From Comamonas sp. (GTDB taxonomy: Bacteria; Pseudomonadota; Gammaproteobacteria; Burkholderiales; Burkholderiaceae_C): a DNA stretch of 64,000 nt. How positions within the stretch are numbered: the first letter of the stretch is position 1; every line of letters begins with the position of its first letter. Of this stretch, positions 1 through 64,000 are shown piece after piece. Under the pieces are notes generated by a model, which was not told where the DNA came from, did no database searches, and saw only the letters and a list, made by a program, of their open reading frames with translations. Position numbers and translations under genes: made by a program. The DNA lies in the NCBI GenBank assembly GCA_031277805.1, contig JAITLR010000021.1, positions 62,001-126,000 on the forward strand. The letters run 5' to 3'.

Positions 1-865
1 TTTCGGCCATGCGGACCAGATAGCGGTCGTAACAGTCGCCCGTGGCACCCACGGGAATGTCGAAGTCCAGCTTGTCGTAAACCTCATAGGGCTGGGTCTT
101 GCGCATGTCCCAGGGCAGACCCGAGGCACGCAGCATGGGACCAGTCAGAGCCAGATTGATAGCACGCTCCGCCGACACCACGCCAATACCGACGTTACGC
201 TGCTTCCAGATACGGTTGTCGGTCAGCAGGGTTTCGTACTCGTCCGCGCACTTGGGGAAGCGCTGCGTGAAAGCGTCGATGAAGTCCAGCAACGAGCCCT
301 TGCGGTCTTCGTTCATGGCCTCCATGGAGCGCACATTGCGCACCTTGCTGGCCTTGTACTGAGGCATGCTGTCCGGCAGATCACGGTACACGCCACCGGG
401 GCGGAAGTAGGCCGCGTGCATGCGCGCACCCGACACTGCTTCGTACATGTCCATCAGCGCTTCACGCTCGCGGAAGCTATAGATAAGGATGGTCGAGCTG
501 CCAGCGTCGTTACCCGAGGAACCCAGCCACATCAGGTGATTCATGATGCGGGTGATTTCCGAGAACATCACACGGATGTACTGGGCGCGAATAGGCACTT
601 CGATGCCCATCAGCTTTTCGATGGCCAGGCAGTAAGCATGCTCGTTGCTCATCATCGAGCAGTAATCCAGGCGGTCCATGTAGGGCAGCGACTGGATATA
701 GGTCTTGCTTTCGGCCAGCTTTTCGGTCGCACGGTGCAGCAAACCGATGTGTGGGTCAGCGCGCTGCACCACTTCACCGTCGAGCTCCAACACCAGACGC
801 AGCACACCGTGCGCTGCCGGGTGCTGCGGACCAAAGTTCAGGGAATAGTTCTTGATTTCAGCCAT
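1..865 (-). CDS. nuoD: NADH-quinone oxidoreductase subunit D (partial, C-terminus off the window)
   Basis: This is the 49-kDa-type subunit of respiratory complex I, which lines the quinone-binding pocket of the peripheral arm together with NuoB. The reading frame starts at the ATG on the complement of 863-865 ([20 protein letters not shown]) and runs off the left edge after about 288 codons; the family is usually about 417 residues, so roughly the last third is missing. The GPQHPAAHG and RIMNHL segments are typical of NuoD. It is the fourth gene of a minus-strand nuoABCD series, 31 bases after nuoC. Recognition is certain; the only limitation is the truncation by the window. Confidence 0.97.
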
Positions 866-896
866 GGTCTTCCGTCAAAAGGCGCTGACGCACCCT

Positions 897-1508
897 TTAG
901 TGCAGGCCTCCGCCATAATTTTCCTCACGAATGATGCGCGGCGTGATTTCGCGCGGCTCGATCGTGACAGGCTGGTACACCACACGTTGCTGCTCGGCGT
1001 CGTAGCGCATTTCCACATAGCCGGACAGAGGGAAGTCCTTGCGGAAGGGGTGACCAATGAAGCCGTAGTCGGTCAGAATTCGACGCAGGTCTTCGTGACC
1101 GTCGAACACGATGCCGAACAGGTCAAACGCTTCGCGCTCGAACCAGTTGGCAGAGTTCCAGATACCGTTGATCGAAGCAACCACTGGAAAGTCATCATCG
1201 GCGCAGAACGCACGCACGCGCAGGCGCTGGTTCAGCGTCAGAGACATCAGATGGGATACAACGGCAAAACGCGGACCGTCCTTGCCGACTTCCGCATAAG
1301 TGGAGTAATCCACACCGCAAAGATCCATCAACATCTCGAACTTGCAGTCCGGCGCGTTGCGCAGGATCTGCATCACTTCCAGATACTGGTCGGCAGACAC
1401 TTCCACCGTCACTTCGTTGTAAGCCAATGTGACGCTGCGGGCCTTTTCGCCCAAGGCAGCTGACACCACATCCCGAAGCTTTTCGGGGTGAATAGCAATT
1501 GCAGTCAT
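897..1508 (-). CDS. nuoC: NADH-quinone oxidoreductase subunit C
   Basis: This is the 30-kDa peripheral-arm subunit of complex I. The protein has 203 residues, normal for a stand-alone NuoC not fused to NuoD as in enterobacteria. The conserved [10 protein letters not shown] segment, the [16 protein letters not shown] segment and the [18 protein letters not shown] region are all present near residues 115-160, which identifies the family. It starts with an ATG on the complement of 1506-1508, 9 bases after the nuoB stop, so the two are probably translationally coupled. It sits in the expected nuoA-B-C-D order. Confidence 0.97.
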
Positions 1509-1517
1509 CTCGACCCT

Positions 1518-1997
1518 TTAAACGCGAGCGATGGTATGGGTACGACGGATTTTCTGCTGCAGCTGGATGATGCCGTAGATCAGCGCTTCCGCTGTCGGAG
1601 GGCAACCAGGCACATAGACATCCACTGGAACAATACGATCGCAGCCACGCACCACCGAATAGCTGTAGTGATAGTAACCACCGCCATTGGCGCACGACCC
1701 CATGGAAATAACCCAACGGGGTTCGGACATCTGGTCGTAGACCTTGCGCATCGCCGGGGCCATCTTGTTGCACAGCGTACCAGCAACAATCATCAGGTCC
1801 GAGTGGCGGGGGCTGGCACGGAACACTTCGGAGCCGAAGCGACCGATGTCATAACGAGCCGCCGCAGCATGCATCATTTCCACCGCACAACATGCCAGGC
1901 CAAATGTCATGGGCCAAATCGACCCTGTCTTGGCCCAGTTCACCACCGTGTCATAACTGGTGGTGACGAAGCCTTCCTTCATCACGCCTTCGATCAT
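1518..1997 (-). CDS. nuoB: NADH-quinone oxidoreductase subunit B
   Basis: NuoB carries iron-sulfur cluster N2, the last electron carrier before quinone in complex I. The 159-residue protein shows the cluster ligands: the adjacent cysteine pair in [10 protein letters not shown] near residue 38, the cysteine of [15 protein letters not shown] near residue 101 and that of [11 protein letters not shown] near residue 132. This full set of ligands indicates a functional subunit. The gene lies 22 bases downstream of nuoA and 9 bases upstream of nuoC on the minus strand, in the standard order. Confidence 0.98.
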
Positions 1998-2019
1998 CGT
2001 GTTTCCTCAAAGAAGCTGC

Positions 2020-2379
2020 TTATTCCCAGTCCAGGGCGCCTTTTTTCCACTCATAGGCAAAGCCCACGACCAGAATGGCCAGGAAGATCAGAACAGCAAC
2101 AAAACCCGCACCGCCGACATCTTTGAGAGCGACAGCCCAGGGAAGCAGGAATGCGATTTCCAGATCAAACAGGATGAAGAGAATGGCGACAAGGTAGTAG
2201 CGCACATCAAACTTCATCCGAGCGTCTTCAAACGCTTCGAAACCGCATTCATAGGGAGAGTTCTTGGCGGCATCTGGGCGGTTGGGACCCAGCACGTAGC
2301 CGAGAGCCAGGGGAACAATGCCCACAGCCATGCCAATGAGAATGAACAAGAGAACGGGAAGGTACTGATCGATGTTCAT
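2020..2379 (-). CDS. nuoA: NADH-quinone oxidoreductase subunit A
   Basis: This is a small membrane subunit of the complex I proton-pumping arm. The 119-residue sequence has three predicted transmembrane helices (about residues 7-29, 62-82 and 90-112) and the family signature [20 protein letters not shown] between helices one and two. It is the first gene of the nuo series, and the tRNA-Leu gene lies about 75 bases upstream on the same strand. A promoter was not identified with confidence in the short gap, so read-through from secG or the tRNA is possible. Confidence 0.97.
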
Positions 2380-2454
2380 CGAGTGGGCCTTGTTTTATAA
2401 AACATGCCTCACCGATCACTGCCTGATCAGCAGGGCAGGTTTCTAGTTATGTGT

Positions 2455-2539
2455 TGGTGCCGTCGGCGAGACTCGAACTCGCACAGCTTTCGCCACTACC
2501 CCCTCAAGATAGCGTGTCTACCAATTCCACCACGACGGC
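2455..2539 (-). tRNA. tRNA-Leu (anticodon GAG)
   Basis: The minus strand folds as an 85-nt class II tRNA. The 7-bp acceptor stem (GCCGTCG with CGACGGC) pairs perfectly and is followed by discriminator A and an encoded CCA end. The anticodon loop TTGAGGG, closed by CTATC/GGTAG, places GAG at positions 34-36, and a T-loop GTTCGAGTC is present. The extended variable arm fits leucine. It lies between secG and nuoA on the same strand. Confidence 0.96.
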
Positions 2540-2617
2540 TTCGTCTCAATTGTCTGGCAACCCCTGAAATCTTCATTGCAAAGATTTTGATCCCCAGACA
2601 ATCCCTAGATTCTAGCT

Positions 2618-2642
2618 CGAAAAACCCCTCTTACCGGGGTTC
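2618..2642 (-). terminator. Probable intrinsic terminator after secG
   Basis: On the minus strand an AACCCCG/CGGGGTT-type hairpin with a short loop is followed directly by five T residues, 20 bases beyond the secG stop codon. It fits a compact Rho-independent terminator or a partial one ahead of the tRNA gene. Confidence 0.6.
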
Positions 2643-2661
2643 ATCGAGTATTTTCATTAAA

Positions 2662-3066
2662 TTATTTCGTCGGAATTTGAGCCGCACCTTCCGCGCCCGC
2701 CGCAGGCACTTCAGCAGCAGGGGCTGCAGGCTCGCCAGTTGCCGCCGCAGGAGCACCTGTGGCAGGAATGGTTTGCGCAGGAGCAGACACCGGAGCATTT
2801 TCCAGCACACTGCCTGCAGTGGCGGGACGGGAATTGCCGATATAGGCCAGAGCCAAGGTCGCCACAAAGAACACGGTGGCCAGCGCAGCCGTCGAGCGCG
2901 ACAGGAAGTTGGCACTGCCCGATGCACCAAACAGACTGCCCGAAGAGCCACCACCAAAGGACGCACCCATGTCAGCACCCTTGCCGTGCTGAATCAGAAT
3001 CAGGCCAATCATGCCAAGTGCGGCCAGCATCTGGACCGCGAGAATGACGCTGGAAAAGACGTTCAT
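2662..3066 (-). CDS. secG: Protein-export membrane protein SecG
   Basis: SecG is an auxiliary subunit of the SecYEG translocon. The 134-residue protein has two transmembrane segments (about residues 4-24 and 55-75) separated by the family motif LIQHGKGADMGASFGGG and the FLSRSTAA segment. The C-terminal 50 residues are Ala/Pro-rich and probably disordered, an extension common in betaproteobacterial SecG. It follows tpiA on the minus strand with a 58-base gap that contains a small GCCAC/GTGGC hairpin, and precedes tRNA-Leu and nuoA. Confidence 0.96.
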   Translation of the reverse strand: MNVFSSVILAVQMLAALGMIGLILIQHGKGADMGASFGGGSSGSLFGASGSANFLSRSTAALATVFFVATLALAYIGNSRPATAGSVLENAPVSAPAQTIPATGAPAAATGEPAAPAAEVPAAGAEGAAQIPTK

Positions 3067-3124
3067 ATCAAAACCTAGTAATCGTAATCAGGGTTCGCCA
3101 CACATCAAGCGTGGCGCAAACGAA

Positions 3125-3871
3125 TTATTGCGCTGCCGCAATAATGGTGAGGAAATCGGGAGCTTTCAGCGCCGCACCGCCGATCAGGCCGCCGTCAATA
3201 TCAGGCTGAGCCAGAAGTTGAGCCGCATTGCCTGCATTCATGCTGCCGCCGTAGAGCAAAGGCACACGATCCGCCTGGGCACTGGCCGCTGCCAGTTGCG
3301 CACGCAGTACGGCATGCACTTGCTGAGCCTGTTCCGGCGTTGCTGTCTTGCCAGTGCCAATAGCCCAGACAGGCTCATAGGCCACCACCAGCTCACTCAC
3401 GCACGGGCCGACCTGATGAATCACGGCTGCCAGCTGACGCTTGACCACGGCTTCGGTCTGACCTGCTTCACGCTCCGCCAGAGTCTCACCCACGCAGACG
3501 ATGGGCGTGATGCCCTTGGCCAGCGCGGCCTGGGCCTTGGCGGCCACTACTGCATCGGTCTCACCATGGTACTGACGGCGCTCGGAATGCCCCACCAGCG
3601 CATAACGCGCATCGAACTCCTTGAGCATGGCCGCCGAGATTTCACCCGTAAAGGCACCCTGCTCGTGCTGAGACACATCTTGCGCACCAACACCGATAGC
3701 AGATCCTGCAAGCTCCGTCTGGATTTGGGCCAGATAAGCAGCAGGCGCAGCCACTGCAACACCCGCCTTGTTATCGACAGGCAAGCCCTGCTTGATGGCC
3801 TGCAGCAGAGCGGCATTGGCAGTCAGACTGCCGTTCATCTTCCAGTTGCCAACAATGAGTTTTTGCTTCAT
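3125..3871 (-). CDS. tpiA: Triosephosphate isomerase
   Basis: TpiA interconverts dihydroxyacetone phosphate and glyceraldehyde 3-phosphate in glycolysis and gluconeogenesis. The ATG on the complement of 3869-3871 gives [15 protein letters not shown], with the catalytic lysine in NWKMNG. The active-site histidine is in VGHSERR and the catalytic glutamate in [12 protein letters not shown], followed by the phosphate-binding LLYGGSMN loop. Length is about 248 residues, normal for the family. The start overlaps the stop of the upstream oxidoreductase as ATGA, so translation is probably coupled. An upstream TTG start three codons earlier is less likely. Confidence 0.98.
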
Positions 3872-4875
3872 GTTTCCCAAGTCAAAACGATTTTTCCGGT
3901 GTGCTGGCTGGACTCCATCAGCGCATGTGACTGCGCGGCGTCAGCAGCATCGAATTCACGGTAAATGGCCGGACGCACCTTGCCGGATTCCAGCATGGGC
4001 CAGACATTGCGCCTGAGCGCCTGCGCGATGGCAGCCTTGAAGGCCACGGGACGCGCGCGCAGCGTAGACCCTGTAATGGTCAGACGTTTGCGCAGCACAA
4101 GACCGGCATCGAACTCAGCCTTGATGCCGCCCTGCACCGCAATGATGACCAAGCGACCATCAGGAGCCAGGCATTGCACTTCGCGCGCCACATAGCTGCC
4201 GGCGACCATGTCCAGAATGACATTGACGCCCTCGCCATTGGTGATGCGCTGCACTTCAGCCGCAAAGTCCTGAGTCTTGTAGTTGATCGCATGATCGGCT
4301 CCAAGCTTGAGGCAGTCCTCGCACTTGGCATCGCTGCCCGCCGAGACAATGACCGTCGCACCCCAGGCCTTGGCTAGCTGAATCGCCGTCACGCCAATGC
4401 CGCTGCTGCCGCCCTGCACCAGCAAGGTTTCGCCGGGCTGCAGAGCCCCCCGGTCGAACACATTGCTCCAGACCGTGAAGAAGGTCTCTGGCAGTGCCGC
4501 CGCCTGAACATCACTGAAACCAGCCGGCACGGGCAAGCACTGAACCACGGGCGCCGCACAATATTGCGCATAACCACCGCCAGCCACCAGCGCACAGACG
4601 CGGTCGCCGAGCTTGAAACCCGCCTTGCTCATGGCTGCCTCGTCGCCCGCCACGATCACACCCGCCACCTCGAGCCCCGGAAGATCGGAGGCTCCGGGAG
4701 GTGGCGCGTAATGACCTTTGCGCTGCAGCACATCGGGGCGATTGATGCCGCTCGCGGCAACGCGAATCAGCACCTCGCCCTCACCTGCCACAGGCATGGG
4801 ACGCTCACCCATGCGCAGCACGTCAGGCGCGCCGTAGCTGGTGATTTCCACCGCCCGCATTGTGTTGTGTTCCAT
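3868..4875 (-). CDS. NAD(P)H-quinone oxidoreductase, zinc-independent MDR family
   Basis: This is a medium-chain dehydrogenase/reductase of the quinone oxidoreductase (PIG3/QOR-like) group, a cytosolic NADPH-dependent enzyme. It has the N-terminal GroES-like domain ([22 protein letters not shown]) and a Rossmann domain with the nucleotide motif [21 protein letters not shown] near residues 140-160. Structural zinc-binding cysteines are absent. The start could be at 4875 ([10 protein letters not shown]) or at 4860 ([10 protein letters not shown]); the second has a better-placed GGAAC ribosome-binding sequence. Its stop overlaps the tpiA start. The physiological substrate cannot be read from the sequence. 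Confidence 0.88.
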
Positions 4876-4904
4876 ATCCAGGGTTTGGTTTATCAATGAA
4901 ATCA

Positions 4905-4947
4905 GGCTTTAGCGCTTGTCAATCAAGCGCTGAAAGCTATCAAAACA
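4905..4947. repeat. Interspersed intergenic repeat, family A
   Basis: The segment contains AGCGCTTGTC-AATCAAGCGCT followed by AAAGCTATCAAAAC. The same mosaic of an AGCGCT inverted pair plus AGCTATCAAA recurs in at least seven other gaps of this window. It lies between the oxidoreductase start and the pnp stop. Confidence 0.75.
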
Positions 4948-5004
4948 GGAACAATGCAATCAGCAAAGTGTAGACCTGCCCGAGGACAGACCCACACTCA
5001 GGCA

Positions 5005-7266
5005 TTACTGCTGTTGCTGTTGCTGTTGTTGCTGCTCGTCAGCAGAGGCACGGTTTTCGCGTGGCTCGCGGTTCTCGCGGGGTTCGCGATTCTGACGGGG
5101 AGCACGTTCGCGGTACTCGCGATCGCCACGGGGTTCACGCGGCTCGCGAGGCTCACGCTCAGGCATGCCGGCGGGACGCTCGGTCAGTGCCTTCATGGAC
5201 AGCTTGACGCGACCCTTGTCGTCGGTTTCCAGAACCTTGACCTTGACCACCTGACCTTCTTGCAGGTAGTCGGTGACCTTTTCCACGCGCTCGTGGGCGA
5301 TCTGGCTGATGTGCAGCAGACCGTCCTTGCCGGGCAGCAGGTTGACCAGGGCACCGAATTCCAGGATCTTGACGATCGGGCCTTCGTAGATCTTGCCGAT
5401 CTCGACTTCGGCTGTGATCTGCTCGATGCGCAGCTTGGCGGCTTCGGCCTTGACGCCGTCGGTGGCGGCAATGGTGATGGTGCCGTCTTCCTCGATGTTG
5501 ATCTGGGTGCCGGTCTCTTCGGTCAGCGCACGGATGGTGGCGCCGCCCTTGCCGATCACGTCACGGATCTTCTCGGGGTTGATCTTCATGGTGTAGAGCT
5601 TGGGCGCGAAGCTGGAGACTTCGGTCTTGGCTTCACCCATGGCTTCCTGCATCTTGCCCAGGATGTGCATGCGCGCTTCCTTGGCCTGAGCCAGGGCGAC
5701 CTGCATGATTTCCTTGGTGATGCCCTGGATCTTGATGTCCATCTGCAGGGCAGTGATGCCGTTGGTGGTACCAGCCACCTTGAAGTCCATGTCGCCCAGG
5801 TGATCTTCGTCACCCAGGATGTCGGTCAGCACAGCGAACTTGTTGTCTTCCTTGATCAGACCCATGGCGATACCAGCCACATGAGCCTTCATGGGCACGC
5901 CAGCATCCATCATGGACAGGCAGCCGCCGCAGACCGAAGCCATGGACGAGGAACCGTTGGACTCGGTGATTTCCGACACCACGCGGATGGTGTAGGGGAA
6001 CTCTTCCTTGGTCGGCAGGCAAGCGGCCAGAGCGCGCTTGGCCAGACGGCCGTGGCCGATTTCACGGCGCTTGGTCGAGCCCATGCGGCCCACTTCGCCG
6101 GTGGCAAAGGGAGGCATGTTGTAGTGGAACAGGAAGCGGTCTTCGAATTCGCCAGCCAGCGCGTCGATCTTCTGAGCGTCGCGCTCGGTACCCAGCGTGG
6201 AGATCACCAGGGCCTGGGTTTCACCACGCGTGAACAGGGCCGAGCCGTGAGTGCGGGGCAGCACGGAGTTGCGGATCTCGATGGGGCGCACGGTGCGGGT
6301 GTCGCGGCCGTCGATGCGAGGCTCACCAGCCAGAATCTGCGAACGCACGATGCCGGCTTCGATGTCGAACAGCATGCCGTCAACCTTCACGCCGTCAAAC
6401 GCCACGCCTTGCTCGGCCAAGGCGGCCTTGACTTCAACGTAGGCAGTGCGGCAAGCCAGGGTACGCACCTGCTTGTTGCGCTCTTGGTAAGCAGCGCGCA
6501 GCTTGGCTTCGCCCAGCTCGACCACCTTGGCGATCAGCACTTCGTCCTTGGCAGGAGCAGTCCAGTCCCATGCGGGCTTGCCACCTTCACGCACCAGATC
6601 GTGGATGGCGTCGATGGCGATCTTGCCTTGCTCGTGGCCGAACACCACGGCGCCCAGCATCACTTCTTCAGGCAGTTGCAGGGCTTCGGATTCCACCATC
6701 AGCACGGCGGATTCGGTGCCGGCAACGACCAGATCCATCTGCGAATCCTTGCGCTGGGTCTGACCGGGGTTCAGCACGTATTCGCCATTGATGTAACCCA
6801 CGCGGGCTGCACCGATAGGACCGTTGAAAGGCAGGCCCGACACTGCCAGGGCAGCGGAGACAGCAATCATGGCAGCGATGTCGGCGTCGACTTCGGGGTT
6901 CAGCGAAATGGTGTGGATGACCACATGCACGTCGTTGTAGAAGCCTTCGGGGAACAGGGGGCGGATGGGACGGTCGATCAGACGCGAGGTCAGAGTCTCC
7001 AGCTCGGAGGGCTTGGCTTCGCGCTTGAAGAAGCTGCCGGGGATCTTGCCGGCGGCATAAGTCTTCTCAATGTAGTCAACGGTCAGGGGGAAGAAGTCCT
7101 GGCCGGCCTTGGCGATCTTGGAACCCACGACAGTGGCCAGCACCACGGTATCGTCGATGTTGACCAGCACGGCGCCGGAGGCCTGACGGGCGATTTCGCC
7201 GGTTTCCATGGTGACCGTATGCTGGCCCCACTGGAAGGTCTTGGTAACTTTGTTGAACATGGTCAT
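5005..7266 (-). CDS. pnp: Polyribonucleotide nucleotidyltransferase (PNPase)
   Basis: PNPase is the phosphorolytic 3'-to-5' exoribonuclease of mRNA decay and a degradosome component. The 753-residue protein has two RNase PH domains (about 10-220 and 310-545) flanking an alpha-helical linker, then a KH domain with [16 protein letters not shown] near 556 and an S1 domain ([20 protein letters not shown], near 620-690). The last 60 residues are unusual: repeated [12 protein letters not shown] units and a terminal run of nine glutamines encoded by mixed CAG and CAA codons. The start at 7266 has AAAGGAG five bases upstream; a second ATG lies two codons in. It follows rpsO on the same strand, separated by a terminator and a large leader hairpin. 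Confidence 0.98.
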
Positions 7267-7313
7267 GATGACTCCTTTATGAATAGCTGGATGCGCTCAT
7301 CCAGTCTTGATTT

Positions 7314-7412
7314 GGAGTGCAAACAGAACACGATGCCATTCCAGTGTTGCGCTACGCGCTATAAATAGCGCAGCATTGGAATGACACAGCTTCGCTCTGT
7401 TTTGCGAACTCC
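7314..7412 (-). promoter_or_regulatory. Long pnp leader hairpin
   Basis: The pnp 5' region can fold into a near-continuous stem: GGAG(T)GCAAA-CAGA near 7314-7328 pairs with TCTG-TTTTGC-ACTCC near 7396-7412. Inside, CATTCCAGTGTTGCGCTA pairs with TAGCGCAGCATTGGAATG with only wobble differences. In Escherichia coli the pnp leader also carries a long stem cut by RNase III and then used for PNPase autoregulation. The pairing is seen in the sequence; the autoregulatory role is inferred from that family precedent. Confidence 0.75.
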
Positions 7413-7416
7413 GAAG

Positions 7417-7456
7417 TAAAAAACGCCTGAGCTAGGCAATCTAACTCAGGCGTTTC
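7417..7456 (-). terminator. Intrinsic terminator after rpsO
   Basis: On the minus strand the 11-bp perfect stem AAACGCCTGAG / CTCAGGCGTTT with a 13-base loop is followed by further T residues, 16 bases after the rpsO stop. It probably ends or attenuates rpsO transcripts before pnp. Confidence 0.85.
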
Positions 7457-7471
7457 GATCTTTCACTGTGC

Positions 7472-7738
7472 TTACTTGCGCAGGCCCAGCTTGGCGATCA
7501 GTGCTGTGTAGCGGTCAGCGTCCTTGGACTTCAGGTAGTCCAGCAGCTTGCGGCGGCGGCTCACCATGCGCAGCAGACCGCGACGACCGTGGTGGTCCTT
7601 GGCGTTAGCCTTGAAGTGGGGAGTCAGTTCGTTGATGCGAGCTGTCAGCAGAGCCACTTGCACTTCGGGGCTACCAGTGTCGTTTTCGGAACGAGCATTG
7701 GCCTTGACAACTTCAGCCTTCTTATCGGCAGCGATCAT
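7472..7738 (-). CDS. rpsO: 30S ribosomal protein S15
   Basis: S15 binds 16S rRNA at the central-domain three-way junction and is a primary assembly protein. The chosen ATG on the complement of 7736-7738 gives 88 residues ([11 protein letters not shown]...), the standard length, with AAGGAAAA correctly spaced upstream; an in-frame upstream extension is unlikely. The conserved [34 protein letters not shown] and [10 protein letters not shown] segments are intact. It stands alone ahead of pnp, the common bacterial arrangement. Confidence 0.98.
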
Positions 7739-7956
7739 TTTGTTTTCCTTAGGATTTGGCACTCGACGAGGAGCACCTTGGTTACTTGCGCCAAGGCTGG
7801 AAAGGCCTCAGCGTGCGTCTTGCACCATGCAAAACCTGACGATTATATCAAGAGCCTATTTCCCTGGCATCTCCTACTCCCCACACGCAAACCCATATTG
7901 CCAGCCAATGGCTCACACGCTGCAATGAAGCATCACAGCTTCACCGAGGACTGGTC

Positions 7957-8229
7957 ATGGCACTTTGGCTCAAAAACGCTCACACGCTCCAACAAGCGGC
8001 CGGGGCTGTCGCAGTATTGATAGCAACAACACTTGCCGCCGACTCCTTTGCTGCTGGACGTAAGCACAGCAAAGACCAGAGCGGCAAAGTCAGAATCCAG
8101 AACATTCGCAGCAGCTCGGAAGAAACCACTGCCGAGCGTGAACGACGCCTCTACCGGGAATGCCAGGGAAGGCCGAACTCAGGTGCCTGTTCAGGGTACG
8201 CACAAAAACCTCAAGGCGGTAAACGGTAG
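7957..8229 (+). CDS. Small exported protein of unknown function
   Basis: The 90-residue product starts MALWLKNAHTLQQ and has a hydrophobic stretch at about residues 13-30 ending in AADSFAAGRK, which looks like a Sec signal peptide with cleavage after ADSFA or nearby. The remainder is basic and polar, with a Glu/Arg-rich stretch (SSEETTAERERRLYRECQG) and two cysteines near the C-terminus that could form a disulfide in the periplasm. No family is recognised. It lies divergent from rpsO and ahead of the minor-pilin operon on the same strand, with a 184-base gap in between, so a link to pilus assembly is only possible, not shown. Confidence 0.6.
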   Translation: MALWLKNAHTLQQAAGAVAVLIATTLAADSFAAGRKHSKDQSGKVRIQNIRSSSEETTAERERRLYRECQGRPNSGACSGYAQKPQGGKR

Positions 8230-8413
8230 CGAATAGGACTTACGCAAACAGGCCGGGGGCCGATACGGATGCGGCCAGGACTACCCCTTTGAGGCGAAGG
8301 TCTTGCTTGAATCCGACGTGCATAAGTCATGGCGAAATACCGCTTGTCGCTGACTTTCTGCCATCTGTCCAAGCTTGGCACTTACACAAGCTCTCAAAAC
8401 GTAACATCAGGGT

Positions 8414-8971
8414 ATGTTCAAAATGCCCTCACCCCGTTTTGTCAAAGGCTTCACTGCCGTCGAACTACTGGTGACCATCGCCATTCTTGGCGTGCTTGCG
8501 GCCGTTGCAGCCCCCAGCTTCAAGCCGCTGATTGAGCGTTGGAAAGTTCGCCAAGTTACAGAAGAGCTGCAATCCACGTTTTATGTCGCCCGCTCGGAAG
8601 CGATCAAGCGCGGCGGCGGCATCACCATACTGCGCAACGGCGACACGACAGAGTGCACCACTGTCGGCAGCGACACCAGCCTCTGGAGTTGCGGCTGGAT
8701 CGTCTTTGTAGACAAAAACAACGATGGCGCACAGGACAGCGGTGAAGACACCTTGCAGACCGTCTCCCTGCCCTCAAAGGTTAGCGTCAAATTGACCGGC
8801 ATGAGCGAACCCACTCTTATCAAGGTGGATCGCTGGGGCCAACTCTCAGCGGCCAATGCAGCCATAGAACTCAAAGGAAGCAACGAAACACAAGCCAGCA
8901 CCAGTTCCATGTGTATTAACGGCAATGGCCGCATCTACACACCGGACGCAGGCAGCACATCGTGCACATAA
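8414..8971 (+). CDS. GspH/FimT-family pseudopilin (first copy)
   Basis: This is a minor type IV pilin or pseudopilin of the FimT/GspH group. A short basic leader ends at the prepilin-peptidase site KG-FTAVELLVTIAILGVLAAVAAPSF, with glutamate at position 5 of the mature chain and the hydrophobic helix that anchors it in the inner membrane. The 185-residue precursor has a beta-rich C-terminal domain with paired cysteines. FimT proteins elsewhere bind DNA for natural transformation or prime pilus assembly; which applies here is unknown. It is the first gene of a co-directional cluster with pilV, pilW, pilX, pilY1 and pilE. A start at the second ATG (8423) is also possible. Confidence 0.9.
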   Translation: MFKMPSPRFVKGFTAVELLVTIAILGVLAAVAAPSFKPLIERWKVRQVTEELQSTFYVARSEAIKRGGGITILRNGDTTECTTVGSDTSLWSCGWIVFVDKNNDGAQDSGEDTLQTVSLPSKVSVKLTGMSEPTLIKVDRWGQLSAANAAIELKGSNETQASTSSMCINGNGRIYTPDAGSTSCT

Positions 8972-9032
8972 GCCAGCTACCAGCCTTTATCGGCATCACT
9001 ACAGAGGTCGTAATCTTTGATGAGGAGTCTCT

Positions 9033-9620
9033 ATGTACACCGCCGACAACAGCACCTTGCACCTGCACCACGTCAGCAGAGTTACACACCATGGCTTCAC
9101 AGCCGTCGAATTGATGGTGGCCCTCGCGATATTGGCTGTTCTGTCAGCCATTGCCGTTCCGAGCTTCCGTACTCTGTTCGAGCGTTGGCGCGTTCTGCAA
9201 ACTGCTGAGAGCCTGAAATCCAGCCTGATGCTTGCCCGCTCGGAAGCCATCAAGCAGGGTGGCCGGATCGTGATCCAGAAAATAGCCAACAACACCGACG
9301 GCTGCACGACTGCCACCGACAAAACAGACTGGGATTGTGGCTGGATCATCTGCAACGACCTTAACAACAGTGGCACCTGCACCAAAACCGACCCCATCCT
9401 GCAGACCGTAAGTGCACCACGCGATGTCCAGATAACGCGCTCCGGCGGAGCTGACACCATCAAACTCAATCGCTGGGGCTTGGTCGACGGAGCCTTTCTA
9501 AGCTTCAGCATCGTCCCCCTGAACAAGTCCACCGCAAACTCTGCGGCCAAAGGCCTCTGCATGAGCTCGGGCGGACGCATACGCCTCATTCCTCTGGAAG
9601 AAATTCCATGCACTTCATGA
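9033..9620 (+). CDS. GspH/FimT-family pseudopilin (second copy)
   Basis: This is a second FimT/GspH pseudopilin immediately after the first, sharing the layout G-FTAVELMVALAILAVLSAIAVPSFRTLFERWRVLQ, the LKSSLMLARSEAIKQGGRI segment and a CGWII motif. The leader before the cleavage site is longer (about 21 residues). Length is 195 residues. The two tandem copies look like an old duplication that has diverged. The last bases overlap the start of pilV by 13 bases, so the genes are probably one transcript with coupled translation. Confidence 0.9.
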   Translation: MYTADNSTLHLHHVSRVTHHGFTAVELMVALAILAVLSAIAVPSFRTLFERWRVLQTAESLKSSLMLARSEAIKQGGRIVIQKIANNTDGCTTATDKTDWDCGWIICNDLNNSGTCTKTDPILQTVSAPRDVQITRSGGADTIKLNRWGLVDGAFLSFSIVPLNKSTANSAAKGLCMSSGGRIRLIPLEEIPCTS

Positions 9621-10261
9621 ACACCAAGTCTTTACCCCGGCAGCGCGGCATTACGCTAATTGAATCGCTGGTTGCGCTGATCGTCGTCGCCCTGGGCATT
9701 CTGGGCATCATCGGTGCGCAAATGCGCACCTTGGTTGATACCACCACCACGGTGCGGCGTGCGCAGGCCATCCGGCTCATCGAAGACCTGAGCGAACGCA
9801 TGAAAGTCAACCCCAATGCGTTACTGGGGTTGAGTGGATACGCCTCTGGGTATGACAAAAAAGCCAAGGACTATGCCAGCGCTGACTGCAACCAGGCTGC
9901 ATGCGCTCCTGCAGCTCAAGCCGCTTACGACCTCAAGCAATGGAAAACCACAGTGGAACAAACGCTTCCACTGGGTCAGAGCAGCATCTTCCTTGCCCCC
10001 GGCGAGACCGTTGACGCCAACCGCCGACAGCTCGGCGTAATCATTGCTTGGCGAGAGAACGAACAGGCCATCAGCGACACCGACGATAAAAAGAAATTCA
10101 AAGACAACATCGACGCCAGCAAATTCCTTAATGCCGACGGAAGCTTTGGCGCTGGCACCGATGAGACCAACGCCTGCCCTGACGGATTCACATGCCATCT
10201 GCAATACCTGCCCGCCTCCGCCCGCTGCGCGCCGTATGGCAACACCATGTATTGCTCATGA
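9608..10261 (+). CDS. pilV: Type IV pilus minor pilin PilV
   Basis: PilV is a minor pilin that, with FimT, PilW, PilX and PilE, forms the priming complex at the tip of the type IV pilus. The leader ends at RQRG-ITLIESLVALIVVALGILGIIGAQ, a class III signal with glutamate at position 5. The PilV-typical RRAQAIRLIEDLSERMKVN region follows. The 217-residue length is usual. An alternative ATG lies three codons inside (9617). The stop overlaps the pilW start as ATGA. Confidence 0.92.
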   Translation: MHFMNTKSLPRQRGITLIESLVALIVVALGILGIIGAQMRTLVDTTTTVRRAQAIRLIEDLSERMKVNPNALLGLSGYASGYDKKAKDYASADCNQAACAPAAQAAYDLKQWKTTVEQTLPLGQSSIFLAPGETVDANRRQLGVIIAWRENEQAISDTDDKKKFKDNIDASKFLNADGSFGAGTDETNACPDGFTCHLQYLPASARCAPYGNTMYCS

Positions 10262-11196
10262 TCACGCTACTACCCGCCACCATGGAATCGATACCCGTGC
10301 TTCCCCACACTCCTCCTTCCCTGCTCCGCACCCGGCATGCGTCCCAGCAACGAGGCGTAACTTTGCTTGAGCTCATGGTTGGCCTAGCCATCGGCTTGCT
10401 GGTCATTGCTACCGCTATGGGCGCGCTGATGCTCTCACGTGGCATCTCTGGCTCCGTCAGCGATGCCAGTTCCATACAACAGCAAGGTGCCCACACTCTT
10501 CGGGTGATTGGTCAGCAACTGCGCCAGGCAGGTTCTCTTTACCTCAATCCCGATCCCAAGAACAGCGCCAGCAACGACCCCCTGAGCGCCGTAGTGTTTG
10601 AAATCAAGGCCATCGCGCACGACGGAGGCAACAGCTTCGACCAGACAGATAGCATCTCAGGCAATGCAAGCAGCCTGACTACGGGGTTCAGGCGCTACGC
10701 GGACAAGGTTTTTCAGACCGACAACACCGACAGCCTCGACGCCCTGGCCCGCAACTGCGTGGGCTCTCCTGCGTACAAGAAGAATGGCACCATCAATGCC
10801 GACGAACGGATCGAAAGCATCTTTGCATTTGATGGCACCAAGAACAGCCTCCAGTGCGGCGGAAACGGAGCCGTTTCTCAACCCATCACACAGAACGTCG
10901 CGCAATTCCAGGTCAGCTATCTGGTACAGACCAAAGCCGACGGCAGTATGCAATATGTCAAGGGCGGAGACATGCCCACCGCCTCTACAGACCCTAAATG
11001 GCGCAGCGTGCAAGGCGTGCAAGTCTGTCTGGTGCTCTACGGCAGCGAACTCATAGACATGCCCGCCGGCAGCAGCTACACCGACTGCGATGGCAAGGCC
11101 GTGGACATCACCACCCTGACCGACACCAAACGCAAGAAGCGCATGCACCTGCTATTCCGCAACACCTTCCAGCTACGCAGCCAAGGGCTGATCTGA
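10258..11196 (+). CDS. pilW: Type IV pilus minor pilin PilW
   Basis: PilW is a large minor pilin required for pilus priming. The ATG at 10258 shares bases with the pilV stop (ATGA), which supports this start over an upstream in-frame start inside pilV. A long leader precedes the cleavage site QQRG-VTLLELMVGLAIGLLVIATAMGAL. The protein then shows the family segment SIQQQGAHTLRVIGQQLRQAGS. Length is 312 residues. It precedes pilX by 21 bases. Confidence 0.92.
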   Translation: MITLLPATMESIPVLPHTPPSLLRTRHASQQRGVTLLELMVGLAIGLLVIATAMGALMLSRGISGSVSDASSIQQQGAHTLRVIGQQLRQAGSLYLNPDPKNSASNDPLSAVVFEIKAIAHDGGNSFDQTDSISGNASSLTTGFRRYADKVFQTDNTDSLDALARNCVGSPAYKKNGTINADERIESIFAFDGTKNSLQCGGNGAVSQPITQNVAQFQVSYLVQTKADGSMQYVKGGDMPTASTDPKWRSVQGVQVCLVLYGSELIDMPAGSSYTDCDGKAVDITTLTDTKRKKRMHLLFRNTFQLRSQGLI

Positions 11197-11217
11197 GCAA
11201 CACCCACTGATACAGCC

Positions 11218-11994
11218 ATGCCGCACCCCTTACATCTTGCCACACCCCGCCGCTCTGCCGTCCGCCAGCGCGGCGTAGCGCTGTTTGTCGTCATTATCTT
11301 CGTCATGCTCGCCATGCTGCTGGCACTATGGGCATCACGCACCGCGTGGTTCAACGAAATGATCGTGAGCAACGACGCAGACTACCAACGCGCCTTTGAA
11401 GCCGCACAGGCCCTACTACAAGACGCCGAACTCGATATACGTGGTGAAAAATCCGACGGTAGTGCCTGTAGCGCCCCACCCTGCCGCGCCTATAGCAGCG
11501 CATTGCAGTTCCCCGGAGACACCAACGAAATCAACCCGCTAATCACTCGATTGCAGGGCGAAACAACACGCTGCAAGGATGGACTGTGTGCGAGGCGCGT
11601 GGGACGGCAGGATTTCTGGAATTACGACAAAGACACCTCCGTCACTCCTGCAGCTGATACCAGCCTCGGCGAAGTGCCTCTAACCGACCTCATGGCTGTA
11701 GGTGCACGCTATGGCCAATACACGGGTGCGGCCAATACCACGACCGACGGCCAGCTCAACCCCATATTGACCGAAACCGCAACTAAAGAAGGCGGCTGGT
11801 ACTGGATTGAAGTCATGCGCTATAGCGACGCTGCCAAGAGCGCCAACTTAATCATGGATTCCAATACCAGCCAATTGCCGTTAAACCTTGACGTCTATGT
11901 CATCTTCCGAATTACAGCTCTGGCCAAAGGACGCAAGAAAGGTACCTCCGTCGTACTACAGGAAACCTATGCCCGTCAACGGGTGAAGGACTGA
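11218..11994 (+). CDS. pilX: Type IV pilus assembly protein PilX
   Basis: PilX is a minor pilin working with PilV, PilW and PilE. The leader ends with RQRG-VALFVVIIFVMLAMLLALWASR; as in other PilX proteins there is no glutamate at position 5. The motif NDADYQRAFEAAQALLQDAELD matches the PilX N-terminal family. Length is 258 residues. The gene is separated from pilY1 by about 110 bases that hold a small hairpin, so pilY1 may be expressed at a different level from the upstream pilins. Confidence 0.9.
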   Translation: MPHPLHLATPRRSAVRQRGVALFVVIIFVMLAMLLALWASRTAWFNEMIVSNDADYQRAFEAAQALLQDAELDIRGEKSDGSACSAPPCRAYSSALQFPGDTNEINPLITRLQGETTRCKDGLCARRVGRQDFWNYDKDTSVTPAADTSLGEVPLTDLMAVGARYGQYTGAANTTTDGQLNPILTETATKEGGWYWIEVMRYSDAAKSANLIMDSNTSQLPLNLDVYVIFRITALAKGRKKGTSVVLQETYARQRVKD

Positions 11995-12006
11995 AATCTA
12001 GGCCTG

Positions 12007-12040
12007 AAATTGCTTTCAAACAGATAGTAAACAGCAATTT
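12007..12040 (+). other. Hairpin between pilX and pilY1
   Basis: A perfect 8-bp inverted repeat, AAATTGCT and AGCAATTT, is separated by 18 bases in the gap after pilX. No T-run follows, so it is not a classical terminator; it may be an mRNA-stabilising or attenuating stem. Confidence 0.4.
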
Positions 12041-12102
12041 CCTTGCAGGTATTTCAAGCCCTTTTTATTTCTTTTATGAATCTATTCTTCCAGGAGCGCC
12101 CC

Positions 12103-15100
12103 ATGCCCCTTACCAAGCGTTTCCCCTTTCAGAAGAGCCTGCTGGCAATCGCCATCAGCACAGTACTCCCACCCACCACAAGCTGGGCGCTGGATCTGGT
12201 ACAAGAGCCGCCCCTCCCCACATCCAAATCGGCTTTTGTAGCGCCGAATGTGATTATTTCGGTCGACGATTCGGGAAGTATGAATTACGGTGTAAAAACT
12301 TCCTACACTGGTTCATCGAGCACCGGCAAGGGATATACAACACCTGATGACAATGGAAAATGGAAAGACGATGCCAGACGCATTAATGTTCTCAAATATG
12401 CTCTAAATGCCGTATTCAACAATAAGGAACTGATACCAGAGAACAGAATACGTATCGCCTGGCAGGCAATGCATAACAATGGCGGATCAAGTAATGCAGG
12501 AAATGTCAATAGCTCCACAATGAACGTCAATTCAATGAGACCCATTGATTCGACGATAAAAAATAATAAGCATCGCGATAATTTCCTCGATTTCGTCAAA
12601 AATTTATCGGCCGGGAGTGGAACTCCCTCGCATACCATGTTCAGCCAAGCAGACGCTTATATGCGCCAGTCTCTTGGCAAGAACAGCCCGTGGTCCAGCG
12701 ACCCAGGAGGCACCGGCAGCAAGAGCACCGAGTACCTGGGCTGTCGCCGTAATTACCACATCATGATGACCGATGGTCGCTGGAATGGGGGAGTTTCCGG
12801 CGGAGATCAGGATGGCAAAGATTGGGTTGCGCTGAATGGCCGCCAGATGTATAGCACTACATCCGATCAGACCAGAGTCTATTACGATAGCATCTCGGAT
12901 ACCTTGTCCGACTGGGCCTTCAAGAGCTGGATGGATCCATTACAGGATGCATCATTGCTGATAAATTCCGACAAACTAAAGCCTTCGCAGACGTATCAAG
13001 AAGCCCCACTCGCCGAGATTTTTTCAAAAACGAAAACCGTAGATGTTTATGAAGAACAGCCTGTATACGGAGATGTATCTCCATGCCTAAAGTACGACAA
13101 AAGGGGAAGATGCACGCTATGGACTCAAGGTCAAATTGGCACAACACCAGTAAAAGTGGGAACAAAAGAAGAAACAAAAACCGTTAATCTTGGAAAATAC
13201 TGGAATCCAAAATACAACCCTGCAACGTGGCCACATATGGTCACCTATACGATTGGCTTCAGTGATGAAGCCGTCACCTGGCCAGGCGCCAACGATATAA
13301 TTGCTCCATCAGTAAAAGTGCCTTTCGGCTATGACAATAGCTTTGTCGATCTGGTAACAGGCTGGCAAACATGGCCAGCTATGGACAACGAAAACAAGCG
13401 CTCTCTGGATTTATGGCATGCAGCCATTAATGGCCGCGGCGGTTACTATGCAGTGACGGAAGCCGAAGACCTTGCCAAAGCCTTCCGCGAGATCATCGGC
13501 AAGATCAGCGACGAAAGTGCACCATTACCGGATTCGATTGCTGGTGGCGGCAGCACCACTGGCTATAACGTTTCTCAAAACAATGCCGGTATTTATGCCT
13601 CGGCTTATAGCCCTAAAGATGGCTGGAGCGGATATATCGCCGCAACGCGCGCACTTGAGCCAGAACAATATGCCTGCCCCAGCAAAGATGACCCTGAAAA
13701 AATCTGCATTCGCTTCCCCGATGTGGTATCTGGCTGGGATGGCAAGAGCACGGCAGACCGATTGGATGCACTGACATCGGTGGATAACCGTCTGGTTCTA
13801 ACCTGGAGTGATGAAACCGGCGCCGGAACCCCATTCAAATGGACGGACAGCACTGAAATTGCTTACAGCACAGCACAAAAGAGAGTCCTACTAGGCTTGA
13901 GCAGCAGCGATGTCATCACGACTGCCTTGTCAACCCTAGCGCGCAATATCATCAACTACATTCGAGGCGATCGTTCTCTGGAAGGCACTACAGATGCTAA
14001 TCCTCTGCGCGTGCGCACCAGCCGCCAGGGCGATATCGTGAACTCCGAAATCTGGTATACGGGCGGCCCCATCAGCAATCATGGCATGGGCTATGCCAGC
14101 TTTGTCCAGGCGCAAAAAGACCGTACGCCTGTTCTCTATGCTGGCGGCAATGACGGCATGCTGCATGGTTTTTCAGCGAAGGATGGCAGCGAACTGATGG
14201 CCTATGTACCGCGCGGCGTTGTAGGCGGGCTGAAAAAACTGACCGACAAGGACTATCAGCACCAGTACTACGTCGATGGCTCGCCCATGACGGGCGATAT
14301 CAAGGACGGCGACGACTGGAAGACCATGCTGGTAGGCACCTTGGGCGCAGGGGGCAAGGGTTACTTTCTGCTAGACGTGACCAATCCTGGCAGTGCCGCT
14401 AATCCTGGCCTTACCGCAGCATCGGTCGTGAAAGACCGTACTCGCGGTAATAGTGAATCCGCGCCCAATTGCAGCGCACTCACCGGTGCGGCGGTGCAGG
14501 CTTGCAACGCAACCGTAGCTGATGACGCAGATATTGGCAATATCACCGCCCGCCCAAACCGCAACCCCGCCAGCCTGCAGGAAGCCACGCAGATCACGCG
14601 CATGAACAATGGCCGCTGGGCAGTGGTGATGGGCAATGGCTATAACAGCGCCAAGCAACGCCCAGTGTTGCTGGTTCAGTTCCTGGATGGCAACAAAGAG
14701 TTGAAGCTCATCCCTGTTACCACCAACACAGCGACCCCAGGTAGCGGCAATGCCGCCGACAACGGCCTGGCCTCTCCCGCGCTGGTGGATCTGGACGGCG
14801 ACGGCAAGACTGATGTGGTCTATGCAGGCGACAACCTGGGCAATCTCTGGAAATTCGATCTGACCAGTACAGATGCCGACAGCTGGGCCGTGGCCTTCGG
14901 CGGCCAGCCCCTGTTCACCGCCCGCGGCCCTCTCGCGCTGAACAGCACCACACGCGACCAAATACAGCCGATCACTGCCCCCCCCATCGTTCGCGCCAAT
15001 GACCGAAGCATGACTACAGGCACTGGGACAGCTGCCAGAACCCTGCCCATCGGCGGCATGATGGTTGCCTTTGGCACAGGCCGCAATTTGACCGCCAACG

Positions 15101-15819
15101 ACCGCAACACCAGCATCCAGCAGAACGTTCAAACCCTATATTCGGTTCTTGACAACACACGCTACCGCATGAATTCGGGTAAAACAGCCTTGGAAGTTCA
15201 CCCTGGCGACGCCAGCGCCAGCCCCCCAATTCCCACACCCGCTGCGGTTGGCACCATGAATAGCACAGGCAGGCTGCTGGCTCAGCAAGTCATTGCCGCA
15301 TTCACTGGCACTGGGGCACTCAAGGATGATGCAACCATCAGCCCCAAGACCGCCGATCAGGAATTGAGCGCGGCAACCTGGCAGAACTACAAGGGTTGGT
15401 TCCTGGATTTGCCTGCCAGCGGCGAGCGCTTGCTCAAGCCCATGCAGTTCTATGACGGCAGCAATATCCTGGCCATTTACAGCGAGTCGCCCTCAGGCAC
15501 CAAAAATGCCGCAAGCGACAACATCAACGAGAGCTGCGTCCCCGTCAAGGTTGATACCAGCGCAGGCGCCCAATGGCGCACGCTCATCAATATCATGGAT
15601 GGAAAGCGCCCCAGCATTCAGATAGTGGACACCAATAATGATGGCTTCTACAACAATGCAGACGGGAACGTTTCACGAGTGGCTGTCAATACTGGTACGC
15701 CGCTGCTGATCACCAAGCGTGATCGCATTGTGGACAAGACTGGCGGTGGCGGCCCCCGTGACACTCTTGCACGCATGCCTGAGCAGTCCACGCGCCCAAG
15801 CTGGCGCCAAATCAAATGA
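12103..15819 (+). CDS. pilY1: Type IV pilus tip adhesin/assembly factor PilY1
   Basis: PilY1 sits at the pilus tip, is needed for pilus extension and can act as an adhesin or surface sensor. The ATG at 12103 has AGGAG upstream and gives a signal peptide ([19 protein letters not shown]), unlike the upstream in-frame starts. A von Willebrand A-like domain begins with the metal-site motif DDSGSM at residues 55-60. The C-terminal half is the PilY1 beta-propeller, with a calcium loop DLDGDGKTD at about 896 and a second EF-hand-like [12 protein letters not shown] at about 1176. Length is 1238 residues. DNA for the N-terminal half is distinctly AT-rich compared with the C-terminal half. It overlaps the following pilE region at its stop. 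Confidence 0.95.
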
Positions 15820-15830
15820 CAGGAAAAGCC

Positions 15831-16280
15831 ATGATTCATCGCATACACAAAAACCAACGCGGCTTCACCTTGATCGAGTTGATGATTGTCCTCGCCGTTG
15901 TCGGCATTTTGAGTGCGGTCGCCTACCCCAGCTATACGGAGTATGTACGGCGCGGCCATAGGGCGGATGCCCGCACTGGGCTGCTGCAAGCCCAGATGTG
16001 GATGGAGAGAGCAGCGACTGCAACGGGGGTCTATCCGACAAACGCGGACACTACCAAGATCCTGCCTGCTGCACTGAGCTGGACGGGCGACTCGAACAAG
16101 CGTTACACCATTGAATTCAAATCCAGCACCAATGCGGCATACACATTAATTGCCAAGCGAAAAAACCCTGGGCTTCAGGCCGCTGACAAATGCGGCGACT
16201 TCACGTTGACTCACACTGGAGCAAGAGGGGCAGACAATCTTGCAAGCGGAGCGACCGCTGCGGAGTGCTGGAGTAAATAA
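15831..16280 (+). CDS. pilE: Type IV minor pilin PilE
   Basis: PilE is the last minor pilin of the operon. The prepilin leader [11 protein letters not shown] is followed by [24 protein letters not shown], with glutamate at position 5, and by [19 protein letters not shown], typical of the PilE group found behind pilY1. I chose the ATG at 15831 because AGGAAA lies five bases upstream; an ATG at 15816 overlapping the pilY1 stop (ATGA) would add five residues. Two cysteines near the C-terminus (DKCGDF and AAECWSK) probably form the D-region disulfide. Length is 149 residues. Confidence 0.93.
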
Positions 16281-16312
16281 AGCCTACCCACTGCATTACC
16301 ATCCTGGGCAAG

Positions 16313-17422
16313 ATGACAAACTCTGCTCACTTCATGAACAAGGCGCTTGAGCAGGCTGCTCAAGCGCTTTTTCTTTCTTCGCCCAACCCGCGTGTCGGTT
16401 GCGTGATCGTCGATGACGCTGACCAGACCATCGGCCAGGGCTTTACCCAGCAGGCCGGCGGCCCCCACGCCGAGATCATGGCGCTGCGCGATGCAGCCGC
16501 CAGGGGCAATGATGTGCGTGGCGCTACTGCTTACGTGACGCTAGAGCCCTGCTCGCATCAAGGGCGTACTGGGCCTTGCTGCGATGCCTTGGTTGCAGCA
16601 GGCATTGGCAAGGTCGTGGGCGCGTTGACCGACCCCAACCCACAAGTGGCAGGACGCGGGTTTGAGCGTCTGAAAGCGGCAGGCGTTGCTGTCGAAGTCG
16701 GCCCCGGAGCGGCCGAATCTCGCGAGCTCAATATCGGCTTTTTCAGCCGCATGGTCCGAGGCATGCCTTGGGTGCGCATGAAGGCCGCCAGCTCGCTCGA
16801 CGGGGTGACGGCACTGCACAACGGCAAAAGCCAGTGGATCACTTCATCAGAAGCCCGTGCTGACGGCCATGCCTGGCGCGCACGCGCCTGCACGGTGCTG
16901 ACGGGCATCGGCACCGTGCTGGAAGACAACCCACGCATGAACGTTCGTGAAGTGGAAACGCCCCGCCAACCACGAGTGGCGGTGGTGGACAGCAGGCTGG
17001 ACATGCCGTTGGATGCTCATGTTTTGCAAGCACCTAGCGGTTGTCTTATCTACACTTGCAGTACAAACCAGTCCCAAATCGAGCAGTTGCAGGCGCTAGA
17101 CGCTACAGTGATTCATATGCCCAATGCAGCAGGCAAGGTGGATCTGGCAGCCATGCTGCGCGACCTGGCCGTGCGCGGCACCAATGAGTTGCATGTAGAG
17201 GCAGGATTCAAACTCAATGGCTCGCTGATTCGTGAAGGCCTGGTCGATGAGTTTCTGTTCTACCAGGCTCCCAAGCTGCTGGGCACCGGAGCCATGGGTA
17301 TCGCCAACTTCGGTCCCCTGAACGATTTGCACGAGGGACTGGCGCTGGAGCTGCACGACGTTGCACGTATCGGCCCGGACTTGCGCATCGTGGCCAGAGT
17401 TGAAGGCCGCTCCGCGTTCTAG
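16313..17422 (+). CDS. ribD: Bifunctional riboflavin deaminase/reductase
   Basis: RibD catalyses the deamination and side-chain reduction steps of riboflavin synthesis. The N-terminal deaminase domain carries the zinc site H52-A-E54 (GPHAEIMAL) and the cysteines of EPCSHQGRTGPC at about 80 and 89. The C-terminal reductase domain (about 150-365) includes the NGKSQWITSSEAR and EAGFKLNGSLI segments. Length is 369 residues, normal. No FMN riboswitch is visible in the 32 bases between pilE and ribD, so it may be read from the pilus transcript or from an unseen promoter inside pilE. Confidence 0.96.
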   Translation: MTNSAHFMNKALEQAAQALFLSSPNPRVGCVIVDDADQTIGQGFTQQAGGPHAEIMALRDAAARGNDVRGATAYVTLEPCSHQGRTGPCCDALVAAGIGKVVGALTDPNPQVAGRGFERLKAAGVAVEVGPGAAESRELNIGFFSRMVRGMPWVRMKAASSLDGVTALHNGKSQWITSSEARADGHAWRARACTVLTGIGTVLEDNPRMNVREVETPRQPRVAVVDSRLDMPLDAHVLQAPSGCLIYTCSTNQSQIEQLQALDATVIHMPNAAGKVDLAAMLRDLAVRGTNELHVEAGFKLNGSLIREGLVDEFLFYQAPKLLGTGAMGIANFGPLNDLHEGLALELHDVARIGPDLRIVARVEGRSAF

Positions 17423-17483
17423 CCGCACATGGCCGGTCCCCGTCTGACAAATTACCTTTGCGTTCATAGGTTACAAACCAGAC

Positions 17484-19196
17484 ATGCAGTTCCGGCCCCC
17501 TTCCAACTTCGCAAGCAATACCACCCGCAGGCTTCAGCACATCGCAGCCCTTGGGCTGATGGCTGGCGCAATGCTTCTGGCCGGCTGCGCTGCGCCATTT
17601 CCCAAGAATGTGGAAAGGCCGGTCTCGGTCGCGCTGCCCAAGCCGCAAGAGACCAGTCTTGGCGCCATGATCGCCCAGGCAAAGCCAGCTCGCACAAAGG
17701 CGGGAGCATCGGCTTTTGTCTTGATGAACGGCCCGCAGCATGCTTACAGCAGCCGTCTCGCACTGGTGCAGAGCGCGCAGAAAACGCTGGACTTGCAGTA
17801 CTACGCCATCCATGCGGACCGCAGTACCGGCAAACTGCTGCATGCCATCGTCCACGCGGCCGGCCGCGGGGTACGGGTGCGCGTGCTGCTCGATGACTTT
17901 CACAGCACCGGCCCCGATGCTCAGGTCATGCGCCTGGCTTTTGTGCCCAATGTGGAAATGCGCATGTTCAACCCGCTGGCAGGCTCACGTGCTTCCACGC
18001 TGGGTCGGGCCTGGACCATTCTGACGGACTTCCAGCGCGCGCAGCAGCGCATGCACAACAAGCTGTTCGTCGCAGATAACGCCATGGGCGTGATAGGTGG
18101 CCGCAATCTGGGTGACGCCTACTTCGACGCCGCCAATGATGGCAACTTCGTGGACGTGGATGTGCTGGCAGCCGGCCCCGTCGTCAAGGATCTGTCGCGC
18201 AGCTTTGACAGCTATTGGAACAATGTTCGCGCCTACCCGGTGCAGTCGCTGATCAGCGAAAAAGAGCTGCTGCAACTCAAGGCGCAGTTCGACAAGGAAG
18301 ATGCCAACCCCAACCTGCATACGGATGGTGATTCTGCGCCAGAGCTTGAAGACCGGCCTCTGGAGCTGCAAAAGCTTCCCTGGATCTGGGCTCAGGCCAT
18401 GGTTCTGGCCGATAGCCCCACCAAGATTCCCGCTGAAAACGATGAAGCCAGCAGCGAATCAGTAGCATCCACCAACAATGGCGGCGTGATCCCCTTGAAA
18501 GCTCCTGCCGCCGGATTGCCAGGTGCAACCCCGGTTCTGCGCGCAGATTCGGTGGTGGACGGGCTGTTGGCTCTGATCAAAACTTCCAACCGCGATCTGC
18601 TGGTCGTATCACCCTACTTTGTGCCCGGCAATGAAATCATGGATGCGTTTCGCGCGGCCAGAGCGCGCGGCGTGCGCATACGCGTCCTGACCAATTCGCT
18701 CGCGTCCAACGATGCGCCGCTGGCCCATGCAGGCTATGCCCGTCATCGCAAGAAGCTGCTGGAGATGGGTATAGAGCTGCATGAAATGCGCAGCGAGGCC
18801 GCCAACGTCCGTTCGGCCCTGCGCGCTGGCAGCACCGGCTCCAGCGGCGGCAATTCCGGCACCTCGCGTGCCATGTTGCACTCCAAGCTGCTGGTGATTG
18901 ACGGGCGTCTGGTTGTCATAGGCTCGATGAACCTGGACATGCGCTCGCAGCTGCAGAACACCGAAATCGCGGTACTGATTGCCAGCCATACCTTCAGCAA
19001 GCTGGCCACCCACAGCATCGAGGAAAGCCTGCCTGAAAACAGCTGGACGGTGCAACTGGATCAGGATGGCAAGCTGGTCTGGCGCGCGCCACAGGACAGC
19101 GGCCTGCCAGATTCCCGCACCGAGCCGGATGCCAGCCTCAGCCTGCGCATCATGCTGCAGCTGATTGGACCTCTGGCTCCTGACAGTCTGCTGTGA
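17484..19196 (+). CDS. Phospholipase D-family lipoprotein (cardiolipin synthase-like)
   Basis: This is a PLD-superfamily phosphatidyltransferase or phospholipase attached to the membrane as a lipoprotein: the signal peptide ends in the lipobox LLAGC near residue 35. Two HKD motifs are seen, HNKLFVADNAMGVIGGRN at about residue 190 and HSKLLVIDGRLVVIGSMN at about 470, so the active site should be complete. Between them is a long low-complexity insert (about 270-350, acidic and Ser/Asn-rich) that is probably a loop. Length is 570 residues. The 3' end overlaps the convergent dusC gene by 47 bases. The substrate is not evident; a cardiolipin synthase-like role is a family inference. Confidence 0.85.
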   Translation: MQFRPPSNFASNTTRRLQHIAALGLMAGAMLLAGCAAPFPKNVERPVSVALPKPQETSLGAMIAQAKPARTKAGASAFVLMNGPQHAYSSRLALVQSAQKTLDLQYYAIHADRSTGKLLHAIVHAAGRGVRVRVLLDDFHSTGPDAQVMRLAFVPNVEMRMFNPLAGSRASTLGRAWTILTDFQRAQQRMHNKLFVADNAMGVIGGRNLGDAYFDAANDGNFVDVDVLAAGPVVKDLSRSFDSYWNNVRAYPVQSLISEKELLQLKAQFDKEDANPNLHTDGDSAPELEDRPLELQKLPWIWAQAMVLADSPTKIPAENDEASSESVASTNNGGVIPLKAPAAGLPGATPVLRADSVVDGLLALIKTSNRDLLVVSPYFVPGNEIMDAFRAARARGVRIRVLTNSLASNDAPLAHAGYARHRKKLLEMGIELHEMRSEAANVRSALRAGSTGSSGGNSGTSRAMLHSKLLVIDGRLVVIGSMNLDMRSQLQNTEIAVLIASHTFSKLATHSIEESLPENSWTVQLDQDGKLVWRAPQDSGLPDSRTEPDASLSLRIMLQLIGPLAPDSLL

Positions 19197-20196
19197 CGTC
19201 CATCTTCTCCGGCCAGCGCCATTCCTGCTGCAGATCGCGCTGGGGCAATGCTTCCACCCAGTCGCTGATGGCACGCTGATCGGTTTGCGTACGCACCTCC
19301 TGATAAGCCACTTCCGCTTCCGGGAAACGCCTGCGCATCAAATTCAGCCACTGCTTGAGCCGTCCCGCCCGCTGGCGCGGCTCCAGGTCGGCACAGACCA
19401 TTTCCCAGAAGCGCTGCACCTGAGGCACCAGTTGCAGCCAGTCAATGCCCGTAGCCGTGGTGCTGTCGCCCTGCTCCACGGCGTTGCGAATGGCCAGGGC
19501 CAGCCCGGGGTCGGCCACGATGCCGCGGCCCAGCATCAGGTCATCACAGCCCGATACCTCTCGGCAACGCAGAGCCTCTTCCACGGTCCAGATCTCGCCA
19601 TTGGCAACCACAGGCACCTGCACCGCATCGCGGATACGTGGAATCTCTTCCCAGTACGCGGGTGGACGATATCCGTCAAGCTTGGTGCGCGCGTGCACCA
19701 CGATTTCGCAGGCACCGCCCTGCTCCATGGCCTGGGCACACTCGGTCATCAGCGCACGGTCATTGAAGCCCAGTCGCATCTTGGCCGATACCGGCATCTG
19801 CGCGGGCACAGCACGGCGCACGGCCTCCACCACTCGCACGATCTGCTCGGGATCTTGCAGCAGTGAAGCCCCACCGCCGTGACGGTTGACCACCTTGGCC
19901 GGGCAACCAAAATTCAGGTCTATGCCTTCGGGTCCCAGGCGGGCCAGGTTGGCGGCGTTCTCGGCCATGCTGACAGGGTCGGACCCCAGCAGCTGCGCGC
20001 GCACAGGCACGCCCGCCAAAGTCTTGCTGCCGTTGCGCAGCTCCGGCATGGTGCGCAGATAGACCTTGTCCGGCAGCAAAGTGCCGCTGATGCGGATGAA
20101 CTCGGAAACGCAGCGGTCCGCCCCACCCACGCGGGTCAGCACATCACGTAGCACAAAATCCAGCAGCCCTTCCATGGGCGCAAGCAGCAGTCTCAT
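19150..20196 (-). CDS. dusC: tRNA-dihydrouridine synthase C
   Basis: DusC reduces uridine 16 in the D-loop of tRNAs, using FMN and NADPH. The 348-residue protein begins MRLLLAPMEGLLDFVLRDVLTRVGG. It contains the FMN/substrate motifs LNFGCPAK (catalytic cysteine in the NFGCP context), SAKMRLGFND, VHARTKLDGY and VVANGEIWT followed by DDLMLGRGIVADP. These place it in the DusC branch. Its tail overlaps the convergent phospholipase-like gene. The C-terminal 35 residues past the usual end of the family are low complexity. Confidence 0.93.
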   Translation of the reverse strand: MRLLLAPMEGLLDFVLRDVLTRVGGADRCVSEFIRISGTLLPDKVYLRTMPELRNGSKTLAGVPVRAQLLGSDPVSMAENAANLARLGPEGIDLNFGCPAKVVNRHGGGASLLQDPEQIVRVVEAVRRAVPAQMPVSAKMRLGFNDRALMTECAQAMEQGGACEIVVHARTKLDGYRPPAYWEEIPRIRDAVQVPVVANGEIWTVEEALRCREVSGCDDLMLGRGIVADPGLALAIRNAVEQGDSTTATGIDWLQLVPQVQRFWEMVCADLEPRQRAGRLKQWLNLMRRRFPEAEVAYQEVRTQTDQRAISDWVEALPQRDLQQEWRWPEKMDVTADCQEPEVQSAAA

Positions 20197-20215
20197 CTCA
20201 AATACATATAAAAAT

Positions 20216-20256
20216 GGCTTTCAGTGCTTATATATCAAGCGCTTCAAGCTATTAAT
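20216..20256. repeat. Interspersed intergenic repeat, family A
   Basis: The gap between dusC and the next plus-strand gene holds TTTCAGTGCTTATATATCAAG-like sequence, then CGCTTCAAGCTATTAATTC. It is a degenerate copy of the AGCGCTT...AAGCGCT...AGCTAT mosaic seen elsewhere in the window. Confidence 0.6.
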
Positions 20257-20269
20257 TCAGAAGCAACCG

Positions 20270-20923
20270 ATGAACTCATCCAGTCAGCAGAAGGCTGGTA
20301 TTCACATGTCTGTCACAGACCTTGGGTGCAATAAGCGCAATAACACTTTTTTACACGCACTGCGCCACAGTTTCATGATTCTGCAAAAAACCGCCAAGGC
20401 CATCGAAGAGCTGCAGCCGGGCTCCCGTCAGCTGCCTCAGCGCGCGCGCTCTGTTCTTCTGATGGCTGGCGGCAGAAGCCTTGACGACCTGCAGCGCATG
20501 CTGGGTAGCGATCATGCCGAACTGGCGCGGCAGTTGATGGAGCAAGGTTATCTGCAGTGGCAGTCCGACGAGACTGTTGACAACGCCACCGCCCCGCAGG
20601 CTGTTGCAGTCAACACCCAACCTGCCCAACCGCCAGAGTTCGCAAGCAGCAGCATCAACATGGCGGGCACACGCATGTATTTGTTCGATATGTGCGAGCG
20701 CCTGTTCGCCAATCGCCATGAGGAACTGGCTCAGCAGCTGCGCACACAGCTGCGCGAAGCCAGAGACCTGCCTGCCCTGCAAGAAGCCGGCCTGACACTG
20801 CTGCATGCCGTGCAGGAGCATGCGGGCGAGGAACGTGCCCAGTCGCTGCGCGAGAGACTGGCCGCCTTGCTCGCATACCGCAATGAAGCCAGCGAAAAAG
20901 AGATGGAAGAAAGCCTGGCCTGA
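20270..20923 (+). CDS. Conserved-looking protein of unknown function
   Basis: The ATG at 20270 gives a 217-residue soluble protein; a start at 20306 (MSVTDLG) is also possible. No enzyme motif is recognised. The region LPQRARSVLLMAGGRSLDDLQRMLG...LARQLMEQGYLQW (about 55-105) resembles the short helical, winged-helix-like segment found in many Burkholderiales proteins that begin with a run about growing a vegetative or sensing domain, but this is only a resemblance. The C-terminal half is mostly amphipathic helix (ERLFANRHEELAQQLRTQLREARDL) rich in Glu, Gln and Arg. It is convergent with the methyltransferase gene, with stops six bases apart. Confidence 0.6.
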   Translation: MNSSSQQKAGIHMSVTDLGCNKRNNTFLHALRHSFMILQKTAKAIEELQPGSRQLPQRARSVLLMAGGRSLDDLQRMLGSDHAELARQLMEQGYLQWQSDETVDNATAPQAVAVNTQPAQPPEFASSSINMAGTRMYLFDMCERLFANRHEELAQQLRTQLREARDLPALQEAGLTLLHAVQEHAGEERAQSLRERLAALLAYRNEASEKEMEESLA

Positions 20924-20929
20924 AAGCCG

Positions 20930-22129
20930 TCAGGCCGCAGCCAGGCGCCAGAGCGAGGTCACCTCGGCAACGCGAGCAGCATGCAGGGGATCTGTCTGAT
21001 CCTGCACCTTGCCATGATGTGGGCGAATGTCTTCACGACCCAGCACCTTCAGACCTGCAGAGGCTATCCACGCCTGCAACTCTTCACGAGAGCGCAGCTT
21101 CAGATGCTCGGCCAGATCGGAAATGATGAGCCAGCCTTCGCCACCGGGCAGCAGATGCGCGGCCAGGCCTTGCAGAAAGCCTCGCAGCATGCGGCTGTCT
21201 TCGTCATAAATGGCCTGATCCAGAAGTGATGCCACCTTGCCGGGCAGCCATGGCGGGTTGCAGACAATCAGCCCTGCCTGTCCCTGAGGGAACAGGTCGG
21301 TGCGCTGCAGCTCCACCTTGGACGCATGGCCGAGCCGCTGCAGGTTCTCGCCAGCGCAGGCCAGCGCACGCTCGCTCATATCGGTGGCCACCACGGACTT
21401 CACGCCGCGCTTGAGCAGCATCGCCGCCAGCACGCCGGTACCGGTGCCGATATCCCAGGCATGGTTCATACCCGCTGCGGGCAGCGGAGCTCGCTTGACC
21501 AGATCAAGGTACTCGCCGCGCACGGGCGAGAACACGCCATAGTGGGCGTGAATGCGGGCACCATCCAACGCAGCGATCTCCACGCCTTTCTTGCGCCACT
21601 CATGGGCTCCCACCACGCCCAGCAGGTCACGCAGCGGCACCAGCACCGTGCGGGCTTCGCCCTGCGCGACCAAAGTGCCCCAGCTTTCGCTACAGGCGGT
21701 GCGCCAGTCAGGCGCACGGCGCAGACTAGAGTGCCAATGCTCGTCCAGCTCGATCAGCAAGCTGGCCAGCATACGTGCACGCTGAGCCTGGGCTTGCCGA
21801 AACAAGTGAAAAGCATGGGGAAAGCCAGCTTCAGCCGCAGGCTTGCGACGCGACTTCTTGTCGAGCCTGCGGCCCAGCGCCAGCAGCAACTGGCGGGCAT
21901 TCTGAAAATCACCGCGCCACAGCAGCGATGCACCTTCGCTGATATGGCGAAACGCCGTATCAGCAGGCATGGTGTCGTCGGCAATCTCTATGCGACGAGG
22001 CTTGGGCAAGCTGCTTTCGGTGCGCCACAAGGCCGTGCTGGCCTTGTCCTGTTCCTGCCATTGCAGCAGTTCGAAAGCGGTTGCAGGAGCGGAGACTGAG
22101 GCCGCGATATTGTTGCTGGGGGTCTTCAC
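20930..22129 (-). CDS. Class I SAM-dependent methyltransferase
   Basis: The protein has 399 residues. The C-terminal half (about 225-390) is a Rossmann-like methyltransferase domain with motif I DIGTGTGVLAAMLLKRG and motif IV NPPWLPG. The NPPW motif is typical of enzymes that methylate an amide or exocyclic amino group, such as RsmC, PrmC or N6-adenine methyltransferases. The N-terminal half is helical and Arg/Ala-rich and may recognise the substrate. RNA or protein substrate cannot be decided from the sequence. It is followed by the convergent unknown gene and preceded by a GNAT gene on the same strand, with a short gap. Confidence 0.82.
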   Translation of the reverse strand: MKTPSNNIAASVSAPATAFELLQWQEQDKASTALWRTESSLPKPRRIEIADDTMPADTAFRHISEGASLLWRGDFQNARQLLLALGRRLDKKSRRKPAAEAGFPHAFHLFRQAQAQRARMLASLLIELDEHWHSSLRRAPDWRTACSESWGTLVAQGEARTVLVPLRDLLGVVGAHEWRKKGVEIAALDGARIHAHYGVFSPVRGEYLDLVKRAPLPAAGMNHAWDIGTGTGVLAAMLLKRGVKSVVATDMSERALACAGENLQRLGHASKVELQRTDLFPQGQAGLIVCNPPWLPGKVASLLDQAIYDEDSRMLRGFLQGLAAHLLPGGEGWLIISDLAEHLKLRSREELQAWIASAGLKVLGREDIRPHHGKVQDQTDPLHAARVAEVTSLWRLAAA

Positions 22130-22154
22130 GGCCTGTCTTTCAAAGCGAGGGCAA

Positions 22155-22679
22155 TCAGCCGTTCAGAGGGCGCTTGACGCGCACTTCTTCAATCTTGATG
22201 CTGCCGATCACAGCCGTTTTGGCCGTGGACATTTCGCGCTTGAAGCCAGCCATTTCATGGAAGCGCAGAGCACGCTCATTGCGCAGAGGAATCCAGGCTG
22301 TCACGTTGGTGCAGCCTTCTTCCAGCAGACCATCGCGTGCTGCGTCCCACAGGGCAACGCCAACACCTTGATTCCAATGGGTAGGAGCCGCATAGATGGC
22401 CCAAATCTCACCAGTGGTCTGGCGGGACTTTTCATCACGGGAGCGGTCAAAGCCGATAAAGCCCACGATCTTGTCACCGTCGATGGCGACCTGGACCTGG
22501 GGCTCACAGTATTCAATGGCTTCGCGCCAGTAAGCCTGACGCTTTTCAACAGAGGACATGGCCTTCAGTTGATCATCGGGAACCAGACCTCGGTAAGCCT
22601 CCAGTGCGGAAGCAGTATGGATCTGGGCAATCGCTTTTGCATCGCGAAGAGTAGCGGGACGGACCTGGATACTAGACAT
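22155..22679 (-). CDS. GNAT-family N-acetyltransferase
   Basis: The ATG on the complement of 22677-22679 gives a 174-residue protein starting MSSIQVRPATLRDAKAIAQIH, the usual beginning of a GNAT fold. The acetyl-CoA motif A is seen as IYAAPTHWNQGVGVALWDAA, and the C-terminal NERALRFHEMAGFK matches motif B. The acceptor substrate is unknown. An in-frame upstream extension exists but adds residues before the domain and has no better ribosome-binding site. The last bases are 25 bases before the methyltransferase start, so the two are probably co-transcribed. Confidence 0.85.
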   Translation of the reverse strand: MSSIQVRPATLRDAKAIAQIHTASALEAYRGLVPDDQLKAMSSVEKRQAYWREAIEYCEPQVQVAIDGDKIVGFIGFDRSRDEKSRQTTGEIWAIYAAPTHWNQGVGVALWDAARDGLLEEGCTNVTAWIPLRNERALRFHEMAGFKREMSTAKTAVIGSIKIEEVRVKRPLNG

Positions 22680-22948
22680 GGAAAAACCGGAACGGAAACA
22701 TGTAAGAATAGAAAGGGCGTAATTGTCTACATATTCAGAGTTTTGGCACGAAGCACATTGGTTAGCCATGTGTTCGACTACGGCTGTTCGCAATTTCTTG
22801 CCCTGCGGCAATCTATGTGCTATGCGCTACCCTAACTAGAGCATCAAGCCCGCGTTCATATTAGGTTTGAGCACTATTTGATACCAAACGTGCTCACTAC
22901 CCAAAGCCCTGATTGAAGGCAAAGCCTGCAACAGGCTTCGCCCGTCGC

Positions 22949-24388
22949 TCAAAGCCAGCGTCGCATGAAGTCCATCATGCGGTCGAATTTTTCGCCGAAC
23001 GGTGGATACAGCAGGGACGTTGCTGCCCAGCGCGACTGCACAAAGACAGCCTTCTGGTGCACAAAACGCAAAAAACCCTGCTCCGAATGATAGGCACCCC
23101 AGCCGCTGTCTCCCACGCCGCCAAAAGGCAGGTTGTCGTGCGCTACATGCAGCAAGGTGTCATTCACGCAGACACCGCCGCTGACAGTGCGGGTGAGCAC
23201 CGCATCGCGCTCGGCCTCATCGTTGCCAAACCAGTACAGCGCCAGCGGTCTGGGGCTGGCATTGATGGCATTGATCACGTCTTCGATGCGTTCGTATGAG
23301 ATGACAGGCAGGATGGGGCCAAAGATCTCCTCCTGCATGAGCTGCATCTCTCCCGTGGTACCGAAGACCAGAGCAGGAGCCAGCTGGCGTTCCACCGCAT
23401 CCCCCCAGGCAGTGCTGTCGCCGTCGGCTGCCGGAGCGGCCGCCTCATGCATCCAGTGCACTTGCGCGCCCAGGCTTTGCGCCTGCCGCAGCATCTGTTT
23501 GAGCCGCGCCAGATGGCGCTTGCTGATGATGGCGGTGTAGTCTGGGTTGCCCGAGATACGCGGATACAGCTTTTGCGCCGCCGCCTTGAAAGCCTCGGCA
23601 AAGACCAGTTCCTGTCCGCGCGGCAGCAATACATAGTCAGGAGCAATGCAGGTCTGCCCTGCGTTGACCAGCTTGCCGTAGGCCACCTTGAGCGCCACGG
23701 CTTCGATATCGCAATCCTGGGCAATGATGCATGGCGACTTTCCGCCCAGTTCCAGCGTCGTCGGCGTCAGGTGCACGGCCGCAGCTTGCGCCACGCGGCG
23801 TCCCACAGCCGTCGAACCGGTGAAGAGCAGATGGTCGAACTGCAGGCCTGAAAACTGCGTCGCCACGCCCACATCCCCCTCGATGACGCAGAACTCCTCG
23901 GGCGCAAAGAACTGGGACACCAGTTGCGCCAGCTTGGCGGAGGTATGCGGCGTCAGTTCGCTGGGCTTGAGCATGACGCGATTGCCCGCCGCCAAGGCCG
24001 TGATGACAGGCGCCAGAGACAGCTGAATCGGATAGTTCCAAGGCGAAATCACGCCCACCACACCCAAAGGCTGGCGCTCCACCCAGGCTTTGCCCGGCTG
24101 CAGCATCAGCGGCGTGCGCACACGCTGGCGCTTGGCCCACTTGCCCAGGTGCTTGAGCGTGTGCTTGAGCATGTTTCGCACCAGCATCAGATCCAGCATC
24201 TCGGTCCAGCGCTCGGAGCGCACGCCAAAGTCCTGCTGCACTGCCGTGCAAAGCTGCTCGGAGTTTTCATCCAGCATCTTCTGCAGACGCAGCAAACGCT
24301 CACGGCGCACCAGCACAGGTACATCAACCTGCGCGCGGCTGGCTTGGTATTGCAAGTCAAAGATGCGATGCAAGTCCATGTAGTTCAT
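22949..24388 (-). CDS. NAD-dependent aldehyde dehydrogenase, coniferyl aldehyde dehydrogenase-like
   Basis: This is an aldehyde dehydrogenase of about 479 residues. The catalytic glutamate is in LELGGKSP and the nucleophilic cysteine in NAGQTCIAPDYVL; the cofactor motif FTGSTAVGRRVAQAAA is intact. The N-terminal region (WTEMLDLMLVRNMLKHTLKHLGKWAKRQRV, PLGVVGVISPWNYPI) and the short length resemble the coniferyl/fatty aldehyde dehydrogenase class 3-like branch, which oxidises aromatic or long-chain aldehydes. The ATG at 24388 is chosen over an upstream TTG. The preceding 137 bases to the GNAT frame are non-coding. The exact substrate is inferred from family only. Confidence 0.87.
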   Translation of the reverse strand: MNYMDLHRIFDLQYQASRAQVDVPVLVRRERLLRLQKMLDENSEQLCTAVQQDFGVRSERWTEMLDLMLVRNMLKHTLKHLGKWAKRQRVRTPLMLQPGKAWVERQPLGVVGVISPWNYPIQLSLAPVITALAAGNRVMLKPSELTPHTSAKLAQLVSQFFAPEEFCVIEGDVGVATQFSGLQFDHLLFTGSTAVGRRVAQAAAVHLTPTTLELGGKSPCIIAQDCDIEAVALKVAYGKLVNAGQTCIAPDYVLLPRGQELVFAEAFKAAAQKLYPRISGNPDYTAIISKRHLARLKQMLRQAQSLGAQVHWMHEAAAPAADGDSTAWGDAVERQLAPALVFGTTGEMQLMQEEIFGPILPVISYERIEDVINAINASPRPLALYWFGNDEAERDAVLTRTVSGGVCVNDTLLHVAHDNLPFGGVGDSGWGAYHSEQGFLRFVHQKAVFVQSRWAATSLLYPPFGEKFDRMMDFMRRWL

Positions 24389-24462
24389 ACCTGTCTTCAA
24401 AACCTCTGTTCACTCGTTTTCACTCTCACCCAAGCCAGCGTCTGTACTGGACCAACTCCTCC

Positions 24463-24825
24463 TCATACAGACATCTCCAGCGGCATGCCATCTGCACCAA
24501 ATGCCATGCCGCGCTCTTCCAGCCTGGCTCGCGCGGCATGGTGCACCACACCACGCTTGGGAGGACTGGATTCCAGCAGGCGACGCAGCGTGGCTTCGCT
24601 GACATTGGCATGGCGAACAACCTCCATGCGCACTCCCCAGAACTTGTCATCTGCAAAGCGGTCAAGAATCTCTGCATCCGCATCAGGATTCATCGCGGCA
24701 GTCGCCCGGATGGCTTGATTGGGGTCCGTCAGGAAAGGCTCCAACTCTTGCGCGTTGGCAGCGCCGCAGGCTGCAATGTAGCGGCGCTCCTCGGCAGCTT
24801 TTTGCTCAGGTGTCTTTTTTGCCAT
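24463..24825 (-). CDS. Small helical-repeat protein (LRV/HEAT-like)
   Basis: The 120-residue protein starts MAKKTPEQKAAEERRYIAACG. Residues about 30-110 form short helical repeats, with NQAIRATAAMNPDADAEILDRF and VRMEVVRHANVSEATLRRLLE following the leucine-rich-variant/HEAT pattern of DxxxxVRxxxAxNPxxxxxxLxxL. Such proteins usually mediate protein contacts. The ATG at 24825 is chosen because sequence upstream is not helical-repeat and is basic; a longer frame exists. The function is unknown. A terminator of the neighbouring gene ends just upstream. Confidence 0.7.
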   Translation of the reverse strand: MAKKTPEQKAAEERRYIAACGAANAQELEPFLTDPNQAIRATAAMNPDADAEILDRFADDKFWGVRMEVVRHANVSEATLRRLLESSPPKRGVVHHAARARLEERGMAFGADGMPLEMSV

Positions 24826-24885
24826 TGTGCCCTTGAAGAATTTGAATTCGCCTTTGCTTCGGAGCAAGCGAGGTAAACACCGCGT

Positions 24886-24924
24886 AAAAAAAGAGCCTGA
24901 CACATACAAGCGCAGGCTCTTTGT
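24886..24924 (-). terminator. Intrinsic terminator
   Basis: On the minus strand AAAGAGCCTG and CAGGCTCTTT form a 10-bp stem with a 13-base loop, followed by a run of seven T. It lies just downstream of the small membrane protein gene at 24947 and would end its transcript. Confidence 0.85.
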
Positions 24925-24946
24925 TGGCGATCAGTTCGCCGCTCTA

Positions 24947-25303
24947 TCAGGACTCATGGACCTCGCGCGGCTGCACATCGGTCACTTCGCCGGTGCCAGG
25001 CAGAACACCACGGCGCATGCGGGTCTCACGGGCTTCCTTTTTCGCATCGGTATCGCCCGACGACTGCGCCATCCACTCCGCCCCCGAGCGGTACACCGTC
25101 TGCCAGCCCGCAAATGGGCTCATGGCCCCCATGCTCATGGGCACCACGGGCTGGCCCGTGAGCTTGGCCCACAGGGCGCGCACGCCCCAGGCCAAAGCGA
25201 TCAGGGCCGCCACGGCCATCAGGCAAAGGAAAAACACCAGGCCCACCAGCATCAGCATGATGCGGACGGCCCAACGGGTTGCGGTGGTGGCGAAATCATT
25301 CAA
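24947..25303 (-). CDS. Small membrane protein of unknown function
   Basis: The 118-residue protein has a long hydrophobic segment at about residues 14-44 (IMLMLVGLVFFLCLMAVAALIALAWG), enough for one long or two short membrane helices, followed by a polar, charged C-terminal half without recognisable motifs (AGWQTVYRSGAEWMAQSSGDTDAKKEARETRMRRG). It lies 25 bases after the clpB stop on the same strand and ends in a clear terminator, so it may be co-transcribed with clpB, though a link to protein quality control is only positional. Confidence 0.65.
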   Translation of the reverse strand: MNDFATTATRWAVRIMLMLVGLVFFLCLMAVAALIALAWGVRALWAKLTGQPVVPMSMGAMSPFAGWQTVYRSGAEWMAQSSGDTDAKKEARETRMRRGVLPGTGEVTDVQPREVHES

Positions 25304-25328
25304 AGCAATACCTCTCTAAAGTCCGATC

Positions 25329-27941
25329 TCAGGCGGTGGCCGCAGATTCGAACCGGAACACCCCGGGATCATTCACCGGGTCAACTGTCACTGCAATCGT
25401 ACTCTTGGGCGGGAACTTGCCTTCAAGCAACAGCTTGGACAGCGGGTTTTCAATACGCTGCTGGATCGCACGCTTGAGCGGACGGGCACCGAACACGGGA
25501 TCGAATCCCACCTTGGCCAGTTCGGCCAGAGCCTGATCGGATACCTGCATGCTCAGCTCCATCTTCTGCAGACGGCTTTCCAGCAACTTCAGCTGGATCC
25601 TGGCAATCGCCTCGATGTTCTTGGCATCCAGTGCATGGAAGACCACGGTTTCATCGATGCGGTTCAAGAATTCGGGTCGGAAATGGTTCTTAAGTTCCCC
25701 CCAGACCGCTTCCTTCACATCATTTGCCTCCTCGCCCACCATGGCTTGAATCAAATGTGAACCAATGTTGCTGGTCATGACGATCACGGTGTTCTTGAAG
25801 TCCACCGTGCGGCCCTGACCATCGGTCAGACGACCATCGTCCAACACCTGCAGCAGCACGTTGAAGACATCGGGGTGGGCTTTCTCCACCTCGTCCAGCA
25901 ACAGCACGCTATAAGGCTTGCGGCGCACGGCTTCCGTGAGATAGCCACCTTCTTCGTAGCCCACATATCCGGGAGGCGCACCGATCAAGCGTGCCACAGA
26001 GTGCTTTTCCATGAACTCACTCATGTCAATTCGCACCAGGTGATCTTCGCTGTCGAACAGGAAACCTGCCAGCGCCTTGCACAGCTCGGTCTTGCCCACA
26101 CCCGTGGGGCCCAGGAACAGGAAGGAGCCTGTGGGACGGTTGGGGTCGGACAGACCCGAGCGCGAGCGGCGGATGGCATTCGCCACGGCGGAGATCGCCT
26201 CCTCCTGGCCCACCACACGCTCGTGCAGCTTGTTTTCCATATGCAGCAGCTTGTCTTTTTCGCCCTGCATCATCTTGGCCACGGGGATACCCGTGGCGCG
26301 GCTCACCACCTCGGCGATCTCTTCGGCCCCGACCTGGGTGCGCAGCAGTTTGTTGGCCGTTGAGCCATCCTGGCCCTCTTCCTTGACCTGAGCTTCGTGC
26401 AGTTGCTTTTCGAGTGCTGGCAGCTTGCCATATTGCAGCTCGGCCACCTTGTTGAAATCACCCTTGCGCTTGAACTCGTCAATCTGAATGCGCAACTGAT
26501 CCACTTCCTTGCGGATCTGCTCGGAGCCCAGGGCACTGGCTTTCTCGGCCTTCCAGATCTCTTCGAGGTCTGCGTACTCACGCTCCAGGCTTTCGAGCTC
26601 TTCCTCGATCAGCTGCAGACGCTTTTGCGATGCCTCATCCTTTTCGCGCTTCATGGCTTCGCGCTCGATCTTGAGCTGAATCATGCGGCGCTCAAGCTTG
26701 TCCATCACCTCGGGCTTGGAGTCCATCTCGATCTTGATCTTGGCCGCAGCCTCGTCGATCAGGTCGATGGCCTTGTCGGGCAGGAAACGGTCAGTGATGT
26801 AGCGGTGGCTCAGCTCCGCAGCGGCAACGATAGCGGGGTCCGTGATATCGACGTTGTGGTGCGCCTCGTACTTCACCTGCAGGCCACGCAGAATGGCAAT
26901 GGTGTCCTCCACCGAAGGTTCGTCCACCATGACCTTCTGGAAACGGCGCTCCAGAGCGGCATCCTTTTCGATGTACTTGCGGTACTCGTCCAGCGTGGTC
27001 GCGCCCACGCAATGCAGCTCGCCGCGCGCCAGCGCGGGCTTGAGCATATTGCCTGCGTCCATGGCGCCATCGGCCTTGCCGGCGCCGACCATGGTGTGGA
27101 TTTCGTCGATGAAAAGAATGATGCGGCCTTCGTCCTGCGCAATTTCCTTGAGCACGGATTTGAGGCGCTCTTCGAAGTCACCACGGTACTTGGCGCCAGC
27201 CAGCAGACCCGCCATGTCCAGCGACAGCACGCGCTTGTTCTGCAGGCTCTCGGGCACCTCGCCGGCCACGATGCGCTGGGCCAGTCCTTCGACAATGGCG
27301 GTCTTGCCCACGCCGGGCTCACCGATCAGCACGGGGTTGTTCTTGCTGCGACGCTGCAGCACCTGGATGGCACGGCGGATCTCGTCGTCGCGACCGATCA
27401 CGGGATCGAGCTTGCCGATACGGGCACGCTCGGTCAGGTCCAGGGTGTATTTCTTGAGCGCTTCGCGCTGACCTTCGGCTTCTGCACTGTCCACGTTCTG
27501 CCCTCCTCGCACGGCATTGATAGCGGCCTCCAGGCTGGATTTGCTCACGCCGCTTTGCTTGAGCAAGGCACCGGCCCGCGTTGCCGAGCCTGCGGCATCA
27601 GCCAGCGCCAGCAGGAACAGCTCGCTGGCGATGAAATGGTCACCGCGGTTGAGGGCTTCCTTCTCGGAAGCCTGCAGCAGGCGTGCCAGTTCGGAGCCTA
27701 CTTGCACATCGCCTTGCTGCTGCACACGAGGCAGGTCGGCCATGGCCTCTTCGGCCAGCTTGCTCAATTGCTGCACATTGCAGCCGGCACGCTGCAGCAG
27801 CGAGCGTGGGCCATCGTCCTGGCGCAGCATGGCCACCAGCAGGTGCAGGGGGTCGATGGTGGATTGATCCGCGCCGAGCGCAAGAGACTGCGCATCGGCC
27901 AAGGCTTCTTGGAATTTGGTCGTCAGTTTGTCAATTCGCAT
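25329..27941 (-). CDS. clpB: ATP-dependent disaggregase ClpB
   Basis: ClpB is the Hsp100 disaggregase that works with DnaK to rescue aggregated protein. The 870-residue protein has the Clp N domain (1-145), AAA+ domain 1 with Walker A GEPGVGKT, a coiled-coil middle domain (about 405-525) and AAA+ domain 2 with Walker A GPTGVGKT. This is the full ClpB architecture. The start at 27941 gives [19 protein letters not shown] sigma-32-like promoter lies about 45-70 bases upstream, consistent with heat induction. grpE, dnaK and dnaJ in the same window form the functional partner system. Confidence 0.98.
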
Positions 27942-27983
27942 GGTGTTCAGCTTTCGCTCCCAATCAGATTCATTGCCATTTAT

Positions 27984-28009
27984 CTGATAGCCAAACAGGG
28001 GGTTTCAAG
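27984..28009 (-). promoter_or_regulatory. Candidate sigma-32 (heat-shock) promoter of clpB
   Basis: On the minus strand CTTGAAA is followed after about 12 bases by CTATCAGAT, resembling the CTTGAAA/CCCCATNT heat-shock promoter pattern. It lies about 45-70 bases before the clpB ATG. The -35 element is exact; the -10 element is only approximate, and is similar to the one proposed for grpE. Confidence 0.6.
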
Positions 28010-28074
28010 ACCCTAATGCGCAAAAAAGCAGCAAAAAGCAGATCCGCAGCCGCCCTGCTTGCGGTATATCAAGT

Positions 28075-28989
28075 TCAAGCATCGCGCCAGCACCGGGCCA
28101 GCTGCGTAGGAGTAAGCCCATAGTGCTTGCGAAAGCTGCGCAGCAAATGACTGGCATTGGCAAACCCCGCTTCGGCGGCCAGCAACGTCAGCTTCGGTGT
28201 GCGCCCTGTTTGTGCCACGCTCCTCAGACGGAGGCAGACCCGCTGCAGACGCCGCTGCATGACCCAGTCATGCACGGTGCACCCCACGCTTTGATGGAAC
28301 ATGCGGGCGAAGTGATATTCGGACAAGGCCACGACCTGCGCCAGCACGGGCAAGCTCAGGGCTTTGCTGTCCGTCAGATGGGCCTCCACATAGTCAAGCA
28401 CCTTGCGCCGTGCAGTGGATGACAGGCCTCCCAGCGGTTTCAGCAGCCTTTGCCGCTGCCAGGGCGCTGCCGATTGCAACACCAGTCTGTCCAGCACTTG
28501 CTGACTCAGGCAGTCCGCCTGCCACATGTCCTGGGCGCAGCTCCAGTCCAGCTGCCACAGCGTCTGCGCCCATTGCGCATAGATCGGATCTTGAGAATAA
28601 ATCTGTGGCGCCAGCGTGATGCTGCGCGGTTCGGCATCCAGCAGCCTCACCACACGGTCGGCCCAGGCAATATCCGAGACATAAAGGTGCAGAAACTGCA
28701 CAGGCTCACGCACCAGCCAGCGCGACTCATGTTCGGCCGGGAAAATGCAAAAGCGCCCTGCTTCGCCCCGGGCCAGCGCATCGCCCTTGAGCTGCGAGCC
28801 CTGACCTCCGGCCAGATAGACGGACAGCGTGTGATGCCCTTGCTGGCGGTAGTGCACCTCATCGTCTTGATTGGCCCAGATGGCCAGTTCCAGCGACTGG
28901 CTCAAGCCCGCTCTGCACCTGAGCTGCGCGCGCGACTGCGCCAGCACATGGCTCAGATGCGATGGGGTAGATAAGACGCTGGCGGGCAT
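28075..28989 (-). CDS. AraC-family transcriptional regulator
   Basis: The ATG on the complement of 28987-28989 gives a 304-residue regulator starting MPASVLSTPSHLSHVLAQ. The C-terminal hundred residues are the double helix-turn-helix of the AraC family (ALSLPVLAQVVALSEYHFARMFHQSVGCTVHDW and LTLLAAEAGFANASHLLRSFRKHYGLTPTQL). The N-terminal part is a probable effector-binding cupin-like domain. It is divergent from the DMT transporter at 29114 with a 124-base shared region, which suggests it controls that gene. The effector is unknown. Confidence 0.9.
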   Translation of the reverse strand: MPASVLSTPSHLSHVLAQSRAQLRCRAGLSQSLELAIWANQDDEVHYRQQGHHTLSVYLAGGQGSQLKGDALARGEAGRFCIFPAEHESRWLVREPVQFLHLYVSDIAWADRVVRLLDAEPRSITLAPQIYSQDPIYAQWAQTLWQLDWSCAQDMWQADCLSQQVLDRLVLQSAAPWQRQRLLKPLGGLSSTARRKVLDYVEAHLTDSKALSLPVLAQVVALSEYHFARMFHQSVGCTVHDWVMQRRLQRVCLRLRSVAQTGRTPKLTLLAAEAGFANASHLLRSFRKHYGLTPTQLARCWRDA

Positions 28990-29113
28990 GCTCGCATTGT
29001 GGCTTTGGCCAAGTGGCAGCGCTTGCTGCAGCGCCACAAAACCGCAGGAATATGCAACGCAGCGCATATCCAGGCGCGCAAGATTCCCCTTTTCTCAAGC
29101 ACTAGAAACACCC

Positions 29114-30007
29114 ATGCTCCTGCCTCTTTATGCCCTGGTCGTGCTGATCTGGGGCTCCACCTGGATTGCGCTGAAGATGCAACTGGGCAGCGTGCCCGTG
29201 GAGCTGTCCATCGCCTACCGCTTTGGTCTTGCCGCCCTGGTGCTTTTTGCCTGGCTGCTGCTGACCCGCCAGTGGCGCGCACCACGTGGCGCAGCCATTC
29301 CACGCGTGCTGGGTCAGGGCTTGTGCCTGTTCAGCCTGAACTTTGTCTGCTTCATGCACGCCAGCGAAACCCTGACCAGCGGCCTGGCTGCCGTGGTCTT
29401 TTCCAGCGCCAGCATCTGGAATGCGTTTCTGGCGCGAGCCATTCACGGCCGCAGGCTTGCGCCCAATGTGTTCGCAGGCAGTACGCTGGGCCTGACGGGT
29501 CTGGTGATTCTGTTCTGGCCGGAGCTGCAACAAGGTCATCACGCCAGCTGGCAAGGCCTGTTGTGGGCGCTGGGCGGAACGCTGTGCTTTTCCTGCGGGA
29601 ACATGCTCTCTGCATCGCTGCAGAACCTGGGCTACAAGCCGCTGCACACCAATGCCTGGGGCATGCTGGCCGGCACGCTGCTGCTGGTGGCGTATGCGCT
29701 GATCGCCGGTCTGCCCTGGCGCTTTGATACCAGTCTGCAATACACGGGCGCACTGCTGTATCTGGCCATTCCCGGCTCGGTGATTGCCTTTACCGCCTAC
29801 CTGACTCTGGTGGGCCGACTGGGCCCTGAAAAAGCCGCCTATGCCACGGTGCTGTTTCCCATCGTGGCGCTCAATATCTCGGCTCTGTTCGAAGGCTACC
29901 GGTGGACGGCCGCCGGCATGCTGGGCCTGGTTCTGGTGATGGCAGGCAATGTGCTGGTCTTCAAGCCGCCACGCTGGCTGCAAAGTGCGAAACTACAAAA
30001 GGCATAG
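29114..30007 (+). CDS. DMT-superfamily (EamA) transporter
   Basis: The 297-residue protein starts MLLPLYALVVLIWGSTWIALKMQLG and has about ten hydrophobic segments arranged as two EamA repeats; the WGSTW motif in helix one and the conserved glutamate and glycine patterns typical of drug/metabolite exporters are present. Such proteins export amino acids, metabolites or toxic compounds. I chose this start because it leads directly into the first helix, although the frame extends upstream into the AraC gene. The AraC-type gene is divergent. A terminator-like hairpin follows at 30025. Confidence 0.88.
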   Translation: MLLPLYALVVLIWGSTWIALKMQLGSVPVELSIAYRFGLAALVLFAWLLLTRQWRAPRGAAIPRVLGQGLCLFSLNFVCFMHASETLTSGLAAVVFSSASIWNAFLARAIHGRRLAPNVFAGSTLGLTGLVILFWPELQQGHHASWQGLLWALGGTLCFSCGNMLSASLQNLGYKPLHTNAWGMLAGTLLLVAYALIAGLPWRFDTSLQYTGALLYLAIPGSVIAFTAYLTLVGRLGPEKAAYATVLFPIVALNISALFEGYRWTAAGMLGLVLVMAGNVLVFKPPRWLQSAKLQKA

Positions 30008-30024
30008 CAGCTTGCGCTTGATGG

Positions 30025-30046
30025 ATAAGCGTAATAACGCTTTTTG
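30025..30046 (+). terminator. Short terminator after the DMT transporter
   Basis: AAGCGT and ACGCTT pair around a 4-base loop and run into five T, 18 bases after the stop codon. Just before it is GCGCTTGATGGATAAGCG, a partial copy of repeat family A. Confidence 0.65.
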
Positions 30047-30102
30047 ACCCCGAAGCGTGAGACAAAGTCCTTGCACCCGGAACAAGCACACTCCAAGCCA
30101 AA

Positions 30103-30178
30103 GACACCAAGCAAGGGCCGCCCCGCCGCGCAGGTGTCGTCCCCCTTGGGGGAAGGCGCGTCAGCGACTCAGGGGGTA
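30103..30178 (-). repeat. Interspersed repeat, family B (copy 1)
   Basis: Read on the minus strand the element starts CCCCCTGAGTCGCTGACGCG, continues CCTTCCCCCAAGGGGGACGA and ends near TGCTTGGTGTC. It matches the layout of the copy after leuD at 56868. The first bases overlap the last codon and stop codon of moaE. Confidence 0.8.
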
Positions 30179-30633
30179 GCCCATCTCGCCAACGCCTGCT
30201 CATCGCTGACACGCGCATCCACCCAACGCGCGCCCTGCCCGGTCTGCTCTTTCTTCCAGAACGGGGCCTCGGACTTGAGGTAGTCCATGATGAACTCGCA
30301 AGCCTCAAACGATTTGCCGCGGTGGGCGCTGGTCACGGCCACCAGCACGATCTGCTCCATGGGCTGCATCAGGCCGATACGGTGAATCACCCGCGCGCCA
30401 AAAATGCCAAAGCGCTCCACGGCCTTGTCGATGATGGCTTCGATGGATTTTTCGGTCATGCCGGGGTAATGCTCAAGCTCCATGCTAGAGACCGCATCGC
30501 CCTCGTTGCGGTCACGCACCGTACCCACGAAGCTGCAGACCGCGCCCACGCGCGCATCGCCGGCGCGCAGGGTGGCAATTTCGGTTGACAGATCAAAGTC
30601 CCGGGTCTGAATGAAAACACGTGCAGCAGTCAT
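30169..30633 (-). CDS. moaE: Molybdopterin synthase catalytic subunit
   Basis: MoaE, with the thiocarboxylated MoaD, converts precursor Z to molybdopterin. The 154-residue protein from the ATG at 30633 starts MTAARVFIQTRDFDL. It has the family segments VGAVCSFVGTVRDRNEG, LEHYPGMTE, HRIGLMQPMEQIVLVAV, HRGKSFEACEFIMDYLKSEAPFWKKE, with the conserved lysines of the active site. An upstream extension in frame exists but is not part of the family. The stop codon is formed by the first bases of a family-B repeat. The partner genes moaD and moeA lie 3 kb away on the same strand. Confidence 0.96.
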   Translation of the reverse strand: MTAARVFIQTRDFDLSTEIATLRAGDARVGAVCSFVGTVRDRNEGDAVSSMELEHYPGMTEKSIEAIIDKAVERFGIFGARVIHRIGLMQPMEQIVLVAVTSAHRGKSFEACEFIMDYLKSEAPFWKKEQTGQGARWVDARVSDEQALARWATP

Positions 30634-30686
30634 GCCCGCATTGTCGCAGGCCTGCATGGGCATGTGCTGCGCATTAGCATTGCGCC

Positions 30687-30941
30687 ATGGCCACACAAAC
30701 CATCAATCTGCCCGAGTACACGCTGTACCCGTCGCCGCGCAACGAGCATCGGATGATTTTCGAGTTCCAGCTCTTTGTGCCCTATCCCTATGAGCTGATC
30801 CACCTGCCCGACTACAACTTCAAGGGCAAGGCCACGCTGTTTGCGGCCCACCGCAAGCGCGACAACAAGTCGGGCCAGCTCATCACCTGCGAGCTGGCTG
30901 CGGATATCGAGCGCTTCGAGCGCCTGTTCGAGCCAAGCTGA
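30687..30941 (+). CDS. Small conserved-looking protein of unknown function
   Basis: The 84-residue protein begins MATQTINLPEYTLYPSPRNEHRMIFEFQLFVPYPYELIHLPDYNFKG. It has no signal peptide, membrane segment or recognised motif; the central aromatic- and proline-rich stretch suggests a small compact beta fold. It is divergent from moaE and is followed after 13 bases by another small plus-strand gene, so the two probably form an operon. Nothing in the sequence assigns a function. Confidence 0.6.
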   Translation: MATQTINLPEYTLYPSPRNEHRMIFEFQLFVPYPYELIHLPDYNFKGKATLFAAHRKRDNKSGQLITCELAADIERFERLFEPS

Positions 30942-30954
30942 AGGTCAGTACCCC

Positions 30955-31278
30955 ATGGACGACACCAGCCAGATTCAGCCTCCACCCAGCTTTGCCGAAC
31001 TGTTTCGCACGCGTAGCGGCAAGCTGTCCGCGCCCATTGCCGAGGTGGTGGCGCGCTATGAACTCTGCGAAGACCTGGCCTGCCATCTGACCGAGCAGGC
31101 ACAGACTCTTTACCACTCGGGCAACTCCTCCGAGGAACAGGTGCTGCTGGGCATGCATGCGGGCCTGGCAGCCGAAGGCTCGGTCGTCAGAGCGCCCGAG
31201 GCCGGCTGGATCGTGCAGCGCGTGGCCGAGCTGCTGGAGTGGCGAGCGCCGCTGCTACCAGTCGGCAATGCCGAGTAA
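30955..31278 (+). CDS. Small acidic protein of unknown function
   Basis: The ATG at 30955, 13 bases after the previous stop, gives 107 residues (MDDTSQIQPPPSFAELFRTRSGKLSAPI...). The protein is predominantly helical and rather acidic, with a short helix ELCEDLACHLTEQAQTLYH and a tryptophan-rich C-terminus (GWIVQRVAELLEWRAPLLPV). No family is recognised. It forms a two-gene operon with the previous one and ends before a repeat copy and a terminator. Confidence 0.6.
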   Translation: MDDTSQIQPPPSFAELFRTRSGKLSAPIAEVVARYELCEDLACHLTEQAQTLYHSGNSSEEQVLLGMHAGLAAEGSVVRAPEAGWIVQRVAELLEWRAPLLPVGNAE

Positions 31279-31289
31279 GTATCAAACCA

Positions 31290-31330
31290 GCCTCAAACGC
31301 TTATCCATCAAGCGCTGACAGCTATTAAAA
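31290..31330. repeat. Interspersed intergenic repeat, family A
   Basis: The gap holds AAACGCTTATCCATCAAGCGC, then TGACAGCTATTAAAAC. It is a good copy of the AGCGCTT...AAGCGCT...AGCTATCAAA mosaic and ends directly before a terminator hairpin. Confidence 0.75.
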
Positions 31331-31332
31331 CA

Positions 31333-31366
31333 AAAGCCGTACAGTTTTCACTGCACGGCTTTTTTA
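31333..31366 (+). terminator. Bidirectional intrinsic terminator
   Basis: AAAAGCCGT(A)CAG pairs with CTG(C)ACGGCTTTT around a short loop and is followed by T residues; the A-run on the other side could serve the convergent minus-strand gene. It separates the two small plus-strand genes from the convergent recombinase-like gene. Confidence 0.8.
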
Positions 31367-31379
31367 TTGAGACCGCAGT

Positions 31380-31745
31380 TCAGCCCTGGCCCGCCTGGGC
31401 AGCCTTCCAGTCGGCATAGCGATTCAGAATGCGCTGTACCTGACCATGGGTCCACTCCCCGCCCTTAGCTGCCGCAATGCCACGGGCATTGAGTTCGGCC
31501 GCCATGGCGCGGTGCGTCAGCCCCTGCTCCTGCAGCTGCGCAAACAGCGCTTCGTGCTGCCTGGCAAAGGCATCGGCCGCCGATTTGCGCTTTTCCACCG
31601 TGGCGCGGATATTGGCCGCGCCGGCCGTGCCCAGCTTCACTCCGCGCTCGCGCGCTTCGGCCAGCGCCTTGCGGGTGCGGGAGCTGATCTCGGGATTGAC
31701 TGCAGGCGCAGCCTCGGTGGATGGCAAATCGGTGGCTTGGGTCAT
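31380..31745 (-). CDS. Small protein resembling the C-terminal DNA-binding part of serine recombinases
   Basis: The 121-residue protein starts MTQATDLPSTEAAPAVNPEIS at the ATG on 31743-31745. Its middle is basic and helical (SRTRKALAEARERGVKLGT, RKSAADAFARQHEALFAQLQEQG) and is followed by THRAMAAELNARGIAAAKGGEWTHGQVQRILNRY, which closely follows the pattern xIAxxLNxRGIxTxxGGxWxxxxVxRIL in the recombinase domain of large serine recombinases. There is no catalytic serine domain, so it is not an active recombinase. Its start overlaps the atoE stop as ATGA on the same strand. It could be a small DNA-binding protein. Confidence 0.6.
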   Translation of the reverse strand: MTQATDLPSTEAAPAVNPEISSRTRKALAEARERGVKLGTAGAANIRATVEKRKSAADAFARQHEALFAQLQEQGLTHRAMAAELNARGIAAAKGGEWTHGQVQRILNRYADWKAAQAGQG

Positions 31746-33169
31746 GGCATTACGGGAGGGATATAGCTGAGGGTCTGACCCAGGAACCATAACAGGAACA
31801 GCACCACCGGCGCATGGACCAGCAGCTGCACAAAGTTGTAGCCGATCAGGTCGCGCGCCTTCAGGCCCAGCACGCCCAGCAGCGGCAGCATGTAGAAGGG
31901 ATTGATCAGATTGGGGAGCGCTTCGGCCGCGTTGTAGATCTGCACGGCCCAGCCCAGGTGGTAGTGCAGATCATTGGCCACCTGCATCACATAGGGCGCC
32001 TCCACAATCCACTTGCCGCCGCCGGAAGGCAGGAAGAAGCCCAGCACGGCCGAGTAGGTGCCCATCAGCAGCGCATAGGTGTCGTGCGTGGCAAAGCTGG
32101 TGAAGAAGGTGGAGATATGGTGGGCAATGCTGGCACCATCCACACCCTTGACGTCGGTCATGATGGCCGCGATGGCGCCATACAGCGGGAACTGAATCAG
32201 CACACCGGTCGTGGTGGGCACGGCACGGGCCACGGCATCGAGAAAGCTGCGTGGGCGCCAGTGCAGCAAGGCACCGGCCATCAGGAACAGCAGGTTGTAG
32301 GTATTCAGGCCCGAGATCGCCTGGATGAAAGGCTTGCTGGAGAACTCTTCCACCATCCAGCCCACGGTCAACGCCACCAGCATGATGATGAGGATGGGGC
32401 TGTACTCCAGCCATTCGCCGGGGCGGCTGGGCTTTTTGACTTCCTTGACCGCTTCCTCGGTCAGATCGACCTGGCACTGGGCCGCATCACGCGCCGCTTT
32501 TTCGCCAGGCGCAGTCATATAGGCCACGACGATGGAAATCACCATCAGCACAGCCAGCATCGCGCCGGATTGCCACATGAAAATGGTCTGCGTGAACGGA
32601 ATCACGCCGGTGATGGCCAGAATGCCAGGCGGCAGGCTGGCGGGATTGGCCTGCAGTTGCGCGGCCGACGAGGAAATGCCCAGCGCCCACACGGCGCCCA
32701 GACCCAGATAGACGGCAGCACCCGCTGCGCGGTAGTCCATTCTGATATCGGTGCGGCGCGCCAGTGCCTTGACCAGCAGGCCGCCGAACACCAGGCTCAA
32801 GCCCCAGTTCAGCAGCGATGCCGTCAGCGATACAAAAGCCACCCAGGCCACGGCGCCGCGACCGGTCTTGGGCACGCGCGCCAGGGCATGGATCAGCTTG
32901 GATGCCGGCTTGGAGCTGGCCACCACATAGCCGCCAATCACCACAAATGCCATCTGCATGGTGAAGGGAATCAGGCTCCAGAAGCCCTTGCCGAAGGCCT
33001 TGCTGGTTTCTGCCGCAGGCGCGCCAATCGCAAAGGCCGCCAGCACCACGATGAAGATGCCGACCACGGCAAACACCCAGGAATCCGGGAACCACTTTTC
33101 CGCCCAGCTGGCGCAGCGCATGGCAAAGCGCGCAGAGCGGGTTTCCTCCATATTGACGTGAGTTGTCAT
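31742..33169 (-). CDS. atoE: Short-chain fatty acid transporter AtoE family
   Basis: The 475-residue protein has about twelve hydrophobic segments, beginning with WAEKWFPDSWVFAVVGIFIVVLAAFA. The segments FTMQMAFVVIGGYVVASS, NWGLSLVFGGLLVKAL, FLPSGGGKWIVEAPYVMQVA and AEALPNLINPFYMLPLLGVLGLKARDLIGY are typical of the AtoE/short-chain fatty acid permease family, which moves short-chain fatty acids such as acetoacetate across the inner membrane. No acetoacetate catabolic genes are adjacent. Its last bases overlap the next gene start. A palindrome lies 80 bases upstream of its start. Confidence 0.9.
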   Translation of the reverse strand: MTTHVNMEETRSARFAMRCASWAEKWFPDSWVFAVVGIFIVVLAAFAIGAPAAETSKAFGKGFWSLIPFTMQMAFVVIGGYVVASSKPASKLIHALARVPKTGRGAVAWVAFVSLTASLLNWGLSLVFGGLLVKALARRTDIRMDYRAAGAAVYLGLGAVWALGISSSAAQLQANPASLPPGILAITGVIPFTQTIFMWQSGAMLAVLMVISIVVAYMTAPGEKAARDAAQCQVDLTEEAVKEVKKPSRPGEWLEYSPILIIMLVALTVGWMVEEFSSKPFIQAISGLNTYNLLFLMAGALLHWRPRSFLDAVARAVPTTTGVLIQFPLYGAIAAIMTDVKGVDGASIAHHISTFFTSFATHDTYALLMGTYSAVLGFFLPSGGGKWIVEAPYVMQVANDLHYHLGWAVQIYNAAEALPNLINPFYMLPLLGVLGLKARDLIGYNFVQLLVHAPVVLFLLWFLGQTLSYIPPVMP

Positions 33170-33248
33170 GAGTAAGCGCTTTCTGTCTCTCTTTTAGAAA
33201 GCGCGGATTGTCATGAAGGAAAGACGTCAGCCTAGTGAAAACACTCCT

Positions 33249-33258
33249 GGGTTAACCC
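33249..33258. promoter_or_regulatory. Palindrome upstream of atoE
   Basis: A perfect 10-bp palindrome GGGTTAACCC lies about 80 bases upstream of the atoE start, in the 180-base gap between atoE and moaD. It could be an operator half-site or chance. Confidence 0.35.
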
Positions 33259-33293
33259 TAGTAAGCAATCACACGATAGGAAACTTACGTATG

Positions 33294-33328
33294 AAAAAGG
33301 CCTGCGCCATTGGGAAGCGCAGGCCTTT
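33294..33328 (-). terminator. Intrinsic terminator after moaD
   Basis: On the minus strand AAAGGCCTGCGC and GCGCAGGCCTTT form a 12-bp stem with a short loop followed by five T residues, about 20 bases after the moaD stop. It ends the mobB-moeA-moaD operon. Confidence 0.88.
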
Positions 33329-33349
33329 GGGGCAGAGCGGAAACGGCAC

Positions 33350-33604
33350 TCAGCCGCCGGTGACAGGCGGAAAGAAAGCCACTTCGTCACCGCTCTTCAA
33401 GGCTGCATCGCCTGCGCACATGTCCTGATTCAGCGCCATACGCACGGCACGGCCTTCGGCCAGCGCCTGGGAGGCAGCTTCGCTTTTACCCATCAGCTCG
33501 GCGCGCAGTGCGCCCACGGTGGCGGCGGCCGTCTGCAGGCTTTCGCTGCCGGTGCCCATGGCTTCACGGATCGATGCGAAATAACGCACGGTAATGGTGT
33601 TCAT
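33350..33604 (-). CDS. moaD: Molybdopterin synthase sulfur carrier subunit
   Basis: MoaD is the ubiquitin-like sulfur carrier that gives sulfur to precursor Z through its C-terminal thiocarboxylate. The 84-residue protein starts MNTITVRYFASIREAMG and ends in the essential Gly-Gly (PPVTGG). This small beta-grasp protein works with MoaE, encoded 3 kb away. It is the last gene of the mobB-moeA-moaD series and starts 11 bases after moeA. Confidence 0.95.
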   Translation of the reverse strand: MNTITVRYFASIREAMGTGSESLQTAAATVGALRAELMGKSEAASQALAEGRAVRMALNQDMCAGDAALKSGDEVAFFPPVTGG

Positions 33605-33615
33605 TGGCTGCTCCT

Positions 33616-34872
33616 TCAGGCCATCAGCTCGGCAAACGGGATAAAGCGCACGCTGTCACCCTCGGCAATCGTGGTGTTGGCGGGGTTATCGACCACGCCG
33701 TCACCCCAGGCGGTGGAGGTCAGCACGCCGGAGCTCTGGTTCTTGAACAGCTCCAGCCCGCCATGCTCGTTGTAGCGCACTCGCAGAAATTCACGGCGCT
33801 TGTCGCCCTTGGGCCAGACAAAATCGGCCCGCGCCGCAATGGAGCGCGGCAGCACGTTCTGCACACCCTGCAGGCGCAGCAAGAAGGGGCGCACCAGCAC
33901 CTGGAAGGTGACAAAGCTGGAGACCGGGTTGCCTGGCAGGCCGATGAAGTGCGCAAAGCCCGAGCCGTATTCGCGGTTGACGCGGCCATAGGCAAAGGGC
34001 TTGCCGGGCTTGATGCTGATCTGCCAGAGGTCAAGCTGGCCCAGCTGCTGCACGGCAGGCTTGATATGGTCTTCTTCACCTACCGAGACACCACCGCTGG
34101 TGACGATCACATCATGGTCTATGGCTGCATCGGCCAAGGCCGTGATCGTGGCTTCTCGATCGTCGGGAACAATGCCCAGATCCGTCACCTCGCAGCCCAT
34201 GCGCAGCAGCAGCGCACGCAGGAAAAAGCGGTTGCTGTTGTAGATGCTGCCTGGCTTCATGTCCTGCGGCGCCACGGTGCCGGGCATGACCAGCTCGTCG
34301 CCCGTGGAGAACAGTGCCACGCGCGGCTTGCGCGCCACGGGCAGGCTGGCAAAACCCATACTGGCAGCCAGGCCCAGATGGGCCGGCGTGAGGCGCGTAC
34401 CCGCTTCGATCACGGTTGCCCCCTGAGTGATGTCCTCGCCCGAGCGGCGAATCCATTGGCCAGACACCGGCTGGGCCTTGATGCGCACGCGGCCATCCTC
34501 CTGCACTTCGCAGTCTTCCTGCATGACGATGGCGTCCGCGCCCGCAGGCACGGGAGCACCCGTGAAGATACGTGCGACAGAGCCTGCGACCAGCGCTTCG
34601 GGCGAGGTACCGGCAGGAATGCGCTGGGATACAGGCAGCACGGCATCGCCGCTCACGCATTCGGCGGCGCGCACGGCATAGCCATCCATGGCCGAGTTGT
34701 CCTGGGGCGGCACCTGCAGCGGGGAGACCGCGGCCTGCAACAGCACACGGCCATCGGCATCAAAGGTATCGACCTGCTGAACGCCCGCCATCGGCTGAGC
34801 ATGAGCCAACAGCTCTTGCAGTGCTTCATCCAGAGGCTTGAGGGGTTTGCGAGGCGTCTGTGGGACTTGCAT
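33616..34872 (-). CDS. moeA: Molybdopterin molybdenumtransferase
   Basis: MoeA inserts molybdate into adenylated molybdopterin. The ATG on 34870-34872 has AAGGAAAG well placed upstream and gives 418 residues. The protein has the family motifs DNSAMDGYAVR, GAPVPAGADAIVMQED, STGDEL and TSGGVSVGEEDH, followed by the C-terminal domain IV. It lies between mobB (14 bases upstream) and moaD (11 bases downstream) on the same strand, forming a molybdenum cofactor operon. Confidence 0.97.
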   Translation of the reverse strand: MQVPQTPRKPLKPLDEALQELLAHAQPMAGVQQVDTFDADGRVLLQAAVSPLQVPPQDNSAMDGYAVRAAECVSGDAVLPVSQRIPAGTSPEALVAGSVARIFTGAPVPAGADAIVMQEDCEVQEDGRVRIKAQPVSGQWIRRSGEDITQGATVIEAGTRLTPAHLGLAASMGFASLPVARKPRVALFSTGDELVMPGTVAPQDMKPGSIYNSNRFFLRALLLRMGCEVTDLGIVPDDREATITALADAAIDHDVIVTSGGVSVGEEDHIKPAVQQLGQLDLWQISIKPGKPFAYGRVNREYGSGFAHFIGLPGNPVSSFVTFQVLVRPFLLRLQGVQNVLPRSIAARADFVWPKGDKRREFLRVRYNEHGGLELFKNQSSGVLTSTAWGDGVVDNPANTTIAEGDSVRFIPFAELMA

Positions 34873-34886
34873 TGCGGTGTCTTTCC

Positions 34887-35429
34887 TTAATTCTTGTATT
34901 GCAGTGAGTCTGCGTGATCCTGCAACCATTGCAGCACGGCCTGCGGCTGGTTCAAATCCAGCACGGGCTGGGCCGGCGGCTGGGGCAGATCATGAGTTGC
35001 ATCGGTGGCCACGGCCATCACCCTGGCGTCATGCGGGTACAGCGGCTCTATGCTCTTGCCCTTGTCCAGCCGGTCCTGCTGCCGCCGCCAGACTTCGATC
35101 TTGGGCACATCGCCATGCTTGAAGCCTTCGATCAGCACCCAGTCCACAGCAGGGTCCAGCTGCGCCAGCATGTCATGCACGCTGAGCTCGACAGGCTGCT
35201 CATACTCGCGCATCAGTGCCATGCGCTGGTCAGAGGCCAGCAGCACCTCATAGGCTCCCGCCTTGCGGTGACGCCAGCTGTCCTTGCCTTCGCGGTCCAC
35301 ATCGAAGTGGTGATGGGCATGCTTGATGACCGAGACCTTGAGCCCACGCTGCTTCATCAGCGCCACAAGAGCCTCGACCAAAGTGGTCTTGCCCGAGCCC
35401 GAATATCCGGCAAAGCCTATGACCTTCAT
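34887..35429 (-). CDS. mobB: Molybdopterin-guanine dinucleotide biosynthesis adapter protein MobB
   Basis: MobB is a GTP-binding protein that assists MobA in attaching GMP to molybdopterin. The ATG on 35427-35429 gives MKVIGFAGYSGSGKTTLVEAL, with a Walker A motif GYSGSGKTT. The HAHHHFDVDREGKDSWRHRKAGA segment is typical of MobB. Length is 180 residues. The upstream in-frame starts fall within a repeat copy and are unlikely. It is followed by moeA with 14 bases between. Confidence 0.93.
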   Translation of the reverse strand: MKVIGFAGYSGSGKTTLVEALVALMKQRGLKVSVIKHAHHHFDVDREGKDSWRHRKAGAYEVLLASDQRMALMREYEQPVELSVHDMLAQLDPAVDWVLIEGFKHGDVPKIEVWRRQQDRLDKGKSIEPLYPHDARVMAVATDATHDLPQPPAQPVLDLNQPQAVLQWLQDHADSLQYKN

Positions 35430-35444
35430 CTTGTTCAATATGTT

Positions 35445-35482
35445 CTTGATAGCTGCCAGCACTTGATGGATAAGCGCTAGCG
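35445..35482. repeat. Interspersed intergenic repeat, family A (reverse)
   Basis: The sequence TTGATAGCTGCCAGCACTTG followed by ATGGATAAGCGCTAG is the family-A mosaic read in the reverse direction. It lies immediately upstream of the mobB start, between mobB and the thrC terminator. Confidence 0.7.
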
Positions 35483-35498
35483 GCCAATTTCATTCAAA

Positions 35499-35535
35499 GA
35501 AAAAAGCACCTGCCGCCAAGCTACAGGTGCTTTTC
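35499..35535 (-). terminator. Intrinsic terminator after thrC
   Basis: On the minus strand AAAAGCACCTG and CAGGTGCTTTT make an 11-bp stem with a T run, about 20 bases past the thrC stop. It separates the threonine genes from the molybdenum cofactor operon. Confidence 0.88.
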
Positions 35536-35555
35536 TAGCTTAACGCCGCAAGGTT

Positions 35556-36980
35556 TTACTTGCAGTTTTCAGCGATAAAAGCCTTGACCTTGTTCACGTC
35601 CGAAGCCATGACGACCACGCGCTTGGGCAGGTCTTCAATGCCATTGAACTTGGCGGGACGATCGGGCAACCGTCCCAGAGCTTCTTCGATCGTCGCGGCA
35701 AACTTGATGGGCAACGCCGTTTCCAGCACCAGCATGGGATCGGAGCCCAAGTGCTCGCGCGCCACCTTCACGCCGTCGGCGGTATGGGTGTCGATCATCT
35801 GGCCAAAGCGCTCGTAGGTGTCCTTGATGGTGGCCAGACGGTCGGCGTGCGTGCTCTTGCCGCTCACAAATCCGTACTTGGCAGCCGCGTCCTTGAAGGC
35901 AGGGTCAGCGCTCAGATCGAACTTTCCGGCCTTGGCAACGCCTTCTGCAAACAGCTGCCTGGTGCGCGCGCCGTCGCGGCCCACCAGATCGAAGATAAAG
36001 CGCTCGAAGTTGCTGGCCTTGGAGATGTCCATCGAGGGGCTCGATGTTTCGTAGGTGTTGGCCGAGCCACGCACCTGGTAGACGCCGGTGCGGAAGAACT
36101 CGTCCAGCACGTCGTTTTCGTTGGTGGCCACCACCAGCTTGGCAATCGGCAGACCCATCTGGCGGGCCACGTGGCCGGCGCAGATATTGCCGAAGTTGCC
36201 CGAAGGCACGGTGAAGCTGACCTTCTGGTCGTTGGTTTGAGTGGCCTGCAGATAGCCGGCAAAGTAGTACACCACCTGGGCCAGCAGACGCGCCCAGTTG
36301 ATGGAGTTGACGGTGCCGATCTTGTACTGGGCCTTGAAGGCATGATCGTTGGAGACGGCCTTGACGATGTCCTGGCAGTCGTCAAACACGCCTTCGATGG
36401 CAATGTTGTGGATGTTTTCGTCCTGCAGGCTGAACATTTGCGCCTGCTGGAAGGGGCTCATGCGGCCGTTAGGGCTGGTCATGAAGACGCGCACGCCCTT
36501 CTTGCCGCGCATGGCGTACTCGGCCGCACTGCCGGTGTCGCCGCTGGTGGCGCCCAGGATGTTCAGCTCTTCATTGCGGCGGGCCAGTTCGTACTCGAAC
36601 AGATTGCCCAGCAGCTGCATGGCCATGTCCTTGAAGGCCAGCGTGGGGCCGTTGGACAGTGCTTCGATGTGCAGCACGCCGTCGAGCTGACGCACTGGCA
36701 CGATGGCGTCCGTACCAAAGACTTCCTTGGTGTATGTCTTGGCGCACAAAGCCTGCAGATCGGCAGCAGGAATATCGTCGATATACAGCGACAGAATCTC
36801 GAAGGCCAGAGCCGCATAGCCTTGGGTCGCTAGCGTTTCGCGCAGCTGGCTCAGCTTGGCGTCGCCGATCTGAGGGTACTCGACGGGCAGGTACAGGCCA
36901 CCATCGGGCGCCAGACCTTCGAGCAGGATGTCACAAAAACGCTTGCGGTCGGCGTGACCACGGGTGGACAGATACAGCAT
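35556..36980 (-). CDS. thrC: Threonine synthase
   Basis: ThrC converts O-phosphohomoserine to threonine using pyridoxal phosphate. The 474-residue protein starts MLYLSTRGHADRKRFCDILLEGLAPDGGLYLP, typical of the long bacterial ThrC class. The PLP lysine is in LAFKDMAMQLLGN, and the phosphate-binding ATSGDTGSAAEYAMRGK loop follows. It lies downstream of hom and an unknown gene on the same strand. The usual thrB is not in the window, as in many betaproteobacteria where it lies elsewhere. Confidence 0.97.
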   Translation of the reverse strand: MLYLSTRGHADRKRFCDILLEGLAPDGGLYLPVEYPQIGDAKLSQLRETLATQGYAALAFEILSLYIDDIPAADLQALCAKTYTKEVFGTDAIVPVRQLDGVLHIEALSNGPTLAFKDMAMQLLGNLFEYELARRNEELNILGATSGDTGSAAEYAMRGKKGVRVFMTSPNGRMSPFQQAQMFSLQDENIHNIAIEGVFDDCQDIVKAVSNDHAFKAQYKIGTVNSINWARLLAQVVYYFAGYLQATQTNDQKVSFTVPSGNFGNICAGHVARQMGLPIAKLVVATNENDVLDEFFRTGVYQVRGSANTYETSSPSMDISKASNFERFIFDLVGRDGARTRQLFAEGVAKAGKFDLSADPAFKDAAAKYGFVSGKSTHADRLATIKDTYERFGQMIDTHTADGVKVAREHLGSDPMLVLETALPIKFAATIEEALGRLPDRPAKFNGIEDLPKRVVVMASDVNKVKAFIAENCK

Positions 36981-37135
36981 CTCAAACTCGCCAAAAACTA
37001 GAATTCGGAACAGGCAGGCAAATGGGCAGAAGTCATGCCGCCAAGCTCTCCATTATCAGCCAGCAGCTCCACCATCACCATGCGCCATTGAAGAGACCGG
37101 CCAACGCCATTGCCTCATATCGCACCAAACGGGGC

Positions 37136-38413
37136 TCAAGGCTGCAAATAGCGCTCCGCACCCGGCTTGATATAGGACTTCAGCTCCTTGAACGGAACAC
37201 TGACGCCGCTGCCCAGGCACACCCCCATGGCATGACCGATGCCGGAGATCACAAAGCTCATTTTGTCGGGCTTGTCGAACATCAGCGCCATGTACTGGGG
37301 CAACAGATCGGTGCACTCCTTGTCATCCTCGGAGTGTTTGCGCACGGCCTTGTCCAGAAAACGCGAGAACCGATCGCTGTACTCCAGCTTGTACTCGCCA
37401 TATTTCGCGCCTTTGAGCAGACGTGTGAAGTCCATGTAGCCGCCACGCAGCAAATCCAGCACAAAGGGGTCGTAATGGTTGTTGGGATGGGCGCCGCCGC
37501 AATCGGTCGAACCTGACTCGACCACACTCATCAAGGCCTTGCTCAGATAGGTGACCTTGATCTCCTCGTTTTCATAGTTACCCAGTGAGCCCGCTGCAGG
37601 CCCGTTGCTCAGGTAAATGGAAGCGCGGCAGCCCAAGGCTGCCAGGCTCATGCTCCAATGGCGCTGCTCCAGCACGGCGTTGGTCTGAGCCAGAATCTTG
37701 GCATCGGGGTGACGGGTAAGGCGCGGATACCAGAACTTGGTGCGCGCGTCGCGCACCGGCCGCCAGGCCAGATCCTTGGCAATCACCACTTCCTTGCCCT
37801 GCTCCAGCGCCTGCTTGGCCACACGCAGATAGTCATAGGGCGTGGTCTGCTCGCTGATGACAACATCGCCCGAGACGCCGCTTCCCGAACCCTGGACGAT
37901 GGCCAACGTCACCGCTTCCACACCCTTGGGCGCTATCTTTTCAGGATCGTAATGCGCAATGTGCCTGAGGCTCAGAGGCAGTTTCTTGCCGTGAGTGCCG
38001 TCCACCCATTCCCCGCTCAGACTGTCGCCTTGCTGCTCCAGACTCCAGAGCACCGCGCGCTGTTTGGCATCGGTAAACAGCGGCGTGTCATTGCCCAACG
38101 CGTCCATCAGCTCCGGCGTCAGCAATTGCGCCTCGGCCAGCGCCTTGAGCTGGCCTTTGAGCGGAATATCCACGCCATGGCGCAGATAGAAATAGCGGCC
38201 TTCGCGCACGCCATCGGCCTGAGGCTGGCCCAGCTCCATCACCACCTGGGAGCCACCCAGCGTGCCGCGATAGACATCCATGGGCGCGGCAAGGGCAGTA
38301 CCAGCTGCGGAAACAAAAAAGGCCAGCGCCAATGAGCGCCAGCCTTTGAGAGCGATAGCAGTGCGTGCATCACACTGAACGAGGACTTCTCCGGGTTGAG
38401 TGCAATGGCGCAT
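37136..38413 (-). CDS. Exported protein of unknown function between hom and thrC
   Basis: The 425-residue protein has an N-terminal signal-like region, GWRSLALAFFVSAAGTALAAPMDV, cleaved probably after ALA near residue 44. The C-terminal third contains GSTDCGGAHPNNHYDPFVLDLLRGG, which resembles the GGAHxN...FDLxTG pattern of the DUF3298/RsiV-like periplasmic domain; the resemblance is by eye. Several other cysteines could form disulfides. It lies 11 bases after hom and 155 bases before thrC on the same strand, so it is likely in the hom operon. Its function is unknown and it is not an amino acid enzyme. Confidence 0.65.
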   Translation of the reverse strand: MRHCTQPGEVLVQCDARTAIALKGWRSLALAFFVSAAGTALAAPMDVYRGTLGGSQVVMELGQPQADGVREGRYFYLRHGVDIPLKGQLKALAEAQLLTPELMDALGNDTPLFTDAKQRAVLWSLEQQGDSLSGEWVDGTHGKKLPLSLRHIAHYDPEKIAPKGVEAVTLAIVQGSGSGVSGDVVISEQTTPYDYLRVAKQALEQGKEVVIAKDLAWRPVRDARTKFWYPRLTRHPDAKILAQTNAVLEQRHWSMSLAALGCRASIYLSNGPAAGSLGNYENEEIKVTYLSKALMSVVESGSTDCGGAHPNNHYDPFVLDLLRGGYMDFTRLLKGAKYGEYKLEYSDRFSRFLDKAVRKHSEDDKECTDLLPQYMALMFDKPDKMSFVISGIGHAMGVCLGSGVSVPFKELKSYIKPGAERYLQP

Positions 38414-38424
38414 GATCGGCTTTC

Positions 38425-39759
38425 TTAGTTCAGTTCTTCCTTGCGGATGCGGGTGATGGGAGCCAGCACCGTAGGCAGGCTCTGGATGTCATCCAGTGCC
38501 TTGTTCATGTCGCCTTCACGCGTGTCGTGCGTGAGGATGATCAGGTCAGTCTGGGTCGAGCCCTCGCCACCCACCTCATCGGCCTCACGCTGCAACACGG
38601 CATCGATGCTGATACCAGCATCAGCCAGCAGACCCGTGATCTTGGCCAGCACGCCAGCCTCGTCGGCCACGCGAATACGCAGGTAGTAGCTGGTCACGAC
38701 TTCAGCCATGGGCAGCACGGGCAATTCGCTGCCAGCGGCGGCCAGGGTGCTGCTCTGGAAAGCCAGGGCAGGCACGCGGTGGGCGGGATCGGAGCCGTCC
38801 ATGCGGGCAATGTCGACCAGATCGGCGATCACGGCCGAGGCCGTGGGTTCGGAGCCCGCGCCCTTGCCGTAGTACAGCGTGGTGCCCACGGCATCGCCGT
38901 TCACCACCACGGCGTTCATCGCGCCTTCCACATTGGCGATCAGACGCTTGGACGGCACCAGCGAGGGGTGCACGCGCAGCTCGATACCCTTGTCGGTGCG
39001 CTTGGTGATGCCCAGCAGCTTGATCCGATAGCCCAGCTGTTCGGCATAACGGATGTCGGCACCAGCCAGCTTGGTGATGCCTTCCACATAGGCCTTGTCG
39101 AACTGCACGGGAATGCCGAAGGCAATTGCACTCATCAGCGTGGCCTTGTGGGCGGCATCCACGCCTTCGATGTCGAAAGTGGGATCGGCTTCGGCATAGC
39201 CCAGACGCTGGGCTTCCTTGAGCACCACATCGAAATCCAGACCCTTGTCGCGCATTTCGGACAGGATGAAGTTGGTCGTGCCGTTGATGATGCCGGCCAC
39301 CCACTGGATGGAGTTGGCGGTCAGACCTTCGCGTAGCGCCTTGATGATGGGAATGCCACCGGCCACCGCGGCTTCATAGGCCACGATCACGCCCTTCTCG
39401 GCCGCAGCCTTGAAGATTTCCGTGCCGTGCACGGCCAACAGGGCCTTGTTGGCGGTCACCACATGCTTGCCGGCTGCGATGGCTTCCAGCACCAGGGCCT
39501 TGGCAATGCCGTAGCCGCCGATCAGCTCGACCACCACATCGATATCGGGGTTGGCGATGACCTCACGCGCATCGCCGACTACCTTGACCTTGTCACCCAC
39601 GACGCTCTTGGCGCGTTCGGTATCCAAGTCGGCCACCATGGTAATTTCAATGCCACGACCCGCACGACGGCGAATCTCGTCTTGGTTGCGTTCCAGCACA
39701 TTGAAAGTACCGCTGCCCACGGTGCCAATGCCCAACAGGCCTACTTGGATTGGTTTCAT
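38425..39759 (-). CDS. hom: Homoserine dehydrogenase
   Basis: Hom reduces aspartate semialdehyde to homoserine, the branch to threonine, methionine and isoleucine. The ATG on 39757-39759 gives MKPIQVGLLGIGTVGSGTFNVL, with the nucleotide-binding GxGxxG. The substrate region GTTNFILSEMRDKG and the lysine-containing central domain follow. A C-terminal ACT domain (SYYLRIRVADEAGVLAKITGLLADAGISIDAV, about 355-440) indicates feedback control by an amino acid, usually threonine. Length is 444 residues. It is followed by the exported unknown and thrC, and preceded by an aminotransferase gene. Confidence 0.97.
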   Translation of the reverse strand: MKPIQVGLLGIGTVGSGTFNVLERNQDEIRRRAGRGIEITMVADLDTERAKSVVGDKVKVVGDAREVIANPDIDVVVELIGGYGIAKALVLEAIAAGKHVVTANKALLAVHGTEIFKAAAEKGVIVAYEAAVAGGIPIIKALREGLTANSIQWVAGIINGTTNFILSEMRDKGLDFDVVLKEAQRLGYAEADPTFDIEGVDAAHKATLMSAIAFGIPVQFDKAYVEGITKLAGADIRYAEQLGYRIKLLGITKRTDKGIELRVHPSLVPSKRLIANVEGAMNAVVVNGDAVGTTLYYGKGAGSEPTASAVIADLVDIARMDGSDPAHRVPALAFQSSTLAAAGSELPVLPMAEVVTSYYLRIRVADEAGVLAKITGLLADAGISIDAVLQREADEVGGEGSTQTDLIILTHDTREGDMNKALDDIQSLPTVLAPITRIRKEELN

Positions 39760-39781
39760 AAACTTCAGAAGTAAAAACACT

Positions 39782-39816
39782 GCAGCGCTTGACAGTCAAG
39801 CGCTTACAGCTATCGA
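39782..39816. repeat. Interspersed intergenic repeat, family A
   Basis: The 67-base gap between alaC and hom contains GCAGCGCTTGACAGTCAAGC, then GCTTACAGCTATCGAAAAG. It is a compact copy of the family-A mosaic. Confidence 0.75.
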
Positions 39817-39826
39817 AAAGAAAGCG

Positions 39827-41116
39827 TTACGCGGCTTTTTCCGCTTTGACGGGCTTGACGGCCTTGGCATCCACCACGGCCTTGGGCTTGTCCGTGCCAT
39901 GGCGCTTGCGGTACTTCTCCAGGAAGGCCGCCAGACGGTTGATGGCCTCGCGCAGATCCGCCTCATGCGGCAGGAAGACGATACGGAAGTGATCGGGTTC
40001 GGGCCAGTTGAAGCCCGTGCCCTGCACCAGCATGACCTTGGTTTCCTGCAGCACCTCCAGGAAAAACTCCTGATCGTCCTTGATTGGATAGACCGCCGGA
40101 TCCAGGCGCGGGAACATGTACAGCGCGCCCTGAGGCTTGACACAGCTCACACCAGGAATGGCATTGATCAGCTCCCAGGCCAGATCACGCTGCACGCGCA
40201 GACGTCCGCCCTCCTGCACCAGCGAGTCAATGCTCTGGTGACCGCCCAGTGCCGTCTGCACGGCCCATTGACCGGGCACGTTGGCACACAGACGCATGTT
40301 CGAGAGCATGTTCAGGCCCTCGATGTAATCCTTGGCAGGCTTTTTGTCGCCCGAAATCACCATCCAGCCCGCACGGTAGCCGCAGGAGCGGTAGGCCTTG
40401 GAGAGGGAGTTGAAGGTGATGGTCAGCACGTCGATGGACAGGCTGCCCAGCGGCGTGTGCTTGGCATCCTCGTACAGTACCTTGTCGTAGACCTCGTCCG
40501 CAAAGATGACCAGGCCATGTTCGCGTGCCAGCTCCACGATCTGCAGCAGCAATTCCTTGGAGTACAACGCGCCCGTGGGATTATTGGGATTGATGACGAC
40601 GATGCCCTTGGTGCGCGGCGTGATCTTGGCGCGGATGTCAGCCATATTGGGCATCCAGCCATTAGACTCGTCACACATGTAATGCACGGGCGTACCACCC
40701 GACAGGCTGGTGGCAGCCGTCCACAGCGGATAGTCGGGAGCGGGCAGCAGCATTTCATCGCCGTTGTCCAGCAGCGCATTGGTGGCTAGGCTGATCAGCT
40801 CCGAAGCGCCATTGCCCAGGTAGATATCGTCCAGGGTCACGCCCTTAATACCCTGACGCTGGGTTTCATGCATCACGGCCTTGCGCGCCGCGAAGATGCC
40901 CTTGCTGTCGGAGTAGCCGGCCGAGTTGGGCAGATTGCGGATCATGTCCTGCTGCACCTCCTCGGGGGCGTCAAAGCCGAACACGGCCAGATTGCCGATG
41001 TTGAGCTTGATGATCTTCTGGCCGTCGTCCTCCATCTTCTTCGCCGCGTCCATGATCGGCCCGCGGATGTCGTAACAGACGTTTGCTAATTTGGCGGATT
41101 TTTGAACGGTTTTCAT
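39827..41116 (-). CDS. alaC: Alanine-type PLP aminotransferase
   Basis: This is a class I aminotransferase of the AlaC/AlaA type that forms alanine from pyruvate and glutamate. The ATG on 41114-41116 gives about 429 residues (MKTVQKSAKLANVCYDIRGPIMDAAKKM). The motifs NPTGALYS, FADEVYDKVLYED and the PLP lysine in SLSKAYRSCGYRAGWM are all present. The start MEDDGQKIIKLNIGN region also fits AlaC. It is upstream of hom in the same direction, a conserved pairing in Burkholderiales. A narrow substrate range cannot be shown from the sequence. The C-terminal tail is Lys/Ala-rich. Confidence 0.88.
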   Translation of the reverse strand: MKTVQKSAKLANVCYDIRGPIMDAAKKMEDDGQKIIKLNIGNLAVFGFDAPEEVQQDMIRNLPNSAGYSDSKGIFAARKAVMHETQRQGIKGVTLDDIYLGNGASELISLATNALLDNGDEMLLPAPDYPLWTAATSLSGGTPVHYMCDESNGWMPNMADIRAKITPRTKGIVVINPNNPTGALYSKELLLQIVELAREHGLVIFADEVYDKVLYEDAKHTPLGSLSIDVLTITFNSLSKAYRSCGYRAGWMVISGDKKPAKDYIEGLNMLSNMRLCANVPGQWAVQTALGGHQSIDSLVQEGGRLRVQRDLAWELINAIPGVSCVKPQGALYMFPRLDPAVYPIKDDQEFFLEVLQETKVMLVQGTGFNWPEPDHFRIVFLPHEADLREAINRLAAFLEKYRKRHGTDKPKAVVDAKAVKPVKAEKAA

Positions 41117-41282
41117 GCGAATCAATGCAAAAGGATTTCAGGCACGCCAGGGCGCATTAAACGCCATGGTGAAACCTATAATTTAAGCACAGTTCCGCGC
41201 TGCAGCAATGTCCCCACCCTCTCCGTATGGAGACAGCAGCCATCGTCCCCATCATGCGCTCCGATTGCGCACACTCCTCATC

Positions 41283-41651
41283 ATGAAATTCCAGGCAGAC
41301 AAATCCGATGCGCAGACCATCACCGGCTACGGCCAGGGCTGGATTGCGGTTGACAAGCTCCATCACGAAACCAGCATGCTGGTCGGCTCCCGCGGCCTGC
41401 TGCAACCCTGGAGCCCTGTGCGCTTTGAGGATTTGACCGCCACCGATTTCGCAGAGCTGGCAAAACTTGATGTCGAGGTCATCATTTTCGGCAGCGGAAG
41501 CAGGAATCGCTTCCCCCCGCCAGCCTGGCTCAAGCCCCTGATGGAAAAACGTATTGGACTGGAAGCCATGGATACCGCCTCGGCATGCCGTACTTACAAT
41601 GTTCTCGCCGGGGAAGGACGCAACGTCGTTGCAGCCCTTTTACAGGCATAG
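41283..41651 (+). CDS. Mth938-like (DUF498) domain protein
   Basis: The ATG at 41283 gives a 122-residue protein, MKFQADKSDAQTITGYGQGWIAV. The segment LLQPWSPVRFEDLTATDF...VEVIIFGSGSRNRFPPP...GLEAMDTASACRTYNVLAGEGRNVVAALL is the Mth938-like fold, which includes the mitochondrial complex I assembly factor NDUFAF3. The bacterial function is unknown. It is divergent from alaC. A longer frame begins upstream but is not supported. The bcp gene follows after a 137-base gap. Confidence 0.85.
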   Translation: MKFQADKSDAQTITGYGQGWIAVDKLHHETSMLVGSRGLLQPWSPVRFEDLTATDFAELAKLDVEVIIFGSGSRNRFPPPAWLKPLMEKRIGLEAMDTASACRTYNVLAGEGRNVVAALLQA

Positions 41652-41788
41652 GCTTACAAGGGGTCATTGAGAGAAACACGTATTTCAGAGTAAAATCGCA
41701 GGTTGCGGTTGGGGGCGCCCGATCAATAAAAGCAAAAATATCAAGCGCCTTCGGCATTTCAACGACTACACCCGAGAGATACAAGCGC

Positions 41789-42277
41789 ATGGCGATCGTT
41801 GTCAACAAACCCCTTCCTGAATTTGAAGCCAACGCTACCGGCGGGATCAAGGTGACCAACACCTCCCATACGGGCCAGATTCTGATCCTGTATTTTTACC
41901 CCAAGGACAATACGCCTGGTTGCACCACAGAGGCAATGCAGTTTCGCGATAAATACAAGGATTTCGTGAAAGCTGGCGCTACCGTGTTTGGCGTTTCGCG
42001 CGACAACATGAAGTCGCACGATGACTTCAAGGAAAAGCTGGAACTGCCCTTCGAGCTGATCGCGGATACCGAGGAAAAGATGTGCCACATGTTCGGCGTG
42101 GTCAAGAACAAGATCATGTACGGCAAGAAGGTCAAGGGCATCGAGCGCTCCACCTTCCTGATTGGCGCCGACGGCCTGCTGGCCCAGGAGTGGCGCGGCC
42201 TCAAGGTTCCCGGTCACGTGGATGAAGTCCTCAAGGCAGTCAAGACCCTGAAAACCCAGGACAAGAAGGTTGCCTGA
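41789..42277 (+). CDS. bcp: Peroxiredoxin, BCP/PrxQ family
   Basis: Bcp reduces hydrogen peroxide and organic hydroperoxides with thioredoxin. The ATG at 41789 gives 162 residues (MAIVVNKPLPEFEANATGG). The peroxidatic cysteine is C45 in DNTPGCTTEAMQF. The position five residues on, where Escherichia coli Bcp has its second cysteine, is methionine; another cysteine is at about 99 in EKMCHMFGV. So the protein looks 1-Cys-like with respect to the usual +5 resolving residue. It precedes the PhoH-type gene. The ORF upstream in frame is a less likely start. Confidence 0.94.
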   Translation: MAIVVNKPLPEFEANATGGIKVTNTSHTGQILILYFYPKDNTPGCTTEAMQFRDKYKDFVKAGATVFGVSRDNMKSHDDFKEKLELPFELIADTEEKMCHMFGVVKNKIMYGKKVKGIERSTFLIGADGLLAQEWRGLKVPGHVDEVLKAVKTLKTQDKKVA

Positions 42278-42432
42278 TCGGCAACCTAAAAAGATTTAGG
42301 AACGCCATATACCCGCAAAGCGTTTCAAAGTCTTTAATCAAGCTGAAGCTACAAATTTCGATTTCGCACACCGGTAGCTATGCATAATGAGGCATGCCTC
42401 AGTGCTATGCAGTTTTTTCAGCTCACCCAACC

Positions 42433-42470
42433 AAAGCCGCCTCGGTTTCCAGGCGGCTTTGTGCTTTTTG
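42433..42470 (+). terminator. Probable terminator after bcp
   Basis: AAAGCCGCCT and AGGCGGCTTT pair around an 8-base loop, followed by GTGCTTTTTG with a T-rich tail. It is about 155 bases past the bcp stop and just before the PhoH-like gene. Confidence 0.65.
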
Positions 42471-42498
42471 AATCTTGTTGAGGAACGGTTCGTCCACT

Positions 42499-44226
42499 AT
42501 GCCCCTGCCACCCGCACCCGGCCGCCGCGCCGCAAAGCTTTCCGCAGAAGCCTTTCTGTCCAGCCGCAACCCTGCCAAGCAGACTTCCATGGCTGACGAC
42601 GATCTGGAGCCCTCCAGCACAACAACAGCAGTAGCAGTATCTCGATCCACTGCTACAGCAGCCAAACCCAAACGCGCGACCAAGCCCGCAAGCACCAAGA
42701 CCGGGGGCAAGACTATTGCCAATCCGGCAAGCGAGGCATTGACACCCGCTACTGGGAAGGCAAGCAAAAGCAGTAGCAAGGCCGCCGCCAGCAGCCACAA
42801 GCCCTCGCGCCGCACACGCAACACAGGCACCGGCCCGACCACTCTGTTCGTGCTGGACACCAATGTGCTGCTGCACGACCCATCCAGCCTGTTCCGCTTT
42901 GAAGAGCACGACATTTTCCTGCCCATGGTGGTGCTGGAAGAGCTGGACAACCACAAGAAGGGCATGACCGAAGTGGCGCGCAACGGCCGCCAGGTCAGCC
43001 GCACACTGGACTCCCTGGTCGCATCTCAACCTGCCGATGGTCTGGACAAGGGCCTGCCATTGAATGCCACCGGCCAGCGCACTGCCACCGGCACTCTCTA
43101 CTTCCAGACGCATCCCCTAGACGCCTCCTTGCCCGAGAGCCTGCCGCAGGGCAAGGCCGACAACCAGATTCTGGGCGTGGTCGCGGCCCTGCGCGAACAG
43201 CACAAGGACCGCGAAGTCGTGCTGGTGTCCAAGGACATCAATATGCGCGTCAAGGCACGCGCCCTGGGCCTGGCCGCCGAGGACTACCAGAACGACAAGG
43301 TACTGGAAGACGGCGACCTGCTGTACTCCGGCGCCCTGGCTCTGCCCGCCGATTTCTGGACCAAGGCGGGCAAGAACGTGGAAAGCTGGCAGGAAGGCGC
43401 CATCACCTACTACCGCGTCAGCGGCGCCATCGTGGACCAATTGATGATCAATCAGTTTGTCTATCACGAAGCGCCGGGCGAGCCCAGCCTCTATATGCGC
43501 GTGACCGAGATCCGCGACAAGACGGCCGTGCTCAAGACACTGCGCGACTTCGGCAATCCCAAGAACGCTGTCTGGGGCGTTGCCACGCGCAACCGCGAGC
43601 AGAACTTCGCCATGAATCTGCTGGTCAACCCCGATGTGGACTTTGTCACGCTGACCGGCACCGCCGGCACAGGCAAGACCCTGCTGGCCCTGGCCGCCGG
43701 TCTGGCACAGGTGCTGGACGAGCGCCGTTATACCGAGATCATCATGACCCGCGCCACTGTGAGTGTGGGCGAGGACATCGGCTTTCTGCCCGGCACCGAG
43801 GAAGAGAAGATGGGCCCCTGGATGGGCGCGCTGGACGACAACCTGGAGTTCCTGGCCAAGGGCGACGGCGGCAACGCCGGCGAATGGGGCCGCGCCGCGA
43901 CCAATGAACTGATCCGCAGCCGCATCAAGATCAAGAGCATGAACTTCATGCGCGGCCGTACCTTTCTGAACAAGTACGTCATCATCGACGAGGCCCAGAA
44001 CCTGACACCCAAGCAGATGAAGACCTTGATCACCCGCGCCGGCCCCGGGACCAAGATCATCTGCATGGGCAATCTGGCCCAGATCGACACGCCGTATCTG
44101 ACCGAAGGCAGCTCAGGCCTGACCTATGTGGTGGACCGCTTCAAGGGCTGGCCCCATAGCGGCCACATCACCCTGGCACGCGGCGAACGCTCACGCTTGG
44201 CAGACTTCGCCAGCGAGGTGTTGTAA
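42499..44226 (+). CDS. PIN-PhoH protein (PhoH2/YlaK-type)
   Basis: This 575-residue protein fuses a PIN nuclease domain to a PhoH ATPase domain. The PIN domain (about 118-255) starts LFVLDTNVLLHDPSSL with the conserved acidic residues and ends with FVPMVVLEE-type strands. The PhoH domain (about 335-565) has Walker A TGTAGTGKT and the KYVIIDEAQNLTPKQMKTLITRAG region. Such proteins are RNA-unwinding and -cleaving enzymes. I chose the ATG at 42499; a TTG lies upstream. The first about 115 residues are Ala/Ser/Lys/Thr-rich low complexity, absent in the short homologues. Confidence 0.9.
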   Translation: MPLPPAPGRRAAKLSAEAFLSSRNPAKQTSMADDDLEPSSTTTAVAVSRSTATAAKPKRATKPASTKTGGKTIANPASEALTPATGKASKSSSKAAASSHKPSRRTRNTGTGPTTLFVLDTNVLLHDPSSLFRFEEHDIFLPMVVLEELDNHKKGMTEVARNGRQVSRTLDSLVASQPADGLDKGLPLNATGQRTATGTLYFQTHPLDASLPESLPQGKADNQILGVVAALREQHKDREVVLVSKDINMRVKARALGLAAEDYQNDKVLEDGDLLYSGALALPADFWTKAGKNVESWQEGAITYYRVSGAIVDQLMINQFVYHEAPGEPSLYMRVTEIRDKTAVLKTLRDFGNPKNAVWGVATRNREQNFAMNLLVNPDVDFVTLTGTAGTGKTLLALAAGLAQVLDERRYTEIIMTRATVSVGEDIGFLPGTEEEKMGPWMGALDDNLEFLAKGDGGNAGEWGRAATNELIRSRIKIKSMNFMRGRTFLNKYVIIDEAQNLTPKQMKTLITRAGPGTKIICMGNLAQIDTPYLTEGSSGLTYVVDRFKGWPHSGHITLARGERSRLADFASEVL

Positions 44227-44631
44227 GTGGCAAGCTGGATCGCTGCGCTCAAGCTCGTGCCCTGGGGCGAGGTCATCAAGGCCACACCCCAGGTCATGAA
44301 AGCTGCCCAGAGCATGCTCAAGAAGAAGGATGCCCAGGAAGAGACGCGCGAACAGGAAGCCCGTGCGCAACAGGCATCCCAAAACCTGTCACCGCCGGCA
44401 TCTGCGAGCGAGCAGGCTCTGAGACTGATTCAGCAGCAGGAAGAGCGCATCGCCCAGCTTGAACAATCCCAGCGCCAGTCGCTGGAGATCATCGAGAAGC
44501 TGGCTGAGCAGAATGCCCAGATCGTTGCCACCGTCGGCGCACTGCGCATAGGCGCGCAGCGCCTGGCCTGGACCTGTGGTGCCCTGGGCATCAGCCTGGT
44601 CAGCCTCGGCATCTACGTGTTCAGACACTGA
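44227..44631 (+). CDS. Coiled-coil protein with C-terminal membrane anchor
   Basis: The GTG start directly follows the PhoH-like stop. The 134-residue protein has an N-terminal amphipathic region, a long coiled coil (about 50-100: LIQQQEERIAQLEQSQRQSLEIIEKLAEQNAQIVATVG) and a C-terminal hydrophobic helix ending in WTCGALGISLVSLGIYVFRH. It is probably a tail-anchored membrane protein. No known family is recognised. Its tight coupling to the PIN-PhoH gene suggests a related role, but this is inference. It ends before a strong terminator. Confidence 0.65.
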   Translation: MASWIAALKLVPWGEVIKATPQVMKAAQSMLKKKDAQEETREQEARAQQASQNLSPPASASEQALRLIQQQEERIAQLEQSQRQSLEIIEKLAEQNAQIVATVGALRIGAQRLAWTCGALGISLVSLGIYVFRH

Positions 44632-44647
44632 CCCATCCCGCTCAAAA

Positions 44648-44685
44648 CAAAGCCCGCACGGCCATGGCCTGCGGGCTTTTTTCTT
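44648..44685 (+). terminator. Intrinsic terminator
   Basis: AAAGCCCGCA and TGCGGGCTTT form a 10-bp stem around GC-rich loop bases and are followed by a T run, about 20 bases after the preceding stop. Confidence 0.85.
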
Positions 44686-44698
44686 TGACAACAGTCAT

Positions 44699-44788
44699 TT
44701 TGATAGCTGTCAGCGCTTGATATTCATAGATTTCATATTCATAGAACTTTAAAACCCATGCTCATCCAGCGTTAGCAGCTATGGTTTT
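44699..44788. repeat. Interspersed intergenic repeat, family A (two facing copies)
   Basis: The first part, GATAGCTGTCAGCGCTTGAT, is a reverse copy; the last part, CATCCAGCGTTAGCAGCTAT, is a forward copy. Between them are two ATTCATAG units that also occur near 57020. It fills the gap between the coiled-coil gene and dnaB. Confidence 0.7.
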
Positions 44789-46229
44789 AATACTCGTCGG
44801 CTCCATAGCCCTGGGCCAGATTCTCGAAGCGCGTCTGGTTCTTCTGGAAGAAGAGCTTCACCGTGCCCGTCGGACCATTACGCTGCTTGCCGATGATGAC
44901 CTCGGCAATATTGGGCTCCTTGCTATCTTTGTTGTAGTAATCGTCACGGTAGATGAACATGATGATGTCCGCATCCTGCTCGATAGCGCCCGATTCACGC
45001 AGATCAGACATCATGGGACGCTTGTCGGTGCGTTGCTCCACCGAGCGGTTGAGCTGGGACAGCGCAATCACCGGGCATTGCAACTCCTTGGCCAGCATCT
45101 TCAAGCCCCGGGAAATCTCGCCCAGTTCGGTCGCACGGTTGTCGCCGCCAGCACCGCCAGAGCCGCTCATCAGCTGCAGGTAGTCCACCACGATCAGACC
45201 GAGCTTGCCGCACTGACGAGCCAGACGGCGCGCATTCGCACGCAGCTCGATGGGAGTCAGACCCGGTGTTTCGTCGATATGCAGACTTACCGTGCGCAGG
45301 CGCTCGATCGCCTCGGTCAGGCGTGGCCATTCGTCATCGCTGAGCTTGCCGGTACGCAGATTGCCCTGATTCACACGCCCGATGGAGCCCACGATACGCA
45401 CGGCCAGCTGGGCCGCCCCCATTTCCATGGAGAAGATGGCAACCGGCAGGCCTTCATTGAGGGCCACATGCTCGGCAATATTCACGGCAAACGAGGTTTT
45501 ACCCATTGAAGGACGCGCCGCCAGCACCACCATGTCGCCCGCCTGCAAACCAGACGTCATGCGATCCAGATCGACAAAGCCCGTTGGCACGCCGGTCACA
45601 TCCATGGGGTTGTCGGCCATCTCCTGAACCTGGTCCAGCAGGTCCACTACCAGAGAGTCCAGCGACTGGAAGCCCTGCTTCATGCGCGAACCCTCTTCGC
45701 CGATGGCGAAGATCTTCTGCTCGGCCTGCTCCAGAATATCCTTGACCGACTTGCCCTGAGGATTGAAGGCGTTAGTGGCAATTTCGTCGCTGGTCGTCAC
45801 CAGACGCCGCAGAATCGAGCGCTCGCGCACGATTTCCGCGTAGCGACGAATGTTCGTCGCGCTGGGCACATATTGGGCCAGCTGATTCAGATACAGCAGG
45901 CCGCCAATTTCCTCAGCCTTGCCCATGCCCTGCAAGCGTTCATAGACGGTGATCACGTCGGCAGGCTTGCTCTCGTTGATCATCTTGCCTATGGCTTCGA
46001 AGATCAGCTGATGCTCGCTGCGATAGAAATCCCCGGGCTTGAGCATGTCACCCACCCGATCCCAGGCATTGTTGTCCAGCAACAGACCGCCAAGCACCGA
46101 GGACTCCGACTCCATGGAATGCGGCGGCACGCGCAGTTGCGCCACCTCTGGATCCGCGGGAGAGCCAGGGCCGGGCAAGGGTGCGAACGCATCATCTTCC
46201 ATATCAAGCGGGGGCATTACAGACGACAT
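44787..46229 (-). CDS. dnaB: Replicative DNA helicase DnaB
   Basis: DnaB is the hexameric 5'-to-3' helicase that unwinds the replication fork. The ATG on 46227-46229 gives 480 residues. The N-terminal domain (about 25-140) is followed by the RecA-like ATPase with Walker A ARPSMGKTSFAVN and Walker B LIVVDYLQLM, and the arginine finger region near the C-terminus (DADIIMFIYRDDYYN). The longer upstream frame is less likely. It follows rplI on the same strand, a common location for dnaB (rpsF-priB-rpsR-rplI-dnaB). Confidence 0.97.
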   Translation of the reverse strand: MSSVMPPLDMEDDAFAPLPGPGSPADPEVAQLRVPPHSMESESSVLGGLLLDNNAWDRVGDMLKPGDFYRSEHQLIFEAIGKMINESKPADVITVYERLQGMGKAEEIGGLLYLNQLAQYVPSATNIRRYAEIVRERSILRRLVTTSDEIATNAFNPQGKSVKDILEQAEQKIFAIGEEGSRMKQGFQSLDSLVVDLLDQVQEMADNPMDVTGVPTGFVDLDRMTSGLQAGDMVVLAARPSMGKTSFAVNIAEHVALNEGLPVAIFSMEMGAAQLAVRIVGSIGRVNQGNLRTGKLSDDEWPRLTEAIERLRTVSLHIDETPGLTPIELRANARRLARQCGKLGLIVVDYLQLMSGSGGAGGDNRATELGEISRGLKMLAKELQCPVIALSQLNRSVEQRTDKRPMMSDLRESGAIEQDADIIMFIYRDDYYNKDSKEPNIAEVIIGKQRNGPTGTVKLFFQKNQTRFENLAQGYGADEY

Positions 46230-46327
46230 GAGACTCCTTGAGGCAAGCCCTCCATCGTAGCGGGAGGCCGCAATATCTTCACCGAAGGTGACTATAAAAA
46301 CACTGGCATGCCCAATGGCGCCAGAAA

Positions 46328-46354
46328 ACAAAAAACCGCCCGAAGGCGGTTTCT
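46328..46354 (-). terminator. Intrinsic terminator after rplI
   Basis: On the minus strand AAACCGCC-TTCG-GGCGGTTT, a stable UUCG-type loop hairpin, is followed by six T, 25 bases after the rplI stop. It may reduce read-through into dnaB. Confidence 0.88.
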
Positions 46355-46378
46355 TGCCAATCCGGAAACGAGTCCGAA

Positions 46379-46831
46379 TTAGGAGTGGTCGCCGTACACG
46401 GAGACGGCAACTTCTGCGGACACATCAGTGTGCAGAGCCACCACCACGGTAGCGTCGCCAACCATCTTGATAGGACCGTTGGGCATGCGAACCTGTGCCT
46501 TGTGCACTGCAAAACCGGCCTTCACCAGTTCTTCAGCGATGTCGGCATTGGTGATCGAACCGAACAGACGGCCGTCAACGCCAGCCTTCTGAGTGATCTT
46601 CACGGAAGCGCCGTTCAGCTTTTCGCCCAGTTCTTGAGCGGCAGCCAGCTTCTCGGCAGCAGCCTTTTCCAGCTCAGCGCGCTTGGCTTCGAATTCAGCC
46701 TTGGCAGCAGCTGTCGCACGACGGGCAGCGCCCGAAGGGATCAGGAAGTTGCGAGCGTAGCCGTCCTTGACCTTGACGATATCGCCCAGGTTACCCAGGT
46801 TCACAACCTTGTCGAGCAGAATAACTTGCAT
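46379..46831 (-). CDS. rplI: 50S ribosomal protein L9
   Basis: L9 binds 23S rRNA near the L1 stalk base. The 150-residue protein starts [36 protein letters not shown], the classic L9 N-domain, joined by a long charged helix to the C-domain ([20 protein letters not shown]). Length and motifs are standard. It follows rpsR with 11 bases between. Confidence 0.98.
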
Positions 46832-46842
46832 GGTTGGACTCC

Positions 46843-47124
46843 TTAGATCTTGTGCTGGTCAGAGTAAGGAACCAGAGCCAGGAAGCGAGCGCGCTTGATG
46901 GCTGTGTTCAGCTGACGCTGGTAGATGGCGCGCGTGCCGGTCAGGCGAGCGGGCACGATCTTGCCGTTTTCGGCGATGAAGTCACGCAGTGTGTCGACAT
47001 CCTTGTAGTCGATTTCTTCGACGCCGGCGACTGTGAAGCGGCAGAAGCGCTTGCGCTTGAACAGCAGCGACTGGGTGTTGCGCTTAGGACGCTTGTCCTT
47101 GTTGAATTTCTTGAACGTGGCCAT
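46843..47124 (-). CDS. rpsR: 30S ribosomal protein S18
   Basis: S18 binds S6 in the small subunit platform. The 93-residue protein has [60 protein letters not shown], the whole family core. The N-terminal extension is basic. It lies between priB and rplI on the minus strand. Confidence 0.98.
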
Positions 47125-47142
47125 TTCTGGACCTCTTGAAAA

Positions 47143-47433
47143 TTAGTTTTGTTGAATGTCCTGAATGTGCAAAACCAGCATCTTGCTGTTGCGCGGTGTG
47201 GCCAGAAAACCTTGAAAGGTCCATTGACTACCCGGAGCCTGGCGGGCCAGCTTTTCAGCCAGCGGGCCAAAGGCCACAGCTTTTACAGATGCGGTAACGT
47301 TGCGTGCATTGCCCATTTCCTGCTGCTGCGAACTGTGTTCAATTCGCAGATCCAGCGCGGGCAGTCCGGCGGGCGTGTAACGCAGAGCAGCTTGCTCGGC
47401 GAGGGTGCCCGTCAACACAACGCGGTTTTCCAC
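47143..47433 (-). CDS. priB: Primosomal replication protein N
   Basis: PriB is a small single-stranded DNA-binding OB-fold protein of the replication restart primosome. The 96-residue protein starts with a GTG on 47431-47433 (M-ENRVVLTGTLAEQAALRYTPAGLPALDLRIEH), matching PriB in pattern and length. The GAAGGA sequence lies immediately upstream, closer than ideal, but no other start fits. It sits between rpsF (20 bases upstream) and rpsR (18 bases downstream), the usual operon position. Confidence 0.93.
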   Translation of the reverse strand: MENRVVLTGTLAEQAALRYTPAGLPALDLRIEHSSQQQEMGNARNVTASVKAVAFGPLAEKLARQAPGSQWTFQGFLATPRNSKMLVLHIQDIQQN

Positions 47434-47453
47434 TCCTTCAGAGTCTGATGCTA

Positions 47454-47816
47454 TTAAGCGTGCTCAGCCTGGTTGGCCTTGCGAGCTTCTTCGCGCTCAA
47501 CGGTCTTCATCATGGCGGAAGCAGCTGTATCAGCCTTCTTCTTCTGCACAGTCAGATGACGCAGCACGGCATCGTTGAACTTGAAGGCGTGTTCCAGTTC
47601 AGCCATCACAGCCTGGTCGGCTTCGATGTTCAGGCACAGGTAGTGAGCCTTGGCGAGCTTGTTGATCATGTAGGCCAGCTGACGACGGCCCCAGTCTTCT
47701 TCACGGTGCACCTTACCGCCACCAGCGGTAATCATGCCCTTGTAGCGCTCCAGCATGGCAGGAACTTGCTCGCTTTGATCCGGATGGATCAACAAAACGA
47801 TTTCGTAATGACGCAT
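47454..47816 (-). CDS. rpsF: 30S ribosomal protein S6
   Basis: S6 pairs with S18 in the small subunit. The ATG on 47814-47816 gives 120 residues starting [21 protein letters not shown], the family start; the in-frame codons upstream are unlikely. [35 protein letters not shown] is the conserved core. It is the first gene of the rpsF-priB-rpsR-rplI(-dnaB) operon. The upstream 312-base gap is shared with the divergent grpE. Confidence 0.97.
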
Positions 47817-48128
47817 AACGACTCCTTTTGGGAAAACGCCGCCCACTGCGTCTTGAAGTGGTGCGGCAAGGCAAAACGTTAGATTCTAGCCGAGTGCCCG
47901 ACTGTCTGTACACTTGGCACCGGAAAACCCGGGACTTGTCACGGGACAATGCCAGACAGGACTCTCGAAGAAGAAGTGCTCACACTCTCCATGAACCTCT
48001 ACAAGCGGCAATTATGGACTTACAGTGCAATTCCCTTCCGACCCGAGAGAGGACAAGGCTTGAAATAGAACTGCCTGCGCCTATCTAGTCATCAGACTGA
48101 TACAAGTTTTGAGAAACCTTCACCACCT
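47817..48128. other. Divergent intergenic region between rpsF and grpE
   Basis: This 312-base gap should hold the promoters of both rpsF (leftward) and grpE (rightward). It contains a sigma-32-like element at 48059-48086 and a CCCGGGACTTGTCACGGGAC stretch with a short imperfect inverted repeat. No gene or repeat of the families seen elsewhere was recognised. Confidence 0.5.
48059..48086 (+). promoter_or_regulatory. Candidate sigma-32 (heat-shock) promoter of grpE-dnaK-dnaJ
   Basis: CTTGAAA at 48059-48065 is followed after 13 bases by GCCTATCT at 48079-48086, a good match to the CTTGAAA and CCCCATNT heat-shock promoter elements. It lies about 45 bases before the grpE start. Confidence 0.7.
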
Positions 48129-48674
48129 ATGACCGAGAACAACAATCCCAACCCATTCAATGACGCCAGCCCTGAGGAAGTGGAAGCCGCAATGGCCGCC
48201 AATGCGTCGGACGAGCTGGAGCGTCTGAAGGCAGAGCTGGAAGAACTCAAGGCCAAGAGCAGCGAGCTGGCCGACCAGTATCTGCGCGCCAAGGCCGAGG
48301 CCGAGAACGTACGCCGCCGCTCCGAAGAGGATGTGGCCAAGGCCCGCAAGTTCGGCATCGAAGGCTTTGCCGAAAGCCTGCTGCCCGTGATCGACAGCCT
48401 GGACGCGGCCCTGTCCATCCAGAACGCCACGCCCGAGCAGCTGCGCGAAGGCTCCGACGCCACGTTGCGTCAGCTGACTGCGGCCCTGGAACGCAACAAG
48501 GTTCTGGCGATCAATCCCGCCGCCGGCGAGAAGTTCGACCCCCACCACCACCAGGCCATCAGCATGGTGCCTGCCGAACAACCCGCGAACACTGTCGTCA
48601 ACGTGCTGCAGAAGGGCTACGTGATTGCAGACCGCATTTTGCGCCCGGCACTGGTGACCGTGGCCCAGGGCTGA
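48129..48674 (+). CDS. grpE: Nucleotide exchange factor GrpE
   Basis: GrpE releases ADP from DnaK. The 181-residue protein has a long N-terminal coiled coil (about 30-85: [36 protein letters not shown]) and the C-terminal beta domain with [41 protein letters not shown], typical of the family. It precedes dnaK by 117 bases on the same strand. The region upstream has a heat-shock promoter candidate. Confidence 0.97.
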
Positions 48675-48723
48675 TCGCCACAGAATTCACAAGCCAGAGG
48701 CGCAAATATTGTGAGCAAGGACT

Positions 48724-48751
48724 CTTGAAGACACTCACAGGCGCCCTTAAC
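48724..48751 (+). promoter_or_regulatory. Weak sigma-32-like site before dnaK
   Basis: CTTGAAG is followed after about 13 bases by CCCTTAAC in the 117-base grpE-dnaK gap. Only part of the -10 element matches. A GTGAG/CTCAC inverted repeat overlaps it. It could be a secondary promoter giving extra DnaK. Confidence 0.35.
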
Positions 48752-48791
48752 TGACTTTCAAGCAAACATTCAACAGATTACGGAGAGAATT

Positions 48792-50732
48792 ATGGGAAAA
48801 ATCATTGGTATTGACCTGGGCACAACCAACAGTTGCGTCGCCATCCTGGACGGCAACAACACCCGCGTGATTGAAAACAGCGAAGGTGCCCGCACTACTC
48901 CCTCCATCGTCGCCTACCAAGACGACGGCGAAATCCTGGTTGGCGCCTCCGCCAAGCGCCAGGCCGTCACCAACCCCAAGAACACCATCTACGCCGCCAA
49001 GCGCCTGATCGGTCGCAAGTTCGACGAAGCCGAAGTGCAAAAGGACATCGGCCTGATGCCTTTCCAGATCATCAAGGCTGACAACGGTGACGCCTGGGTG
49101 CAGGTGCGTGACGAAAAGCTGGCTCCACCCCAGATCAGCGCCGAAGTGCTGCGCAAGATGAAGAAGACCGCCGAGGACTTCCTGGGCGAAGCCGTGACCG
49201 AAGCCGTCATCACCGTGCCCGCCTACTTCAACGACGCACAGCGCCAGGCCACCAAGGATGCTGGCCGTATCGCCGGTCTGGAAGTCAAGCGCATCATCAA
49301 CGAACCCACCGCTGCTGCCCTGGCCTTCGGTCTGGACAAGTCCGGCAAGGGTGACCGCAAGGTGGCCGTGTATGACCTGGGCGGTGGTACGTTCGACGTT
49401 TCCATCATCGAAATCGCCGACGTGGACGGCGAAAAGCAGTTCGAAGTGCTGTCGACCAACGGCGACACCTTCCTGGGCGGCGAAGACTTCGACCAGCGCA
49501 TCATCAGCTACATCATCGACGAGTTCAAGAAGGAACAAGGCGTTGATCTGTCCAAGGACGTGCTGGCCCTGCAGCGCCTGAAGGAAGCTGCCGAAAAGGC
49601 CAAGATCGAGCTGTCGAACTCCGCCCAGACCGATATCAACCTGCCTTACATCACGGCCGATGCCACAGGTCCCAAGCACCTGAACATCAAGCTGACCCGC
49701 GCCAAGCTGGAAAGCCTGGTTGACGACCTGATCGAGCGCACGATTGCTCCTTGCCGCACCGCCATCAAGGATGCCGGCATCTCCGTGTCCGACATCGACG
49801 ACATCATCCTGGTCGGCGGCATGAGCCGCATGCCCAAGGTGCAGGAAAAGGTCAAGGAGTTCTTCGGCAAGGATCCCCGCAAGGACGTGAACCCTGACGA
49901 AGCCGTGGCCGTGGGCGCTGCCGTGCAAGGTCAGGTGCTGGGTGGCGAGCGTTCCGACGTTCTGCTGCTGGACGTGACCCCTCTGTCCCTGGGTATCGAA
50001 ACCCTGGGCGGCGTCATGACCAAGATGATCAGCAAGAACACGACCATCCCCACGAAGTTCGCGCAGACCTTCTCGACCGCCGAAGACAACCAGCCCGCCG
50101 TGACCATCAAGGTGTTCCAGGGCGAGCGTGAAATCGCCAGTGCCAACAAGCTGCTGGGCGAGTTCAATCTGGAAGGCATTCCACCAGCAGGTCGTGGCGT
50201 GCCCCAGATCGAGGTGAGCTTCGACATCGACGCCAACGGCATCCTGCACGTGGGCGCCAAGGACAAGGCCTCGGGCAAGGAAAACAAGATCACCATCAAG
50301 GCCAACTCCGGTCTGTCGGAAGACGAAATCCAGAAGATGGTCAAGGATGCGGAACTGAACGCCGCTGACGACAAGAAGAAGCTGGAACTGGTGACCGCCA
50401 AGAACCAGGGCGAAGCCGCTGTCCACAGCGTCAAGAAGAGCCTCTCCGAACATGGCGACAAGCTGGAAGCCTCCGAAAAGGAAGCTATCGAAGCTGCAGT
50501 CAAGGAACTGGAAGAAGCTCTGAAGGGCGAAAACAAGGACGACATCGATGCCAAGACCACGGCGCTGATGACCACTGCCCAGAAGCTGGGCGAGAAGATG
50601 TACGCTGATGCACAGGCCGCTGGCGGTGCTGAAGCGGCTGCCGCAGCCGGTGCTGCAAGTGCAGGTGCATCGGCCGCTGCTTCTGACGACAACGTCGTTG
50701 ATGCTGAAGTCAAGGAAGTCAAGAAGGACTAA
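48792..50732 (+). CDS. dnaK: Molecular chaperone DnaK (Hsp70)
   Basis: DnaK is the Hsp70 chaperone. The 646-residue protein starts [19 protein letters not shown] with the phosphate-binding loop, and has [31 protein letters not shown] and [10 protein letters not shown] motifs in the ATPase domain (1-385). The substrate-binding domain with [19 protein letters not shown] follows, then the helical lid and an Ala/Gly-rich C-terminal tail ending in EVKEVKKD. It is between grpE and dnaJ, the usual operon. GGAGAGAATT provides a strong ribosome-binding site. Confidence 0.98.
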
Positions 50733-50771
50733 GCGCGGGCAGGTCCTGGCCTCAAACCCGTGACCGCTTGC

Positions 50772-50805
50772 CGCCGCGCCGAGCTCTGAACAGAGCTGGC
50801 GCGGC
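50772..50805 (+). other. Stable hairpin between dnaK and dnaJ
   Basis: CGCCGCGCC-(G)-AGCTCTG pairs with CAGAGCT-GGCGCGGCG around a two-base turn. There is no following T run, so it may lower read-through or protect the dnaK mRNA 3' end from decay instead of terminating. Confidence 0.65.
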
Positions 50806-50834
50806 GTTGCTGTTCTATCCGACCGGAAAACAAC

Positions 50835-51962
50835 ATGTCCAAACGTGACTATTACGAAGTTCTGGGCGTTGCCAAAAGCGCCTCGGACGATGAAATCAAA
50901 AAGGCTTATCGCAAGCTTGCGATGAAGCACCACCCCGATCGCAACCAGGGTGACAAGGCCAAGGCGGCCGAGGAGCAGTTCAAGGAGGTCAAAGAGGCCT
51001 ACGAAATGCTTTCCGACGGCCAGAAGCGTGCAGCCTACGATCAGTACGGCCATGCCGGCGTCGATCCCAATCGCGGCATGGGCGGCGGTGAAGGCTTTGG
51101 CGGCTTTGCCGAAGCCTTTGGCGATATCTTTGGCGATATGTTCAGCCAGGGCCGCGGCGGCCGTGGTGGCCGCCAGGTCTATCGCGGCAACGACCTCAGC
51201 TACTCCATGGAAATCTCCCTGGAAGAGGCCGCCAAGGGCAAGGATGCCCAGATCCGCATTCCCAGCTGGGACAGCTGCGACACCTGCCACGGCAGCGGCG
51301 CCAAGCCCGGCACCAGCACCAAGACCTGCACCACCTGCAACGGTATAGGCACGGTGCAGATGCGCCAGGGCTTCTTCAGCGTTCAGCAGACCTGCCCGCA
51401 CTGCCGCGGCACCGGCAAGATCATTCCCGAGCCCTGCACCAGCTGCGGCGGCCAGGGCAAGGTCAAGCATCAGAAGACCCTGGAAGTCAAGATTCCAGCC
51501 GGCATCGACGACGGCATGCGCATCCGCTCGGCCGGCAACGGTGAGCCCGGTACCAATGGCGGCCCGGCTGGCGACCTCTATATCGAGATCCGCGTCAAGG
51601 ATCACGACATCTTCGAGCGCGATGGCGACGACCTGCACTGCAACGTGCCCGTAAGCTTCATCACCGCAGCCCTGGGCGGCGAGATTGAAGTGCCGACACT
51701 GGCAGGCAAGGCCGCCATCGATATCCCCGAAGGCACCCAGGCCGGCAAGCAGTTCCGCCTGCGCGGCAAGGGCATCAAGGGCGTGCGCTCCAGCTACCCA
51801 GGCGACCTGTACTGCCACATCGTCGTGGAAACGCCGGTCAAGCTCACCGAGTACCAGCGCAAGCTGCTCAAGGATCTGGACGAGTCCCTCAAGAAGGGCG
51901 GCTCCAAACATTCACCCAGCGGCGAAAGCTGGACAGACCGCCTGAAGAGCTTCTTCAGTTAA
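50835..51962 (+). CDS. dnaJ: Chaperone protein DnaJ (Hsp40)
   Basis: DnaJ delivers unfolded substrates to DnaK and stimulates its ATPase. The 375-residue class A protein has the J domain (1-70) with the HPD motif in MKHHPDRNQ, a Gly/Phe-rich linker, and a zinc domain with four CxxCxGxG repeats: [24 protein letters not shown] and CTSCGGQG. The C-terminal peptide-binding domains and a short tail follow. It follows dnaK on the same strand. Confidence 0.98.
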
Positions 51963-51978
51963 GCACGGCGAAGCCTGC

Positions 51979-52016
51979 AAAAAAGCCCATCGGCAAATGC
52001 CTGATGGGCTTTTTTC
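51979..52016 (+). terminator. Intrinsic terminator after dnaJ
   Basis: AAAAAAGCCCATC and GATGGGCTTTTTT form a long stem with a GC-containing loop and T run, 16 bases after the dnaJ stop. The A-run also allows use by the convergent Sel1-repeat gene. Confidence 0.9.
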
Positions 52017-52078
52017 ATCGCCAGGCCGTCCCACGCCCCTCATCTTGAAGAGGCTGCGTGGATCCCATATCCAGAGAT

Positions 52079-53386
52079 TTATTCTCTGACAGGCTTCCAG
52101 GCGCTGACCTGGCGCTGGATGCGCACACGCTCGGCCGCACTCAGCTCCTGCTCCGCCGTCTCCACCCGGCTTTGCAGCGCGGGATCCTGTTGGCGGGCAA
52201 TCAGCAGCCAGTAATAGGCCTTGGCCATATCCTTGTCCACGCCCTGACCGCCTGCATACATGGCGGCCAGATTGGACTGCGCCAATGTATATCCCTGTTT
52301 GGAGGCTCGCTCGAACCAGCGTGCTGCGGTCTTTGCATCCTGGCTCACCCCCTGACCGTTGGCATAGAGAAAACCCAGTGACGACTGAGCGGCGGCATTA
52401 CCCTGGTTCGCCGATTTGTCCAGCCATTTCGCGGCTCGCTGCAGATCCTGCGGCACCAAGGCACCCACGGCGTAGATCATGCCCGTGTTGTATTGCGCAT
52501 CCGCATGCCCCTGCTCGGCCGCCTTCTCAAACCATTGCAGGGATGCACGGCCATCCTCCTTGATACCGCGGCCGCTGGAAAGCATCACACCCAGGCTGTA
52601 CTGGCCCGCAGCCTCACCGCTTTGCGCCGAGCGCTGGAACCACTGCGCAGCCTGCGCATCGTCCTTGGCCACTCCACGTCCTTCGGCGTACATCAGGCCC
52701 AGATTGTTCTGGGCAATACCGTCACCCTGCTCTGCGGCCTTGCCATACCAGCGCACTGCCTGCTGCTCATCCTGGCTCACACCACGCCCATTGGCATACA
52801 TCACACCCAGATCGGACTGGGCGGGCGCATAGCCCTGATCGGCAGACTTGCGATACCACTGCACGGCCTGTGCCAGATCCAGCTTCACACCCTTGCCAAA
52901 ACGATAGCGTGATCCCAGCAGATACTGAGCCTTGGCATCGCCGGTCTGGGCCGTTGCCCGAATCGATTCAAACTCCCTGGCATCTTCCACCTGGTCGGAC
53001 TTGGCATTGCCGGGCGACCAGTGCTCCAGCCCCATGGGCGCAGCCGCCGCAGCCGCACCAACCGCAGCGCCACGCGCAACATGACCGCCACGCGCTGTCT
53101 TTTTGCTAGCGCCCTTGCCTGTTGCTTTGCCTGTTGCGGCAGCTTTACCCCCCTTACCCGGCTTGGCGGCTGCAGCCGCACTCTTGCTGGCAGGTTTGCT
53201 TGCGGGTTTGGCCGCTGTGCTGGTCTTCCCCTTGGCGACGGCAGGCACAGAAACAACGCTCCCCAGAGTCAGGGCAGCAGCCAGCACGCAAAGTTGCCCC
53301 CAGCGCCTGCCTGCATTCGACGGCACCGGCAAAGTGGGTGCAGCCGTGATTTCACTTTTGCTCATTTCGATATTGGAGGCTCTCAT
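52079..53386 (-). CDS. Sel1-repeat exported protein
   Basis: The 435-residue protein has a hydrophobic signal-like segment at about 28-48 (LCVLAAALTLGSVVSVPAVA), then a long Ala/Lys/Gly-rich low-complexity linker (about 50-115). The C-terminal half has seven tandem Sel1/TPR-like repeats of about 36 residues, each with the pattern AxxxLGxMYxxGxGVxxDxxxAxxWxxKAAxQG (about 150-400). Such proteins mediate protein contacts, often in the periplasm. The ATG at 53386 is chosen; a second at 53365 is possible. It is divergent from a LysR gene over a 338-base gap and convergent with dnaJ. Confidence 0.88.
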   Translation of the reverse strand: MRASNIEMSKSEITAAPTLPVPSNAGRRWGQLCVLAAALTLGSVVSVPAVAKGKTSTAAKPASKPASKSAAAAAKPGKGGKAAATGKATGKGASKKTARGGHVARGAAVGAAAAAAPMGLEHWSPGNAKSDQVEDAREFESIRATAQTGDAKAQYLLGSRYRFGKGVKLDLAQAVQWYRKSADQGYAPAQSDLGVMYANGRGVSQDEQQAVRWYGKAAEQGDGIAQNNLGLMYAEGRGVAKDDAQAAQWFQRSAQSGEAAGQYSLGVMLSSGRGIKEDGRASLQWFEKAAEQGHADAQYNTGMIYAVGALVPQDLQRAAKWLDKSANQGNAAAQSSLGFLYANGQGVSQDAKTAARWFERASKQGYTLAQSNLAAMYAGGQGVDKDMAKAYYWLLIARQQDPALQSRVETAEQELSAAERVRIQRQVSAWKPVRE

Positions 53387-53724
53387 AACTCACATTTTTG
53401 CAGCAAATAGCCCAGACAGGACGCCCTTTACTGACGGTTAACACTTGCAAGCATCGTTGCAGATGTCGCGCAGCGGAATTATTCATGGAATTGGGCACAA
53501 GCTATTGCCGGGCATGCGACAACCGCTATCAATTTTGCGAAATATGGAAACATCTGCTCACCCCCCTTCAATAGCCATCTCGATGGCCATCGAAAATCAC
53601 GATTGGCACCATCTCCATTGATTAACCATCTCGAAACAAGACATCTCATTCAAAGATGGATGAATGGTTTTTAATCGGTAAAAATACATAAAACTTCTCG
53701 AAATGAGAAGACTTGAGCCAGCCC
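53387..53724. promoter_or_regulatory. AT-rich divergent region with palindromes between Sel1 and LysR genes
   Basis: The 338-base gap is AT-richer than its surroundings. It contains the perfect 14-base palindrome TCGATGGCCATCGA at 53580-53593 and four CATCTC hexamers at about 53577, 53610, 53627 and 53642. These could be binding sites of the LysR-type regulator. No coding sequence was recognised. Confidence 0.5.
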
Positions 53725-54693
53725 ATGAAGAATTCAGAGCGCAGCTTTGCGCGCCGCATCGATCTCACCTCTCTCCAATTGTTCGTCGCCGTGTGCGAAC
53801 TGGGCAGCATTGGCCGTGCCGCAGAGCGCGAGTTCATTGCCGCCTCGGCAGTCAGCAAGCGCCTGTCCGATCTGGAAGCCACGGTAGACACCGCCCTACT
53901 CTATAGGCACAGCCGTGGCGTGACATTGACGCCTGCCGGCGAGAGCCTGTTGCACCACGCTCGCAATGTGCTGTATGGGCTGGAGCGCATGCAGGGCGAG
54001 CTCTCCGAGTACGCAGACGGCGTGCGTGGCCATGTGCGCATGCACGCCAATATGTCGGCCATCGTGCAGTTCCTGCCAGAGGACTTGGGTGCCTTCGCCC
54101 GCGAGCATGGCCAGATCAAGATCGACCTGCAGGAGCACCTGAGCCCAGACGTGCTGAGCGCCGTGGCCGAGGGCACTGCCGACATCGGCATCTGCACGCT
54201 GGGCAATATCAAAAGCAGCGAAAGCAACCAGGCCAACGTACCGCTGACCCAGGGCAATGTAGCTCTGCAATACCGCAACTACCGTGAAGACCGCTTGGTT
54301 GTCGTCGTGCCTGAGCGCCATGCACTGGCTTCGCGTGACAGCGTGGCTTTTTCCGAAGTGCTGGAATGGGACATCGTCGGCCTGCACGCCGGCTCGTCCA
54401 TCAGCCTGGCCATGCGCGCCGCTGCAGCCCAGGCCGGCCACGCGCTGCATCAGCGCATCCAGGTCACCAGCCTGGACGCCATGTGCCGCATGATCGACAA
54501 CGGCCTGGGGCTGGGCCTGCTGCCCGACCGCGCCTTCGAGCTCATGCATGGCGTGGGCCATCTGCGAGCCGTTCAACTCAGCGATGACTGGGCTCAGCGC
54601 GAGCTCTGCGTGGTCGCCCGCGATTTTGACGCCCTGCCCGTCACCGCCCGCCTACTGGTGGATCATCTTTGCCCCACCAGCGCCAAGGCCTGA
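53725..54693 (+). CDS. LysR-family transcriptional regulator
   Basis: The ATG at 53725 gives a 322-residue LysR-type regulator. The N-terminal winged helix-turn-helix (RRIDLTSLQLFVAVCELGSIGRAAEREFIAASAVSKRLSDLEATVDTALLYRHSRGVTLTPAGESLL) is followed by the effector-binding domain (about 95-310: GHVRMHANMSAIVQFLPEDLGAF...DIGIC). The target and effector are unknown. leuC follows after 63 bases on the same strand, and the Sel1 gene is divergent, so either could be its target. Confidence 0.93.
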   Translation: MKNSERSFARRIDLTSLQLFVAVCELGSIGRAAEREFIAASAVSKRLSDLEATVDTALLYRHSRGVTLTPAGESLLHHARNVLYGLERMQGELSEYADGVRGHVRMHANMSAIVQFLPEDLGAFAREHGQIKIDLQEHLSPDVLSAVAEGTADIGICTLGNIKSSESNQANVPLTQGNVALQYRNYREDRLVVVVPERHALASRDSVAFSEVLEWDIVGLHAGSSISLAMRAAAAQAGHALHQRIQVTSLDAMCRMIDNGLGLGLLPDRAFELMHGVGHLRAVQLSDDWAQRELCVVARDFDALPVTARLLVDHLCPTSAKA

Positions 54694-54756
54694 AAGCGGC
54701 CTTCGACCGTACCGAATAAACCACCCAACAACCCAACTCACGAGAGCAATAGCACC

Positions 54757-56178
54757 ATGGGACGCACCCTCTACGACAAGATTTTTGACGAGCACGTCGT
54801 TCACACCGAGGAAGACGGGACCTCCATCCTCTACATCGACCGCCATCTGGTGCACGAAGTGACCAGCCCCCAGGCATTTGAAGGTCTGCGTGAGGCTGGC
54901 CGCAAGCTGTGGCGCACCAGTTCCGTGGTGGCCACGGCCGACCACAACACGCCCACCGATGGTTGGGAACGCGGCTATGACGGCATTGCCGATCCGATCA
55001 GCAAGGAACAGATCGTCACGCTCAACAGCAACATCGCCGAATTCGGTGCGGCCGCCTTCTTCCCCTTCATGGACAAGGGTCAGGGCATTGTCCACGTGAT
55101 GGGCCCCGAGCAGGGCGCCACGCTGCCCGGCATGACCGTGGTCTGCGGCGACAGCCACACCTCCACGCACGGCGCTTTTGGTGCGCTGGCTCACGGCATC
55201 GGCACCTCCGAGGTCGAGCATGTGATGGCCACCCAGACCCTGCTGGCCAAGAAGGCCAAGAACATGCTGGTGCAAGTCAATGGCAAGGTGGCCCCCGGCA
55301 TTACCGCCAAGGACATTGTTCTCGCCATCATCGGCAAGATCGGCACCGCCGGCGGCACGGGCTACACCATCGAGTTTGCCGGCGAAGCGATCCGCGATCT
55401 GTCCATCGAAGGCCGCATGACGGTCTGCAATATGGCCATCGAAGGCGGCGCACGCGCTGGCCTGGTGGCCGTGGACGAAAAAACCGTCAACTACATCAAG
55501 GGCCGCCCCCTGGCGCCCACGGGTGGCGAATGGGATGCCGCCGTCAGCTACTGGAAGACACTGCATTCCGACGCCGATGCCAAGTTTGACCGCGTGGTGG
55601 AGCTGAACGCCGCCGATATCGTGCCGCAGGTGACCTGGGGCACCAGCCCCGAGATGGTGCTGGGCATTGACGCCAGCGTACCTGATCCCGATAAGGAAAA
55701 AGACGCCAACAAGCGTGGTGCCATCGAGCGTGCGCTGACCTATATGGCGCTGGAGCCCGGCAAGCCTCTGAACGATATTTTCGTGGACAAGGTCTTCATC
55801 GGCTCCTGCACCAACAGCCGCATCGAGGACATGCGCGAAGCCGCGACCGTGGTCAAGAAGCTGGGCCAGAAAGTGGCCAAGAACATCAAGCTGGCCATGG
55901 TCGTGCCCGGCTCCGGCCTCGTGAAGGAGCAAGCCGAACGCGAAGGCCTGGATGTGATCTTCAAGGCCGCCGGATTTGAATGGCGCGAGCCCGGCTGCTC
56001 CATGTGCCTGGCCATGAACGCCGACCGCCTGGAACCCGGCGAGCGCTGCGCATCGACCTCCAACCGCAACTTCGAAGGCCGCCAGGGCGCGGGCGGTCGC
56101 ACCCACCTCGTGAGCCCCGCCATGGCCGCCGCAGCCGCCATCCACGGCCATTTCGTGGATATCCGCAAGTTCGCGTAA
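54757..56178 (+). CDS. leuC: 3-isopropylmalate dehydratase large subunit
   Basis: LeuC, with LeuD, isomerises 2-isopropylmalate to 3-isopropylmalate in leucine synthesis. The 473-residue protein starts [21 protein letters not shown]. The [4Fe-4S] cluster cysteines are in [14 protein letters not shown] and [33 protein letters not shown] is another signature. It is followed by leuD after 32 bases. No leader peptide or attenuator was recognised in the 63 bases after the LysR gene. Confidence 0.98.
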
Positions 56179-56210
56179 GCCATCGAGACACAAGATTCTG
56201 GAATCACACC

Positions 56211-56867
56211 ATGCAGAAATTCACCGTGCACAAGGGCCTTGTCGCCCCCATGGACCGCGAGAACGTCGACACTGATGCCATCATCCCCAAGCAGTTCCTG
56301 AAGTCCATCAAGAAGACCGGCTTCGGCCCCAATCTGTTTGACGAGTGGCGCTATCTGGACCAGCCCGGCCAGCCCGGCGTGCCCGAAGCCGACCGCAAGC
56401 CCAACCCCGACTTCGTGCTCAACCAGCCGCGCTTCAAGGGCGCCAGCATCCTGATCGCGCGCAAGAACTTCGGCTGCGGCTCCAGCCGCGAGCACGCGCC
56501 CTGGGCGCTGGACCAGTATGGCTTCCGCGCCATCCTGGCTCCCAGCTTCGCCGACATCTTCTTCAACAACAGCTTCAAGAACGGCCTGCTGCCCATCGTG
56601 CTGCCCGAGGCTACGATCGACCTGCTGTTCCACGAGGTGCAGGCCTTCCCCGGCTACGAGCTGACCATCGACCTGGAACGCCAGGTCATCGTTCGCCCCC
56701 AGGGCGAGGAGATCCCGTTCGACGTGATCGCCTTCCGCAAGTACTGCCTGCTCAACGGCTTCGACGACATCGGCCTGACCATGCGCCACGCCGACAAGAT
56801 CAAGGCCTTTGAAACCGAGCGTCTGGCGCAGAAGCCCTGGCTGGCGCATACGTTGATTCAGAAATAG
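56211..56867 (+). CDS. leuD: 3-isopropylmalate dehydratase small subunit
   Basis: LeuD is the swivelling small subunit that completes the isopropylmalate isomerase. The ATG at 56211 gives 218 residues ([31 protein letters not shown]). The [18 protein letters not shown]-type motif (here [18 protein letters not shown]) and [15 protein letters not shown] are typical. It is followed immediately by a family-B repeat that starts next to the stop codon. Confidence 0.97.
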
Positions 56868-56962
56868 CCCCCCTGAGCCGCTTTGCGGCTTCCCCCTTTC
56901 TCGATGCTTTGCATCGGAAGGGGGACGGCATCTTCGCTGCGAGGCGGCTCTTGCTCGATGTC
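56868..56962 (+). repeat. Interspersed repeat, family B (copy 2)
   Basis: Directly after the leuD stop is CCCCCTGAGCCGCTTTGCGG, then CTTCCCCCTTTC, an ATGCTTTGCAT core, GGAAGGGGGACGGCATCTTC, GCTGCGAGGCGGCTCTTGCT and CGATGTC. It shares the order of blocks with the copy at 30103-30178. The CTTCCCCCTTTC and GGAAGGGGG arms pair, giving a hairpin. Confidence 0.82.
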
Positions 56963-57015
56963 TCTCACTTGGGGTTTGCCTAATTTGAGTTCAACTATCA
57001 ATAAATGAGCTTCTA

Positions 57016-58183
<1,168 letters not shown>

Positions 58184-58294
58184 TCCCATTTCCATATCAA
58201 TCGATTACTTTGTCGGCTTCGCTTGCCGTGCTACAGCACTGTCTTCGCTTCGCCTTCGCGTACTCGAATGATCTGGAATTGGAATAAGCCCCCG

Positions 58295-58344
58295 CGCTGC
58301 AAGGATCGGCTTTACGCGGCCCTTGCAGCGAATCAAGTTTTTTT
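58295..58344 (+). terminator. Intrinsic terminator after leuB
   Basis: CGCTGCAAGG and CCTTGCAGCG make a perfect 10-bp stem around a 16-base loop and are followed by AATCAAG and seven T residues. It lies 110 bases past the leuB stop and before the asd leader region. Confidence 0.8.
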
Positions 58345-58404
58345 GGCGTTTTCAATCAAAACGTCAAAAATAAATCTTTAATTTCGACGATTTGACGATT
58401 GTTT

Positions 58405-58430
58405 AAAGCACATTTAACAAACTGTGCTTT
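58405..58430. promoter_or_regulatory. Inverted repeat in the asd promoter region
   Basis: AAAGCACA at 58405-58412 and TGTGCTTT at 58423-58430 are a perfect 8-bp inverted repeat with a 10-base spacer. TTGACG lies just upstream (58392-58397) with TAACAA 17 bases after, inside the spacer, so it could be an operator over the promoter. Confidence 0.5.
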
Positions 58431-58458
58431 TCCCGCATTCGCTAGAATTAGAACTCTT

Positions 58459-58557
58459 ATGTTTGCCGCACGCACCTTCAACACTGAAACCGCCACACCT
58501 GCAATGCTTGCCGGTCTGGACGCGCGCGCAATCACCATTAAGACGATTACAGGCTGA
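58459..58557 (+). CDS. Putative 32-residue leader peptide of asd
   Basis: An ATG at 58459 opens a 32-codon frame that ends at TGA 58555-58557, 93 bases before asd. The peptide begins MFAARTFNTETATPAMLAG and ends RAITIKTITG. It has seven Thr and three Ile; the last residues are Ile-Thr-Ile-Lys-Thr-Ile-Thr, all (except Gly) end products of the aspartate pathway that asd feeds. The start lacks a strong Shine-Dalgarno sequence; a TAGAAT -10-like box at 58443 would place transcription close to the ATG. Hairpins follow directly. The peptide is inferred from the sequence; translation is not proven. It is too short to rule out chance. Confidence 0.5.
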   Translation: MFAARTFNTETATPAMLAGLDARAITIKTITG

Positions 58558-58563
58558 CCCAGC

Positions 58564-58644
58564 CCGGTTCGTCGTGCGCCCTTTCCGGCTCAGACGAGCC
58601 GGACGAAGCAGTCTCAAGCTACTGTTTTCAAAACTGAAAGGGCG
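58564..58644 (+). promoter_or_regulatory. Candidate alternative-hairpin leader controlling asd translation
   Basis: CCGGTTCGTC (58564-58573) can pair over 10 bp with GACGAGCCGG (58593-58602); the last 7 bases of that arm can instead pair with CCGGCTC (58585-58591). CGCCCTTTC (58577-58585) is exactly complementary to GAAAGGGCG (58636-58644), which contains the ribosome-binding AAAGGG of asd. The long hairpin puts CGCCCTTTC in its loop. These pairings are seen directly; switching between them is inference. Confidence 0.5.
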
Positions 58645-58650
58645 TTTCAA

Positions 58651-59763
58651 ATGAGCAAGCAATTGGTAGGTTTGGTGGGCTGGCGCGGCATGGTCGGCTC
58701 CGTGCTGATGGACCGCATGCAGGCCGAAGGCGACTTCGCGCTGATCGAGCCGGTGTTCTTCTCCACCTCCAACGCCGGCGGCAAGGCCCCCGCGATGGCC
58801 ACGGTGCACACCCAGCTCAAGGATGCCAACGACATCGCCGAGCTGTCCAAGTGCGACATCATCATCACCTGCCAGGGCGGCGACTACACCAAGGAAGTCT
58901 TCCCCAAGATCCGCGCCGCCGGCTGGAACGGCCATTGGATCGACGCAGCCTCCTCGCTGCGCATGGAAGATGACGCCGTCATCGTGCTGGACCCCGTCAA
59001 CGACGACCTGATCCAATCCAAGCTGGCCGCAGGCGGCAAGAACTGGATCGGCGGCAACTGCACCAACTCCATCCTGCTGATGGGCCTGGGCGGCCTGTTC
59101 AAGGCCGGTCTGGTCGAATGGGTCTCCTCCATGACCTACCAGGCAGCATCGGGCGGCGGCGCCAACCACATGCGCGAGCTGCTCAAGGGCATGGGCGTGG
59201 TACACGCGGCCGTAGCCGACGAGCTGGCAACACCTGCTTCCGCCATCCTGGAAATCGACCGCAAGGTGGCTGAAACCATCCGCACCGATGTGCCCACCGA
59301 GTTCTTCGGCGCACCTCTGGCTGGCGGCCTGATCCCCTGGATCGACGTGCAACTGCCAAACGGTCAGTCCAAGGAAGAATGGAAGGGCCAGGCCGAAGTC
59401 AACAAGATCCTCGGCACCGACGCCACGATTCCCGTGGACGGTCTGTGCGTGCGTATCGGCGCCATGCGCTGCCACAGCCTCGCACTGACGCTGAAGCTCA
59501 AGAAGGATCTGCCTCTGGAAGAGATCGAAGCGCTGATCAAGGGCGGCAACCCCTGGGTCAAGTTTGTGGCCAATGACCGTGCCGAGACCGTCAAGGAACT
59601 GACCCCTGCCGCGACCACCGGCGGCCTCGAAGTGGCCGTGGGCCGCGTGCGCAAGCTCAACATGGGCCCCGAGTATGTCTCCGCCTTCGTGATCGGTGAC
59701 CAGTTGCTGTGGGGTGCGGCCGAGCCGTTGCGCCGCATGCTGCGCATTCTGCTGGCTGCCTGA
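58651..59763 (+). CDS. asd: Aspartate-semialdehyde dehydrogenase
   Basis: Asd makes aspartate semialdehyde, the branch point to lysine, threonine, methionine, isoleucine and diaminopimelate. The 370-residue protein starts [23 protein letters not shown] with the NADP-binding GxxGxxG-like loop. The active-site cysteine is in [13 protein letters not shown], and the substrate arginine-containing and histidine motifs ([20 protein letters not shown]) follow. This is the Escherichia coli-type enzyme. AAAGGG is eight bases upstream of the ATG and lies in the candidate regulatory pairing. fimV, truA and trpF follow on the same strand. Confidence 0.98.
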
Positions 59764-59800
59764 GCTCGCTGAAACATGTTTCGCTGGCTTGAGCCAGCGC

Positions 59801-59842
59801 AAAAAGCGCCATACCACGCTCGTCGCGGATGGCGCTTTTTTC
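59801..59842 (+). terminator. Intrinsic terminator after asd
   Basis: AAAAGCGCCAT and ATGGCGCTTTT pair around a 16-base loop and continue into six T residues, about 40 bases past the asd stop. Confidence 0.88.
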
Positions 59843-59887
59843 ATGTCCAAGCCCAGGCTTGGGCCACAATCACCCGTTTGTTTCAAC

Positions 59888-59910
59888 GAGTCAGCCTGCC
59901 AGGCTGACTC
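59888..59910. promoter_or_regulatory. Perfect 23-base palindrome upstream of fimV
   Basis: GAGTCAGCCTG and CAGGCTGACTC form an uninterrupted inverted repeat around a single C, inside the 370-base gap between asd and fimV (59764-60133). AAGCC-CA-GGCTT, a smaller palindrome, lies just upstream. No T run follows it. The remaining gap holds possible fimV promoter sequence (TTGACA at about 59956 and 59993) but no recognised gene. Confidence 0.6.
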
Positions 59911-60133
59911 TATATTCGCTGGCATCTCGTTGCCAATCGACAACATTACTTCGCCTTGACAAGGATGCAATTGCTCACAGTGCAATAGCGTCGTTGACAA
60001 TGCAGACTGTGTCCTACGGGCCGAGAAACACTTCGCCGACCGTCGGAAATTTCATTGACTGATGCATCCACCCTTGAATCTCGCTACAAAAACAATAGAG
60101 CGGGCTGGATGCACAAACCAAGTTTGATGCCTT

Positions 60134-63031
60134 ATGCAACGCTGGAAACTCTCTGCGCTAGCCGCTGCCTCCCTCGCTCTGTCCAGCCTCACGGTCACCG
60201 ATGCTTGGGCCCTGGCACTGGGCCGCATCACCGTTCAGTCGGCACTGGGAGAGCCACTGCGCGCAGAGGTCGAGATTCCCCAACTGAGCGCTACCGAAGC
60301 CGAAAGCCTTCAAGCGGCCGTCGCACCCGCGGCCACCTTCCGCGCTCAAGGCATGGAATACACCGGTACGGCCAACTCCGTGCGCGTCAAGGTTCAAAAG
60401 CGTGCCAATGGTTCAGCGGTGCTGCAACTGAGCAGCAGCCAGCCTGTGAACGACCCATTTGTAGACCTGGTGATCGACGCCAACTGGGCTTCCGGCAAGA
60501 TTCAGCGCAACTACACTCTGCTGCTGGATCCCCCCGCATCACGCCGCCCGGCTCCCGCCCCCGTGACTGCAGCTCAGGCTCCCGCGGAGACACAACCTCG
60601 TCCTGCCCGTCCTGCAGTCGTCGAGCGCTCTGCCCAGGTCGCGCCGACACCGGCCGTGACTGCCGCACAAGGTCGTGACTTGCGCAATGACCGTGATCAG
60701 GATGAGGGGTCAGCCAAAGCAGCTCGCGCCTCTCGGAACAAGGGCCAAGTTGCAGCCGCGCCAGCCCGCGACAACGAAGCAGACACAGTGCGCGTAAAGA
60801 CAGGCGATACCGCAGGCCGCATTGCATCTGCCAACAAGCCTGCCGGCGTGTCGCTGGATCAGATGCTGGTCGCCATGCTGCGCAGCAACCCCCAGGCCTT
60901 TGTCAACGGCAACATCAATCGCATGCGCAGCGGCGCCGTGATTCAGCTGCCCGATGCGGCCACTGCACAAGCCACGTCCAACAAGGAAGCGCGCCAGATC
61001 ATGGCCGCCCAGTCGCGCGACTTCAATGAATTCCGCCGCCAGTTGGCCGGCATCGCGCCGGTTGCTCCTGTGGCGGCAGCCTCGCGCAGCGCCTCGGGTC
61101 AGGTTCAGGCCCATGTGGAAGACAGCAAGCCCAACACGGCAGCGCCTGACAAGCTGACCCTCTCCAAAGGCTCGGTCAAAGGCACGGTCGCCGATGAAAA
61201 GCTGGCGCAGCAAAAGCAGGCCTCGGATCAGTCTGCCCGCACCGACGAACTCAAGCGCAACATGGCCGAGCTCAGCCAGATTGCCGCAGCAACACAGCCT
61301 GCCGGCGGTGCAGCTGCGCCTGCAGCCAGCGCAGCTGCCCCAGCAGCAACACCAGGTGTGAACGTTCCACTGGCGACCGCAGCCAATAATGCTGCAGCCG
61401 CTCCAGCTCCCGCCGCGGCAACGCCTGCGGCTTCTGCCCCCGCGCCTGAAGCAGGTACGCAGCCCACCGAAGCCGCCAAACCGGCTGAACCCACAGCCGC
61501 ACCTGCAGCAGATGCAGGTACCGCACCGGACGCTGCAGCACCCACCCCAGATACTCCCTCGGCGGAAGCCCCTCCTGCGGCCCCCGCTCCGGCCCCAGCA
61601 CCCAAGCCAGCCCTGGCCCCTGTGGCTCCACCACCCGAACCCAGCTTCATAGACGGCCTGATGGACGACCCCACCATTCCGCTGGCGGGCGCAGCCATAT
61701 TGGCTCTATTGCTGGGCTATGGCGGCTACCGAGTGGCCCAGCGCCGCAAGGCCGCTGCGGCTGCCAGCGCCGACAGTTCGCTGGGCGACAGCCAGCTGGG
61801 CACCGACTCGTTCTTCGGCGCCAGCGGTGGTCAGCGTGTGGATACCACCACGACCAGCAGCCAGATGTCAGGGCAATCCATGCAGTACTCGCCCAGCCAG
61901 CTGGACGCCGGTGATGTGGACCCTCTGGCCGAAGCCGACGTCTATCTGGCCTATGGCCGTGATCTGCAGGCCGAGGAAATCCTCAAGGAAGCCCTGCGCA
62001 CCGATCCCAACCGCCTGGTTCTGCATCAGAAGCTGGCGGAAATCTATGCCAAGCGCAACGACCGGATTGCCTACGCCGCCGTAGCCAGCAATCTCTACAA
62101 CCTGACCCAGGGCAAGGGCTCTGAATGGCAACGCGTGGCCGATCAGGGACGAACCCTGGATCCCGACAACACCCTGTACCAGCCCGGCGGCCAGACTGCG
62201 GCCAGCTCCTCCGCCCCTCAGGGGTTGGACACGATGGGCATGGCTCCTGCCGCCGCTGTCGCAGGCGGCATGGCCTTCGGCGATGCCCTGGCTTCGGTCA
62301 ACCAGGCACTCAAGGAGCCAGATCTTGCCCAAGACCACGAAGGCCCTCCCACCCAGCCCACGAATATGGACTTCGGCCTGGATCTGGATCTGCCCACAGG
62401 TCTCGCCGATACCCAGGCTCCTGTCGCGCAGCCTCTGCCGGATGTCACAGCACCTCAGCCCAGCGAGCAAGACTTCGCTTCGCTGGCGCAATGGGACACA
62501 CCTGCCCCCACTCCTGCGGCAGACAACGGCCTGAATCTGGACCTGGACGACCTGGCCTCCTTCAGCCTGCCTACCGCTCAGCCACCTGCGGCCACCGAGC
62601 CCACCGCCACTCCGCCAGCCGATACGCTCAATGCGCTGGAGTTCGACCTGGACAGCTTTGCCCCGCCACAGGCAAAGGCCGAAGCACCCTCGGCAGAGCT
62701 ATCGCTGACCGATGACGAGGTGACGCTGCGGCAACCCATCGACGCAGGTAACAGCCATGCAAACGCCGCGCCTCAAGCCGAGTCAGAGCCTGTGTTCGAC
62801 CTCAGTGGTCTGTCACTGGACCTGGGTACCTCTCCAGAAGCTGCCATGGCTCCCGCCGCGGCCACGCCCTCCATGCCGGAAGATCCCATGGCCACCAAGC
62901 TGGCTTTGGCCGAAGAGTTCAATGCCATTGGTGACAGTGACGGAGCGCGTACACTCATCGAAGAAGTGATCGCCGAAGCCCATGGCGATCTCAAAGCCAA
63001 GGCCCAGGCCTTGCTTTCTCAGATTGGTTGA
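60134..63031 (+). CDS. fimV: FimV-family pilus/polarity protein
   Basis: FimV is an inner-membrane, peptidoglycan-binding protein needed for type IV pilus function and polar localisation. The 965-residue protein has a signal peptide, LSALAAASLALSSLTVTDAWA, followed by the FimV N-terminal domain (LALGRITVQSALGEPLRAEVEIPQLS). A LysM-like segment lies at about 217-275. An Ala/Pro-rich linker (about 380-505) precedes one membrane helix (about 515-535, PLAGAAILALLLGYGGYRVA). The cytoplasmic part has a TPR-like segment (about 597-640) and ends in the conserved FimV C-terminal domain (KLALAEEFNAIGDSDGARTLIEEVIAEAHGDLKAKAQALLSQI). It is followed by truA. Confidence 0.94.
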   Translation: MQRWKLSALAAASLALSSLTVTDAWALALGRITVQSALGEPLRAEVEIPQLSATEAESLQAAVAPAATFRAQGMEYTGTANSVRVKVQKRANGSAVLQLSSSQPVNDPFVDLVIDANWASGKIQRNYTLLLDPPASRRPAPAPVTAAQAPAETQPRPARPAVVERSAQVAPTPAVTAAQGRDLRNDRDQDEGSAKAARASRNKGQVAAAPARDNEADTVRVKTGDTAGRIASANKPAGVSLDQMLVAMLRSNPQAFVNGNINRMRSGAVIQLPDAATAQATSNKEARQIMAAQSRDFNEFRRQLAGIAPVAPVAAASRSASGQVQAHVEDSKPNTAAPDKLTLSKGSVKGTVADEKLAQQKQASDQSARTDELKRNMAELSQIAAATQPAGGAAAPAASAAAPAATPGVNVPLATAANNAAAAPAPAAATPAASAPAPEAGTQPTEAAKPAEPTAAPAADAGTAPDAAAPTPDTPSAEAPPAAPAPAPAPKPALAPVAPPPEPSFIDGLMDDPTIPLAGAAILALLLGYGGYRVAQRRKAAAAASADSSLGDSQLGTDSFFGASGGQRVDTTTTSSQMSGQSMQYSPSQLDAGDVDPLAEADVYLAYGRDLQAEEILKEALRTDPNRLVLHQKLAEIYAKRNDRIAYAAVASNLYNLTQGKGSEWQRVADQGRTLDPDNTLYQPGGQTAASSSAPQGLDTMGMAPAAAVAGGMAFGDALASVNQALKEPDLAQDHEGPPTQPTNMDFGLDLDLPTGLADTQAPVAQPLPDVTAPQPSEQDFASLAQWDTPAPTPAADNGLNLDLDDLASFSLPTAQPPAATEPTATPPADTLNALEFDLDSFAPPQAKAEAPSAELSLTDDEVTLRQPIDAGNSHANAAPQAESEPVFDLSGLSLDLGTSPEAAMAPAAATPSMPEDPMATKLALAEEFNAIGDSDGARTLIEEVIAEAHGDLKAKAQALLSQIG

Positions 63032-63068
63032 ATTTGATGCGTGAAAACTCCGCGCCAGGAGCCATGCC

Positions 63069-63899
63069 ATGCGCATAGCTCTGGGCGTCAGCTACAACGG
63101 TCAGGCCTATCGTGGCTGGCAAAGCCAGCCCGACGGCAACACCGTACAAGACAAACTCGAAGCGGCCCTGGGCCGCTTTGCTGCTCAAGAGGTCTCCACA
63201 ATTTGCGCAGGCCGCACCGACTCCGGTGTTCACGGGCTGATGCAAGTCGTGCATTTCGACACCGAATTGCAGCGGACACCCAACTCCTGGGTCCGCGGCA
63301 CCAACACCTTTCTCCCCAAGGACATCGCCGTGCAATGGGCGGCCGAGGTGCCTGAGGGCCTGGATGGCTTTCACTCCCGCGCCTGCGCTACAGCCCGCCG
63401 CTATGCCTATGTGCTGCTGCAGTCCCCTGTGCGCCCCAGCGTGGATCACGGCCGGGTCGGCTGGGTGTTCCAGCCTCTGGATGCGCAGCGCATGCGTGCC
63501 GCCGCGGGTCTGCTGCTGGGCGAGCATGATTTCTCCTCCTTCCGCGCTGCGGGCTGCCAGGCAAAAAGCCCTGTCAAAACCCTTCATCGCATCGATATCC
63601 ACTACCGCCCGGCAGGTCAGGCGCCCATGCGTGATGAGCTCATGGAATGCGGCTACTGGCACTTCGAATTTGAAGGCAGCGCCTTCTTGCACCACATGAT
63701 CCGCAACATCATGGGTTGCCTGATTTACGTGGGCCAGGGCTCCAAGCCGGTAGAGTGGATGCAGCAGGTGCTGGACGCACGCTCGCGTGAAGTCGCTGCA
63801 CCCACCTTCTCCCCCGACGGGCTGTACTTCCTCGGCCCCATCTACGATGCACGCTGGGGGCTGCCGGCCGATACACCTCCATTTGCCTGGCTGCCTTGA
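63069..63899 (+). CDS. truA: tRNA pseudouridine synthase A
   Basis: TruA forms pseudouridine at positions 38-40 of the tRNA anticodon stem. The 276-residue protein begins MRIALGVSYNGQAYRGWQSQPDGNTVQDKLEAALGRF. The catalytic aspartate is in CAGRTDSGVHG. RRYAYVLLQSPVRP and FLHHMIRNIMGCLIYVG are conserved. It lies 37 bases after fimV and 42 bases before trpF. Confidence 0.97.
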   Translation: MRIALGVSYNGQAYRGWQSQPDGNTVQDKLEAALGRFAAQEVSTICAGRTDSGVHGLMQVVHFDTELQRTPNSWVRGTNTFLPKDIAVQWAAEVPEGLDGFHSRACATARRYAYVLLQSPVRPSVDHGRVGWVFQPLDAQRMRAAAGLLLGEHDFSSFRAAGCQAKSPVKTLHRIDIHYRPAGQAPMRDELMECGYWHFEFEGSAFLHHMIRNIMGCLIYVGQGSKPVEWMQQVLDARSREVAAPTFSPDGLYFLGPIYDARWGLPADTPPFAWLP

Positions 63900-63941
63900 G
63901 CCGCTGCGCTCCATTGACTGCTGCAACGCCAGAAACCTGCC

Positions 63942-64000
63942 ATGTCTTTCATTGCCCCCCGTACCCGCATCAAGATCTGTGGCCTGACACGCGAGCAGGA
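63942..64000 (+). CDS. trpF: Phosphoribosylanthranilate isomerase (partial, N-terminus only)
   Basis: The last 59 bases open with an ATG and encode MSFIAPRTRIKICGLTREQ, which is the beginning of TrpF: the KICGLT segment is the start of the barrel with the catalytic cysteine in the third step of the tryptophan branch. The rest runs off the window. The order truA-trpF is common in this group. Confidence 0.88.
   Translation, partial: MSFIAPRTRIKICGLTREQ

Follow-up and report, generated by a model that had tools for sequence, protein, structure and literature searches.

The leaders thrL, ilvL, leuL, hisL and trpL are ribosome-mediated transcription attenuators of amino-acid operons. They have a short leader with codons for the products of the pathway, and the position of the ribosome decides which of the competing hairpins is formed. 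The element which we describe here, located upstream of asd, is alike in these features. It differs in its output, which would be the ribosome-binding site of asd and, in most loci, not an intrinsic terminator. It also differs by having three amino acids in one tail, by a transcript which is probably leaderless and by the fact that its tail can be the end of an enzyme. In systems of the SecM and MifM type, the site of a gene is opened when the ribosome stalls near the C-terminus of the protein encoded before it; these are sensors of secretion or insertion with a sequence-specific arrest, whereas here amino-acid starvation would be sensed in the tail of an enzyme. In the ermC type, translation of a leader frees or hides the SD sequence of the following gene. 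Here too the translation of a leader would govern access to the SD of the next gene, but the signal would be amino-acid supply instead of an antibiotic or a general slowdown, and the target is biosynthetic. Attenuation of the ermC type is mentioned in PMC2965389, in whose main text the word asd does not appear.

Other RNA elements lie before genes of amino-acid synthesis. The asd RNA motif (RF01732) is also located before asd; it belongs to another phylum, and no Rfam family, RF01732 included, matches the region studied here or 15 related loci. The LEU element, found 5' of leuA in Actinobacteria, combines regulatory codons in a leader peptide with a stem which reaches the SD (PMC1262725). There the run of codons pairs directly with the SD, next to a pseudoknot, whereas here a separate anti-SD sequence lies in a switchable hairpin. 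PMC2864571 lists the asd motif in Lactobacillales and also an undescribed Burkholderiales-1 motif; PMC4239095 mentions asd once, under MetJ. No prior report of our element was found in the openly licensed literature on asd leaders and attenuation. Translation attenuation by a leader peptide is already known.

The asd leader locus and its distribution

We have analysed a stretch of 64,000 nt of a Comamonas sp., which we call the window. The genes on both sides of the element are presumably leuB and asd: these names come from a preliminary description of the sequence. That description had given positions for the leader, the arms and the complementary pair, and all of them are found where it had placed them. 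The features of the locus are as follows.

57107–58183, plus strand: leuB, upstream neighbour of the leader (from the list of open reading frames)
58443–58448, plus strand: −10-like box TAGAAT, 10 nt 5' of the leader ATG; it predicts a transcript start at the ATG or within a few nt of it
58459–58557, plus strand: leader reading frame of 32 codons and a stop, MFAARTFNTETATPAMLAGLDARAITIKTITG, ending in RAITIKTITG
58528–58551, plus strand: putative sensing tail AITIKTIT, the eight codons preceding the final Gly codon
58564–58573, plus strand: arm A, CCGGTTCGTC; judging from its footprint, a ribosome at the stop codon would partly cover it
58576–58585, plus strand: anti-SD sequence S, GCGCCCTTTC, in the loop of the A:B hairpin; it includes CGCCCTTTC at 58577–58585
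58585–58591, plus strand: arm B', CCGGCTC, rival of arm A for arm B
58593–58602, plus strand: arm B, GACGAGCCGG, whose partner is either A or B'
58605–58628, plus strand: third hairpin, GAAGCAGT / ACTGTTTT; in the predicted OFF fold it is enclosed, with B':B, by the S:SD helix
58636–58645, plus strand: asd ribosome-binding region, GAAAGGGCGT, complementary to S; it includes GAAAGGGCG at 58636–58644
58651–59763, plus strand: asd, aspartate-semialdehyde dehydrogenase, with its ATG at 58651 (from the list of open reading frames)

LeuB of the window ends without a Thr/Ile/Lys tail, so that the leader stands alone. On the minus strand an open frame of 528 codons (58414–60000) runs antisense to asd and the leader; it is probably a by-product of GC-rich codon usage. 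A terminator-like hairpin lies directly 3' of asd (59821–59834), the only one found in a scan of positions 57000–60300.

Upstream regions were gathered through the Asd protein from 53 Comamonas genomes, 52 of them with an Asd match, and from 80 loci of named genomes. A covariance model built on 67 cores, with the tail included, finds the element before asd in 49 of the 53 Comamonas genomes (E<1e-19). The other four are a genome with a partial asd (G013), one with no Asd match (G016) and two which have asd and no element (G026 and G031). A search of 399 genomes of the whole family at E≤0.01 gives matches of the model in 319 genomes and in 121 of 141 genera; the weakest of these may be due to chance. 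The preliminary description had proposed to look for the short frame, its tail and the arms in close relatives, and they are present at both levels. Judged from the sequences, this conservation and the covariation of the hairpins place the arrangement beyond chance.

A draw of 399 genomes from the whole order gave 22 matches at E≤0.001. Twelve of them, none weaker than 1.9e-11, are in members of the family, and the ten from other families reach 1.2e-5 at best. We have rejected the presence of the element outside the family: around the three strongest non-family matches, no Asd motif lies closer than about 600 nt. Second copies elsewhere in the genomes were also rejected as chance; nine weak matches of the model were viewed by eye and have no Thr/Ile/Lys tail.

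We fetched one locus through the model from each of 120 of the 319 matching family genomes, and asd is the next gene in 118 of them. One exception (L191) is a weak match, E 0.0078, where no asd was found. The other (L236, in G087:C18) has an inserted gene: the element is at 35087–35163, asd is at 33375–34493 and the ATG of the intervening gene lies just past arm B. This gene is presumably acetyltransferase-like, judging from its sequence, and the switch may now be acting on it. The loci which could be parsed are 183, many of them originally fetched through asd; 180 are distinct. L191 and L236 were left unparsed, L024 and L093 have no model match, and L024 and L110 were false pattern matches in an early motif search.

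Some relatives lack the element. Of the 80 family genomes without a model match, 12 were examined through Asd, and so was G087 with its displaced asd. Several of these 13 have an ordinary LeuB end and no element; some have remnants, either tails such as KMTG and NKSKG before the stop or hairpins whose tail has decayed. L263, L267, L271, L273 and L274 have a decayed tail or have lost the hairpins, possibly a natural series of element loss. In the Comamonas locus L024 (G031), inspected by eye, the −10-like box and the third hairpin are kept and a long inverted repeat replaces the leader and arms A to B. In Ralstonia sp. UNC404CL21Col (L093) a frame 5' of asd ends in TTTKIITKKTIS and a stop, with very different hairpins which the model does not match; it is perhaps a diverged or an independent leader.

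The leader and its Thr/Ile/Lys tail

Asd feeds a pathway which has Thr, Ile and Lys among its end products. The preliminary description had noted a run of these three at the end of the window leader, and this turns out to be a general feature: over the 180 distinct loci, Thr makes up 47.2%, Ile 21.5% and Lys 20.7% of the eight residues preceding the last one, 89% together. All three are present in the ten residues preceding the last one in 174 loci. Almost all codons in the tail start with A (1297 of 1440). Lys codons are found 298 times and Asn codons twice; Ile codons 310 times and Met codons five times; AGN codons for Ser are found only twice. In the background, formed by the 5' parts of asd and three genes of the window, AAC, AAG, ATC and ATG are all frequent. 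Since Asn, Met and AGN Ser codons are nearly absent from the tail in spite of starting with A, it is the amino acids and not an RNA bias which are selected, as far as codon counts can tell. Met is also a product of the pathway and it is hardly used. Asn is made from aspartate without Asd. The tail is strongly enriched for the rarer codons ATT and AAA when compared with the background genes: ATT is found 195 times and ATC 115, AAA 150 times and AAG 148 in the 180 loci. As a check of the bias due to the inclusion of the tail in the model, we used 42 distinct Comamonas loci fetched through Asd, in which the model then located the elements: on average 7.0 of their 8 tail residues are Thr, Ile or Lys, the same as overall.

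Stand-alone leaders have 28–42 codons, most commonly 33. In 124 of 127 of them an in-frame ATG has a TATAAT-like box ending 6–11 nt upstream, mostly TACAAT or TAGAAT. With single random upstream positions as a control, the box appears in 38 of 623 cases; the comparison is not quite even, as the scan of leaders could try several ATGs per locus. There is no signal of a −35 box (at least four matches in 11 of 123 leaders, with 10% in the control), and a two-hexamer promoter scan of the leader region of the window found no promoter. Transcription begins 6–8 nt past a −10 box; with the box 6–11 nt before the ATG, the mRNA is therefore probably nearly leaderless. The preliminary description had pointed to a transcript start downstream of 58557 as an argument against its model; such a start appears unlikely given the conserved −10-like box at 58443–58448.

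The frame of the leader is open in 126 of 126 stand-alone leaders; the other two frames are open in 50 and 107. The body of the leader has no coding constraint: dN/dS is about 0.86 (189 pairs) and variability at the three codon positions is 0.39, 0.42 and 0.41, with no excess in the third. What speaks for translation of the leader is therefore its open frame, together with its fixed start and its tail. A sequence-specific arrest by the body of the leader is unsupported, as the body shows no constraint.

The competing hairpins and the asd ribosome-binding site

The hairpins A:B and B':B share arm B and are mutually exclusive, as in other attenuators. In the window, folding gives −25.8 kcal/mol for A:B, −15.2 kcal/mol for B':B and −18.2 kcal/mol for the duplex of the anti-SD with the SD. 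In transcripts ending before the SD, A:B is favoured over B':B in 180 of 180 loci. When arm A is masked, B':B is formed in all 180 (at least 4 expected pairs).

In 100 chosen diverse sequences, 95.3% of the cells of A:B are paired. Two-sided changes are found in 5 of its 10 pairs, in 16 cells, as compared with 4.0 in shuffled alignments; none of 500 shuffles is as high, in an alignment which was fitted to the model. A first alignment of 67 cores had a single A:B pair with a two-sided change, not above shuffles, and a covariation score which was above them. The decisive pattern is a three-way one. One base of arm B has its partner in arm A in the first hairpin and in arm B' in the second: whenever it is A instead of G, both partners are T (22 of 22 loci), and when it is G, each partner is either C or T, in the 149 of 180 loci which could be parsed. 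These figures correspond to the stricter B' pattern, which leaves 31 of 180 loci unparsed; a looser first parse gave 21 of 22, with L237 as the exception and 27 of 180 unparsed. We count 15 changes of this base on an Asd tree, a poorly resolved one of 160 columns. There are five independent pairs on well-supported branches, and the partners never change in the opposite sense (p 0.0625, the minimum possible with five pairs). The two alternative hairpins of the preliminary description are thus borne out by folding and by the three-way covariation, and the compensatory changes which it suggested to look for are present in the arms.

The third hairpin has a mean z of −1.04 against mononucleotide shuffles in 167 loci; the other 13 of the 180 were too short for this test. 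Five loci in which the tail is fused to LeuB (L103, L169, L171, L182 and L189) have extra arms, GGACCCC and GGGGTCC, which flank the B hairpin. For three of them (L169, L171 and L182) pairing of the anti-SD is weak or could not be registered, and the output may differ.

In the window the complementarity of CGCCCTTTC with GAAAGGGCG at the asd site is exact, as had been noted in the preliminary description. Folds of the window RNA which begin at or after the stop codon, so that the codon run is excluded as a partner, pair the SD with S at 58576–58583. The same anti-SD has a mean energy of −7.0 with the 22 nt upstream of 33 other long reading frames of the window, −15.4 in the best case, taking the first ATG as the start. 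Over the loci, the final assignment of the asd start differs from an older one at 43 of 183; the older starts underlie the folds of transcripts ending before the SD and those figures below which name them. If arm A is masked, at least 4 pairs are expected between S and the asd site in 146 of 180 loci; when the sites are shuffled, this is so in 19 of 180. The other 34 loci fall below 4 expected pairs. The duplex has a mean of −12.1, and −6.9 with shuffled sites. The motif GGGC is present in the site in 140 of the 180 loci (24 nt), or in 131 if 22 nt and the older starts are used. Within 22 nt, none of 40 asd genes lacking the element has it (most of these belong to other families), and neither do 29 of 32 other window genes, the remaining 3 having it.

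The covariation of S with the SD is modest. Matched partners average −12.1 and swapped ones −11.7, a difference beyond all 100 swaps. Of eight positions, a single one does better than all 500 shuffles and a second one equals the best, in a test which ignores relatedness. In this registration three positions are nearly constant by construction, and 5 of 153 loci are unregistered. A C/A mismatch is found at one position of S:SD in 46 of 148 loci. Furthermore, S fits the coding stretch of asd from +30 to +52 with a mean of −12.2, about equal to the value for the site in the same test with the older starts (−11.4). The SD is therefore not the sole possible partner of the GC-rich S.

By prediction, then, the downstream SD is sequestered by an alternative helix, as in translation attenuators. 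The folds with a masked arm agree with a dependence on the position of the ribosome, and the equilibrium folds of full-length RNA are mixed. The full-length RNA of the window folds OFF at equilibrium even when arm A is free. Over the 180 loci, with the older starts, the site is cheaper to open when arm A is free in 120 and costlier in 47; its unpaired probability is higher in 68 and lower in 39. A simple equilibrium switch is thus unsupported in the window. The switch would therefore have to be kinetic, with the ON state reached during transcription. The direction of the switch given in the preliminary description follows from the predicted folds, in which the helices that it requires are formed (A:B in 180 of 180 loci in transcripts ending before the SD; B':B in 180 and S:SD in 146 with arm A masked), and the kinetic step is a correction to it.

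Proposed mechanism and the LeuB configuration

We consider it quite likely that the element is a ribosome-operated translational attenuator of asd which senses Thr, Ile and Lys. The transcript would begin at or beside the ATG of a leader of about 33 codons, ending in Thr, Ile and Lys codons. When charged Thr, Ile or Lys tRNA is scarce, we infer that a ribosome stalls in the tail. Arm A would then be free and would pair with B immediately after the transcription of B; the hairpin thus formed would keep the anti-SD in its loop and asd would be translated. With a good supply of the amino acids, the ribosome would continue to the stop codon, which lies 9 nt before arm A, and cover the 5' part of A. 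A ribosome extends roughly 12–15 nt ahead of its P site. With A covered, B would pair with B', and the anti-SD thus freed would pair with the ribosome-binding site of asd in a branched OFF structure.

Three other explanations should be weighed. The leader might control an intrinsic or Rho-dependent terminator before asd, the anti-SD pairing being secondary. A third hairpin with a T-rich 3' arm does lie between B and asd, and terminator-like sites are found in 16 of the 180 loci, where 2.9 are expected. However the other 164 have no such site by the criterion used, nor does the leader region of the window, so that an intrinsic terminator is not a general feature of the element. In the window A and B do not overlap the third hairpin, and A:B could not switch it directly; furthermore the GGGC ribosome-binding site tracks the element. 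We therefore regard transcription attenuation as unlikely.

A plain translational coupling is even less probable. In this case a ribosome on the leader or on leuB would open or close the asd site with no sensing at all, and the tail would be just an unstructured, A-rich RNA. The predominance of codons starting with A, the location of the tail directly before the hairpins and the unconstrained body of the leader would agree with it, but it does not fit the near absence of Asn, Met and AGN Ser codons, nor the retention of all three amino acids in nearly all tails. It is very improbable, finally, that the translation of asd is set by a protein or a small RNA bound to the conserved loop CGTCGTGCGCCC, the leader being incidental. 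The loop is strongly conserved and is not covered by any Rfam family; however the anti-SD function already accounts for its conservation, and such a regulator leaves unexplained both the Thr/Ile/Lys tail and the spacing from the stop to the arm.

The separate leader which had been described in the window is found in 128 of the 180 loci, the window included. In the other 52 the tail is the C-terminus of LeuB itself; the motif MGDAV was used to recognize LeuB when parsing the loci. In four Variovorax loci, for example (L085, L088, L089 and L095), LeuB ends in MGDAVVAAITKKTITG and a stop, followed by the same hairpins. In these fused loci the ribosomes which finish LeuB would do the sensing. On the Asd tree the configuration changes 22 times, and at least five of these changes are forced by well-supported branches, a count made before the correction of one label. 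We lean towards a family-wide attenuator for three amino acids, mostly free of terminators and nearly leaderless, with a portable tail which has been repeatedly switched between a leader frame and the C-terminus of LeuB.

Asd stands at the branch point of the aspartate family. If our interpretation is true, a switch which reads Thr, Ile and Lys together would be a feedback route for the aspartate pathway in a large bacterial family, for which we found no such route in the openly licensed literature. A nearly leaderless start would raise the question of how initiation works on an attenuator leader, and the absences and remnants in relatives make the evolution of the element traceable. In many genera the last codons of LeuB would themselves be the starvation sensor for the next gene: an attenuator leader could thus move into the tail of an enzyme, or arise from it.
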